Shown here: piece after piece, positions 1 to 42,647 of the stretch
How positions within the stretch are numbered: the first letter of the stretch is position 1
How the letters are laid out: each line of letters starts with the position of its first letter
From: Bacillus cereus
GTDB taxonomy: Bacteria > Bacillota > Bacilli > Bacillales > Bacillaceae_G
Assembly: GCF_002584535.1 (NCBI RefSeq)
Contig: NZ_NUOT01000025.1
Location: forward strand, 1-42,647
Direction: 5' to 3'
DNA length: 42,647 nucleotides
Made by a program: the position numbers and the translations under genes
The notes under the pieces: generated by a model
Seen by the model: only the letters and a program-made list of their open reading frames with translations
Database searches by the model: none
What the model was told of the DNA's origin: nothing

Positions 1-170
1 ATTTTCAGGGTTCACTTCATAAAAACAGGGAGCTTTTTATAGTCTCAAGAACATCTTAGGGGAGTTAATCAATAAAAATTCAGAGGATTTTCTGCGCGAT
101 TAAACCAATTATGAGAGATTGAATTATTATATGTAATCCATTTTAAACTGCAAAGTAAAATTATGTGGTA

Positions 171-256
171 TTTTTTTACTAAAATATGTACAAAAATGAT
201 GCAGTTTTTTACTAAAAAATTTTGACTTTTTTGAATTTTTTTAGTAAAAAGATAAT
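171..256 (+). promoter_or_regulatory. gal operon promoter region with three putative operators
   Basis: Three near-identical 9-mers occur upstream of galK: TTTACTAAA at 175-183 and 208-216, and its reverse complement TTTAGTAAA at 240-248. Centres are 33 and 32 bp apart, about three helical turns. A candidate -35 (TTGACT, 222-227) lies between sites two and three, with a weak -10 (TAAAAA at 245-250, 17-bp spacer) overlapping the third site. The spacing suggests binding by the LacI-type regulator encoded at the end of the operon, but that is inference. Bases 1-170 hold nothing I recognise. Confidence 0.5.
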
Positions 257-336
257 AAGTCTTTATTTTTGGTAGAATGAATTCGGAGTTAGAATGGAAA
301 AACTTTTTAGTTCGTATTATATAAGGGGGCCTTTAG

Positions 337-1518
337 ATGATACATAACCAGTTAATGGAGAACTTTAAGAAAATATTTCATCAAGAGGAGTATCGTACTT
401 TCTTTGCGCCTGGTCGGATTAATTTGATTGGAGAGCATACTGATTATAACGGAGGAAATGTGTTTCCATGTGCTATTACTTTCGGCACGTATGCGTTAGC
501 AAGCAAGCGAGATGATGCGTTAATATGTGCCTATTCATTGAACTTCCCCGAAAAGGGTGTTATTTCATTTTCTTTACAGGATTTAGATTATAAGCAAGAA
601 CATGAGTGGGCGAATTATCCAAAAGGTATGATTCGTTATCTCATAGAAGCTGGATATAGCATTGATTCAGGAATTAACATTATGTTTTATGGAAATATTC
701 CAAACGGTGCGGGATTGTCATCGTCTGCCTCTATTGAGCTTGTAACAGGGGTAACGATGGAAGGATTATTTCAATTCGAATTAGATCGTATAGAATTGAT
801 TAAAATTGGTAAAAAAGTAGAGAATTATTTTATCGGTGTAAATAGTGGCATTATGGATCAATTTGCTATTGGGATGGGAAAGGCAAGATATGGGATGTTA
901 TTAAATTGCCAAACAATGAATTTTACGTATGCGCCACTGCACCTGGATAACTACAATATCATTATTATGAATACAAACAAGCGGCGAGAGCTTGCTACTT
1001 CTAAATATAATGAGAGAAGAACGGAATGTGAACAGGCACTTGCAAATTTACAAGAGATAATTGATATAAGCTCCCTAGGAGAAATAACTGAAAAAATGTT
1101 TGAACAATATAAGCATGTAATTAAGGAAGAGAGCTTAAGAAAACGGGCTAAACATGTTGTGTATGAAAATTGCCGAACATTGCGATCTGTAAAAGAATTA
1201 AAAGAAAATAATATAAAAGAATTTGGAAGGCTGATGAATGAATCCCATTGTTCTTTACGTGATGATTATGAAGTGACAGGGCAAGAACTAGATACATTGG
1301 TTGAATCAGCCTGGAAACAAGAAGGGGTTATAGGAGCACGTATGACAGGTGCGGGGTTTGGTGGTTGTGCAATTGCGATCGTTGGGAAAGAATATACGGA
1401 TCAATTTATTTGCAACGTTGGACAAAAGTATAAAGAAGTCATCGGTTACGAAGCGACATTTTATGTTGCTGATATTGGGGATGGGGCACGAGAGCTGCAG
1501 AGAGAGGCAATGCAATAA
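337..1518 (+). CDS. galK: galactokinase GalK
   Basis: GHMP-family kinase that phosphorylates alpha-D-galactose to galactose-1-phosphate with ATP, the first committed step of the Leloir pathway in the cytosol. Seen directly: the galactokinase signature GRINLIGEHTDYNGG at residues ~26-40, the GHMP glycine/serine loop PNGAGLSSSASIE around residue 123, and the C-terminal TGAGFGGCAIAIV motif. At 393 residues it has the normal family length. The ATG at 337 follows an AAGGGGGC ribosome site. It is the first gene of the operon and starts about 90 bp after the putative operators. Its TAA is followed at once by the ATG of a short galE-like relic. Family assignment is firm. Confidence 0.97.
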   Translation: MIHNQLMENFKKIFHQEEYRTFFAPGRINLIGEHTDYNGGNVFPCAITFGTYALASKRDDALICAYSLNFPEKGVISFSLQDLDYKQEHEWANYPKGMIRYLIEAGYSIDSGINIMFYGNIPNGAGLSSSASIELVTGVTMEGLFQFELDRIELIKIGKKVENYFIGVNSGIMDQFAIGMGKARYGMLLNCQTMNFTYAPLHLDNYNIIIMNTNKRRELATSKYNERRTECEQALANLQEIIDISSLGEITEKMFEQYKHVIKEESLRKRAKHVVYENCRTLRSVKELKENNIKEFGRLMNESHCSLRDDYEVTGQELDTLVESAWKQEGVIGARMTGAGFGGCAIAIVGKEYTDQFICNVGQKYKEVIGYEATFYVADIGDGARELQREAMQ

Positions 1519-1599
1519 ATGGCAGGTTATATCGGTGTTCGTGCTTGTATAGCAATTCGTAGGGCAAAGTTTAATGTAGTAGTTACAGCTAATGTGTAA
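1519..1599 (+). pseudogene. relic of galE (UDP-glucose 4-epimerase N-terminus)
   Basis: A 26-codon frame begins at the ATG directly after the galK stop (TAAATG) and ends at TAA 1597-1599. Its product contains AGYIG, then ACI, then KFNVVV and N. This matches the order and spacing of the GalE Rossmann start (GGAGYIGSHTC...VVVVDNL) as I know that family. The preceding beta-strand and TGG, and everything after the second strand, are missing. It sits in the only large gap (162 bp) of an otherwise tight operon, where some Firmicutes carry galE. I read it as the scar of a deleted galE. A chance match of 26 codons cannot be excluded without alignment. Confidence 0.55.
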
Positions 1600-1617
1600 C
1601 TATTTTATTTTTCTTTA
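1580..1617 (+). terminator. possible intra-operon terminator between galK and galT
   Basis: TAGTTACA (1580-1587) pairs with TGTAACTA (1595-1602) around a 7-base loop and is followed by TTTTATTTTTCTTT. The stem is short and AT-rich, so it would be a weak terminator or attenuator. It overlaps the end of the galE relic. Confidence 0.4.
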
Positions 1618-1680
1618 TAGTTTAGGATGGGAATGAAAATAGTCCGAATGGATATAACGATTCAGCGGAGGGAAAGTATC

Positions 1681-3165
1681 ATGAATGTTTATCAAGTCAT
1701 TGAGCAACTTATAAAACGAGCATGTTCACTTCGGTTTATCGAAAGAGAAGATGGAATTTATATAAGAAATCAAATTCTTCACCTTCTTCATTTAGAGCGT
1801 TTTGAAAAGCAAGAAAGTAAAGCGGAAGAAAAAGAAATAACAGATTTACTAGAAGATTTAGTTCAGTATGCGAGTGAACAAGGAATTATTGATGATTCTT
1901 CTTATAAAAGAGACATATTAGCGAGTCAAATTATGAACTGCTTTATGGCAAAACCATCAACTATTAATCAATGTTTCTATCAACATTACGAGTGCCATCC
2001 AGAACATGCAACGGATTATTTTTATGAATTAAGTCGAATAAGTAACTATATTCAAACGAAGCATGTTCAGAAAAATATTAATTATAAAGCCAATACAGAG
2101 TATGGAGAACTGGACATTACGATTAATGTATCTAAACCGGAAAAAGATCCAAAAGAAATTGTAAACGAAAATCTAATACAGAATAAGGATTATCCGAAAT
2201 GCTTACTTTGCATTGAAAATGAAGGATATGCGGGTAGACTTGGCCATCCGGCACGTTCTAACCATAGAATGATTCGAATGGAATTATTAGGAGAGCGCTG
2301 GTACTTACAATATTCTCCTTATGTATACTATAACGAACATTGCATTGTGCTAGCGGAAACACATCGGAATATGGAAATAAATCGTCAAGCTTTTGAAAGA
2401 TTACTTTCTTTTGTGAAACGGTTCCCTCATTATTTTATTGGCTCCAATGCGGATTTACCTATTGTAGGCGGATCCATTTTATCACATGATCATTATCAAG
2501 GTGGTAAATACGAATTTGCAATGGCAAAAGCAGAAGATGATTATGTATTTCAATTAGATAGATTTCCGAAGGTTCAATGTTCAGTAGTGAAATGGCCTAT
2601 GTCTGTTATTCGCTTAAAAGGTAAAAATTCTAATTTATTAGTAAACGTGGCAGCTTCCATTTTGGATAAATGGAAGCAATATAGCGATCCATCCGTTCAT
2701 ATTTACGCAAGTAGAGACGGTGTGCCGCATAATACGATTACACCTATTGCTCGCAAGCGAAATGAACAGTATGAGTTAGATCTTGTACTACGAAATAATC
2801 GTACAAGTAAGGAGTATCCTTTTGGTATCTTTCATCCGCATCAAGATGTACAACACATTAAGAAGGAAAACGTAGGTTTAATTGAAGTGATGGGATTGGC
2901 TGTACTTCCAGCAAGGTTGAAATTAGAGTTACAAGAGGTAGAACGATATGTATTGTATAAAGACAATTGTGTAGCAGAATATCACAAACGATGGGCAGAG
3001 CAATTGAGAGAGCGGTACAAAGTAGAAGCGAATGAAGAGAATATTCATCACATTGTTCAAAAAGAGCTAGCAGCTAAATTTTTAAGGGCATTAGAAGATG
3101 CTGGAGTTTTCAAACGAAACGATGGAGGAATAGCTGCATTTAAACGTTTTATACAAAGTTTATAG
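1681..3165 (+). CDS. galT: galactose-1-phosphate uridylyltransferase GalT (Firmicute class)
   Basis: Transfers UMP from UDP-glucose to galactose-1-phosphate, giving UDP-galactose and glucose-1-phosphate. The long (~494 residue) architecture is that of the low-GC Gram-positive GalT class. The catalytic HxH appears as SHDHYQGG in the middle of the protein, preceded by a conserved GSNADLPIVGGSI block. I chose ATG 1681 because GGAGGG lies eight bases upstream and the protein then begins MNVYQVIEQLI, as in relatives. An in-frame ATG at 1627 has no comparable site. Seventeen bases separate it from galM. No full galE is in the window, so UDP-galactose epimerisation must come from elsewhere in the genome. 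Confidence 0.95.
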   Translation: MNVYQVIEQLIKRACSLRFIEREDGIYIRNQILHLLHLERFEKQESKAEEKEITDLLEDLVQYASEQGIIDDSSYKRDILASQIMNCFMAKPSTINQCFYQHYECHPEHATDYFYELSRISNYIQTKHVQKNINYKANTEYGELDITINVSKPEKDPKEIVNENLIQNKDYPKCLLCIENEGYAGRLGHPARSNHRMIRMELLGERWYLQYSPYVYYNEHCIVLAETHRNMEINRQAFERLLSFVKRFPHYFIGSNADLPIVGGSILSHDHYQGGKYEFAMAKAEDDYVFQLDRFPKVQCSVVKWPMSVIRLKGKNSNLLVNVAASILDKWKQYSDPSVHIYASRDGVPHNTITPIARKRNEQYELDLVLRNNRTSKEYPFGIFHPHQDVQHIKKENVGLIEVMGLAVLPARLKLELQEVERYVLYKDNCVAEYHKRWAEQLRERYKVEANEENIHHIVQKELAAKFLRALEDAGVFKRNDGGIAAFKRFIQSL

Positions 3166-3182
3166 GAGCGGGCGATAGGGAT

Positions 3183-4229
3183 ATGACAGTCTTTCAAAAT
3201 ATATTTGGTAAAGTAAATGGAAAAGATGTGTACGCTTATACATTAAAAAATGCCCAGGGTATAGAGGTTACGTGTTTAAATTACGGTTGTGTGATTACGA
3301 AAATTATTACGCCTGATAGGAAAGGAAAGTATGAAAATATCGTTTTAGGGTTTGAAGAATTGGAAAACTACGAGAGATATTCTCCATACTTTGGAGCAGT
3401 TGTAGGAAGAGTAGCTGGTAGAATCAAAGGGGCTCAATTTGAGTTGGATGGCAACACCTATACGTTAGTAAAGAACGAGCAAGACAATCACCTTCATGGT
3501 GGTTTGAAAGGATTTAGTTATATCGTTTGGGATGCTAAAATAATAGAAAATGAGAAGGAAATCGGAATTGAATTCACTTATACTAGCCCTAACGGAGAAG
3601 AAGGATATCCAGGAACTGTACATGTAAAAGTATTCTATACATTAAATAATGCGAATGAATTTTTGATTCGTTATGAAGCACAATCGGATAAAACGACGAT
3701 ATTAAACGTAACGAATCATACGTATTTTAACCTAAGTGGAAATTTAAAGCGGGATGTCTTACAGCATACTTTAAAAATTGACAGTGATCAATTTCTAGAA
3801 TTAAACGAGCAATTATTACCAACCGGTGAAATATTGGATGTAATAGATACGCCCTTCGATTTCCGAGCAGGAAGGCAAATAAAAGAGGGAGTATATTCTC
3901 GCTATTATCAAAATGAATTAGTAGGGAAGGGATATGATCATCCTTTTCTGTTGAATAGCAACTACGATCAGGAAATTATATTATGGGATGAAGAAAGTGG
4001 CCGCAAATTAGTCGTGGAAACAGATGAGGTTGGCGTAGTTTTGTATACAGGAAACCAATTACCAAGTGAGTTTGAAATATGTGGGGTACAATCCAAAAAG
4101 TATTTAGGACTTTGTCTAGAAACGCAAGGATTGCCTGATGCCATTCATCATTCGAATTTTCCTTCGTACATTTTAAATAAAAATCAATTATTCTCTTCCT
4201 CGACGAAATATACGTTTCGGGTTGAATAA
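3183..4229 (+). CDS. galM: aldose 1-epimerase (mutarotase) GalM
   Basis: Interconverts beta- and alpha-D-galactose, supplying GalK with its alpha anomer. Seen: the GRVAGRI and NHLHGG region near residues 76-100, the NVTNHTYFNLSG block with the catalytic histidine around residue 175, and LCLETQGLPDAIHH near the C-terminus with the catalytic glutamate. At 348 residues it is a full-length galactose-mutarotase-like beta-sandwich enzyme. No signal peptide is present, so it should act in the cytosol. It sits 17 bp after galT and 24 bp before the regulator gene, consistent with co-transcription. Confidence 0.95.
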   Translation: MTVFQNIFGKVNGKDVYAYTLKNAQGIEVTCLNYGCVITKIITPDRKGKYENIVLGFEELENYERYSPYFGAVVGRVAGRIKGAQFELDGNTYTLVKNEQDNHLHGGLKGFSYIVWDAKIIENEKEIGIEFTYTSPNGEEGYPGTVHVKVFYTLNNANEFLIRYEAQSDKTTILNVTNHTYFNLSGNLKRDVLQHTLKIDSDQFLELNEQLLPTGEILDVIDTPFDFRAGRQIKEGVYSRYYQNELVGKGYDHPFLLNSNYDQEIILWDEESGRKLVVETDEVGVVLYTGNQLPSEFEICGVQSKKYLGLCLETQGLPDAIHHSNFPSYILNKNQLFSSSTKYTFRVE

Positions 4230-5243
<1,014 letters not shown>

Positions 5244-5262
5244 TAAATGAATAAATGAAAAA

Positions 5263-5298
5263 AGAAACTTCTGCTTATTGAAACAGGGGTTTCTCTTT
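5263..5298 (+). terminator. terminator after the gal operon
   Basis: AGAAACTTCTG (5263-5273) pairs, with G-U pairs, to CAGGGGTTTCT (5284-5294) and is followed by CTTTAT. It lies 20 bp after the regulator stop codon. Confidence 0.6.
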
Positions 5299-5377
5299 AT
5301 GAGGTTATCTTAAAGGTTAGTGTGTAGTGTAATATGGTTTTAAGAGGATTATATTCAATATTATAGGGGATGGTTGA

Positions 5378-5800
5378 GTGAGCGATACAAAAATGCAAAT
5401 CAAAAAGACAAAGAGAAAAGTAGCATTGGTATTATTTGCTGCGCTAGTAATAATCATTGGCTTCGGATATTGGAAATTTTTTAGTTTGCAAGGCGTTCCG
5501 AAAGGGGAATGGATTCGAACTGTGCAATCCCCAGATGGAAAGCATGCTATAAAAACTTATTTTCATAATGCTGGGTCATTAAGTGCAGATGCTGTTAGAG
5601 GAGAGCTGGTTAATCTTAGTTCCGATTCCACCAAGAATATATATTGGAACTATCCAGATACAGATCCATACATTCAATGGATGGATAAAGATAGAGTTAG
5701 AATTGGAGATCAAACTTTAGATATTTCACGGGAAGAAACGTATGATTGGCGTGAGGATGATAAGCATATTAAAAAAGAGCCGAAACAGTTTATTCAGTAA
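5378..5800 (+). CDS. membrane-anchored DUF5412-like protein
   Basis: Hypothetical protein of 140 residues. A basic N-terminus (KKTKRKVA) is followed by one hydrophobic segment (residues ~14-31), then an extracytoplasmic domain with GVPKGEWI, SPDGKHAIKTYF, AVRGELVN and NIYWNYPDTDPYIQWMDKDRVRI. This pattern matches the DUF5412 family of Bacillus as I remember it. Function is unknown. The start is GTG at 5378 with AGGGGA upstream. It is monocistronic by position: the gal terminator lies before it and convergent genes follow. Residues after ~115 are highly charged. Confidence 0.75.
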   Translation: MSDTKMQIKKTKRKVALVLFAALVIIIGFGYWKFFSLQGVPKGEWIRTVQSPDGKHAIKTYFHNAGSLSADAVRGELVNLSSDSTKNIYWNYPDTDPYIQWMDKDRVRIGDQTLDISREETYDWREDDKHIKKEPKQFIQ

Positions 5801-5861
5801 ATGATATGTAGTAAGAGAAGTAGAGTATGGATGGTTATTTTAACTCTATAAATTGCTCTAT

Positions 5862-6089
5862 TTAGTGAAAAAATTTGGATACCATAACGAAGAACATAAG
5901 AGCGGAAATCCCAAAATACGGAATGCTCATTGATTTTCGCCCTGCTTTTATTTCATTTATGCCGATAAGGATAAATGAACAACTAAAACTAAGTTGTACG
6001 TAAGGGGTGATTGCGAGGCTATTGGTAAAAAAAGAATATATACAAAGAATAAGTGTAAGCAAGAGAAAAATACGTAATCCAGTTAGCAT
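5862..6089 (-). CDS. small membrane protein, DUF3953-like (copy 3)
   Basis: A 75-residue, highly hydrophobic protein with two to three membrane segments and a short polar loop (EIKAGRKS) in the middle. It shares its plan with the next two genes upstream on the same strand: an N-terminal helix ending in YSF..N, a second helix, a charged ...E(I/L)(K/R/Q) loop, and a final helix ending in an aromatic residue. AAGGAGGGA precedes the ATG. The DUF3953 label is from memory of B. cereus annotation, and function is unknown. It is the last gene of a three-gene tandem array. Confidence 0.7.
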   Translation of the reverse strand: MLTGLRIFLLLTLILCIYSFFTNSLAITPYVQLSFSCSFILIGINEIKAGRKSMSIPYFGISALMFFVMVSKFFH

Positions 6090-6115
6090 TAAAGTCCCTC
6101 CTTTGAAAGTTCGAA

Positions 6116-6346
6116 TTAACAGAATAAATCGAATGTAGCTAGAAATAAAGTAAGTGTTTCGGCTAATAAATAGAATGTTCCACTTGCTTTCTTTTGTTCA
6201 CGTAATTCGTCAATGCTCATAGTGAAAGACACTAAGCCTAAAGCAATGAACATATAAAGCAGAATACCTCTGTTATCTGTGATAAAACTATAGATAGATA
6301 AAGCTAATGCAATGAATGCAAAGGTAACCCGAACGGTCTTTAACAT
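6116..6346 (-). CDS. small membrane protein, DUF3953-like (copy 2)
   Basis: A 76-residue protein with about three hydrophobic stretches and the loop DELREQKKASG. The start at 6346 (MLKTVRVTF) is chosen because GGAGGA is eight bases upstream. The longer frame reaching 6433 overlaps the preceding gene and has no ribosome site. It is paralogous in plan to the genes on either side: IYSFITDN here, YSLITQN in copy 1, YSFFTNS in copy 3. Spacing to its neighbours is about 26-30 bp, so co-transcription is likely. Function is unknown. Confidence 0.7.
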   Translation of the reverse strand: MLKTVRVTFAFIALALSIYSFITDNRGILLYMFIALGLVSFTMSIDELREQKKASGTFYLLAETLTLFLATFDLFC

Positions 6347-6375
6347 ATGTTCATTCCTCCGTAAGAAAATAGTTG

Positions 6376-6606
6376 TTACATAATATACTTTACTGCGAGG
6401 ACAGCCCACACGAAAACTCCTGCCACCATACAAGTTAGGCCAGTACTTGGGTCTTTCTTTTGTATTTGTTCAATTGCGATTATAAACATTAAGGCTCCTA
6501 CGAAAAATTGTGAGAGTGTAAGAAATGCATCATTCTGTGTAATGAGGCTATATAAGGATACGATAATGACAATGAAAGTAGTGAGGAGGCGGGATATACG
6601 AAGCAT
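6376..6606 (-). CDS. small membrane protein, DUF3953-like (copy 1)
   Basis: A 76-residue protein with an N-terminal basic start (MLRISRLL), three hydrophobic segments and the central charged loop IEQIQKKDPSTG. CAGGAGGA precedes the ATG. It is the first of three tandem paralogues and follows the ytzI-like gene with one base between stop and start. Function is unknown. Duplication in place is the simplest origin of the array. Confidence 0.7.
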   Translation of the reverse strand: MLRISRLLTTFIVIIVSLYSLITQNDAFLTLSQFFVGALMFIIAIEQIQKKDPSTGLTCMVAGVFVWAVLAVKYIM

Positions 6607-6607
6607 A

Positions 6608-6757
6608 TTATTGATCCTCCTGTTTATTTGTTAGATAAGGATTAGCCTCTGGTTTGTCCACTGAATGTTTGTAAGAATAACCTTTATTGATTGTCAGCAC
6701 AGAGAGAACCAATACGATAAGTACAATAATGACTCCAATAATTAATATTTTAATCAA
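6608..6757 (-). CDS. ytzI: YtzI-like small membrane protein
   Basis: A 49-residue peptide: one long N-terminal membrane segment (ILIIGVIIVLIVLVLSVL), then a polar tail with KGYSYKHSVDKPEANPYL. That tail is what I recall from B. subtilis YtzI. The start is TTG at 6757, chosen because GGAGGGG lies seven bases upstream. The longer frame beginning at 6832 runs through this ribosome site and adds a tail with no support. Function is unknown. Likely first gene of a transcript continuing into the three DUF3953-like genes. Confidence 0.65.
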   Translation of the reverse strand: MIKILIIGVIIVLIVLVLSVLTINKGYSYKHSVDKPEANPYLTNKQEDQ

Positions 6758-6865
6758 ATGGACCCCTCCTTTTCTCCATTTTATCACTAAACGAAACTTC
6801 GTTTTACATAATTTTGTAATTGTTGAAAACAATAGAAGTTAAAAAGGTGAAAGAAGGAGCGTTAT

Positions 6866-7183
6866 ATGGATAATAAGAAAACTTACTATATATCAGTAGG
6901 AAATGGACAGATTTCGCAGGTGAAAACGGCGGATACATATAGCTTTGAAATCCAGGCGAATGATGAGGAAATTATTGAGTTACGGGAATGCTTCGATCAG
7001 GCATATCGCGAAGATCTTGGCTCTTTTGTACGTTCACATGTTCCATATGTGGAATATCATCATGATTCAAATAATGACCGGTATGATGCTGAGCTGCAGA
7101 AAGCATATAAGATGATTTATGATTTAGGGAATCATGAAACGAAGGAATTAGTCGCACAAATGGGAATAATCAATGGATTATAG
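6866..7183 (+). CDS. conserved hypothetical protein
   Basis: A soluble 105-residue acidic protein with no signal peptide or membrane segment. The N-terminal half is predicted beta (TYYISVGNGQISQ, YSFEIQANDEEI), followed by a helical, charged half (ELRECFDQAYREDLG and DAELQKAYKMIYDLGNHETKEL). Histidines cluster at VEYHHDSNNDRYDAE. I recognise no domain. AAGGAGCG precedes the ATG. It is divergent from the ytzI-like gene and 85 bp before ytkD, which has its own extended -10 (TGCTACAAT near 7216). Confidence 0.7.
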   Translation: MDNKKTYYISVGNGQISQVKTADTYSFEIQANDEEIIELRECFDQAYREDLGSFVRSHVPYVEYHHDSNNDRYDAELQKAYKMIYDLGNHETKELVAQMGIINGL

Positions 7184-7268
7184 TTGGATAACATTATGCA
7201 TATGAATACGAATTGTGCTACAATTTGTGGTAGGAAAATCTTGTAACCATCTATAGGGGAGTAATGGC

Positions 7269-7748
7269 ATGTACAAATTTAAAGATTATTACCACAATAC
7301 TGTACAATTATCGTTTGAACGTTACCCATTTTCTCCTGAGCCAAAGCATGTTTGGGTTGTATGCCGGTACGGGGATCAATGGTTATTAACGCATCATTTG
7401 CGCCGCGGTCTTGAATTTCCAGGTGGTAAGGTAGAACTCGGGGAAACACCGGAAGAAGCGGCAGTTCGAGAGGTTCATGAAGAAACTGGCGGGATTGTTT
7501 CTGATTTAACTTACTTAGGACAATACAAAGTATCTGGAAAAGACAAAATAATCATTAAAAACATTTATTTTGCAACAATTAGCGCAGTAGAAGAACATAC
7601 GCACTATGAAGAGACAAAAGGGTCTGTTCTATTAAAAGAAATCCCTGATAACATTAAAAGTGATAGGAAATTTAGCTTTATTATGCGCGATGATGTATTA
7701 GCGCGTACGATGAAACATATAGAAGAACTCGGCTGTTTTACGAAGTAA
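7269..7748 (+). CDS. ytkD: Nudix nucleoside triphosphatase YtkD
   Basis: Nudix hydrolase that by family knowledge cleaves 8-oxo-dGTP and related (d)NTPs to monophosphates, a MutT-type sanitation role in B. subtilis. The Nudix box is intact: GGKVELGETPEEAAVREVHEETG spans about residues 52-74. The N-terminus MYKFKDYYHNTVQLSF and the KNIYFA and KFSFIM blocks match B. subtilis YtkD closely by eye, as does the 159-residue length. A GGGGAG site precedes the ATG. The 3' end overlaps its own terminator hairpin and converges on a HAD gene. Confidence 0.92.
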   Translation: MYKFKDYYHNTVQLSFERYPFSPEPKHVWVVCRYGDQWLLTHHLRRGLEFPGGKVELGETPEEAAVREVHEETGGIVSDLTYLGQYKVSGKDKIIIKNIYFATISAVEEHTHYEETKGSVLLKEIPDNIKSDRKFSFIMRDDVLARTMKHIEELGCFTK

Positions 7749-7767
7749 AGGAGCCGAGTTCTTTTTT
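7725..7767 (+). terminator. terminator of ytkD
   Basis: GAACTCGGCT (7725-7734, inside the last codons) pairs with AGCCGAGTTC (7752-7761) and is followed by TTTTTT. It may also serve the convergent HAD gene, which ends at 7766. Confidence 0.85.
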
Positions 7768-8416
7768 ATACAAAAGATAGTATTTCAAGCAAATCTCGAA
7801 CTGTACGAGAATGTTCAAAATCCTTCCAAAATGAATCCTTCTTCCAAACCGCAGTCATCCCAGCCTTCTCAGCTCCCATGACATCATTTTCAGGATGATC
7901 TCCAACATAGATGCATTCTTCTGCCTGAACGTTTAATTGTTTGAGAGCACGCTCAAAAATAGCTGGATGAGGTTTCTTAATGCCTTCTGCTTCTGAAACA
8001 AGAATTGTATTTGTATACGTATGTAGCTGCAAGGCACGAAGGTTATTCATTTGGAATTCGGTAAAGCCATTCGTAATAATTCCAATTGCGATATTCTGAT
8101 TTTGTAATTGTTGTAGCAATTCGTGCATATTTGGAAATGGAATACAGTGGTTTGTGAATTCTGTGACGTAGTCGTGTAAAAGTTGTTCAACTGTTAGAGT
8201 CGTAATGTTATATTCTTTGAGCAAGATGGCATAGACTTTATCTTTCCAAGTGTAGCCGTTATTATCAAGTTGGACAAAGCGAGTACAATACTCATTTTTT
8301 TCTATTTCAGTAAAGTGCGCTGCGTAACGACTATATTGGTCGCCAATAAAACTTTCCAAAGATTGACGTCGATCTAATAATGTCCCGTCTAAATCAAATA
8401 ATACAGCACGTATCAT
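7766..8416 (-). CDS. HAD-superfamily phosphatase (subfamily IA)
   Basis: Cytosolic haloacid-dehalogenase-type phosphohydrolase of 216 residues. Motif I is FDLDGTLLD (residues 7-15, nucleophile and acid aspartates). Motif II is the ITNG region near residue 115. Motif III is the lysine in EGIKKPHP, and motif IV is YVGDHPENDVMGA near residue 170. The helical cap lies between motifs I and II. ATG 8416 is chosen because GGAGGA lies eight bases upstream. The extension to 8518 lacks a ribosome site. The substrate cannot be told from sequence. Converges with ytkD. Confidence 0.88.
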   Translation of the reverse strand: MIRAVLFDLDGTLLDRRQSLESFIGDQYSRYAAHFTEIEKNEYCTRFVQLDNNGYTWKDKVYAILLKEYNITTLTVEQLLHDYVTEFTNHCIPFPNMHELLQQLQNQNIAIGIITNGFTEFQMNNLRALQLHTYTNTILVSEAEGIKKPHPAIFERALKQLNVQAEECIYVGDHPENDVMGAEKAGMTAVWKKDSFWKDFEHSRTVRDLLEILSFV

Positions 8417-8625
8417 AATACATTCCTCCTTCTTAAAGTAAAAAGCCCACTTAAAATAATTATCGCATATTTTCAAAAAAATGATTATCCCACTATTTGC
8501 AGGCGGTAATACTCCCAATTTAAAATGTAAATAGAAATGAGGAAATTAGGGGGAAGAAAAGGTTCACCTACTGATTAAATTTTCACTGTATAATATCTTT
8601 GTAGAATGGAATAATGGAGGGTTAT

Positions 8626-9711
8626 ATGGAGAGATATTATGGTAAGATATTCCTTTTTATTTTAGCGATTTGTTTTACGGTAAGTTGCAATAAATCGGTG
8701 AATGTTGCCGAAAAGAAAGAAATATGTAAAACAGAAGAAGAGTGTACGAAGATTGGGGATGGTATGATTCAAAAAGTATATAAGAAGATGGAAAATCTGT
8801 CTCAGCTAGAAGTACCGGGGGAATTTGAAGAAGGTGCAGAAGTAATTAAGGAAGCGCAGCAAAAGAAGAATGATGATGAAAATTATTTCTTTTTAGCATC
8901 TTACTATATTGATAATGAAGATATTATAGATCCTTATTTTGAAAAACTAGATAAGAAACGTTTAAATAAAGTGTTTGCGGATGATAAAGAAGCAAAAGAA
9001 GAAGTCATCGCCCAGCATGAGGATATGGATTATCATGATACATTATGGGAAATGTATCGTACACTGATCCCTGCTAAATATAGAGAGAGTATAAAAGAAT
9101 TTGATATTGTGACAGATGGATATGATGGAGTTGTTGCACATGTGGCTCCTAGTATGGAAAATCAGAAAGAGTGGGTGTTAAGTTTAGATACACTTGATTC
9201 CGGCATAAATATAGATGAAGTGATGAAAACGTTAATTCATGAAACAGCTCACGTATTAACATTAAATGATACGCAAATTCCAGTAGATAAAAAGTATATA
9301 AAAGCATTTGAAGAGGATAAAGATATTTCATCGTATAAAGCCAAATGTGAAAATCTTTTCTTACAAGAAGGTTGTACGAAAGAGAATTCTTATATCAATA
9401 AGTTTTATGAATCGTTTTGGAAGCAAATTGAAAATGAATGGAAAGAAAAAGAAATTGAAACAAACTTAGAAGCACAAATCCAATTTTTTAAAGATAAACA
9501 GGATCAATTTGTTTCAGAATATAGCACAACAAATGTAGCAGAAGACATTGCTGATACATTTACTGCATTCATTTTACAAGATTCAAAGAAAGTGAAGGAA
9601 GGTACAGAGATGAAGTATAAAAAAATTGCTTTCTTCTATCAATTCCCTGAGCTTGTAAAAATGCGTACTGAAGTGTTATCTGGCCTATATGAAATTTCAA
9701 AGGAAGTATAA
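8626..9711 (+). CDS. putative lipoprotein zinc metallopeptidase
   Basis: A 361-residue exported protein. The N-terminal hydrophobic segment ends in TVSC (Cys21), an unusual but permitted lipobox, followed by a charged cysteine-containing stretch. The key motif is LIHETAHVL (His205, Glu206, His209), an HExxH zinc site. The downstream AEDIADTF near residue 306 could supply a third ligand as in gluzincins. Four further cysteines fall in KEICKTEEEC and in CENLFLQEGC and could form disulfides. Start: ATG 8626 has GGAGGG just upstream, so the ATG at 8614 is too early. TATAAT at 8589-8594 is a likely -10. I do not recognise the family beyond the motif; substrate unknown. Confidence 0.7.
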   Translation: MERYYGKIFLFILAICFTVSCNKSVNVAEKKEICKTEEECTKIGDGMIQKVYKKMENLSQLEVPGEFEEGAEVIKEAQQKKNDDENYFFLASYYIDNEDIIDPYFEKLDKKRLNKVFADDKEAKEEVIAQHEDMDYHDTLWEMYRTLIPAKYRESIKEFDIVTDGYDGVVAHVAPSMENQKEWVLSLDTLDSGINIDEVMKTLIHETAHVLTLNDTQIPVDKKYIKAFEEDKDISSYKAKCENLFLQEGCTKENSYINKFYESFWKQIENEWKEKEIETNLEAQIQFFKDKQDQFVSEYSTTNVAEDIADTFTAFILQDSKKVKEGTEMKYKKIAFFYQFPELVKMRTEVLSGLYEISKEV

Positions 9712-9715
9712 ACGA

Positions 9716-9760
9716 AAGAAGCTGACCTCGGCATGTTGCCTTGAATCAGCTTCTTTTTCT
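9716..9760. terminator. bidirectional terminator between convergent genes
   Basis: AAGAAGCTGA (9716-9725) pairs with TCAGCTTCTT (9746-9755), with T-rich sequence on both strands. The second arm overlaps the ytlD stop codon, so both transcripts probably use it. Confidence 0.8.
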
Positions 9761-10552
9761 TTTCCCTACAAGTAATTTTTCAAGTCCTTCCACAAATACA
9801 TACATAAGAGTCGCGAGGATACATGTCAGTAACACACTCAGCAGTACAAGTGTAAAGTTAAACACTTGGAAGCCATAGCTAATTAAATAACCGAGGCCTT
9901 GTTTGGAAACGAGAAGTTCACCGAAAATTACACCAACCCACGATAATCCAACGTTTACTTTTAAAGTTGAAATGATAGATGGAAAGGAAGACGGTAAAAT
10001 AACTTGTTGATAGGTTTGCCATTTATTTGCGCCAAACGTATCCATTACTTTTATATAATTCGAATCAACTTCTTCAAATGCACTGTAAATAACAAGAATG
10101 GTGATGATGATGGAAATAATGACTCCCATTGCGATTGAAGAAGAAAGATTTGGGCCGAAAATAACGATAATAATTGGACCAAGTGCTACTTTTGGCATCG
10201 CATTTAACACGACAAGGTATGGGTCTAATACACGTGCTAGAAGTGGTATCCACCAAAGGAGTGTGGCGATAATTGTTCCGAGCACCGTGCCGAGAATAAA
10301 GCCGATACTTGTTTCTAAGAGTGTCGTCCATATGTGAATCCAAAGTGAGCCATCTCCCCATTTACTTAAAAATAACTCCCAAATACTTGAAGGAGAGCTG
10401 AACAGTAAGGGGTCAATCCATTCTTTCTTACTAGAAATTTCCCATAATGTAAGAAAGAGTACGAGCAGTAGTAATTGTAAAAAGGCAGCAGTCCAGGTAC
10501 GCTGACGTTCTTTTTTTCGAAACTGTTCGTGTAATTGTTTAATATTATCCAA
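9746..10552 (-). CDS. ytlD: ABC importer permease YtlD
   Basis: Inner-membrane permease of a nitrate/sulfonate/taurine-type (SsuC/TauC-like) importer, about 268 residues with six predicted membrane helices. The permease EAA-type loop appears as [22 protein letters not shown] around residue 180. The start is TTG at 10552: AAGGAG lies ten bases upstream, and the longer frame to 10705 would run 160 bp back into ytlC. With TTG 10552 the overlap with ytlC is eight bases, normal for translational coupling. Last gene of the ytlA-ytlC-ytlD transcript. Confidence 0.88.
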
Positions 10553-11309
10553 GACGTTCCAGCTCCTTCCATATGTCTTGAAAAAGGGCCGGAAAATCGG
10601 AATGGTACCTTGCCTCAAGTGGTGGTAGAGAGCGAATGCTTTCTGGTACGGTAAATGTTTTAGCAATTTTCCCAGGGTTTGCTTGAAGCAAGTAAATGCG
10701 ATCACTCATTGCAATTGCTTCTTCAATATCATGTGTGACGAGAAGAGAAGTTTTCTTATACTTGTGTAATAAAGAAAATACGAGCTCCTCTAATTTTAAT
10801 TTTGTTTGATAATCAAGAGCTGAAAAGGGCTCATCAAGCAAAAGGATTTTCGGATTTGTCGCAAGTGTACGAACGAGTGCGGCTCTTTGACGCATACCAC
10901 CGGATAATTCCGAAGGATATTGCTTTTCGACGCCTTCGAGGCCAACTTGCTTTAAAAGTTGTAATGTATGCTCCTTTGTTTCCGTTCCGTATGTTTTTGT
11001 AATATGCAGTCCAAGCATTATATTTTCTTCAATCGTTTTCCAAGGGAATAAGTAATCTTGCTGAAGCATATATCCCATTGAATCTGTTGATTTTATTACT
11101 GGTTTATCATCAAAAGAGACAAAACCTTGGATTGGTTGAAGTAGTCCTGCAATAATAGAAAGGAGTGTTGTTTTGCCGCAGCCACTTGGGCCGAGAAAGG
11201 ATATAAATTCCCCTTCTTCTACGTGTAAGCTAATATCTTCAAGGATAAGCCGAGCTTTTTCTTTTGAAAAAAAGCATTGGGAAACATGAGATATTTGTAA
11301 GAAACTCAT
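10545..11309 (-). CDS. ytlC: ABC importer ATPase YtlC
   Basis: A 254-residue ATP-binding subunit. Walker A is GPSGCGKTT near residue 41, the Q-loop is [11 protein letters not shown], the signature is LSGGMRQR near 140, Walker B is [12 protein letters not shown], and the switch histidine is in [10 protein letters not shown]. All catalytic motifs are intact. The sequence type groups with SsuB/TauB/ThiZ importers. ATG 11309 has AGGGGCG upstream. It lies between the binding protein (11 bp away) and the permease (8-bp overlap). Confidence 0.92.
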
Positions 11310-11320
11310 CGTATTCGCCC

Positions 11321-12325
11321 CTACTTCTTAATAACGCTTTCGGCAATTTTTGTATTGACGAGCGCCTCATGTGGAACCTCTTTTTGTAATTCCCCAGCCT
11401 CTTTCATAATGACTTGAAGTTGCTTCCATTCTTCCGCATCTAATAATGGATTCGTTGCGTAGGAATGTTGCTTTTTGTAACGTTCAATGACCTTCAGCGT
11501 AATGTCTTGTGAAGTATCTTTGAAAAGAGGTGTAACAGTTTTTGCGATTTCTTCTGGGCTATGTGTATCTACCCATTGCTGTGCTTTATATAATGCACGT
11601 GTGAATTTCTCCGCAGCTACTTTATCTTTCTTTAAAAAGCTTTCCTTTGCCATAAATGTTGTGTAAGGAACAGTTCCGGATTCAGTACCGAAAGAAGCGA
11701 CGATATAGCCCTTTCCTTCTTTTTCTAAAATACTTGCAGTTGGTTCAAAGAGCTGCACAAATTCACCTGTACCAGACGCGAAGGCATTTGCAATATTGGC
11801 AAACTCAACATTTTGAATTAAATTTGTATCTTTGTGCGGATCAATACCATTTTTCTTTAAAACGTATTCCCCAACCATTTGCGGCATACCGCCTTTACGT
11901 TGACCAAGGAACGTAACACCCTTTACATCGTTCCAATTAAAGGAGCCTAACTTTTTACGTGAAACTAAAAATGTACCATCAGTTTGCGTGAGCTGTGCAA
12001 AGTTAATAACTGGATCTTTTGCCCCTTGCTGGTGAACATAAATGGATGTTTCAGAGCCCACAAGTGCAATATCAATTCCGCCAGATAATAAGGCTGTCAT
12101 TGTTTTATCGCCACCAGCTGTCGTTTGCAGGTCAATATCTAATCCTTCTTCTTTAAAAAATCCTTTTTCAATGCCAACATATAGCGGTGCATAGAAGAGA
12201 GAGTGTGTAACTTCACCAATGCGAATCTTTTTTGTCTGCTGCTTCGCGTCATCCTTTTTATTACACGCTACAAACGTAAAAACAGTAAGTACAAATATAC
12301 AAAAAACAGCTATGAATTTTTTCAA
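11321..12325 (-). CDS. ytlA: ABC importer substrate-binding lipoprotein YtlA
   Basis: Solute-binding protein of 334 residues in the NMT1/THI5-like (SsuA-type) fold. The N-terminus LKKFIAVFCIFVLTVFTFVAC is a lipoprotein signal with the acylated Cys in FVAC. The body starts with KIRIGEVTHSLFYAPLYVGIEKGFFKEEGL, typical of this fold, and contains TTAGGDKTMTALLSGGIDIALVG. The start is TTG 12325, nine bases after AGGAGG; the longer frame to 12475 has no site. The ligand is not determined; relatives bind sulfonates, nitrate or thiamine-pyrimidine precursors. I saw no TPP riboswitch in the 120-bp leader, so a thiamine role is not supported here. Confidence 0.88.
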   Translation of the reverse strand: MKKFIAVFCIFVLTVFTFVACNKKDDAKQQTKKIRIGEVTHSLFYAPLYVGIEKGFFKEEGLDIDLQTTAGGDKTMTALLSGGIDIALVGSETSIYVHQQGAKDPVINFAQLTQTDGTFLVSRKKLGSFNWNDVKGVTFLGQRKGGMPQMVGEYVLKKNGIDPHKDTNLIQNVEFANIANAFASGTGEFVQLFEPTASILEKEGKGYIVASFGTESGTVPYTTFMAKESFLKKDKVAAEKFTRALYKAQQWVDTHSPEEIAKTVTPLFKDTSQDITLKVIERYKKQHSYATNPLLDAEEWKQLQVIMKEAGELQKEVPHEALVNTKIAESVIKK

Positions 12326-12445
12326 AATATGACACCTCCTAGAAATGAATCTACTGCCATAATATGTAGGTAAGTGCCTAGATGTGAGTGGACATAGAAG
12401 GAATTTTTTGGATGGTAAAGAAGTACAAATATAAGGGGTGATAAA

Positions 12446-12742
12446 ATGAAGTATGAATATGATGATAGCATGCATTTACATCTTGATTATTTCGGAGAAG
12501 AGTACGATATGGAATCGATTGCTTATAAAAGAAAACATGAAGATGTGTGGGATGTCTTTTTCAACTTTTCATTTTATGGGATTTCGCCAAGCAAGATGCA
12601 AGAAAATGCGTATATGGATGAGTATGCAGGTTATCGCGTTTTTTCCGTACATGCCAATGATTTAAGCTGGGAATTTGGCAGTGCGAAGTTTGAAGAATGG
12701 CTTTTGGGGCACGGTATATTGGAAAAAGCTGTACAGAAATAG
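12446..12742 (+). CDS. hypothetical protein
   Basis: A 98-residue soluble protein, acidic and rich in aromatic residues (DYFGEEYDME, DVWDVFFNFSFYGISP, YAGYRVFSVHANDLSWEFG, FEEWLLGHGILEK). No membrane segment or known motif. AAGGGGTGA precedes the ATG at 12446. An alternative overlapping frame at 12453 has no ribosome site and looks like a shadow. It is divergent from ytlA and followed after one base by a small membrane-protein gene. Confidence 0.65.
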   Translation: MKYEYDDSMHLHLDYFGEEYDMESIAYKRKHEDVWDVFFNFSFYGISPSKMQENAYMDEYAGYRVFSVHANDLSWEFGSAKFEEWLLGHGILEKAVQK

Positions 12743-12743
12743 G

Positions 12744-12959
12744 ATGGTTGATTTTTTTGTTTTGTTATTTATATTTGTAGCGGGTTTTATGATTTTGCAG
12801 GTTCTTGTTTATCGATTTGCAAAGAAAAATATTCATAAATATAAAAGAATAAAGCTCGTTTATATGTGGCTGGATATGCATGTGAAGAAGGGTCCTACAT
12901 TAGATTTTGGTGATTATACACTTATATTGGTTATATGCATTCTATGGGGGATTTGGTAG
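12744..12959 (+). CDS. small membrane protein
   Basis: A 71-residue protein with two hydrophobic segments: residues ~3-20 (VDFFVLLFIFVAGFMILQVLV) and the C-terminus (YTLILVICILWGIW). A basic stretch lies between them (RFAKKNIHKYKRIK). The ATG starts one base after the TAG of the preceding gene. Only a weak AGG is upstream, so translation is probably coupled. No family recognised. A strong terminator follows. Confidence 0.5.
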   Translation: MVDFFVLLFIFVAGFMILQVLVYRFAKKNIHKYKRIKLVYMWLDMHVKKGPTLDFGDYTLILVICILWGIW

Positions 12960-12981
12960 AGTCTAGCGTGTCGGTTAATAC

Positions 12982-13027
12982 AAAAAGAGGTTATCCTAAA
13001 AGTAGTTTTTTAGGATAACCTCTTTTT
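12982..13027 (+). terminator. strong terminator
   Basis: AAAAAGAGGTTATCCTAAAA (12982-13001) pairs almost perfectly with TTTTAGGATAACCTCTTTTT. It ends the transcript of the two small genes upstream. Confidence 0.88.
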
Positions 13028-13185
13028 ATATATCCACTTTGATTTTTCAGCTACAAGTTACGGCCTCTGAAACAAAAGCGAATTCCCCCTCGTTTTCTCC
13101 CTCTGTTTTTATGGCATGAGGCAAGCCCATTTCTATCTATGAGCAGACGCTCTCTTTCACCCTAAAAAGGATTTATGCAGGTTTT
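13028..13185 (-). repeat. dispersed repeat, copy A (bcr-like)
   Basis: Read on the minus strand this ~158-bp block aligns with copies B (21586-21760) and C (22370-22528), and its 3' half with copy D (16832-16930). Shared blocks are GGGAGAAAACGAG, then TTTTGTTT, and a tail GAAAAATCAAAGTGGATATAT close to that of copy B. Length and position resemble the bcr repeats of the B. cereus group, but I cannot assign a numbered family. The rest of the 13186-13430 gap is AT-rich and holds the oatA ribosome site; I see no other feature. Confidence 0.7.
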
Positions 13186-13430
13186 TTAATTTGTATATTT
13201 GAATTTTTATTTATTTATAAAAGAAAGTTTATGCATGAAACTATTTTATGTAGTTAGATAACATGTTAAAATTCTAATTACTGTGCATGCAATTATAAAC
13301 AGTGAGAGTGTTTGTAATTTGGTTCTGTAATATTTTGACTAGGTTTATATGTTTTTAGAGGATTGATAGCGCTTTATATTACTGTTGTTATTGACGGAAT
13401 TTTTAGATAAATATAGGGAGGTGACTGTGA

Positions 13431-15239
13431 ATGCCTAAACCATTACAGAAAAATAGTCGCTATATGGTTGGATTGGACAGTCTAAGAGGTCTAGCCATAC
13501 TAGGTGTTATTTTATATCATATCAATTTTAATTGGATGCCTGGGGGGTTCCTAGGGGTTACTGTATTCTTTGTATTGTCGGGTTATTTAATTACGGATAT
13601 TCTCGCTATAGAATGGAAGAGAAATAAGAGAATTGACTTGAAGAATTTCTGGTTGCGTAGGGCAAGAAGATTGCTTCCAGGAATGTTTGTCATGCTTGTA
13701 GTTGTTTTAGCATGGATTACAATTTTTCATAGCTCTTTGCTAGGAAAGATGCGAGGAGATTCACTAGCAGCTTTATTATACTTCAGTAACTGGTGGTATA
13801 TTTATCACAAATTATCATACTTTGATAGTTTTAACCAACTGTCCCCGTTGAATCATTTTTGGTCGTTAGCAGTTGAAGAACAGTTCTATGTAGTCTGGCC
13901 ATTTATTATTAGCCTGGCATTTCGTTACATAAAACAGAAATCACGTATCATTTTATTTATTGTTTTAGGGGCAGCTGCTTCTGCATTAGCGATGGCTATT
14001 CTGTATGAACCAGGAGTTGATCCAAGCAGAATTTATTACGGTACTGATACGAGGGCTTTCTCCTTATTAATTGGAGCGGCACTTGCTTTAATTTGGCCAA
14101 GCAGTAGACTTGCGAATAAAATTATTCCAAAGGCACGTCTTATTCTTGATGTAGTTGGAGGAATTGCTCTTATCGTCATCCTCGTTATGTTTTGGAAAAC
14201 GAATCAATATGATCCGTTTTTATATCAAGGAGGAATGGTCCTTTTATCAATCGCTACAGCATTGCTAGTAGCGAACCTTGCTCATCCAGCTAGCCGAATC
14301 GCTCTATTTTTAAGGTTTAGACCATTACGCTGGATGGGTGTACGATCGTATGGGATATATCTTTGGCATTATCCGATTATCGCATTGACGACTCCGAAGG
14401 TACATGCTGGAGAGTTTTCACTTACAAGAGCAATTCTTCAATTTGTACTTATTATAGTTGTGGCACAAATTTCATGGAAGTTTATTGAAAATCCAATCAG
14501 ACAAGGGGCACTCCGGAACATTCGATCTAAGAACTGGAAAATAAGAAACTTAGCATTAAGTGGTAAGTTAGCTATAGTAGGTGCATTATTAATTTCTTCG
14601 ATAGCTGTTTTTGGATTATCAACAGCTAGTAAAGCAAAGGAGAATTCTCAAAAAGATAAGGTAGAGTCGGTACAAGCGGAACCGGCGAAACACCCAGTTG
14701 CAGTTCAGGAAAAATCAGCTGAGGAGCCGCCTCAAAATAAAGAACAACAAGAAGCTAATACGCCGCCTAAAGATCCTCTAACAGTTACAGCTGTAGGTGA
14801 TTCCATTATGATTGATATCGCTCCGTATTTGAAAAATGCATTTCCTAATATTGTAATTGATGCGAAGGTTGGTCGACAGTTGTCTAAAGCAATTCCTGTT
14901 GTAGAACAGCTAAAAAATCAGGGGAATTTAGGAAATCATGTTATCGTTGGATTAGGTACAAATGGAGCGTTTACTAAGGATCAATTAGTATCATTAGTAC
15001 AATTGATTGGGAATGAACGTAAAATTGTATTAATCAATACGAGGGTACCACGTCCATGGGAATCATTAGTGAATGAGAAATTAAAAGAGGTAGCATCTGA
15101 GTATAAAAATGTGACGTTAGTCGATTGGTATACAGCAAGTGCTGGAAATAAGGCATATTTTGAACCAGATGGTGTACATTTAACGAAAGCAGGTGCAGAA
15201 GCATATGCTGCGCTTGTAGCAAAAGCGGTGAATCAATAA
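13431..15239 (+). CDS. oatA: peptidoglycan O-acetyltransferase-like protein (acyltransferase 3 + SGNH)
   Basis: A 602-residue, two-domain membrane enzyme. Residues ~10-375 form an acyltransferase-3 domain with about 10-11 membrane helices, beginning LDSLRGLAILGVILYHI (conserved Arg and His) and containing RRARRLLPG and SLAVEEQFYVVWP. A Lys/Glu/Pro-rich linker (~400-445) leads to an extracytoplasmic SGNH esterase domain: block I VGDSIM, block III GLGTNG, block V DGVHLTKAG with the Asp-x-x-His pair. This matches OatA, which acetylates MurNAc O-6 and gives lysozyme resistance. B. cereus-group genomes carry several paralogues, so the exact substrate is uncertain. GGGAGGTGA precedes the ATG. Confidence 0.85.
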   Translation: MPKPLQKNSRYMVGLDSLRGLAILGVILYHINFNWMPGGFLGVTVFFVLSGYLITDILAIEWKRNKRIDLKNFWLRRARRLLPGMFVMLVVVLAWITIFHSSLLGKMRGDSLAALLYFSNWWYIYHKLSYFDSFNQLSPLNHFWSLAVEEQFYVVWPFIISLAFRYIKQKSRIILFIVLGAAASALAMAILYEPGVDPSRIYYGTDTRAFSLLIGAALALIWPSSRLANKIIPKARLILDVVGGIALIVILVMFWKTNQYDPFLYQGGMVLLSIATALLVANLAHPASRIALFLRFRPLRWMGVRSYGIYLWHYPIIALTTPKVHAGEFSLTRAILQFVLIIVVAQISWKFIENPIRQGALRNIRSKNWKIRNLALSGKLAIVGALLISSIAVFGLSTASKAKENSQKDKVESVQAEPAKHPVAVQEKSAEEPPQNKEQQEANTPPKDPLTVTAVGDSIMIDIAPYLKNAFPNIVIDAKVGRQLSKAIPVVEQLKNQGNLGNHVIVGLGTNGAFTKDQLVSLVQLIGNERKIVLINTRVPRPWESLVNEKLKEVASEYKNVTLVDWYTASAGNKAYFEPDGVHLTKAGAEAYAALVAKAVNQ

Positions 15240-15245
15240 TTTGAT

Positions 15246-15284
15246 TTGCATCACATTTTGACATAACTTCAAAGTGTGATGCAA
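15246..15284 (+). other. hairpin just after oatA
   Basis: TTGCATCACATTTTGA (15246-15261) pairs with TCAAAGTGTGATGCAA (15269-15284), 16 bp with one G-U. No T tract follows, so it is not a simple terminator. It may protect the 3' end or bind a protein. Confidence 0.5.
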
Positions 15285-15299
15285 TAGATTGATTGAAAA

Positions 15300-15343
15300 C
15301 AAAAGAGAACTTGTAGAGATGCTACAAGTTCTCTTTTGACTTA
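15300..15343 (+). terminator. terminator of oatA
   Basis: CAAAAGAGAACTTGTAG (15300-15316) pairs perfectly with CTACAAGTTCTCTTTTG (15322-15338) around a five-base loop. The remaining 15344-15613 is AT-rich (runs such as ATTATAATAAATATTGATAATAATATAG) and should hold the kinase promoter; I cannot place it firmly. Confidence 0.85.
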
Positions 15344-15613
15344 TATTTCATAACGGGGTAATCAGACAAAATAGCTCAAACACAAAGAACCGGGGAGTTC
15401 TCTTTACAGTTAACCTGACAAGTTCAGTATATAACACATAATAACGTTTTTAAGTACATATTATTGAAAATTATGTGAATTATCAAATTCGTGAATTAGG
15501 TTAAAATTTTCTGCATTATTAGATATTATTTTGGTCAAACACTACTATCATTTATTATAATAAATATTGATAATAATATAGTGAAAGTATATGGGATTTG
15601 GGGAAGTGTTAAA

Positions 15614-16813
15614 GTGAAAGAAAACTTTATCTCATTTCAAGAAGAAAAGAAAAATGCTCGACTCTTTTTATGGGTATTGAATATTGTATGGGGTATATAT
15701 GAAACAGCTTATTCTGTTATGCTAGGAGATTCTGAACTACTAATAAGATTAAAGGTTCAAGTTCCAACGCTTTTGTATGGAGCTTGCTTAATAGCATACA
15801 GTATGTATCTAGTAAACAAGGAACAGTCATATCGTATTAAGTATATATATTTATTAGCTTATATGCTTTCGGAGATTTTCAATTTGTACTGGTATGCAAC
15901 TCACAATAAAGTAGCATTTGATGGTGGGAATATACTTGAATTTGTTTTTATTTTATTTGTGCCAATTTTTATGAGTAAACGGTACTTGAAGTGGTTATTT
16001 TTAGTTATTATGGGTAAATATAGTGCACTTTTGATCCTGGGGAAAAAAACAGCATTTATGCAGTTGGTTATGTATAGTCTCTTATTATTTGTAGCCTATC
16101 TCCTATTGAATCGATTTTTACAGTACCTTTCTACTGTAAACAGTGTGATGATAGAAAAACGAGAGTCCGAAAAGCTCGCGGTTATTGGGAAAATGGCAGC
16201 GTCTGTTGGACATGAAATTAAAAATCCACTTTCCTCATTAAAAGGATTTACACAATTGCAGAAAGAGAAATATGCGGATGATAAGGTGTATGAACATATG
16301 ATTGATGAGATTGAACACATAAATAATATGATAAGTGAACTGATGGCGATGGCAACTTGTAAGCCTTCTACATATAGTAGTCATTTAATAGAAGAAATTG
16401 TATCAAAAGCGATGAAAGAAATGAGTGCAGAAATAAACAAAAAACAGCTGTATCTCACTTATGATGTTGCACCTGATCAAATAAAAATAGAGTGTGATAA
16501 TCGTAAATTAAAAGGAGTATTTCTATATATAATAAAGAATGCGATTGAAGCGATGGGACATGGGGGAACACTTTGGATAGATATAAAGAAGCGAAACAAG
16601 GATGATGTAATAGTAAGTATTGTAGATAATGGGTGTGGCATAGAGGAGGAAGATTTAAATCGTATAACAGAGGCCTTCTATACAACAAAAAAAGATGGCA
16701 TAGGTTTAGGGCTTACTGTTGCTTGCAAAATTATTGAAGAACATAATGGGGAAATACATATTACGAGTAAAAGAAATGTAGGAACGAAAGTAGACATTAT
16801 TTTACCTATATAA
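15614..16813 (+). CDS. membrane sensor histidine kinase (intact)
   Basis: A 399-residue orphan kinase. The first ~175 residues hold five to six membrane helices with almost no extracellular domain. HisKA follows with the H-box GHEIKNPLSSLKGFTQLQ (His200), then HATPase_c: N-box IIKNAIEAM, G1 VDNGCGIEE, F-box ITEAFYTT and G2 GIGLGLTVA. No response regulator is adjacent. The H-box type and membrane plan resemble the sporulation kinases that feed Spo0F, which is inference. I place the start at GTG 15614, eight bases after GGGGAAG. An in-frame GTG at 15581 would add 11 residues but has no site. Confidence 0.88.
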   Translation: MKENFISFQEEKKNARLFLWVLNIVWGIYETAYSVMLGDSELLIRLKVQVPTLLYGACLIAYSMYLVNKEQSYRIKYIYLLAYMLSEIFNLYWYATHNKVAFDGGNILEFVFILFVPIFMSKRYLKWLFLVIMGKYSALLILGKKTAFMQLVMYSLLLFVAYLLLNRFLQYLSTVNSVMIEKRESEKLAVIGKMAASVGHEIKNPLSSLKGFTQLQKEKYADDKVYEHMIDEIEHINNMISELMAMATCKPSTYSSHLIEEIVSKAMKEMSAEINKKQLYLTYDVAPDQIKIECDNRKLKGVFLYIIKNAIEAMGHGGTLWIDIKKRNKDDVIVSIVDNGCGIEEEDLNRITEAFYTTKKDGIGLGLTVACKIIEEHNGEIHITSKRNVGTKVDIILPI

Positions 16814-16831
16814 GAATAAGTTGGAAAATCG

Positions 16832-16930
16832 ACATATAATCTTTCCAAGGAGAGAAAACGAGTACAGGCCATCTTCTGTTCTTTATAGCAGAGACTTATA
16901 TGTTAAAAAATCAAAATAGATTTATATAGA
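16832..16930 (+). repeat. dispersed repeat, copy D (3' half only)
   Basis: CCAAGGAGAGAAAACGAG, then TTATATGTTAAAAAATCAAAATAG, correspond in order to the second half of repeats B and C. The first half is absent or unrecognisable. It lies in the 164-bp spacer between the two kinase genes. Confidence 0.5.
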
Positions 16931-16977
16931 AGGAAAGATTTGTGAAGTATGTGTATTGTGAATAGAGGAGTTACTAC

Positions 16978-18198
16978 ATGGACAGTATTGATAGATTAAC
17001 AAGGGAACAGGTTCGAACGTTAAGGCTGTTTTTAAGTTTATTCATTGCTACTTTTTTTATTTATGATGTTGCATCTTATTATATTATGCCGAAGCTAGAA
17101 GGCGTAAATGAGGCCCCAATTGTAGAACAAGGTTTAGGGGTATGGTTGTATATTCTTACGGCTATATTGGTGCTTGTAGGAATATATGTGATGAGGCGAA
17201 AGAATCCATATGCTGTGAAATATATTATTTTCATAGGATATAATACATTAGATTTTATTCATAATTTTATCATTTACTATGGAACAGATTTAGAGTTTGA
17301 TGCAGGAAATATAGTGGAAGGATTTTTCTTTCTTTTTGCACCATTCTTTTTGAACAAGCGCTATTTTTGGTTAGTAGCAGGAGGAACAATAGTAAAGTAT
17401 GCCTTAATGGGAGTGGTTGTACATTCTTTTATTGTTCTCGTTCCTATCGTCCTTTGTAGCTTGTTTTCGATTATAGGATGGGTTATTTTATTGAGATTCC
17501 AAGCTTATATACGCACAATTGAAATGACACATAAGGAATTGCAACAGTCGGAGAAGATGGCTGTAATTGGCAGGATGGCAACAGTTATCGGTTTTAAAAT
17601 GCGTAATCCATTAATGCTTTTGAAAAGCTTTATTAGAGGGCAACACGAAAAGTATCCTGATGATAAAGTATATTGTGATATTATGGAGCAAGAAATTGAA
17701 AGAATCGATACAATTGCCACCGAACTTGTGGAGCTTGGGAATTCTAGGCCGATGGAATACAAGAATCATGATATAAAGGATATTCTTTCATACGTGGTAA
17801 GAATTATGGGACAGCCTGCTTCGGAACGAGGAATTAAAATACATACCATTTATAAAGGTGAATTGCCAAGTATAATATGTAATGAAAAACGTTTAAAACA
17901 GGTGTTTTTAAATGTAATAAAAAATGCGATTGAATCCATGCAAGATGGTGGAATAATTATCATTGAAGTTACATTAAAAGATGCAATGGTAATTCGAATC
18001 AAGGATGAGGGATGCGGCATACCGAAAGATAAAATTCCTAAACTGAGCGAAGCTTTTTATACAACGAAAGATGAAGGAACTGGTTTAGGATTAATGGTTA
18101 CATATAAGATTATTGAAGAACATCAGGGCAAGTTACAGTTTGAGAGTGAAGTGGGAGTTGGAACTACGGTTGAGATTGTGCTTCCAATTTCGCAATAA
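16978..18198 (+). CDS. degenerate sensor histidine kinase lacking the phosphoacceptor His
   Basis: A 406-residue paralogue of the preceding kinase, with the same membrane N-terminus (~180 residues, including GTDLEFDAGNIVEGFFFLFAPFF against ATHNKVAFDGGNILEFVFIL) and the same domain order. The H-box reads GFKMRNPLMLLKSF: the histidine is Phe206 (TTT, 17593-17595) and the usual acid is Lys207. His to Phe needs two base changes, so a read error is unlikely. The ATP-binding half is intact: NVIKNAIESM, DEGCGIPKD, EAFYTTKDEGTGLGL. It should bind ATP but cannot autophosphorylate at the normal site. Possible roles are heterodimer partner, phosphatase or inhibitor. GAGGAG precedes the ATG. Confidence 0.88.
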   Translation: MDSIDRLTREQVRTLRLFLSLFIATFFIYDVASYYIMPKLEGVNEAPIVEQGLGVWLYILTAILVLVGIYVMRRKNPYAVKYIIFIGYNTLDFIHNFIIYYGTDLEFDAGNIVEGFFFLFAPFFLNKRYFWLVAGGTIVKYALMGVVVHSFIVLVPIVLCSLFSIIGWVILLRFQAYIRTIEMTHKELQQSEKMAVIGRMATVIGFKMRNPLMLLKSFIRGQHEKYPDDKVYCDIMEQEIERIDTIATELVELGNSRPMEYKNHDIKDILSYVVRIMGQPASERGIKIHTIYKGELPSIICNEKRLKQVFLNVIKNAIESMQDGGIIIIEVTLKDAMVIRIKDEGCGIPKDKIPKLSEAFYTTKDEGTGLGLMVTYKIIEEHQGKLQFESEVGVGTTVEIVLPISQ

Positions 18199-18201
18199 AA
18201 T

Positions 18202-18243
18202 AAAAAGAGAAAATCCGTTCAATAAACGAATTTTCTCTTTTTT
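18202..18243 (+). terminator. terminator after the kinase pair
   Basis: AAAAAGAGAAAATCCGTT (18202-18219) pairs with AACGAATTTTCTCTTTTTT (18225-18243), with one mismatch, and ends in T residues. Confidence 0.85.
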
Positions 18244-18568
18244 GATGTAATAAGTTTTACATATTATTTGGGTTCTAGTAGCCCTTAACTTTTCAAGTTA
18301 GCGATTTGCATGAAGAAGGATTACTAACAGATTGCCTTAGGATTATATCATATAAAGATATGAAGGAATGATATGCAATATTTCATATTATAGCTTAGGC
18401 TAATATAGCCTATTGATAGGTAGATGTTTACATGAATACTCCCCCACTTAACTTCGTTTGAAGTAGGGGTACTCTTTCAGCAAAATCTGATAGAAAAAGG
18501 AAGTGATTATTTTTTTAGAAACCGCCAAGCATGAAGAAAAAAGGATTCTTAGTGGTACCTTTTTATAA
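18244..18568. other. gene-free spacer with several small hairpins
   Basis: No credible reading frame is present. The stretch holds short inverted repeats: TAACTTTTCAAGTTA near 18286-18300, TAGGCTAATATAGCCTA near 18397-18413, and the larger hairpin listed separately at 18436-18475. Together these could be the ends of a small non-autonomous IS200/IS605-type element, but I cannot define its borders. Confidence 0.4.
18436..18475 (+). repeat. IS200/IS605-like palindrome, copy 1
   Basis: CCCC (18442-18445) and ACTT (18446-18449) pair with AAGT (18461-18464) and GGGG (18466-18469), leaving one bulged A at 18465. The flanks are ACTC on the left and TACTCT on the right. Read in reverse, it has the same stem plan and bulge as the hairpin at 39424-39466. 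The shape recalls right-end hairpins of IS200/IS605 elements; no transposase is nearby. Confidence 0.45.
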
Positions 18569-18901
18569 TTAATCTCGCAGACCGAATCCAATGATTTTCT
18601 TCGTTTTCATATCAACAAACGCATCTACATTTCCAAGTTTGTAAGAACGATCAGATGGAAACGAAACACGATAGACCTCTTTTCCAATATAAGAGGAATC
18701 TTTGACAGAAGATATTCCAGCTTGCAACGTTTCTGTCGTAACTGTAGCATGCTTCCAGCCAGTGCTTATTTCTTCTTTCGCATGCTCAGATAATTGATTC
18801 CATACCGTTTTCTTTAATTCGTCCTTAGGAGTACCTTTACATGAGCTTAATAGAAAACAAGCAAGAACGAGGAGTGCGAAAGAAAGTATTCGACCTCTCA
18901 T
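18569..18901 (-). CDS. small lipoprotein, unknown function
   Basis: A 110-residue protein with a clear lipoprotein signal (MRGRILSFALLVLACFLLSSC, acylated Cys21). The small soluble domain that follows contains WKHATVTTETLQAG, VYRVSFPSDRSYKLGNVDAFVDMKTKKIIGFGLRD. The C-terminal pattern of a strand followed by D-KTKKIIG is PepSY/YcdC-like only in a general way; I do not assign a family. The ATG abuts the stop codon of the Nif3-like gene upstream (TAA then ATG), so the two are co-transcribed and probably translationally coupled. Confidence 0.7.
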   Translation of the reverse strand: MRGRILSFALLVLACFLLSSCKGTPKDELKKTVWNQLSEHAKEEISTGWKHATVTTETLQAGISSVKDSSYIGKEVYRVSFPSDRSYKLGNVDAFVDMKTKKIIGFGLRD

Positions 18902-19819
18902 TTAATACCACCATTTCTTCTGCGGGAGTAAAACAATATCCACATTAAAGTTTTCTATAAACCAATCACGCATCAAAGTTTTCTTTATTAAGTATTCAGA
19001 AGCTGAATGCGATACGCCGATAAGCGACATATTTGTTTCTTTCACATAATCCATAATTAATGAATATTTGTATTTGCCGTATTCATTATCGATATGACAA
19101 TGAATTTCCCCTGTAATATACGCCTCGGCGCCTTTTTCTTCTGCTTCTTTGAGAAGATCTACTTTATCACCGCAACCAGCGATAATCGCAATTTTTGTGA
19201 TAGATTCATGGTGTTTACCTTCAAAGTCTATGTACGGAACGTGGAAGAGTTCTTTTAGACGTTGTTCGAGGTTGCTTGTTGTTGTTTCATGCATTTCGCA
19301 AATGAGTCCACAGGGTATATCTTTTCCATCATAAGCAAATCCATCTACTATATTGGCCTCTAGAGCTTTAGCAATCGCAATGCTTGTTCCATATGTTTGA
19401 TGATGATCCATTGGAACGTGGCATGTATAAATAGAGAGTTCTTTTTCTTTGATAGTTTGTAAATCGTGCATTGGAATAGGTACAAATCCTCGTCCAGATT
19501 TTCCGAGTGGATCACCACATTCCATCACAAGAGGGTGATGCATAAAAAGTAAATCACCTGGCTTGGATTGTGAGATGAATTTTTCAAGAACATCATCTGT
19601 TGGAAAGACAGCTAAAAAGATTGTGTTTACAGTTTCAGCACCTTTTATCATAAGACCGTTAAAGGTATTTACAAAGTCTGCTTCAAAAAATTGTCGCCAA
19701 GGAAATTCGATTGGATCGTATACAGCTGGAATAAATCGACTAAAGGCACTGTCTTTTCCGTATTTTTTGATTTGAAATAAAGAATCTAGTGCATGTTGTA
19801 CTTCTTTTAAGGCTGGCAT
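18902..19819 (-). CDS. Nif3-like dinuclear metal-centre protein
   Basis: Cytosolic 305-residue member of the Nif3/DUF34 family. Metal ligands are visible in order: LFMHHPLV near residue 103, HVPMDH near residue 149, and SHSASEY towards the C-terminus, with GEIHCH close before it. Family members form hexamers with two metals; the reaction is not established, and links to GTP cyclohydrolase and metal insertion have been proposed. It is not the long YqfO form. ATG 19819 is chosen for its AAAGGAGGAG site; the longer frame to 19909 has none. Confidence 0.85.
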   Translation of the reverse strand: MPALKEVQHALDSLFQIKKYGKDSAFSRFIPAVYDPIEFPWRQFFEADFVNTFNGLMIKGAETVNTIFLAVFPTDDVLEKFISQSKPGDLLFMHHPLVMECGDPLGKSGRGFVPIPMHDLQTIKEKELSIYTCHVPMDHHQTYGTSIAIAKALEANIVDGFAYDGKDIPCGLICEMHETTTSNLEQRLKELFHVPYIDFEGKHHESITKIAIIAGCGDKVDLLKEAEEKGAEAYITGEIHCHIDNEYGKYKYSLIMDYVKETNMSLIGVSHSASEYLIKKTLMRDWFIENFNVDIVLLPQKKWWY

Positions 19820-19945
19820 AATCTCTCCTCCTTTATCACATTCATTGTATAGTAGTTGTAATTTTCTGTATATAACAAGTGGATAGAATTCACAAAAAGA
19901 ATGGTACAATATAAGAATTATGTATAGAAGTAGGAGGAAAGAGAA

Positions 19946-20269
19946 ATGAACGTGACTGTAACAGATGCAGCATATAAAAAGATTATGGATACGATTCCAA
20001 GTGAAACAAAGTTTATAAAATTATTTTATGATAATGAAGGGTGCGGCTGCGTGATGAGCGGGATTATCGACTTAGTGGCTGTATCAGAAAAAGATGAACG
20101 TGATGTCGATATTGAATCAAATAAATTACAATTCATTGCAGATCGAACAAAGCTTGTGTTTATGGATGATAAGCTTATTGTTGATTTACATGAATCAGGC
20201 GGGCATTTTCAACTGAAAAGTCCGAGCCAATTTTATAATCCAACTATGAAACTGCATATTCGAGTATAA
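19946..20269 (+). CDS. HesB/YqkB-like iron-sulfur biosynthesis-fold protein
   Basis: A 107-residue protein matching the HesB-like family in its small Bacillus form. It begins MNVTVTDAAYKKIMD, then a beta-rich core FIKLFYDNEGCGCVMSGIIDLV. The GCGC motif gives the only cysteines, so the distal CGC of A-type carriers is missing. Such proteins are annotated as iron-sulfur cluster biosynthesis proteins, but function in this subgroup is unproven. GTAGGAGGAAAG precedes the ATG. Divergent from the Nif3-like gene. Confidence 0.78.
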   Translation: MNVTVTDAAYKKIMDTIPSETKFIKLFYDNEGCGCVMSGIIDLVAVSEKDERDVDIESNKLQFIADRTKLVFMDDKLIVDLHESGGHFQLKSPSQFYNPTMKLHIRV

Positions 20270-20273
20270 TTTA

Positions 20274-20308
20274 TTAAAAAGGGGCAAATTGCATGCTCCT
20301 TTTTCTTA
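20274..20308 (+). terminator. terminator of the HesB-like gene
   Basis: AAAAAGGGGCA pairs with TGCTCCTTTTT around AATTGCA, with one bulge, followed by CTTATG. It lies five bases after the stop. Confidence 0.7.
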
Positions 20309-20381
20309 TGTAATTTTTCATGTAATGAAATGTACATATAATTGAATTTTCTGTATAATTCTCTGTGCGGAGGGGATACAT

Positions 20382-21287
20382 ATGAGAAGATGGGGGATTG
20401 AATTATTACTTTTAAGTGTGGTTATGATTTGGGGTATCAATTATACAATTGGAAAATACGGACTTGTAGAACTTACAGCAATTGAGTTTACTGCGCTCCG
20501 GATGATTGCAGCAGCACCGCTATTAGTAGTACTTACATTTTATATTGAAAAGTCATTGTACATGGAATTAAGGGATATACCAAGGCTCATTGTAGTTAGT
20601 GTTGTGGGAATCGTGCTGTATCAAACATTATTTATGGAAACTATAAAGTATACATCCGCTACGAATGCTTCTTTACTTATTTCTATTTCACCTATTTTTA
20701 CAACGGTGTTTGCAATTTTTCTTAGACAAGAGAAGTTTTCTTCGCGAAAATTAGTTGGCTCTATTATAGCTTGCATCGGTGCCTCCCTTGTTTTATTAGT
20801 AGGACATTCACTTGCTGGGTCTTTTTATGGAAATGGAATTGGACTCATTACATCGATATGCTGGGGGCTATATCCAGTTTTAGCTGGACCACTTATAAAA
20901 AAATATTCGGCACTTCGTGTGACTACATGGTCAGCAGTTGTTGGAGCAATTCCGCTTGTTATACTGAGCGGCCCACATGTTTTTTTGCTGCCATTCCAAA
21001 TTGAACAAGGGATGTCATGGTTTGCACTACTATATTCTATTTTCTTTGTAACGGTATTTGGTTTAGTCATTTGGTATGTCGGGGTTCAAAAAATTGGTGC
21101 TTCACATACGATGGTATATATGTACATTACACCGCTTGTTGCGGTTGTATTTGCGGCGGTATGGGCGAAAGAGCATATTTCGTTCCAACAGATGATTGGT
21201 GGTTGTATTATCTTTCTCGGCTTATGGTTTGTAAAGTCTGAAAAACTTGATGCACAGCATATCGCATCAGAATATATATCAAAATAG
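20382..21287 (+). CDS. EamA/DMT-family transporter
   Basis: Integral membrane transporter of 301 residues with ten predicted helices in two EamA repeats. The first starts LLLLSVVMIWGINYTIGKYGL and the second begins near ITSICWGLYPVLAGPLIKKYS (residue ~155). Charged residues sit in the loops, including the conserved FTALR after helix 1. Members export amino acids, nucleotides or drugs; the substrate here cannot be named. GGAGGGGA precedes the ATG. A likely promoter is TATAAT at 20354-20359 with TGTACA 17 bp upstream. Confidence 0.88.
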   Translation: MRRWGIELLLLSVVMIWGINYTIGKYGLVELTAIEFTALRMIAAAPLLVVLTFYIEKSLYMELRDIPRLIVVSVVGIVLYQTLFMETIKYTSATNASLLISISPIFTTVFAIFLRQEKFSSRKLVGSIIACIGASLVLLVGHSLAGSFYGNGIGLITSICWGLYPVLAGPLIKKYSALRVTTWSAVVGAIPLVILSGPHVFLLPFQIEQGMSWFALLYSIFFVTVFGLVIWYVGVQKIGASHTMVYMYITPLVAVVFAAVWAKEHISFQQMIGGCIIFLGLWFVKSEKLDAQHIASEYISK

Positions 21288-21323
21288 GAAAACAGATCAG
21301 TCATGATCTGCTTTCCTATTTTT
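21283..21323. terminator. terminator between convergent genes
   Basis: AATAGGAAAACAGATCA (from 21283) pairs with TGATCTGCTTTCCTATT (21304-21320), with one mismatch, followed by T residues. It overlaps the transporter stop and lies at the end of the convergent membrane-protein gene. Confidence 0.85.
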
Positions 21324-21537
21324 TTATTTTTGGTAAAAACATAAGGAATAAAATGGAAATGATAAGTGGGATAAAGTTGAGAAAAGGTATGCGGAATAGT
21401 GCAATAAGAATAATTCCGGAGAGAAGAACACCGAGGACAGCATAGAAGATACTATGTTCTTTTGTGTACCAATATAATGAGAGTCCTATAAGTGCAGGGA
21501 TAATGAGGTGAATGAGAGCCATTAAAAAATAAATCAT
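21316..21537 (-). CDS. small membrane protein
   Basis: A 73-residue protein that is hydrophobic almost throughout, with three predicted membrane helices (residues ~3-20, ~30-47, ~50-68) and a basic tail KIKK. A GGGGGCG site precedes the ATG. It converges on the EamA transporter and shares its terminator region. No family recognised. A frame overlapping it upstream on the same strand is a shadow through the repeat at 21586-21760. Confidence 0.6.
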   Translation of the reverse strand: MIYFLMALIHLIIPALIGLSLYWYTKEHSIFYAVLGVLLSGIILIALFRIPFLNFIPLIISILFLMFLPKIKK

Positions 21538-21585
21538 TAGACGCCCCCTTTATTTGTGTACTCATTACATACATATAAATTGAAA

Positions 21586-21760
21586 AACTGACATAAAACC
21601 TTTCTTTATAGGTGGGAGAGAGGATTTGGTCGAGCGGAGAAGTGGTAAGAACTTTTTTTGCCGCATGCCATGTGAGAACAGAAGGAGAAAACGAGCGGAG
21701 ATCTCTTTTTGTTTCCAAGGCCTTGGTTTATATGTTGGAAAATGAAAGTGGATATATCTA
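21586..21760 (+). repeat. dispersed repeat, copy B (bcr-like)
   Basis: The fullest copy (~175 bp). It contains GGGAGAGAGGAT, GAAGTGGT, GCATGCCATGTGAGAACA, GGAGAAAACGAGCGGAGAT, a perfect palindrome CCAAGGCCTTGG, and a tail GTGGATATAT. Copies A, C and D share these blocks in the same order. The remaining sequence to 21983 holds TATAAT (21866-21871), the inverted repeat at 21893-21921, and the next gene's ribosome site. Confidence 0.7.
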
Positions 21761-21892
21761 CATCATATCCATATTTTTGTAGATTGATATCACTTTTTTG
21801 TAAATCTATGAGAAATGTTTGAAAAAAAGTCACAAGTTGCGCCTGCTTCCAAACTAAAAATCTTGTATAATATTATTTCCAAAAAATATTTT

Positions 21893-21921
21893 AACAACAT
21901 AAGTGTAGTGTTTATGTTGTT
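21893..21921. promoter_or_regulatory. perfect inverted repeat in the leader of the AtpI-like gene
   Basis: AACAACATAA (21893-21902) and TTATGTTGTT (21912-21921) are perfect 10-bp arms around nine bases. They lie about 20 bp after a TATAAT box and 62 bp before the start codon. This could be an operator or an RNA hairpin. Confidence 0.4.
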
Positions 21922-21983
21922 TATTTTCGAATGTAACAGATAAAGTCTGATGATATGTAAATAAGATGATAAAGGAGAACTGC

Positions 21984-22355
21984 ATGATTAGTATGTCATT
22001 AAGGTCATTTAAAATCCAAATGTATTATTTGCTAGGTGCAATGCTATTAGGTTGGGCGATGACACCTTTTTCTGCACACTTTTTAGGTGTAGGGATTGGT
22101 TTACTCGTTAGTATGTATTGCGTTTGGATTTTAGGAAGACGTATTGAAAAGCTTGGAGATAGTATTGTAAAAAAGAGTAAAGCACCGACACTTGGTATGG
22201 TTAATCGTTTTGCAGCAGCGATACTCGGCGCAATTATTATGTATGAAATTGAACATCATATGGTTATGTGGGCATTTGCTGTTGGAATTATGGGTGGTTA
22301 TTTCTTGATCGTTATTAATTTAGGCTATTACAGCATGAAAGATGCGAAGAAATAG
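21984..22355 (+). CDS. AtpI-like (ATP synthase subunit I family) membrane protein
   Basis: A 123-residue protein with four predicted membrane helices. It matches the AtpI pattern: paired N-terminal helices, VSMYCVWILGRRIEKLGDSI after helix 2, then LGMVNRFAAAILGAI and a last helix pair. AtpI helps assemble the F-type ATPase c-ring or handles Mg/Ca, but no atp genes are nearby, so this is an isolated member. I chose ATG 21984 because AAAGGAGA lies seven bases upstream; the frame opens at 21966 with the ribosome site inside it. Confidence 0.72.
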   Translation: MISMSLRSFKIQMYYLLGAMLLGWAMTPFSAHFLGVGIGLLVSMYCVWILGRRIEKLGDSIVKKSKAPTLGMVNRFAAAILGAIIMYEIEHHMVMWAFAVGIMGGYFLIVINLGYYSMKDAKK

Positions 22356-22369
22356 GTAAATACAGAACC

Positions 22370-22528
22370 TTTTCTTTTTTAGGTAAGAGAGAGGATTCGA
22401 TGGTGAATAGAAGTGGTCAGAGAATTTTTTTACTCTATGTCATGTGAAAACAAATGGAGAAAATGAGTCGAGAATCTGTATTTGTTTGCCAAGCAACGAT
22501 TTATATGTTAGAAAATCAAGATATATAG
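22370..22528 (+). repeat. dispersed repeat, copy C (bcr-like)
   Basis: It shares GAGAGAGGATT, GAAGTGGT, ATGTCATGTGAAAACA, TGGAGAAAATGAG, TTTGTTTGCCAAG and TTATATGTTAGAAAATCAAG with copy B, at the same spacing. It sits directly 3' of the AtpI-like gene and ends at a terminator. Bases 22564-22682 hold no recognisable feature. Confidence 0.7.
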
Positions 22529-22563
22529 AAAGAAGCTTACGTTTTAGCGTAAGCTTCTTTTTT
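22529..22563. terminator. bidirectional terminator between the AtpI-like gene and pckA
   Basis: AAAGAAGCTTACG (22529-22541) pairs perfectly with CGTAAGCTTCTTT (22548-22560) and runs into T residues. It may also serve pckA, which ends at 22683 on the other strand. Confidence 0.8.
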
Positions 22564-22682
22564 ATTGTAAGTATGTGTAACCTATAAAGTCGCATGGGTT
22601 TTGTCGGTGAGTACGCGAACTTTTTAGGCTACACTATACTTATTCATATGAGTAAAGGGGTATTCAAACAGTAAAGGTTAAA

Positions 22683-24269
22683 TTAAGCGATTGGACCGCC
22701 TAATTTGATAATGCTTTCGGAAACGTTCTCGAACTTTTTGAAGTTTTCTTTGAACTTATCTGCAAGCTCGATTGCTTTTGCTTTGTAAGCTGCTTTATCA
22801 GCCCATGTTTGTTCAGGCATTAATACTTCATCAGGTACACCTGGTACATGAAGTGGCACTTCAAGACCGAAGATGTCATGTTTCGCTGTTTCAGCGTTAT
22901 CAAGCTCGCCGTTTAATGCTGATTGTACCATTGCACGAGTGTAACCTAAGTTCATACGTTTTCCAACGCCGTATTCGCCACCAGTCCAGCCAGTGTTTAC
23001 TAAGAATACTTTCGCATCATGTTTCTCGATCTTTTCACCAAGCATTTCAGCATAGCGAGATGCATCAAGTGGCAAGAATGGAGAACCGAAGCAAGTTGAG
23101 AACGTTGCTTGCGGAGATGTTACACCGCGCTCAGTTCCAGCTAGTTTACTAGTGTAACCGCTTAAGAAATGGTACATAGCTTGCTCTTTATTTAACTTAC
23201 TGATTGGAGGCAATACTCCAGATGCATCAGCAGTTAAGAAAATAATTGTATTTGGATGTCCTGCAACACTTGGTACTACGATATTATCAATCGCATCAAT
23301 TGGGTATGCAGCACGTGTATTTTCTGTTAATGTAGTATCATTATAATCTGCAATACGTGTTTGATTATCAATTACAACGTTCTCAAGCACTGATCCAAAT
23401 GTAATTGCATCAAAAATTTGTGGCTCTTTTTCATGAGAAAGGTTAATACATTTTGCGTAGCAACCGCCTTCAATATTGAATACGCCGTTATCAGACCAAC
23501 CGTGCTCATCATCACCAATTAATTTACGGTGTGGGTCAGCAGATAATGTTGTTTTACCTGTTCCAGATAAACCGAAGAATAGAGCAACATCACCTTCTTC
23601 ACCTACGTTTGCAGAACAATGCATAGATAAAATATCTTGTTCCGGAAGTAAGAAGTTCATAATAGAGAAGATTGATTTTTTCATCTCTCCAGCGTATTCA
23701 GTACCACCGATTAATACGATGCGTTTTTCAAACGAAACCATAATAAATGCTTCAGAGTTTGTGCCGTCAATCTCTGGATCTGCTTTAAAGCTTGGTGCAG
23801 AAACAATTGTGAACTCAGCTTCATGATTTGCTAATTCGTCTTCAGTTGGACGAATAAATAATTGATGTACGAATAAATTGTGCCATGCATATTCATTAAC
23901 AACTTGTAATGGAAGGCGATAGTTACGATCAGCGCCAGCGAATCCTTTAAATACGAATAATTCTTCTTTTTCTTTTAAGTATTCTAATACTTTTGTATAT
24001 AATTTATTAAAATGTTCTTCAGAAATCGGTTGATTTACAGATCCCCAAGCGATCTTATCTGCAACCGATGCTTCTTTCACAATAAATTTATCTTTAGGAG
24101 AACGTCCTGTATATTTTCCTGTAGAAGCAGATACAGCGCCAGTAGAAGTCAATTTCCCTTCATTTCTCATTAGAACTTTTTCTACTAATTGTGGAACGCT
24201 TAGTTGAACCTGTGCATTGCTTCCGTTCAGTAATTCGTGTAATCCAATTTGGACATTCACAGTACTCAT
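22683..24269 (-). CDS. pckA: phosphoenolpyruvate carboxykinase (ATP)
   Basis: Cytosolic gluconeogenic enzyme converting oxaloacetate and ATP to PEP, CO2 and ADP. Seen: [11 protein letters not shown] near residue 51 (substrate arginine), [14 protein letters not shown] near 233 (kinase-1a P-loop), [22 protein letters not shown] (metal and nucleotide region) and NTRAAYPI with [11 protein letters not shown] beyond. Its 528 residues match the bacterial ATP form. The ATG has AAGGATGG upstream. Divergent from metK, with 519 bp between the two start codons. Repression by glucose is expected from the family, but I did not identify a CcpN or CcpA site with confidence. Confidence 0.97.
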
Positions 24270-24324
24270 ATTTATATACCATCCTTTTCATTTTAATGAA
24301 ATTTTTCTCGTAATCCCCAACAAG

Positions 24325-24333
24325 AGTATAACA
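24325..24333 (-). promoter_or_regulatory. pckA promoter, extended -10
   Basis: On the minus strand TGTTATACT (TGn plus TATACT) lies about 55 bp before the pckA ATG. No convincing -35 was seen, which fits an extended -10 promoter. Confidence 0.5.
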
Positions 24334-24452
24334 CAATCATATAAATAATGTATACTATTTATTTATTTTTGTTTGTGTGAATGTATTATTTTCCTATTTA
24401 TATTTCGTTCGACAAATAATCCGAAAAACTTGTGGGAATATGTGAATATTAA

Positions 24453-24481
24453 TTGACAAATGAATATCATTTCTTTAGTAT
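24453..24481 (+). promoter_or_regulatory. metK promoter
   Basis: TTGACA (24453-24458) and TAGTAT (24476-24481) are separated by 17 bp, a good SigA promoter. It starts transcription about a dozen bases before the SAM riboswitch aptamer. Confidence 0.8.
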
Positions 24482-24498
24482 AGGTTGGGACGGATACT

Positions 24499-24694
24499 CT
24501 CTTATCCCGAGCTGGCGGAGGGACAGGCCCGATGAAGCCCGGCAACCTCACTTGTAACGGTAAATACAAGTGAATAGGTGCTAAAACCTGTGCGAGGCGA
24601 ACGGTCTCGAACGATAAGAGCGAAGGGCAAAAAGCAGTATGCAAGTAGCAAATTAAACCTTTCCTCTATGTTAAGTGGGAAAGGTTTTTCTTTT
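24499..24694 (+). ncRNA. SAM-I (S-box) riboswitch and terminator in the metK leader
   Basis: The aptamer runs 24499-24620. P1 forms from CTCTTATC (24499-24506) and GATAAGAG (24613-24620). The conserved core contains GCTGGCGGAGGGACAGGCCC, then GATGAAGCCCGGCAACC and a P3 arm CACTTGTA...TACAAGTG. The expression platform is a terminator, AAACCTTTCC (24655-24664) with GGAAAGGTTT (24678-24687), then TTCTTTT. High SAM should stabilise the aptamer and allow termination, lowering metK expression. About 95 further leader bases separate the terminator from metK. Confidence 0.96.
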
Positions 24695-24788
24695 ACTTGT
24701 TTGGGAGAATATATGAATGTCGCAGTTTGTGGCAAATTAAGGATGAGTTCCGTACAATATATACAATTACTGTAGGGAGGTTTACCAC

Positions 24789-25988
24789 ATGACAAAACAA
24801 CGTCATCTGTTCACATCTGAGTCTGTAACTGAAGGACATCCAGATAAAATTTGTGACCAAATTTCTGATTCAATTTTAGACGCGATCTTAGCAAAAGACG
24901 CAAACGCACGTGTAGCTTGTGAAACAACAGTAACAACTGGTTTAGTATTGGTAGCGGGGGAGATTACAACTTCTACTTATGTAGATATTCCAAAAATCGT
25001 TCGTGAAACAATTCAAGGTATCGGTTACACTCGTGCAAAGTATGGATTCGATGCAGAAACTTGTGCAGTTTTAACATCTATTGATGAGCAGTCTGCTGAC
25101 ATCGCTATGGGTGTTGACCAAGCGTTAGAAGCGCGTGAAGGTCAAATGACTGACGCTGAGATTGAGGCAATTGGTGCAGGGGACCAAGGTTTAATGTTTG
25201 GTTTTGCATGTAATGAAACAAAAGAATTAATGCCACTTCCAATCTCGCTTGCTCACAAATTAGCTCGTCGTTTAACGGAAGTTCGTAAAGATGAAACATT
25301 AGAATATTTACGTCCAGACGGTAAAACGCAAGTTACAGTTGAGTATGATGAAAATGGTAAACCAGTACGCATCGATACAATTGTAATTTCTACACAGCAT
25401 CACCCGGAAGCTACATGGGAACAAATCGATCGCGACTTAAAAGAGCACGTAATCAAAGCTGTAGTACCAGCAGAATTAATGGATGAAGAAACGAAATTCT
25501 TCATTAACCCAACTGGTCGTTTCGTAATCGGTGGACCACAAGGGGATGCTGGTTTAACAGGACGTAAAATTATCGTTGATACTTACGGTGGATACGCTCG
25601 TCATGGCGGCGGTGCATTCTCTGGTAAAGATGCAACAAAAGTTGACCGTTCTGCAGCATACGCAGCTCGTTATGTTGCGAAAAACATCGTTGCAGCTGGT
25701 CTTGCTGAAAAAGCAGAAGTACAACTTGCATACGCAATTGGTGTAGCACAACCAGTATCAATTTCAGTTGATACATTTGGCACTGGTAAAGTATCTGAAG
25801 AAGTACTAGTAGAACTAGTTCGTAACAACTTCGATCTTCGCCCAGCTGGTATCATCAAAATGCTAGACTTACGTCGCCCAATTTACAAACAAACAGCAGC
25901 TTACGGCCACTTCGGACGTACTGATGTAGATCTTTCATGGGAACGTACAGACAAAGCAGCAACTTTAAAAGAGCAAGCTAGTCTATAA
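24789..25988 (+). CDS. metK: S-adenosylmethionine synthetase MetK
   Basis: Makes S-adenosylmethionine from methionine and ATP with release of phosphate and pyrophosphate. Seen: the N-terminal [18 protein letters not shown] (methionine and ATP site), [12 protein letters not shown] near residue 119 (signature hexapeptide GAGDQG), and [22 protein letters not shown] near 270 (phosphate loop). At 399 residues it is full length. A GGGAGGT site precedes the ATG. Codon use is visibly biased to highly expressed choices compared with neighbours. Controlled by the SAM riboswitch upstream. Confidence 0.98.
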
Positions 25989-25999
25989 TATAAGAATGA

Positions 26000-26033
26000 A
26001 AAGCTTTGCGCGGAGCGCAAGGCTTTTTTTTAT
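26000..26033 (+). terminator. metK terminator
   Basis: AAAGCTTTGCGC (26000-26011) pairs with GCGCAAGGCTTT (26015-26026) around a three-base loop and is followed by T residues. Confidence 0.85.
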
Positions 26034-26554
26034 TTGTAATTAGACTGTAGCAAGGCAAACGTTTCAATATCATGCCATTTACCATTTCGGAATACAGCCT
26101 CCTTACACGTACCTTCATGCTGAAAACCGAGCTTTTTATAAAGGTGAATCGCTCTGTCATTAAATGAAAAAACACGTAAGGATATACGGTGTAAGTTTAA
26201 TTCTAAAAAGGCGTAATCCAATAATAAAGTTAATGCTTCTTTTTCGTATCCCTGCCCCCAATAATCTTTCCTTCCGATATCGATAATACATTCTGCATTT
26301 CGATTATGTGTATCGATGTTAATTAAAGATGTGATGCCAATGGGGAGGCTACTCTTTTTTTGTTCAATGATATAACTTTTAGAAGTAGAGGAGTGAATGA
26401 TTTGCCCGCAAAATTGCTCTACTTCCTGAAATGAATACGTATCAAGATTGAGACTGGTAGCGCTCATAACTTCTATATCATTTCGCCAATGGTAATAGGT
26501 TGGAATATCACTTTCTGAAAACTTTCGTAAACGAATCCGATTTGTTTCGAACAA
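26030..26554 (-). CDS. GNAT N-acetyltransferase (RimJ/RimL type)
   Basis: A 174-residue acetyl-CoA-dependent acetyltransferase. The N-terminus ETNRIRLRKFSESDIPTYYHW is typical of the RimJ/RimL subgroup. Motif A is DIGRKDYWGQGYEKEAL near residue 93, and motif B is RVFSFNDRAIHLYKKLGFQHEG near 127-150. The start is TTG at 26554, nine bases after GGAGG. The substrate is unknown; relatives acetylate protein N-termini or amino compounds such as spermidine. Converges on metK. Confidence 0.85.
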   Translation of the reverse strand: MFETNRIRLRKFSESDIPTYYHWRNDIEVMSATSLNLDTYSFQEVEQFCGQIIHSSTSKSYIIEQKKSSLPIGITSLINIDTHNRNAECIIDIGRKDYWGQGYEKEALTLLLDYAFLELNLHRISLRVFSFNDRAIHLYKKLGFQHEGTCKEAVFRNGKWHDIETFALLQSNYK

Positions 26555-26568
26555 GTGAAAAACCTCCT

Positions 26569-26760
26569 TTACTTTACTGTATTATTTTGGCTCTTACATA
26601 CTCCAGCACACGAACTGCAATATACTTCTCCATCAAGTTCAATATATTTTCTCATATTCGTCATTCCGCTTGGAGGAAAAGGCATATGAACCCAAGCTTT
26701 TTCATATGTTTGAATTTCTTTGTCGCATGATCTGCAAAGTGTAGGTTTTTTGCGAAACAA
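26569..26760 (-). CDS. small zinc-ribbon-like protein
   Basis: A 63-residue protein with two CxxC pairs, CRSC near residue 9 and CSSC near residue 48, spaced as in a treble-clef or zinc-ribbon knuckle. Between them lies an aromatic and Pro-rich stretch (WVHMPFPPSGMTNMRKYIE). A third cysteine follows (GVC). It probably binds zinc; function unknown. The start is TTG at 26760, about ten bases after an AAAGG. It lies 14 bp from the acetyltransferase and six bp after a 59-residue membrane-protein gene, all on one strand, so likely one transcript. Confidence 0.65.
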   Translation of the reverse strand: MFRKKPTLCRSCDKEIQTYEKAWVHMPFPPSGMTNMRKYIELDGEVYCSSCAGVCKSQNNTVK

Positions 26761-26766
26761 TGGCCA

Positions 26767-26946
26767 TCAACCTTTCTTTTGACGTGCTTTTCCGGCGCAA
26801 AATGCACTGCATAGTAAAAAGAGTGTCGCAAATCCCCATCCGCCGATTGCTGAGTATGGGACAGCGTCCTTTAATGCCATTCCAGCACTGATGGAAGCGA
26901 TAAATAGAAGGATAAATACCGTTGTGAGTTTCTTATAAAGTTCCAT
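26767..26946 (-). CDS. 59-residue small membrane protein
   Basis: Short gene: ATG at 26946, stop TGA at 26767, with TAGGAGG eight bases upstream of the start. The product begins MELYKKLTTVFILLFIASIS and continues with a second hydrophobic segment (GGWGFATLFLLCSAFCAG) and a basic tail ARQKKG. The plan is two helices with a short loop (ALKDAVPYSAI). No family recognised. The strong ribosome site and tight spacing to the next gene support it as real. Confidence 0.65.
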   Translation of the reverse strand: MELYKKLTTVFILLFIASISAGMALKDAVPYSAIGGWGFATLFLLCSAFCAGKARQKKG

Positions 26947-26971
26947 GAACGAGCCTCCTAATTATGAAAAA

Positions 26972-27078
26972 TTATTTAGTATTTATCAGATCGTTTCGCA
27001 CGAATTTAAATGCAATGAAATAAATAGCGAGTAAGAGGGGAATCGCTGTACTTGTTAAGTATGTGCGGTTAGAATCAT
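26972..27078 (-). pseudogene. possible frameshifted micro-gene for a single-helix membrane peptide
   Basis: On the minus strand an open frame without a start codon encodes DSNRTYLTSTAIPLLLAI..., with one hydrophobic segment and a polar tail VRNDLINTK, and ends at TAA 26972. Directly before it, in another frame, is AGAGGTCCT followed by ATG at 27078. One extra base after that ATG would restore a 35-residue peptide. Either a decayed gene or chance. The rest of 27079-27235 shows only the moaB ribosome site. Confidence 0.3.
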
Positions 27079-27235
27079 AGGACCTCTTTTTTTATGGTTA
27101 TATATACCAATATTGTATCATAATGTTTTAGCCGTTCACTAGATAATTATGTAAATGTGATGTACTGCACATTCGAGAGAACTTCTATCAGGTATGATAA
27201 AATTATGAGTAGTTCATAAGAAGGAGCGAATAAAA

Positions 27236-27745
27236 ATGAGCGTAATAGAACATAAAAAGCAAGCGCCTAAAAAAGTACGCTGTAAAATTATCACAGTTTC
27301 TGATACACGCACAGAAGAAACAGATAAGAGTGGTAAGCTATTAAAAGAATTATTAATGGAAGCAGGACATACGGTAACTGCTTATGAAATTGTAAAAGAT
27401 GATAAAGAAAGTATTAGACAGGCTGTATTAAGTGGATATCATCAAGAAGATGTTGATGTGGTGTTAACAAATGGAGGAACAGGCATTACAAAGCGTGATG
27501 TTACGATTGAGGCAGTTTCGGCATTATTAGATAAAGAAATTGTTGGATTTGGTGAATTGTTTCGGATGATTAGTTATTTAGAAGATATCGGAAGCGCTGC
27601 AATGTTAAGTAGAGCAATTGGCGGAACAATCGGAAGAAAAGTTGTCTTTTCAATGCCAGGTTCTAGCGGGGCTGTTCGCCTTGCGATGAACAAATTGATT
27701 TTGCCAGAGCTTGGGCACATTACATTTGAGCTGCATCGACAATGA
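27236..27745 (+). CDS. moaB: molybdenum cofactor biosynthesis protein MoaB
   Basis: A 169-residue MoaB/MogA-type protein that adenylates or binds molybdopterin during molybdenum cofactor synthesis. Seen: [14 protein letters not shown] near residue 21, then [14 protein letters not shown] near 77 (the conserved GGTG loop) and [14 protein letters not shown] near 142. All are standard for the family and the length is normal. AAGGAGCG precedes the ATG. It overlaps mobA by four bases (ATGA), so the two are translationally coupled. Confidence 0.93.
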
Positions 27746-28350
27746 AAAAACTCGCCGGAATTGTATTAGCAGGTGGTAGGTCGAGACGTTTTGGGGAGCC
27801 GAAAGCGTTGGCGATTTGGCAAGGACATACTTTTATTGAACACATCGTTCAGGTGATACAGACTACTGTGCAAGATGTAGTTGTAATTAGTCATCCTGAT
27901 ATAAAAGAGAAAATTGTTACTTTGGTAGACGTTCCTGTTATAGAAGATATTCCTTCCTATAAAGGAGATGGACCGCTTGCTGGGATTGTATCTGGAATGG
28001 AGCATATTGAAGCAGAATGGTATATCATTTTGCCTTGTGATACGCCGAACCTTTCAAATGAGTGGATTACCGCATTAGTAAAACAAATCAGTGAAGGCTA
28101 TGAGGCAATTGTTCCAGTGATTGATGGCAGAAAACAGCCGTTATTAGCGGCATATCATCAGAGTATGAAAGAGGAAATTTATACGCTATTAGAGGAAGAA
28201 AAGCGAAGTATGGGACAACTTTTATCACAGTGTAACGTAAAGTATGTGATGGGAGAAGAATGGAACGCGGTTAAGGAATTGTTTGTGAATGTAAATACGA
28301 AAGAGGAATATGTCCGGGTACTCAAGGAGAACAAGACCAAAAAGGTATGA
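27742..28350 (+). CDS. mobA: molybdenum cofactor guanylyltransferase MobA
   Basis: A 202-residue nucleotidyltransferase that joins GMP to molybdenum-molybdopterin. The N-terminus [23 protein letters not shown] is the GTP-binding LAGGxSxRxG motif with the conserved downstream Lys. A metal site is in [11 protein letters not shown] near residue 95, and [13 protein letters not shown] near 130 is typical. The start overlaps the moaB stop (ATGA). It ends inside its terminator hairpin. Confidence 0.93.
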
Positions 28351-28374
28351 CGTTATAGAAGTCATACCTTTTTT
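28339..28374 (+). terminator. moaB-mobA terminator
   Basis: AAAAAGGTATGAC (28339-28351) pairs with GTCATACCTTTTTT (from 28361) around nine bases. The first arm includes the mobA stop codon. Confidence 0.85.
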
Positions 28375-28397
28375 CTTTATGAATGGAACTTTCCTAT

Positions 28398-29543
28398 TTA
28401 AGCAAGTAGTTCGGCATTATTTTGCTGAAGCACCTCTTCATATTGCATGTATAAGCTGTGAAAAATTTCATTCCAACTTTGTGTGGTGGCATAGGATCGA
28501 GCCGCTATACTCATTTGTTTACGCGCTTCTTCGCTATTTAACAATTGATAAATGGATGATAAAAATGAGTTCGTATTTTTGGGCTCGCAAAGAAAACCTG
28601 TTTTTCCATCTGCAATAATATTTTTTACTCCGCCAGAATTTGCACCAATCACTGGTGTACCACATGCGAGAGATTCAAGCACGACATTACCAAATGTTTC
28701 TGTGGCTGATGGAAATATCATAAGGTCAGAGCAGGCATAAGCTTCTGCTAGGTTTTCTCTTTCCAAATATCCAGTAAAGGTTACGTTATTGGTTGGTGTA
28801 GTTTCACGTAAATCTTTAGCAAGAGGACCATTTCCAGCAATAAGCCAATGAATCGCATCTTTTCGTTCTTTTATTGTTGTATGAATAAGCCTACGAAGGG
28901 TATCAATATCTTTTTCAGGGGCAATGCGTCCGACGTATGAAAGAATGTATGAAGCAGTAATATTATATTTTTTTCGGAATACGTCTTTATTGTAAGCAGG
29001 ATGGAAGAGAGAACAATCTACTCCTCGTCCCCATATATATAAATTTCGAAATTTCTTTTGAGTTAATTGCTGCAATGTTTCAGAAGAAGGGACAAAGTTT
29101 TTTTGCATATGACTGTGGAACCATTTCAAATAATTCCATAACATATTGGAGAAAAATTCAATTTTATAATATTGTAAATAAGCGTCAAAGTCAGTGTGAT
29201 AAGAACCGACAAGAGGAATACCTAGTTTTTTCGCATAATACATGCCGCAAAGCCCCATGTTAAAAGGAGTAGCAACATGAATGATATCAGGATTAAATGC
29301 AAGAAGTTCCTGTCTAATACGCGGGGTTGGAAATGCAAAGCGGCATTCTGGATATAGTATTTTCAGCGGGATGCTTCTCATCTTATTCACATTGGCGACA
29401 AAATTATCTTCTGCTGTATGTTGTGGTGCGAATACAGAATAGGCAATATTTTGTTTTTGAAAATAACGAGTTAAACGATCTAAAGTTTTTGCTACACCAT
29501 TTACTTGCGGTGTGAATGTATCAGTAAATATGGCGACTCTCAT
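28398..29543 (-). CDS. GT4-family glycosyltransferase
   Basis: A 381-residue retaining glycosyltransferase. The N-terminal nucleotide-fold domain opens MRVAIFTDTFTPQVNGVAKTL, followed by HVATPFNMGLCGMYYAKKLGIPLVGSYHTDF. The C-terminal donor domain has YVGRIAPEKDIDTL, then SATETFGNVVLESLACGTPVIGANSGGVKNII with the EX7E-type glutamates. This sequence type is close to enzymes that glycosylate diacylglycerol or make cell-surface glycolipids, but donor and acceptor are uncertain. GGGGAG precedes the ATG. It follows the PAP2 gene by 12 bp on the same strand, so the pair may act together in envelope lipid metabolism. Confidence 0.85.
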   Translation of the reverse strand: MRVAIFTDTFTPQVNGVAKTLDRLTRYFQKQNIAYSVFAPQHTAEDNFVANVNKMRSIPLKILYPECRFAFPTPRIRQELLAFNPDIIHVATPFNMGLCGMYYAKKLGIPLVGSYHTDFDAYLQYYKIEFFSNMLWNYLKWFHSHMQKNFVPSSETLQQLTQKKFRNLYIWGRGVDCSLFHPAYNKDVFRKKYNITASYILSYVGRIAPEKDIDTLRRLIHTTIKERKDAIHWLIAGNGPLAKDLRETTPTNNVTFTGYLERENLAEAYACSDLMIFPSATETFGNVVLESLACGTPVIGANSGGVKNIIADGKTGFLCEPKNTNSFLSSIYQLLNSEEARKQMSIAARSYATTQSWNEIFHSLYMQYEEVLQQNNAELLA

Positions 29544-29555
29544 CTAATCTCCCCT

Positions 29556-30098
29556 TTACATAACAAGTGGAATGAATTGATAAAAAGAGATAATGCCAGA
29601 ACATGTGCCAAGGCACATACCTACAAATACATCAGATGGATAATGAAGTCCAAGATAGATGCGGGAGATTCCCCCAATCATTGCTAATGGAAGTAAAAAA
29701 AATATTAAGGTTGGATCATAACAAATAAAGGGAACAGCTACTGAAAAAATAGCTGTTGTATGACCGGATGGAAATGAATGATCTTGTAGTGGATGCAATG
29801 GGTATTTTGCATCTTGAATCGTTAAGTAAGGTCGTTTACGTGGGTACCATCTTTTTAATATTTGCACAGGAATATGACTCATTGTTAATGAAAGAGCTGC
29901 TGCAATTGCGGCAGTGTGCAGAAGTCCTTTTGAAAAGATAAGAAGGCATAACGTGAGCGAGATAGAAAAGGTTGCACCACCGATATGTGTAATCGTGCGG
30001 AAAAAGATATTTAATGTTTTTTGATCAAAGTAACGGTTAATTCCTTTGAAAATGTAACATTCTATTTTGTATAAGGAGTTGACGGATTTAGCTTTCAT
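29556..30098 (-). CDS. PAP2-family membrane phosphatase
   Basis: A 180-residue integral membrane phosphatase with five to six predicted helices. The three PAP2 motifs are intact: KRWYPRKRP near residue 81, PSGHT near residue 109, and SRIYLGLHYPSDV near 145-157. Such enzymes dephosphorylate undecaprenyl pyrophosphate, phosphatidic acid or phosphatidylglycerol phosphate. Here the substrate is not known, though the following glycosyltransferase gene suggests envelope lipids. GGGGAGAGAGG precedes the ATG. Confidence 0.88.
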   Translation of the reverse strand: MKAKSVNSLYKIECYIFKGINRYFDQKTLNIFFRTITHIGGATFSISLTLCLLIFSKGLLHTAAIAAALSLTMSHIPVQILKRWYPRKRPYLTIQDAKYPLHPLQDHSFPSGHTTAIFSVAVPFICYDPTLIFFLLPLAMIGGISRIYLGLHYPSDVFVGMCLGTCSGIISFYQFIPLVM

Positions 30099-30209
30099 GA
30101 AACCTCTCTCCCCTCATTTATATATGTATTGAGATGATATCTTTTATTTTAATAAGAATTTATTGAGGGAATAATAAGATTTTGTAAAGAGAACGTTAGA
30201 GTTTTAATG

Positions 30210-30236
30210 AAAAAAAGCTGCCACCTTAATGGCAGC
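30210..30236 (-). terminator. ytoA terminator
   Basis: On the minus strand GCTGCCA (30236-30230) pairs with TGGCAGC (30223-30217) and is followed by seven T residues. It lies just after the ytoA stop. Confidence 0.85.
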
Positions 30237-30244
30237 AAGCAGAA

Positions 30245-30757
30245 CTATTTTTGAAGTGACTTATAATATTGCCCTTTTTCAACATACTGTTTGCGAATGC
30301 GATCCATATCTTTTCGATCTTCATCTGTTAGTTCGCGAATAACCTTTGCAGGACGACCGAAAGCTAGTGTATGAGGAGGGATCTTCTTTCCTTGTGAAAC
30401 TAAGCTATCGGCACCGATGAATGCACCTTCGCCAATTTCAGCACCATCTAAAATAATGGATCCCATCCCGATTAAAGCATCTTTTTTTAAAGTGCAGCTA
30501 TGTAAAATCACTTGATGTCCAACTGTAACATCGTCTTCTAAAATAAGGGGATACTGTGGACTTTGATGAAGCGTACATTGATCTTGTACATTTACTCTAT
30601 TTCCAATGATTGTTGGCGAAACATCACCGCGAATAACAGTATTAAACCAAATGCTTGATTCTTCGCCGATTGTAACATCACCTGTAATCGTAACGTAGTC
30701 AGCGATAAAAGCACTACTCGCAATTTTCGGATTTTTATCTTTATAAGGATATATCAT
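30245..30757 (-). CDS. ytoA: gamma-carbonic anhydrase-like protein YtoA
   Basis: A 170-residue left-handed beta-helix protein of hexapeptide repeats (for example VTITGDVTIGEESSIWFNTV). Metal-ligand histidines lie where gamma-carbonic anhydrases have them: CTLHQS near residue 63, VGHQVILHSC near residues 80-85. RGDVSPTIIGNRVNVQD is the family's signature stretch. Whether it hydrates CO2 is unproven. AAGGAAAGGC precedes the ATG. Divergent from ytpA. Confidence 0.88.
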   Translation of the reverse strand: MIYPYKDKNPKIASSAFIADYVTITGDVTIGEESSIWFNTVIRGDVSPTIIGNRVNVQDQCTLHQSPQYPLILEDDVTVGHQVILHSCTLKKDALIGMGSIILDGAEIGEGAFIGADSLVSQGKKIPPHTLAFGRPAKVIRELTDEDRKDMDRIRKQYVEKGQYYKSLQK

Positions 30758-30831
30758 GTAAAGCCTTCCTTTCCTAGAAACTAGTTTTAGTGTATCAAAT
30801 TACAGAAAAGAGTGAAATGGAGGAGTTTCGT

Positions 30832-31635
30832 ATGTGGAATTATGAAGCAGAAACAGCCAAAGCGGTAATCGTGATTGTGCACGGGGCGATGGAATATCAC
30901 GGACGTTATGAGGCACTAGCAGAAATGTGGACTCATTTTGGGTATCATGTTGTTATGGGAGATCTTCCGGCTCATGGAACAACTTCAAGAAATAGAGGAC
31001 ATATCGACTCATTTGATGAATACATAGAGGAAGTAAAATTATGGGTGAAAGAAGCAAGGAAATATCGGCTTCCTATTTTTTTATTTGGTCATAGTATGGG
31101 CGGACTTATTGTCATTCGTATGATGGAAGAAACGAAGAGAGAAGACATAGATGGAATTATATTAAGCTCGCCATGTCTAGGTGTTTTAGCTGCACCTGCT
31201 GCTCCGCTTCGAGCTGCTTCAAAGTTGTTAAATATTCTCACACCGAAACTCCAATTCCCCACAAATCTTACAGTAGAAATGTCAACTAGGAATAAAGAAA
31301 TTCGCGATGCGATGGAGAATGATTCGTTGTTCTTGCGCAAGGTGTCAGTTCGTTGGTATAGTGAATTGATAAAATCAATTGAGATTGCTCATGAAAAAAT
31401 TGATGAGTTTCCAGATGTTCCGCTCTTGCTAATGCAGGCGTGTGAGGATAAACTTGTAGATAAAACACGTGTCCGTAAATGGTTTGATAACTTAAAGGTT
31501 AATGATAAGACGTATAAAGAATGGTCAAATTGTTACCATGAGCTATTAAATGAATATGAGCGAGATGAAATTTTAAGCTATATCAAAGCATTTACTGAAA
31601 TACATGTAAATAACATAATAGAAACAAATAAATAA
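30832..31635 (+). CDS. ytpA: alpha/beta hydrolase, lysophospholipase YtpA
   Basis: A 267-residue hydrolase of the monoacylglycerol-lipase type. Seen: the oxyanion-hole HGAMEYHGRYE near residue 18, MGDLPAHGTTSRNRGHIDSF, and the nucleophile elbow LFGHSMGGL with Ser near residue 89. The acid is in ACEDKLVDK and the histidine in NCYHELLNE. By eye it follows B. subtilis YtpA closely, which is linked to the phospholipid antibiotic bacilysocin. I chose ATG 30832 (MWNYEAE) because GGAGGAG lies six bases upstream and B. subtilis YtpA begins similarly; the GTG at 30790 has no site. Followed 36 bp later by ytpB. Confidence 0.9.
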   Translation: MWNYEAETAKAVIVIVHGAMEYHGRYEALAEMWTHFGYHVVMGDLPAHGTTSRNRGHIDSFDEYIEEVKLWVKEARKYRLPIFLFGHSMGGLIVIRMMEETKREDIDGIILSSPCLGVLAAPAAPLRAASKLLNILTPKLQFPTNLTVEMSTRNKEIRDAMENDSLFLRKVSVRWYSELIKSIEIAHEKIDEFPDVPLLLMQACEDKLVDKTRVRKWFDNLKVNDKTYKEWSNCYHELLNEYERDEILSYIKAFTEIHVNNIIETNK

Positions 31636-31671
31636 TGATTTGGACATTTAATAGAGGAGATGAAGGAAGAA

Positions 31672-32733
31672 GTGAACGTACCGAGTAATCCCATAACGCT
31701 CATGGCGAAAGTATACCGTGATGTGTTTCCGGTTGTACACCATGAGCTAGCGATGTGGAAAGAGCGTGCCTACCATATTCCGAATGATGAGCTTCATAAT
31801 CAGGCTATTGCAAGTATTGAACATAAAACGTTTCATTGTGAAGGTGGTGGTATTTTAGCACTGCTTGCAAATGAACACCGTGAGGACTGTATTCGTTTTA
31901 TTGTAGCGTATCAGACAATTAGTGATTACTTAGATAACTTATGTGATCGTAGTACATCGCTTGATCCAAATGATTTTGCTGCACTTCATGAATCAATGCT
32001 GGCTGCATTAACACCAGAGAGTGAAGGAAGTAATTACTATCGTTATCGTGATGATCAAGATGATGGTGGTTATTTAGATGAGCTTGTTGCAACATGCCAA
32101 GATGTTTTGCTAAAAACAAAACACTATGACAGGATAGCGCCAATCCTTCACGAGCTTGCTTGTTACTATTGTGATTTACAAATTCATAAGCATGTGAAAC
32201 TAGAAGAGAGAGAACCGCGCTTGCGAACATGGTTTGAAGCTCATAAGGAAAATGTACCACCGATGAGCTGGTTTGAATTTTCGGCATGTGCAGGATCTAC
32301 TCTTGGAATCTTTTGTCTTGTTGCCTATGCGTTTCATGATGAATTACTTGATGAGGATATTGCAAAGATTAAGCAAGGTTATTTCCCTTATGTACAAGGT
32401 CTTCATATTTTACTTGATTATTTCATCGATCAAGAAGAAGATCGTATCGGTGGAGACTTAAATTTCTGTAGTTATTATGAAAATGAACAAGTGATATTAG
32501 AGCGAATGAAGCATTTTGTGGAAGAAGCGGAAAGAAATATTGGTGACTTACCACATGCGAAGTTTCATCGTCTTATTAGTCGCGGTCTTCTTGGAATGTA
32601 TTTATCTGACCAAAAGGTATCAGAGCAAAAGAATATGCAGCAAATGGCAAGGCGCATTGTGAAATACGGGGGGTTCACTTCACGATTCTTCTATTGGAAC
32701 GGGAAGATGTACCGAAAGAAAATGGCACAGTGA
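31672..32733 (+). CDS. ytpB: tetraprenyl-beta-curcumene synthase YtpB (DUF2600)
   Basis: About 353 residues. Class I-like terpene synthase that, in B. subtilis, cyclises all-trans-heptaprenyl or tetraprenyl diphosphate to sesquarterpenes. Seen: HCEGGGILALL, QTISDYLDNLCDRSTSLDP near residue 80 (an Asp-rich motif), DDQDDGGYLDELVATCQ near 125, and LLDYFIDQEEDRIGGDLNF near 245. I prefer GTG 31672 (VNVPSNPITL), which matches the B. subtilis start. ATG 31660 is possible, but its GAGGAG abuts the codon with no spacing. Confidence 0.88.
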   Translation: MNVPSNPITLMAKVYRDVFPVVHHELAMWKERAYHIPNDELHNQAIASIEHKTFHCEGGGILALLANEHREDCIRFIVAYQTISDYLDNLCDRSTSLDPNDFAALHESMLAALTPESEGSNYYRYRDDQDDGGYLDELVATCQDVLLKTKHYDRIAPILHELACYYCDLQIHKHVKLEEREPRLRTWFEAHKENVPPMSWFEFSACAGSTLGIFCLVAYAFHDELLDEDIAKIKQGYFPYVQGLHILLDYFIDQEEDRIGGDLNFCSYYENEQVILERMKHFVEEAERNIGDLPHAKFHRLISRGLLGMYLSDQKVSEQKNMQQMARRIVKYGGFTSRFFYWNGKMYRKKMAQ

Positions 32734-32737
32734 TGAA

Positions 32738-32768
32738 AAGACCACTCTTTTTAGGAGTGGTCTTCTTT
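32738..32768 (+). terminator. ytpA-ytpB terminator
   Basis: AAGACCACTC (32738-32747) pairs perfectly with GAGTGGTCTT (32755-32764), then CTTT. It lies five bases after the ytpB stop. Confidence 0.8.
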
Positions 32769-32876
32769 ACTATGTATATTTGAAAGTTGTGATTTACTTA
32801 GGAAAAACATATTCTATAAAATGAAAAGTTCGATTTCCTAATCTTTTACATATCCCTCGAGGAGGTCAAGCATGCT

Positions 32877-33788
32877 ATGAAAACAGAGAGGATGTTTTCG
32901 ATACTTATTTATTTGTTGAAAAAAGATATCGTTCCTGCTGAAGAGTTGGCTAATACATTTGAAGTCAGCAAAAGAACGATTTATCGAGATATAGATGCTT
33001 TATCGGCAATTGGTATTCCTATTATTTCTTATTTAGGAAAGAATGGTGGTTTTACGTTAATTGATAACTATCAACTAGATAAATTTACATTTAGTGAAGA
33101 GGAAAAGAAATTTTTACTAGAAGGCTTAACCTTAAAAAATGAACTATTTGATAACAATCAATTATCAATGCTACAAAAAAAATTAGAGTTATTGAAAGAA
33201 AATAAAGAGGAATATCATTCCAATATCACAATATCATCATCTACATTACATAGAGAAACGATAGAAGAAGAGACAAAACGAAAGGTCAAAAAAATACTGT
33301 CTATAATTGATGAAGGAAATAAAATCCATATTTCTTATGTGTCACAAACAGCAAATATATCTAGTCGAATGATTCAGCCTTTAAAACTAAATTTTATGAA
33401 CGGTAGTTGGTATTTAGAAGCTTTTTGTGAGTCTAGAAAAGCTTTGAGATTATTTAAATTGACTAGAATAAGAAGTATGGAAATTATACATGACAATACT
33501 AGAGCGGCCTATACTGAGAAAAATGAATATGTAACGAATAAGGCAGCTAAAGTAGAGAGGATTGTATTATTATTCTCAAAAAGTGAACTTGGAAAATTAT
33601 ACGACTTCTTTACTGATGATGAAATAGAGTTTCTTGAAGATGGAGAGTTAAAAGTAACTTTTCAATATGATAGCAATAAAAATATATTGCCATTTCTCTT
33701 GATGTTTGGGAGGCATGTAAAGATACTAGAACCTTTATGGCTTAAAAATAAATATAGAGGTGAAATTGAATATATTTATAAAAGCTGA
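32877..33788 (+). CDS. HTH-WYL transcriptional regulator
   Basis: A 303-residue regulator. The N-terminal HTH (MKTERMFSILIYLLKK, then AEELANTFEVSKRTIYRDID) is the DeoR/HTH_11 type. A WYL domain follows (residues ~140-215: IHISYVSQ, then MNGSWYLEAFCESRKALRLFKLTRI), then a C-terminal WCX extension. WYL domains sense ligands or nucleic acid; the ligand here is unknown. The ATG at 32877 is 11 bases after GGAGG, which is long. A two-codon frame ATG-CTA-TGA at 32872 is better placed and its TGA overlaps this ATG. Confidence 0.85.
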   Translation: MKTERMFSILIYLLKKDIVPAEELANTFEVSKRTIYRDIDALSAIGIPIISYLGKNGGFTLIDNYQLDKFTFSEEEKKFLLEGLTLKNELFDNNQLSMLQKKLELLKENKEEYHSNITISSSTLHRETIEEETKRKVKKILSIIDEGNKIHISYVSQTANISSRMIQPLKLNFMNGSWYLEAFCESRKALRLFKLTRIRSMEIIHDNTRAAYTEKNEYVTNKAAKVERIVLLFSKSELGKLYDFFTDDEIEFLEDGELKVTFQYDSNKNILPFLLMFGRHVKILEPLWLKNKYRGEIEYIYKS

Positions 33789-33848
33789 CAGACTGTTGTC
33801 ATATTATGAATGCTATACTTTCCATATTAACTAGTGGGGGAATGATCT

Positions 33849-34235
33849 ATGAATACAGCGATTACTGAAAAACATATTTATGGAAAAAAGGTAAGAACAA
33901 ATAATCAAAATACAGATGCCATACTTAATCTATGGGAAGAATTTCTTCGTTTAGATTTAAAAGGTGATGTATATGGTGTTTATACGAACTATGAAAGTGA
34001 TTTTACAGGTGATTATGATTTATATATTGGCACGGAAGAGAAACTTGTTGAGGAAAGTAATGTCATCATTCCCGCTGGTAACTACCATGTTGTAGAAGTA
34101 GATCATAGTGATCCCAAAGGTGTCTTTAACGCTTGGGTGGATATTTGGAACAGTGATATCAAAAGAGCATATAAAACAGATTTTGAATTTTATTCTAAAG
34201 ATGGAAGTATAAAAATATTTCTGTCGGTTGAATAG
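33849..34235 (+). CDS. GyrI-like/effector-binding-domain protein
   Basis: A 128-residue stand-alone effector-binding (AraC_E_bind/GyrI-like) protein. Seen: VYGVYTNYESDFTGDYDLYIGTE near residue 42 and the IPAGNYHVVEVDHSDPKGVFNAWVDIWN block, where this fold has its ligand cavity. It lacks a DNA-binding domain, so it may bind a small molecule or a partner protein. GTGGGGGAA precedes the ATG, and an extended -10 (TGCTATACT, 33811-33819) suggests its own promoter. Next to the WYL regulator on the same strand, likely its target. Confidence 0.8.
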   Translation: MNTAITEKHIYGKKVRTNNQNTDAILNLWEEFLRLDLKGDVYGVYTNYESDFTGDYDLYIGTEEKLVEESNVIIPAGNYHVVEVDHSDPKGVFNAWVDIWNSDIKRAYKTDFEFYSKDGSIKIFLSVE

Positions 34236-34244
34236 TAAATAATT

Positions 34245-34280
34245 AACCGGTTCCTATACAAGGAACCGGTTGTTTTGCTC
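34245..34280 (+). terminator. terminator of the GyrI-like gene
   Basis: AACCGGTTCC (34245-34254) pairs perfectly with GGAACCGGTT (34262-34271), then GTTTT. Confidence 0.85.
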
Positions 34281-34296
34281 CAATATCGGAAAGAAT

Positions 34297-34425
34297 TCAC
34301 AAAAAAAATCGCATTCGCCTTTTGAAGTCTGTTTCCCAATGATAACCATAAGCGAGGCGGAGTTTATTAATAAAAATCCCTCGGGTATGTTGGAGTTTTT
34401 CATAACATTGTATAGCCCATTTCAA
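34297..34425 (-). pseudogene. possible C-terminal gene remnant
   Basis: A minus-strand frame of about 42 codons (TTG at 34425, TGA at 34297) encodes a basic, aromatic-rich sequence with INKLRLAYGYHWETDF and RRMRFFL at the end. It has no ATG and no ribosome site. It reads like a coding fragment rather than random AT-rich spacer, but I recognise no family. Confidence 0.3.
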
Positions 34426-34459
34426 AAGGAATATTTTTTGTTTTCATGAAATCTTCCTT

Positions 34460-35143
34460 CTATCTTTTTTGATAGGATACATATTTGTTTACAACGGCTT
34501 TAGCCAGACAAGTAGATGAATCCACAAAACAAAGGTTATGTAGTTCTGTACCCCATATAACATTCAAATCTGTACAAGCGATAATAACGGCATCTACGGA
34601 TTCACCCAATTCTGTGCAAAGTGTACGCCATAATTCGCTTGCTTCACTTATGTTTCCAGATTTTATTTTCGATATAATTTGAGTGCCATCTCTTTGCCAG
34701 TTGTCTTTATGTATGTAGTCCATACCGCGTTTTGAAATTCCATCTTGATATATGCCAGATTGAACAGTCGCATCAGTAGCTAAAAGAGCTACTTTTTTTA
34801 CGTGATCGGGTATTTCTTTTATTGTTTCATCAACCATATTTAAAATGGGAACTGAAATAGAATTTTGTAATTGATCAAAATACAGATGAGCTGTATTACA
34901 TGGCATGGCGATAAAATCCACACCTGTACTTTCCAGTTTTTGTGCACCATGTACAATAGCCTGTTTCATATCCTTATGATTAATAGGCCTATCCATATAA
35001 AAAGGTGTTGGACAAGAATAAATCATCATATGTGGGAAGTCCATATCGTACTTTGCGCCGTATATCTTTTGGCATTGTTCAACTACTGTATCAACGAATG
35101 GTCCTGTTGATTTTGGTCCCATTCCTGCTAGTATTCCAATCAT
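34460..35143 (-). CDS. aspartate/glutamate racemase-family protein
   Basis: A 227-residue cofactor-independent racemase of the Asp/Glu/hydantoin family, similar in type to RacX. Seen: GILAGMGPKSTGPF at the N-terminus, the first catalytic cysteine in IAMPCNTAH near residue 84, and the second in IIACTDLN near 190. Both are intact, so racemisation of an amino acid is plausible; some relatives act on several D-amino acids. ATG 35143 is chosen for GGGAGAG eight bases upstream; the longer frame to 35167 has none. No operon partner is evident. Confidence 0.82.
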   Translation of the reverse strand: MIGILAGMGPKSTGPFVDTVVEQCQKIYGAKYDMDFPHMMIYSCPTPFYMDRPINHKDMKQAIVHGAQKLESTGVDFIAMPCNTAHLYFDQLQNSISVPILNMVDETIKEIPDHVKKVALLATDATVQSGIYQDGISKRGMDYIHKDNWQRDGTQIISKIKSGNISEASELWRTLCTELGESVDAVIIACTDLNVIWGTELHNLCFVDSSTCLAKAVVNKYVSYQKR

Positions 35144-35196
35144 TGTTGTATCTCTCCCTAATTTCATAATCTAAATTTAGAAATTCTTGTTTTCAT

Positions 35197-35889
35197 CTAC
35201 ATGTTCCTTCTTTTTCGTACAAGAGAAAGAAATAATCCTATTAATACAACTGAATATGCAAGTGCCCATGCAGTAAGCCAAAGCACACGGACAGGTAAAT
35301 GATGTTCATGTTGACCAAGCATCATAAAATGATTAATAGGAGGGAAGAACCATAATAATTCTGGCATGTCTTTTTTGAGACGAATGGATGCGATTGTAAT
35401 CAGTAATACAAATGAAAGGCTAAGCCAAGCTGTACTTGCTTTTTGTATGATATTTCGTGTAAATAAAGTTGTGATAGAAGTACCCAGTATAGATAAAGAA
35501 AAGTGGACAAGGAAACCAGTTATAAATAATGATACTGTCATTTTTTCGTTAAACATATGAAAGGCAATTGGGTATATAACAGATATAAGGGATAGAACAC
35601 TACAAATGAGAAGTACTGTTACATATTTACTAAGGTATAAGGCCTGTATGCTTTTGGTATGAGAAAGAGTAATTTGTTCTTGAACAGGGTCTTCCGTATG
35701 AAACAGTGTGATGGTGATCCAAGCTGAAAGTAGGTAGAGCATAAGTGCGGTTTCTAAATATGTTGTAACAATCGGATTTGGCGTATAGGCATAGACAAAG
35801 AGCAAACTTATGATGTACATCGCGATTGGTGGAACATACTTGTACGACTTTGTATAATCAAGAAAATTGTAGCGAATGAGTGCAATCAT
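35197..35889 (-). CDS. ABC exporter membrane subunit
   Basis: A 230-residue membrane protein with six predicted helices. It begins MIALIRYNFLDYTKSYKYVPP and ends in a basic tail VRKRRNM. Typical of ABC-2-like permeases in two-gene exporters; no substrate can be named. I chose ATG 35889 (GAAGGATC upstream); the frame extending to 36027 lies inside the ATPase gene. The 32-bp overlap with the ATPase gene implies coupled translation. Confidence 0.78.
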   Translation of the reverse strand: MIALIRYNFLDYTKSYKYVPPIAMYIISLLFVYAYTPNPIVTTYLETALMLYLLSAWITITLFHTEDPVQEQITLSHTKSIQALYLSKYVTVLLICSVLSLISVIYPIAFHMFNEKMTVSLFITGFLVHFSLSILGTSITTLFTRNIIQKASTAWLSLSFVLLITIASIRLKKDMPELLWFFPPINHFMMLGQHEHHLPVRVLWLTAWALAYSVVLIGLFLSLVRKRRNM

Positions 35890-36745
35890 AAAGATCCTTC
35901 TTTCGGTTTTGGAATTTAGGTTGTAGCAATGTAACGGACGCATTGTTATGTAATAAATAGTGAAGTATGTCATTTGTATAAGCCTTTTCAATTTGTAATT
36001 GAATGAGGCTCTGGTTAGATGCGACATGTATGCAGCCAGATTGTTTTTGTAACTTTGTAATAGAAAATGTATACGGTACAGTTGCTTCTATGTAGATATG
36101 CTCTTTCGGGATTGCATCAGATGTTAAAAGTCTATCCTCTGCAATCGTACGATTAGCTAGTGTCACAATTCGGTCAGCAAAATTTTCTAATAGCTGTTTC
36201 TCATGGCAGGTGAAGAGAACGGTAAGACCTTGTTGTTTTAATGTAAGCAATATTTGCTCGAGTTCTTGTTGTGATTTTAGATCAAGACCTGAAAGCGGCT
36301 CATCTAAAATTAAAAGATCTACGTTGCTAAGGAGTGCTTGGATAATACCAGCCTTGTGCTTCATTCCTTTTGAAAAATTCTTTACAACGGAATGATTGAC
36401 GTGCTCTAAATGAAAAAGCTCTAGTAGGGGTGGGATTTTATTTTGTAAATGCTCTTGAGATAACCCGTGAATACGACCAAGGTGATACAAATAGTCTTCC
36501 AGTGTAAAACGAATATCCTCTGGAAAATGTTCAGGTACATATCCGATTTTCATGTCGGGTTGTTTCTTGATTGTTCCAGTTGTAGGAGTAATAAATCCAG
36601 TAACTATTTTGAGGAGTGTACTTTTTCCAGTACCATTCCCACCAATAATGGCAGCTGCTTGTCCTTTTGGAATAGATAAGTGAATGTCTTCTAAGATTAG
36701 CTGTTTTCCATATCTCTTTGTTAGCCCTTTCAATTCTATCAACAA
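35858..36745 (-). CDS. ABC exporter ATPase
   Basis: A 295-residue ATPase. Walker A is GGNGTGKSTLL near residue 36, the signature is NFSKGMKHKAG near 122, Walker B is LLILDEPLSGLD, and the switch histidine is in LFTCHEKQ. The first 200 residues are the nucleotide-binding domain. About 90 more form a C-terminal extension. The start is one of two adjacent TTG codons (36745 or 36742), seven to ten bases after GGAAGG. Paired with the permease gene that overlaps its end. Confidence 0.88.
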   Translation of the reverse strand: MLIELKGLTKRYGKQLILEDIHLSIPKGQAAAIIGGNGTGKSTLLKIVTGFITPTTGTIKKQPDMKIGYVPEHFPEDIRFTLEDYLYHLGRIHGLSQEHLQNKIPPLLELFHLEHVNHSVVKNFSKGMKHKAGIIQALLSNVDLLILDEPLSGLDLKSQQELEQILLTLKQQGLTVLFTCHEKQLLENFADRIVTLANRTIAEDRLLTSDAIPKEHIYIEATVPYTFSITKLQKQSGCIHVASNQSLIQLQIEKAYTNDILHYLLHNNASVTLLQPKFQNRKKDLYDCTHSLQFS

Positions 36746-36811
36746 AATATTTACCTTCCTTCTTTGTAAGGTTTACACATCCATTATATGGTAAATTTTG
36801 TCGATAGGACA

Positions 36812-36842
36812 ATAAAAAAGCCGTGCAGTGTATGCACGGCTT
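36812..36842 (-). terminator. mnmM (ytqB) terminator
   Basis: On the minus strand AAGCCGTGCA (36842-36833) pairs with TGCACGGCTT (36827-36818) and runs into T residues. The first arm overlaps the stop codon. Confidence 0.85.
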
Positions 36843-37413
36843 ATCGCTTTTCAATCGCCACGATAAATGGCGGATTATTTTGTTGGTTAATGAATCCGTA
36901 ACGAAGCACGTGGGTTTGTGTTTGATCCAGTTCTTCAGCGAATTTCAGTACAGCATCACGTTCTATTTGTCCTTCAGGATGTCCGTGATAAATGACAAGA
37001 ACGATGATTCCTTCTGGTGCCATGATGTCTAATAATTGTTCGATGGCAGCTATCGTTGAATTTGGTTTTGTAACGATATGTTTGTCACCGCCAGGAAGGT
37101 AACCTAAGTTAAAAATGGCTCCAGTCACTTTCCCTCTTGCTTCTTCTGGTAATACGGATAACAAAGTGTCGTGGCTGTCATGAATAAGAACAGTTCGTTC
37201 TTCTAGGCCTTTTTCTTTTAGACGAGCAGTCGAGTTTTCAATTGCTTCCTGCTGAATATCAAATCCAAATACTCTCCCGCTCTCTCCAATGATTTCCGCT
37301 AGAAAGCAAGTATCATGACCGTTTCCAAGTGTTGCATCTACAGCATAATCGCCTTCTTTAACAGCTGTTTGCAAAAGAGTGCGTGCAAACGGCAAGACAC
37401 GTTCTAATTTCAT
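36841..37413 (-). CDS. ytqB: tRNA 5-aminomethyl-2-thiouridine methyltransferase MnmM (YtqB)
   Basis: A 190-residue class I SAM-dependent methyltransferase. Motif I is AVDATLGNGHDTCFLA near residue 24, motif II is VFGFDIQQEAI, and motif IV is GAIFNLGYLPGGDKHI near 99. Recent work, as I recall it, names B. subtilis YtqB MnmM, the enzyme that methylates nm5s2U to mnm5s2U at the wobble position of tRNA. ATG 37413 has GAGGTGA upstream and overlaps the ytqA stop by four bases (ATGA). The longer frame to 37512 is inside ytqA. Confidence 0.88.
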   Translation of the reverse strand: MKLERVLPFARTLLQTAVKEGDYAVDATLGNGHDTCFLAEIIGESGRVFGFDIQQEAIENSTARLKEKGLEERTVLIHDSHDTLLSVLPEEARGKVTGAIFNLGYLPGGDKHIVTKPNSTIAAIEQLLDIMAPEGIIVLVIYHGHPEGQIERDAVLKFAEELDQTQTHVLRYGFINQQNNPPFIVAIEKR

Positions 37414-38369
37414 ACTGATTTCACCTCGTTTGCATATTTCCCTTGCCAGCTTCCGCGGCGTACAAATTCTGCATCTATGGAATTTAATACCTCCCATTTG
37501 TTTAAGCTCCACATTGGACCAATCATTAAGTCAGGTGGACCGTCACCTGTGATACGATGCACAATCATATTTGCTGGAATAATCTCAAGTTGATCGACAA
37601 CGAGACTTACATAATTCTCGAGAGAAAGAAATTCTAATTGTCCTTTTTCATATTGCTTCACCATTGGCGTTCCTTTTAATAAATGGAGCAAATGAATTTT
37701 AATTCCTTGCACATCAAGTTTGGCTACTTCACGCGCCGTTTCCATCATCATGTCGTAGTCTTCAAGTGGGAGACCGTTAATAATATGAGAGCATACTCTA
37801 ATGCCGTGTTTACGAAGCTTGTTTACACCTTCCACATATGACGGATAGTCATGGGCACGGTTAATAAGATTTGCTGTGCGCTCGTGAACAGTTTGTAGTC
37901 CAAGTTCGACCCAAAGATATGTCCGTTTATTTAAATCAGCTAAATATTCCACAACATCGTCAGGTAAGCAGTCAGGGCGAGTAGCAATGGAAAGACCAAC
38001 AACGTCTTTTTCTGCTAAAAGTGGTTCGAATTTTTCTTTTAACACTTCTAATGGAGCGTGTGTGTTTGTGTATGCTTGGAAATAAGCGATACACTTTCCA
38101 TCCTTCCATTTTGAATGCATTTTTTCTTTCATTTCATGATACTGCGTTATAACATCATCGCGGCGATCACCAGCAAAGTCACCAGAACCGGCAGCGCTGC
38201 AAAATGTGCATCCGCCGTATGCAACTGTGCCATCACGGTTTGGACAATCAAATCCAGCGTCTAATGAAACTTTAAAGATTTTTTCGCCGAACTCTTTTCG
38301 TAAGTGATAATTCCACGTATGGTAACGTTTATTGTCATTTGTATATGGAAAAGGGTTTTGAGCCTTCAT
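37410..38369 (-). CDS. ytqA: radical-SAM protein YtqA (MnmL), tRNA wobble-uridine modification
   Basis: A 319-residue radical-SAM protein. The cluster-binding cysteines lie in FDCPNRDG and GGCTFCSAAGSGDF, near residues 41-58; the long first interval is typical of this subgroup. The usual GLSIATRPDCLPD and WVELGLQTVHERT strands of the TIM barrel follow. In B. subtilis this gene and the next are reported to act together in mnm5s2U synthesis (MnmL and MnmM), from memory. AGGAGGGA precedes the ATG. It overlaps ytqB by four bases. Confidence 0.88.
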   Translation of the reverse strand: MKAQNPFPYTNDNKRYHTWNYHLRKEFGEKIFKVSLDAGFDCPNRDGTVAYGGCTFCSAAGSGDFAGDRRDDVITQYHEMKEKMHSKWKDGKCIAYFQAYTNTHAPLEVLKEKFEPLLAEKDVVGLSIATRPDCLPDDVVEYLADLNKRTYLWVELGLQTVHERTANLINRAHDYPSYVEGVNKLRKHGIRVCSHIINGLPLEDYDMMMETAREVAKLDVQGIKIHLLHLLKGTPMVKQYEKGQLEFLSLENYVSLVVDQLEIIPANMIVHRITGDGPPDLMIGPMWSLNKWEVLNSIDAEFVRRGSWQGKYANEVKSV

Positions 38370-38481
38370 TACATATCCCTCCTAAAACCTAAAATGAAAC
38401 AAAATCCATTATAACATACTCATAAGGTCAATATGGAAGGGACACACTAAGGGGGAATTAACGGCAAGGAGGAAAAATGTA

Positions 38482-38745
38482 ATGGCAGAGCGTCAATCAC
38501 TTGAAGAATATATTACGCAAGCAGAGCAAGCGATCGAATATGCAAAAGAACAATTAGATATTGGAAGTAGACAAGAGCATTACAACACAATGGAGTATTC
38601 TGATGCGCAGTTAAAATTGGAACAGGCTTATAACGATTTACAAGTAATGCAGCAACACGCAAATGATGAACAGCGTGAACAGTTAAACCGTGCACGTATG
38701 GCGGTTCGTCAATTGCAGCATCAAATGATTATTACACCACACTAA
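38482..38745 (+). CDS. ytzC: YtzC/DUF2524 coiled-coil protein
   Basis: An 87-residue soluble helical protein with heptad-like charge spacing along EEYITQAEQAIEYAKEQLDIG and AQLKLEQAYNDLQVMQQHAND, followed by QREQLNRARMAVRQLQHQM. It matches the YtzC family in length and start. Function is unknown. GGAGGAAAA lies upstream, and a minimal ATG-TAA precedes the real ATG. Seventeen bases separate it from a small basic peptide gene, likely on the same transcript. Confidence 0.82.
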   Translation: MAERQSLEEYITQAEQAIEYAKEQLDIGSRQEHYNTMEYSDAQLKLEQAYNDLQVMQQHANDEQREQLNRARMAVRQLQHQMIITPH

Positions 38746-38761
38746 TAAGGAGTGAATGAAA

Positions 38762-38911
38762 GTGGCAAAGCGCTCAGATCAAAACAACCCAGAGCAAAAA
38801 ACACAAAATGGGCATAACGCAGAATTTTCAAATGAACTTGATCCAGTAGTACAAGCAAAACAGCGGAATCGTAAAAAGGGACAACCGCAAAAATCGAAAC
38901 AATCAGAGTAA
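38762..38911 (+). CDS. small basic, disordered protein (SASP-like composition)
   Basis: A 49-residue peptide beginning (M)AKRSDQNNPEQKTQNGHN, with FSNELDPVVQAKQRNRKKG and a QPQKSKQSE tail. It is rich in Asn, Gln, Lys and Arg, with no hydrophobic core. The composition resembles minor small acid-soluble spore proteins, but I do not match it to a named one. The start is GTG 38762, nine bases after AAGGAG. An in-frame ATG at 38756 is only three bases from that site. A terminator follows directly, which supports a real gene. Confidence 0.65.
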   Translation: MAKRSDQNNPEQKTQNGHNAEFSNELDPVVQAKQRNRKKGQPQKSKQSE

Positions 38912-38912
38912 G

Positions 38913-38945
38913 CCAGGTCGCAGTATGACCTGGTTTTATTTTTTG
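38913..38945 (+). terminator. terminator after the small basic protein gene
   Basis: CCAGGTC (38913-38919) pairs with GACCTGG (38927-38933) and is followed by TTTTATTTTTT. Confidence 0.85.
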
Positions 38946-39007
38946 TAATTTTGAGCACCTACATTATAATTAAGTTTCAAGTAAGAATAGTAACGGAGGA
39001 ATGAATA

Positions 39008-39370
39008 ATGATTGCACATATCGGTACAGTAGCAGTTTACGTAGAGGATCAACAAAAGGCACTTGAATTTTGGACGGAACAGGCTGGATTTGAAGTATAC
39101 CGTAATGACCCAATGGGACCAAATGCAAGCTGGATTGAAGTAGGACCAAAAGGAACACGTTCTCACTTAGTTATTTATCCAAAATCAATGATGCCAAATG
39201 CAAATGAATTAAAAGCATCGATCGTATTTGTAACAGAAAATATTACAGAAACGTATGAAACAATGAAGAAGAACGGGGTAGAGTTTACGCAAGAGCCGAA
39301 TGAAATGGCGTGGGGAACGTTTTCTATTTTTAAAGATAATGAAGGAAATGAGTTTGTTTTAAAGGGTTAG
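39008..39370 (+). CDS. VOC-family (glyoxalase-like) protein
   Basis: A 120-residue single VOC domain of paired beta-alpha-beta-beta-beta modules. It opens MIAHIGTVAVYVEDQQKALEFWTEQAGFEV, and the second module ends WGTFSIFKDNEGNEFVLKG with the usual Glu. Candidate metal ligands are His4, His53 (in RSHLVIY) and the terminal Glu. Members include glyoxalases, dioxygenases and resistance proteins; the substrate is unknown. GGAGGA precedes the ATG by seven bases. Confidence 0.85.
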   Translation: MIAHIGTVAVYVEDQQKALEFWTEQAGFEVYRNDPMGPNASWIEVGPKGTRSHLVIYPKSMMPNANELKASIVFVTENITETYETMKKNGVEFTQEPNEMAWGTFSIFKDNEGNEFVLKG

Positions 39371-39377
39371 TGCTATG

Positions 39378-39411
39378 AAAAGTTGAGTTTATACAAACTC
39401 AACTTTTTTAT
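39378..39411 (+). terminator. terminator of the VOC gene
   Basis: AAAAGTTGAGTTT (39378-39390) pairs perfectly with AAACTCAACTTTT (from 39395), then T residues. Confidence 0.88.
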
Positions 39412-39423
39412 CATATTTAGCGA

Positions 39424-39466
39424 GAAGACCCCTACCTCAAGCGCTTAACGGTAGGTGGGGGGAGTT
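39424..39466 (-). repeat. IS200/IS605-like palindrome, copy 2
   Basis: CCCC (39429-39432), a bulged T, and ACCT (39434-39437) pair with AGGT (39453-39456) and GGGG (39457-39460). Read on the minus strand it opens GAACTCCCCCC and closes GAGGTAGGGGT, nearly the same as copy 1 at 18436-18475. No transposase is present. It lies 105 bp before the BceA-like gene. Confidence 0.45.
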
Positions 39467-39571
39467 CAATTATATTACAAAAGTGTAAGGTGAATGTAAT
39501 GTTAAGCAATAGCAGATATCTTCCAAAAGGCGCAAAATAGGAAATGGAAAAACAAGCGTAGGAGGATATAT

Positions 39572-40333
39572 ATGAACAAACCAGTTGTAGACGTTAAAAG
39601 TGTTCAAAAAGTGTACGGTAAAAAAGGTGAGAGTCAATCACACGCATTAAAAGGTGTATCATTCTCAATTCAAGAAGGTGAATTTGTTGGCATCATGGGG
39701 CCATCTGGTTCGGGGAAAACAACGTTACTAAATGTAATTTCAACATTAGATAAAGCAACAGGCGGTGTTGTTGAAATTGCAGGTACGGATATTACAAAGA
39801 TGAAGCAAGGTGAACTATCTGATTTCCGTTCTCAAAAATTAGGATTTATTTTCCAAGACTTTAATTTATTAGAGAACTTATCAATCTATGAAAACATCGC
39901 TTTACCGTTATCACTTCAAGGTGTTCCATCACGTAAAATTGGACCAAAAGTAGAGAAGGTAGCGGAAATGCTAGGAATTTCAGCAATACTTCAAAAGTAC
40001 CCTTCTGAAGTATCTGGTGGACAAAAACAACGCTCAGCAGCAGCGCGTGCACTTGTGCATGAACCAGCAATCATTTTAGGAGATGAACCAACAGGAGCAC
40101 TTGATTCTAAAAACGCAACAAGTCTTCTAGATGCGATGACAAATTTAAACGAAGAACAAGGCGTTTCTATTATGATGGTTACTCACGATCCATATAGTGC
40201 AAGTTACTGTCAGCGTATTTTATTCATTCAAGATGGAGAGCTATACAAAGAAATTCATCGCGGTGGTACGCGTGAAGCGTTCTATAAAGAAATTTTAGAT
40301 GTACTTGCAGACTTAGGTACACAAAAAGCATAA
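39572..40333 (+). CDS. BceA-type ABC transporter ATPase
   Basis: A 253-residue ATPase of the peptide-resistance (BceA/YxdL/MacB-like) class. Walker A is GPSGSGKTTLLN near residue 42, the Q-loop is FIFQDFNLLENL, the signature is VSGGQKQRSAAAR near 146, Walker B is AIILGDEPTGALD (Gly where many have Ala), and the switch histidine is in MMVTHDPYS. It pairs with the large permease 16 bp downstream. Such systems release antimicrobial peptides from lipid II-cycle intermediates. AGGAGGA precedes the ATG. No histidine kinase or response regulator is adjacent within the window. Confidence 0.88.
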   Translation: MNKPVVDVKSVQKVYGKKGESQSHALKGVSFSIQEGEFVGIMGPSGSGKTTLLNVISTLDKATGGVVEIAGTDITKMKQGELSDFRSQKLGFIFQDFNLLENLSIYENIALPLSLQGVPSRKIGPKVEKVAEMLGISAILQKYPSEVSGGQKQRSAAARALVHEPAIILGDEPTGALDSKNATSLLDAMTNLNEEQGVSIMMVTHDPYSASYCQRILFIQDGELYKEIHRGGTREAFYKEILDVLADLGTQKA

Positions 40334-40349
40334 GAAAGGAGGTTCAGGC

Positions 40350-42200
40350 ATGTTATTTAAGCTTTCTATGTCAGGACTAAAAAGTAAGCTGAAAGACTAT
40401 ATCGTCTTACTTGTTGGTCTTGTTATGTCTATTTCAATTTTTTATATGTTTCAAACGTTAGCACTGAATAAGGCGTTTCTTGAATCAAATTCTATTATTA
40501 GGTCGATTGGATTTGTATTCCAAGCTGGTTCATTCTTACTAGCAATTATCACGTTTTTCTACATTTTATACGCGAACTCTTTCTTACTATCACTTCGTCA
40601 AAAAGAGTTCGGTATGTATATGATGCTGGGAGCAAAAAAGCATAAGATTACACTACTTATGTTTATGGAAACAATCATTATTGGAGTAGCATCTCTAGTG
40701 ATTGGGATTACAGTAGGTGTAGGTCTTGCACAAGGAATTGGGCAGCTACTTATGAAGCAGCTTGAGTTTACTGCAGGTGGTTATCAAGCATTTTATGTCC
40801 CATCAATGACTGTTACTTGCATTTTCTTCTTTGCACTATTTGTGTTATCTGCAATTATGAACAGTATTAAGCTATCACGTATTTCAGTCTTACAACTTGT
40901 ACATGCAGATGCACAAACAGAGCGTGTTGCGGTGAAAGGAAAATTGACGGGTGTAGTAGCATTTTTAGCAATTGTTTTATTAGGCATTGGTTATGCTTCC
41001 ATGGTTTATATGGAGAAGTTAAGAGAAATGGGAATTATTATTGCGTTAATTACAACAACAGCAGGCACTTATATGTTATTTGGATCTGCCCTACCATTTA
41101 TTATTAAAAAGCTAAAGAACAATAAGAAGCGTAGTGAAAAGGGGCTTAACGCATTTACATTTGCGCAATTAAACTTCCGTATCAATAGTTTAACAAAGGT
41201 ACTTGCAACAGTTGCGATGTTAATTGCACTTGGTGCAGGAGCAATTTCTGGCGGTATGGCTTTTAAAAATAATGTTATGAAGACTGTTGATGGTGTTGAA
41301 ATATATGATTCAGTGGTTCATAACCCAACAGCAAAAGAAAAGAAAATTTTAGATGGTATTCCATTTAAAGAAAAAAGTGAATATCGTTACAAAACAGATG
41401 ATAAATATGTTTACTACTTAAAAGAAGATTTAGAGAAAAATCGCCCATTGGTACGCGATGGTGTAGGTAAAGAAAGTTTTGATAAATTTAAGAAGGTTTC
41501 TGAAGAGCTTCCCGTAGGTGCTATTTCAAGAAATATGAACGAAAAAGATGCGAATACAAAAAAACTTCCAGAAGAATGGGAGGAAGCTTTTAGAACGCTT
41601 CAGCCATTTTATTTATTCCCTGATCAAGCAATTAAAATTGTCGATCAAAAAATGTACGATGGTATAAAAGGTAAAGAAGGTATTGTATGTATTGGAAAAA
41701 CAGATGATTTTGTAGCATATACAAAAGAATGGAAAAAACTTGACGAGTTGCAACTAGATAAATATAAAAATATAAAAGCAGATAATTTACAAACTAAATA
41801 TGTGATGTATACTGGGTTTCACGGTATTGCAAGTGGAACAGTATTTATGGGCTTCTTCCTCGGAATTGCTTTCTTAGCAATGATGGCAAGTTGTTTAATG
41901 TTTAAAATTCTTTCTGGTGCATCAAAAGATATTACACGTTATCAAATGCTTCGTAAAATCGGTGTTCGCCGTGAATTATTAACGAAGTCTATCTATAAAG
42001 AGTTATTCTTAGTATTCTTATTCCCAGCGATTGTAGGTATCGCTCACGTATTGGTTGGAATGAACATTTTCGGATTTATTTTACTTGATCCGTATTTCCG
42101 TATTTGGCTTCCAATTGTTATTTTCGTAGTCATTTACGCAATTTATTACTTCATTACAGTTCAATTGTATAAAGGAATAGTTCTTCCGAAAGAAGACTAA
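40350..42200 (+). CDS. BceB-type FtsX-like ABC permease
   Basis: A 616-residue permease with ten predicted helices: one N-terminal (~18-40), three more in the first FtsX block (to ~185), two or more around residues 198-300, then a large extracytoplasmic domain (~310-490). Another FtsX block follows, MGFFLGIAFLAMMASCLMFKIL and the last two helices. The big domain between helices 7 and 8 is diagnostic of BceB-like peptide-sensing permeases. Its sequence differs widely among paralogues, so the target peptide cannot be named. AAAGGAGGTTC precedes the ATG. Confidence 0.88.
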   Translation: MLFKLSMSGLKSKLKDYIVLLVGLVMSISIFYMFQTLALNKAFLESNSIIRSIGFVFQAGSFLLAIITFFYILYANSFLLSLRQKEFGMYMMLGAKKHKITLLMFMETIIIGVASLVIGITVGVGLAQGIGQLLMKQLEFTAGGYQAFYVPSMTVTCIFFFALFVLSAIMNSIKLSRISVLQLVHADAQTERVAVKGKLTGVVAFLAIVLLGIGYASMVYMEKLREMGIIIALITTTAGTYMLFGSALPFIIKKLKNNKKRSEKGLNAFTFAQLNFRINSLTKVLATVAMLIALGAGAISGGMAFKNNVMKTVDGVEIYDSVVHNPTAKEKKILDGIPFKEKSEYRYKTDDKYVYYLKEDLEKNRPLVRDGVGKESFDKFKKVSEELPVGAISRNMNEKDANTKKLPEEWEEAFRTLQPFYLFPDQAIKIVDQKMYDGIKGKEGIVCIGKTDDFVAYTKEWKKLDELQLDKYKNIKADNLQTKYVMYTGFHGIASGTVFMGFFLGIAFLAMMASCLMFKILSGASKDITRYQMLRKIGVRRELLTKSIYKELFLVFLFPAIVGIAHVLVGMNIFGFILLDPYFRIWLPIVIFVVIYAIYYFITVQLYKGIVLPKED

Positions 42201-42209
42201 GATTTAGAA

Positions 42210-42240
42210 AATACCGAGCAGAGGGTGCTCGGTATTTTTT
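42210..42240 (+). terminator. terminator of the BceAB-like operon
   Basis: AATACCGAGCA (42210-42220) pairs perfectly with TGCTCGGTATT (42226-42236) around five bases, then T residues. Confidence 0.9.
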
Positions 42241-42493
42241 GATTAAAACGTTTAAGGCTTCTGTGAATATTGGATTAACAATTGTATCAAGAGGAGAATT
42301 TTCTATTATTTTAGCGAATATCGGAATGGCAGGTGGCTTAATGGCTACAATTAAACCATTTTCAGCTTTATATGTTTTGATATTGGCATCTATAGGACCT
42401 TTACTAGCGAAGGAATCCAATAGGATATATGCTGTATTAGATAAAATATTTAAATGGAGTTCTAAAGAGCGGTCAAAATCAGAAATAGGATGA
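42239..42493 (+). pseudogene. C-terminal fragment of a cation/proton antiporter
   Basis: An open frame of 84 codons. Its residues from about 8 match the last two membrane helices of KefB/YhaU-like monovalent cation:proton antiporters: NIGLTIVSRGEFSIILANIG, then KPFSALYVLILASIGPLLAKES and a charged tail. The ~300 residues that should come before are missing. The match begins within about 25 bases of the BceAB terminator, so the break lies at that junction. There is no ribosome site, so it is very probably not translated. Confidence 0.75.
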
Positions 42494-42647
42494 ATCTCCT
42501 GTGGGAAATTAAAATATAAAGATTAGTCATAAATAGTTCTATTGATGTAATTACAAAACAGAATGCAAGTTATAACAGGAAATCATGTGGGATAGAATGT
42601 ATGTTTTAGAGATCGATTCCAATATAGAAAGGAGCTGCCTCAAAAGA
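42494..42647. other. right edge of the window
   Basis: No gene is seen in these 154 bases. The last 17 (42631-42647, GGAGCTGCCTCAAAAGA) resemble the GGGGCTGTCTCAAAA type of terminal repeat that begins several insertion-sequence families. The sequence stops before this can be tested. Confidence 0.25.

What the first reader, a model, noticed from the sequence alone, without database searches (positions are those of the whole stretch)
16978..18198. Histidine kinase paralogue that has lost its phosphoacceptor histidine
Two paralogous membrane kinases lie in tandem. The first has GHEIKNPL (His200). The second reads GFKMRNPL at the same place: Phe206, codon TTT at 17593-17595, with Lys207 replacing the usual acid. 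His to Phe takes two base changes, and the reading frame and ATP-binding boxes (NAIESM, DEGCGI, GTGLGL) are intact, so this looks like selected loss rather than decay. Inference: it may form heterodimers with its neighbour, act as a phosphatase or inhibitor in the sporulation phosphorelay, or signal through ATP binding alone.
Basis: partly seen in the sequence, partly recalled or inferred. Interest (0 to 1): 0.72.

Follow-up and report, generated by a model that had tools for sequence, protein, structure and literature searches.

The report
Tandem kinases with complementary broken halves
Two neighbouring bacterial sensor kinases have each lost a different half of the same active site, one the residue that receives phosphate and the other a residue needed to transfer it, which suggests that they may work only as a mixed pair.

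Summary
In detail: q2 (16978-18198) reads GFKMRNPL, Phe206/Lys207 replacing the phosphoacceptor His and its acid, in an intact frame. Upstream q1 (15614-16813) keeps His200-Glu201 but has Tyr305 for the first N-box Asn and Gly301 for the Gln four residues before. In 152 distinct full-length MASE12-kinase relatives, His, Glu, Gln and Asn are each 152 of 152. In E. coli CpxA the aligned Asn356 contacts the Glu beside the His; Asn356Tyr cut reporter output from 13,523 to 38 units (PMC3904827). Constraint looks reciprocal: q2's ATP-binding domain diverges at family level (1.04x), its phosphotransfer face 2.59x; q1's face 1.02x. q2 also lost the Spo0F-specificity residues, which q1 keeps. Best explanation: a heterodimer in which q2's catalytic domain phosphorylates q1 His200, which feeds Spo0F; moderate confidence (0.42). 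Nearest known: split CheA3/CheA4, engineered H-minus/N-minus mixes, pseudokinase DivL.

The parts
15614..16813 (+). q1: MASE12 membrane histidine kinase, 399 aa from GTG 15614 (410 aa if GTG 15581); keeps His200-Glu201, lost the first N-box Asn
15638..16108 (+). MASE12 sensor domain of q1 (48.5 bits, cut-off 27)
16211..16216 (+). q1 His200-Glu201, phosphoacceptor and adjacent acid; H-E-x-x-N intact
16514..16516 (+). q1 Gly301, where 152 of 152 relatives have Gln
16526..16528 (+). q1 Tyr305, where 152 of 152 relatives have Asn; aligned with CpxA Asn356
16814..16977 (+). 164-nt gap between q1 and q2; no terminator-like site listed in it, so one transcript is possible
16978..18198 (+). q2: MASE12 histidine-kinase paralogue without phosphoacceptor, 406 aa
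17005..17490 (+). MASE12 sensor domain of q2 (81.1 bits)
17593..17598 (+). q2 Phe206-Lys207, where 152 of 152 relatives have His-Glu
17626..17640 (+). q2 Ser217, Arg220, Gly221: response-regulator specificity face changed (Gly 152/152, Gln 152/152, Leu 148/152 in relatives)
17881..18192 (+). q2 HATPase_c domain; both N-box Asn (312, 316), G1, F and G2 motifs intact
15300..15338 (+). terminator-like hairpin after the upstream acyltransferase gene
18202..18242 (-). terminator-like hairpin just after q2, listed on the minus strand; that it also ends the q1-q2 transcript is my reading

Best explanation
q1 and q2 are the two halves of one heterodimeric histidine kinase. q2 supplies a complete ATP-binding catalytic domain but cannot be phosphorylated; q1 supplies His200-Glu201 and a response-regulator docking face but has a damaged catalytic domain. 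In a q1-q2 dimer held by their homologous MASE12 and dimerisation helices, q2's catalytic domain would phosphorylate q1 His200 in trans, and q1 would pass the phosphate to a response regulator, most likely Spo0F. Output would then need both proteins, so the pair could act as a coincidence detector for two MASE12 signals. Shown here: the residues, their invariance in relatives, the reciprocal pattern of constraint, adjacency. Taken from the literature: the effect of the same Asn-to-Tyr change in CpxA; rescue in mixed dimers of one other kinase. Inferred: heterodimerisation, trans mechanism, Spo0F as target.
For: (1) In 152 distinct full-length relatives His206, Glu207, Gly217, Gln220, Gln308, Asn312 and Asn316 (q2 numbers) are each 152 of 152; q2 breaks the first four and keeps the rest, q1 keeps the first four and breaks Gln308 and Asn312. 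(2) Positions at least 98% conserved: q2 departs at 4 of 10 on the phosphotransfer face and 0 of 21 in the catalytic domain; q1 at 0 of 10 and 2 of 21. (3) Divergence relative to the family: q2 face 2.59x, catalytic domain 1.04x; q1 face 1.02x although q1 is 1.19 to 1.58x elsewhere. (4) CpxA Asn356 bridges from the catalytic domain to the Glu next to the His, and Asn356Tyr lowered a reporter from 13,523 to 38 Miller units (PMC3904827 section 9); q1 Tyr305 aligns with Asn356. (5) In RT-HK, His-minus and Asn-minus mutants are each inactive and active when mixed (PMC12148442 passages). (6) Spo0F-specificity residues TxGFQL of sporulation kinases (PMC6136694): q1 SSGFQL, q2 MLSFRG; SSGFQL is the commonest set in relatives, 65 of 152. 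(7) 95 of 152 relatives have a second MASE12 protein (HD-GYP type) directly downstream, so adjacent MASE12 partners are common in the family.
Against: Close relatives were not found, so neither change is known to be fixed. By count alone q1's catalytic domain is not unusual: 21 of 152 ordinary members have at least one departure at positions 98% conserved in the others, maximum 2, the same number as q1; the case rests on which residues changed. q1 face versus catalytic domain is not significant (p 0.53 to 1.0), and the q2-versus-q1 contrast of departures is borderline (p 0.048 to 0.067). q1 is a very long branch (2.29 against a median of 0.34) and also departs at invariant Arg242 and Ile246 of the second DHp helix, so partial decay of q1 is possible. 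The CpxA result is a reporter assay in vivo, not an autophosphorylation assay. If this family works in cis, a mixed dimer would not be rescued; the DHp loop that decides this (PMC3904827) was not resolved here. All three other tandem pairs found have both copies intact.
Confidence: 0.42

Rival explanations
1. q1 remains an active kinase (Tyr305 tolerated) and q2 is a regulatory pseudokinase that modulates it by heterodimerising or by taking up its signal, as DivL does to CckA or as SkiA is proposed to do to BA2291.
For: DivL has Tyr in place of His, keeps the N, G1, F and G2 boxes, and yet its catalytic domain is dispensable (PMC4211667 passages), so an intact catalytic domain does not prove catalysis. 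[quoted passage not shown] A sensor-domain homologue, SkiA, lowers sporulation in a BA2291-dependent way (PMC5862856 passages). q1 keeps the second N-box Asn and the other catalytic motifs.
Against: The first N-box Asn is 152 of 152 in relatives, and the same substitution was kinase-deficient in CpxA. Unlike DivL, which keeps a conserved response-regulator patch, q2 lost that face.
Confidence: 0.2
2. q1 is a kinase-dead phosphatase of Spo0F~P (H-E-x-x-N kept, catalytic Asn lost) and q2 gates it; the pair only drains the phosphorelay.
For: q1 keeps HEIKN, which fits the phosphatase motif HE/DxxN/T (PMC3591291 section 10), and the specificity residues SSGFQL. That N-box mutants of other kinases can keep phosphatase activity is recalled, not from a call.
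Against: It does not explain why q2 keeps all 21 strongly conserved catalytic-domain positions, the Glu-contacting Asn among them.
Confidence: 0.2
3. Both genes are relics in slow decay, or one or both changes are private to this strain.
For: Both are long branches (q1 2.29, q2 1.18, median 0.34); no close relative could be compared.
Against: Both frames are open over about 400 codons; q2's catalytic domain (1.04x) and q1's phosphotransfer face (1.02x) are as constrained as in the family. q2 has five changes clustered within 16 residues and q1 two changes four residues apart, which is more than one private mutation each.
Confidence: 0.13

Closest known systems
Split kinase CheA3/CheA4 of Rhodobacter sphaeroides (PMC3591291 passages and Discussion; PMC6829392 passages)
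   Same: Phosphoacceptor on one protein and catalytic activity on the other; neither autophosphorylates alone, the mixture does.
   Different: There, whole domains are missing; here both proteins are full length and the split is by substitutions in a HisKA-type membrane kinase. The biochemistry here is untested.
Engineered mixed dimers of His-minus and Asn-minus mutants (RT-HK H152A/N256A, PMC12148442 passages)
   Same: Same logic: one subunit lacks the His, the other a catalytic Asn.
   Different: Engineered; its Asn is described as the conserved Mg-chelating Asn, whereas q1 lost the first N-box Asn (the CpxA Asn356 position).
Pseudo-histidine kinase DivL (PMC4211667 passages)
   Same: Aromatic residue at the phosphoacceptor site; remaining boxes intact.
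   Different: DivL keeps a response-regulator binding patch; q2 lost it and stands beside a complementary paralogue.
E. coli CpxA Asn356Tyr (PMC3904827 section 9)
   Same: Same substitution at the same N-box position as q1 Tyr305.
   Different: A laboratory mutant of a homodimeric kinase.
Sporulation kinases KinA-KinE (PMC6136694 passages)
   Same: Orphan location; specificity residues [S/T]xGFQL in q1; NCBIfam KinD hit 164 bits for q1 and 158 for q2.
   Different: Far below the KinD cut-off of 775 bits; MASE12 sensor; q2 lacks the acceptor and the specificity residues.

Membership tests
HisKA histidine kinase (q2) | HisKA domain with phosphoacceptor His | tested here: not met
   HisKA 11.9 bits against cut-off 26.9; Phe206
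HisKA histidine kinase (q2) | HATPase_c with N, G1, F, G2 motifs | tested here: met
   91.4 bits; 0 of 21 strongly conserved positions changed
HisKA histidine kinase (q1) | HisKA domain with phosphoacceptor His and adjacent acid | tested here: met
   34.2 bits; His200-Glu201
HisKA histidine kinase (q1) | First N-box Asn | tested here: not met
   Tyr305; Asn in 152 of 152 relatives
MASE12 sensor proteins | MASE12 domain above Pfam cut-off | tested here: met
   q1 48.5 and q2 81.1 bits, cut-off 27
Split kinase (CheA3/CheA4 type) | One partner lacks the phosphoacceptor | tested here: met
   q2 Phe206
Split kinase (CheA3/CheA4 type) | The other partner lacks the catalytic domain | tested here: not met
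   q1 has HATPase_c at 84 bits; only invariant residues within it are changed, so it is not filed as a member
Split kinase (CheA3/CheA4 type) | Neither partner autophosphorylates alone, the mixture does | not testable with these tools
   needs biochemistry
DivL-type pseudo-histidine kinase | Non-His residue at the acceptor site with other boxes kept | tested here: met
DivL-type pseudo-histidine kinase | Conserved response-regulator binding patch | tested here: not met
   Gly217Ser, Gln220Arg, Leu221Gly relative to the family
Sporulation (Spo0F) kinase | Orphan: no response-regulator gene adjacent | tested here: met
   18 further window ORFs scanned of 46 listed, among them most of the neighbours; no response-regulator match
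Sporulation (Spo0F) kinase | Specificity residues like TxGFQL | tested here: met
   met for q1 (SSGFQL), not met for q2 (MLSFRG); positions set with the Bacillus spizizenii row, which reads TAGFQL
Sporulation (Spo0F) kinase | Phosphotransfer to Spo0F | not testable with these tools
   needs biochemistry

The most novel reading that the evidence does not exclude
A natural, obligate heterodimeric HisKA-type kinase made by reciprocal point loss in tandem paralogues: each has lost its side of the same His-Glu/Asn contact, so that only the mixed dimer carries one complete active site, which makes a developmental phosphorelay input depend on two MASE12 sensors at once.
Probability: 0.36. Interest if true: 0.85.

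Novelty: new variant of a known kind. Interest (0 to 1): 0.6.

Why it matters
Histidine kinases are nearly always treated as homodimers, and pseudokinases are read one protein at a time. A pair that has divided one active site between two full-length paralogues would be a clear case of duplication followed by complementary loss, would change how 'dead' kinases are annotated (check the neighbour's N-box as well as the H-box), and would give a directly testable coincidence detector. Modelling in PMC3591291 (Discussion) suggests that bifunctional split kinases can give switch-like, bistable responses, which would suit a sporulation decision; that link to this pair is inference.

Tried and rejected
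Rejected: that the downstream partners in relatives are also dead kinases. The hits lacking His in L001 and others are MASE12-HD-GYP proteins (MASE12 178 bits, HD_5 129 bits in L001), not kinases; they account for the 7 gaps among 123 rows (my reading of the ELKDP rows). Rejected: q2 as a conventional Spo0F phosphatase (motif and specificity residues lost).

Led nowhere: the first motif regular expression was wrong and matched nothing; q2 in viral contigs gave no relative; plasmids gave only the kinase domain, 72 records all under 60% identity, 0 covering 80% of the query; the window stretch 12000-24000 matched one plasmid record, pckA only. Promoter-like sites were no more than chance, 20 against 18.8. 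A dN/dS test was not run: relatives are at most 47% identical to q2. A search for close relatives through pckA-metK DNA gave at best 75% over the full query and up to 82% in partial matches, 308 of 328 genomes scored. Structure models show ordinary folds: q2 mean pLDDT 79.3, best solved match ZraS 9jfj, KinB 3d36 rank 12, DivL 4q20 rank 50; q1 75.5, not searched. Such models cannot tell a dead from a live site.

Limits of the counts: 152 comes from 285 ORF hits, 167 of them full length, 154 distinct with the two window proteins. Not read: rows G023, G157, G357, and at least G425, G469, G485, G533, G534 (two with in-frame stops, two partial), and whatever lies beyond the printed list. These relatives come mostly from one family of the order, so they are not independent.

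Literature: ten searches of one open-access library; in their listings I saw no description of a natural tandem HisKA pair with reciprocal loss. Papers were seen as passages, except PMC3904827 section 9 and the PMC3591291 Discussion, read whole. The main B. anthracis sporulation-kinase paper (PMC1251614) is not held and was not seen.

Full report
What is there. Two paralogous genes lie in tandem on the + strand. q1 runs from GTG 15614 (better Shine-Dalgarno than GTG 15581) to 16813, 399 aa; q2 from 16978 to 18198, 406 aa. Both have a MASE12 membrane domain and a HATPase_c domain above the Pfam cut-offs; HisKA passes in q1 (34.2 bits) and not in q2 (11.9, cut-off 26.9). They are 36% identical over 400 columns. 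The gap is 164 nt with no terminator-like site listed in it; terminator-like hairpins lie at 15300-15338 (+) and 18242-18202 (listed on the minus strand). No response regulator was found in 18 further ORFs scanned of 46 listed.

Relatives. No collection gave a close relative: 80 named loci, 397 genomes of the order of a B. spizizenii genome, 24 and 193 genomes of two families, plasmids and viral contigs. The best is 47% identical to q2 and 39% to q1. pckA-metK DNA of the window reached at best 75% over the full query, partial matches up to 82%, in 308 scored genomes of 328.

The family pattern. From the fetched loci, 285 ORFs match the family profile, 167 over its full length, and 152 are distinct and not from the window, at 149 loci. 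In q2 numbering, His206, Glu207, Asn210, Pro211, Gly217, Gln220, Gln308, Asn312 and Asn316 are each 152 of 152. q2 has Phe, Lys, Ser and Arg at 206, 207, 217 and 220, and Gly at 221 (Leu in 148, Phe in 4), and keeps Asn210 and Pro211. It keeps Gln308, Asn312 and Asn316. q1 is the mirror image: it keeps His, Glu, Gly, Gln and Leu but has Gly for Gln308 (its residue 301) and Tyr for Asn312 (its residue 305), with Asn316 (its 309) kept. A wider set of other kinases gave Asn at the 312 column in 117 of 117 aligned rows.

Statistics, with results both ways. At positions at least 98% conserved, q2 departs at 4 of 10 on the phosphotransfer face against 0 of 21 in the catalytic domain (Fisher 0.0067; 0.0047 to 0.0076 over four thresholds). 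q1 departs at 0 of 10 and 2 of 21 (p 1.0; 0.53 to 1.0 over thresholds). The contrast of departures between q2 and q1 is borderline (0.048 to 0.067). Leave-one-out, 10 of 152 ordinary members have a face departure (never more than 1) and 21 of 152 a catalytic-domain departure (at most 2). So q2's four are outside the family range, while q1's two are not unusual in number, only in which residues they are. A first version with 29 relatives gave 5 of 11 against 0 of 31 for q2 and 0 of 11 against 3 of 31 for q1. Mean divergence relative to within-family divergence: q2 MASE12 1.10, face 2.59, rest of DHp 1.40, catalytic domain 1.04; q1 1.27, 1.02, 1.58 and 1.19. Thus q2's catalytic domain and q1's phosphotransfer face are the parts held at family level.

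History. In a tree of 75 rows q1 (2.29) and q2 (1.18) have long branches (median 0.34). Holding them as one clade gives a slightly better likelihood (2.24 units; p-AU 0.53), so a lineage-specific duplication is allowed but not shown. Three other loci carry tandem MASE12 kinases, and all six copies keep His, Glu and Asn. In 95 of 152 relatives the next gene on the same strand is a MASE12-HD-GYP protein (the L001 example was verified), so a neighbour with the same sensor is common; in the window that place is taken by q2.

Mechanism. In the CpxA Michaelis complex, Glu249 beside His248 is hydrogen-bonded to Asn356 of the catalytic domain across the interface, and Asn356Tyr was found as a strongly kinase-deficient allele (reporter 13,523 to 38; wild type 582) (PMC3904827 section 9). 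The CpxA sequence aligned here puts Asn356 opposite q1 Tyr305 and Asn360 opposite q1 Asn309. So q1 keeps the DHp side of this contact and lost the catalytic side; q2 keeps the catalytic side and lost the DHp side. In RT-HK, His-minus and Asn-minus mutants regain activity when mixed if the kinase acts in trans (PMC12148442 passages). The simplest reading is that q2 phosphorylates q1 His200. q1 also keeps residues like those with which sporulation kinases recognise Spo0F (TxGFQL, PMC6136694 passages): SSGFQL, the commonest set in relatives, 65 of 152. q2 has MLSFRG. Trans action, heterodimerisation and Spo0F as target are inferences; that the related kinase NtrB acts in trans is recalled.

Rivals. 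An intact catalytic domain does not prove catalysis: DivL keeps its boxes and yet its catalytic domain is dispensable (PMC4211667 passages). q1 might tolerate Tyr305, or be a phosphatase only, since HEIKN fits the phosphatase motif (PMC3591291). Decay or private mutation cannot be excluded without close relatives. I give 0.42, 0.20, 0.20 and 0.13, the rest to things not thought of.

Structure. AlphaFold2 models of q2 (mean pLDDT 79.3) and q1 (75.5) are ordinary, with the catalytic domains mostly near or above 90 outside the ATP lid; q2's nearest solved structures are ZraS (9jfj), then others including KinB (3d36) and DivL (4q20). This shows fold, not activity.

Novelty. Split kinases by domain loss are known (CheA3/CheA4; PMC3591291 and PMC6829392 passages), and so are single pseudokinases. 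Ten searches of one open-access library showed no natural tandem HisKA pair with reciprocal loss in their listings. I call it a new variant of a known kind, with the function untested.

Noticed in passing
L001 7393-8553 and 95 of 152 relatives: A MASE12-HD-GYP gene directly follows the MASE12 kinase in many relatives (median distance between open frames 161 nt), which hints at a link between this kinase and cyclic di-GMP turnover.
   Followed up: partly
L093 (G335), L159/L179 (G545), L170/L178 (G544): Independent tandem MASE12 kinase pairs with both copies intact at His, Glu and Asn; useful controls for what a non-split tandem pair looks like.
   Followed up: partly
window 24499-24620: SAM riboswitch (72.3 bits) between divergent pckA (22683-24269, minus) and metK (24789-25988, plus).
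   Followed up: no
window 16821-16848: Inverted repeat TTGGAAA-14 nt-TTTCCAA around a TATAAT in the gap before q2; could be an operator or chance.
   Followed up: no
G007 hit (L089), G485 and G534: Some relatives of the kinase are flagged with in-frame stops, so decay of this family does occur in places.
   Followed up: no
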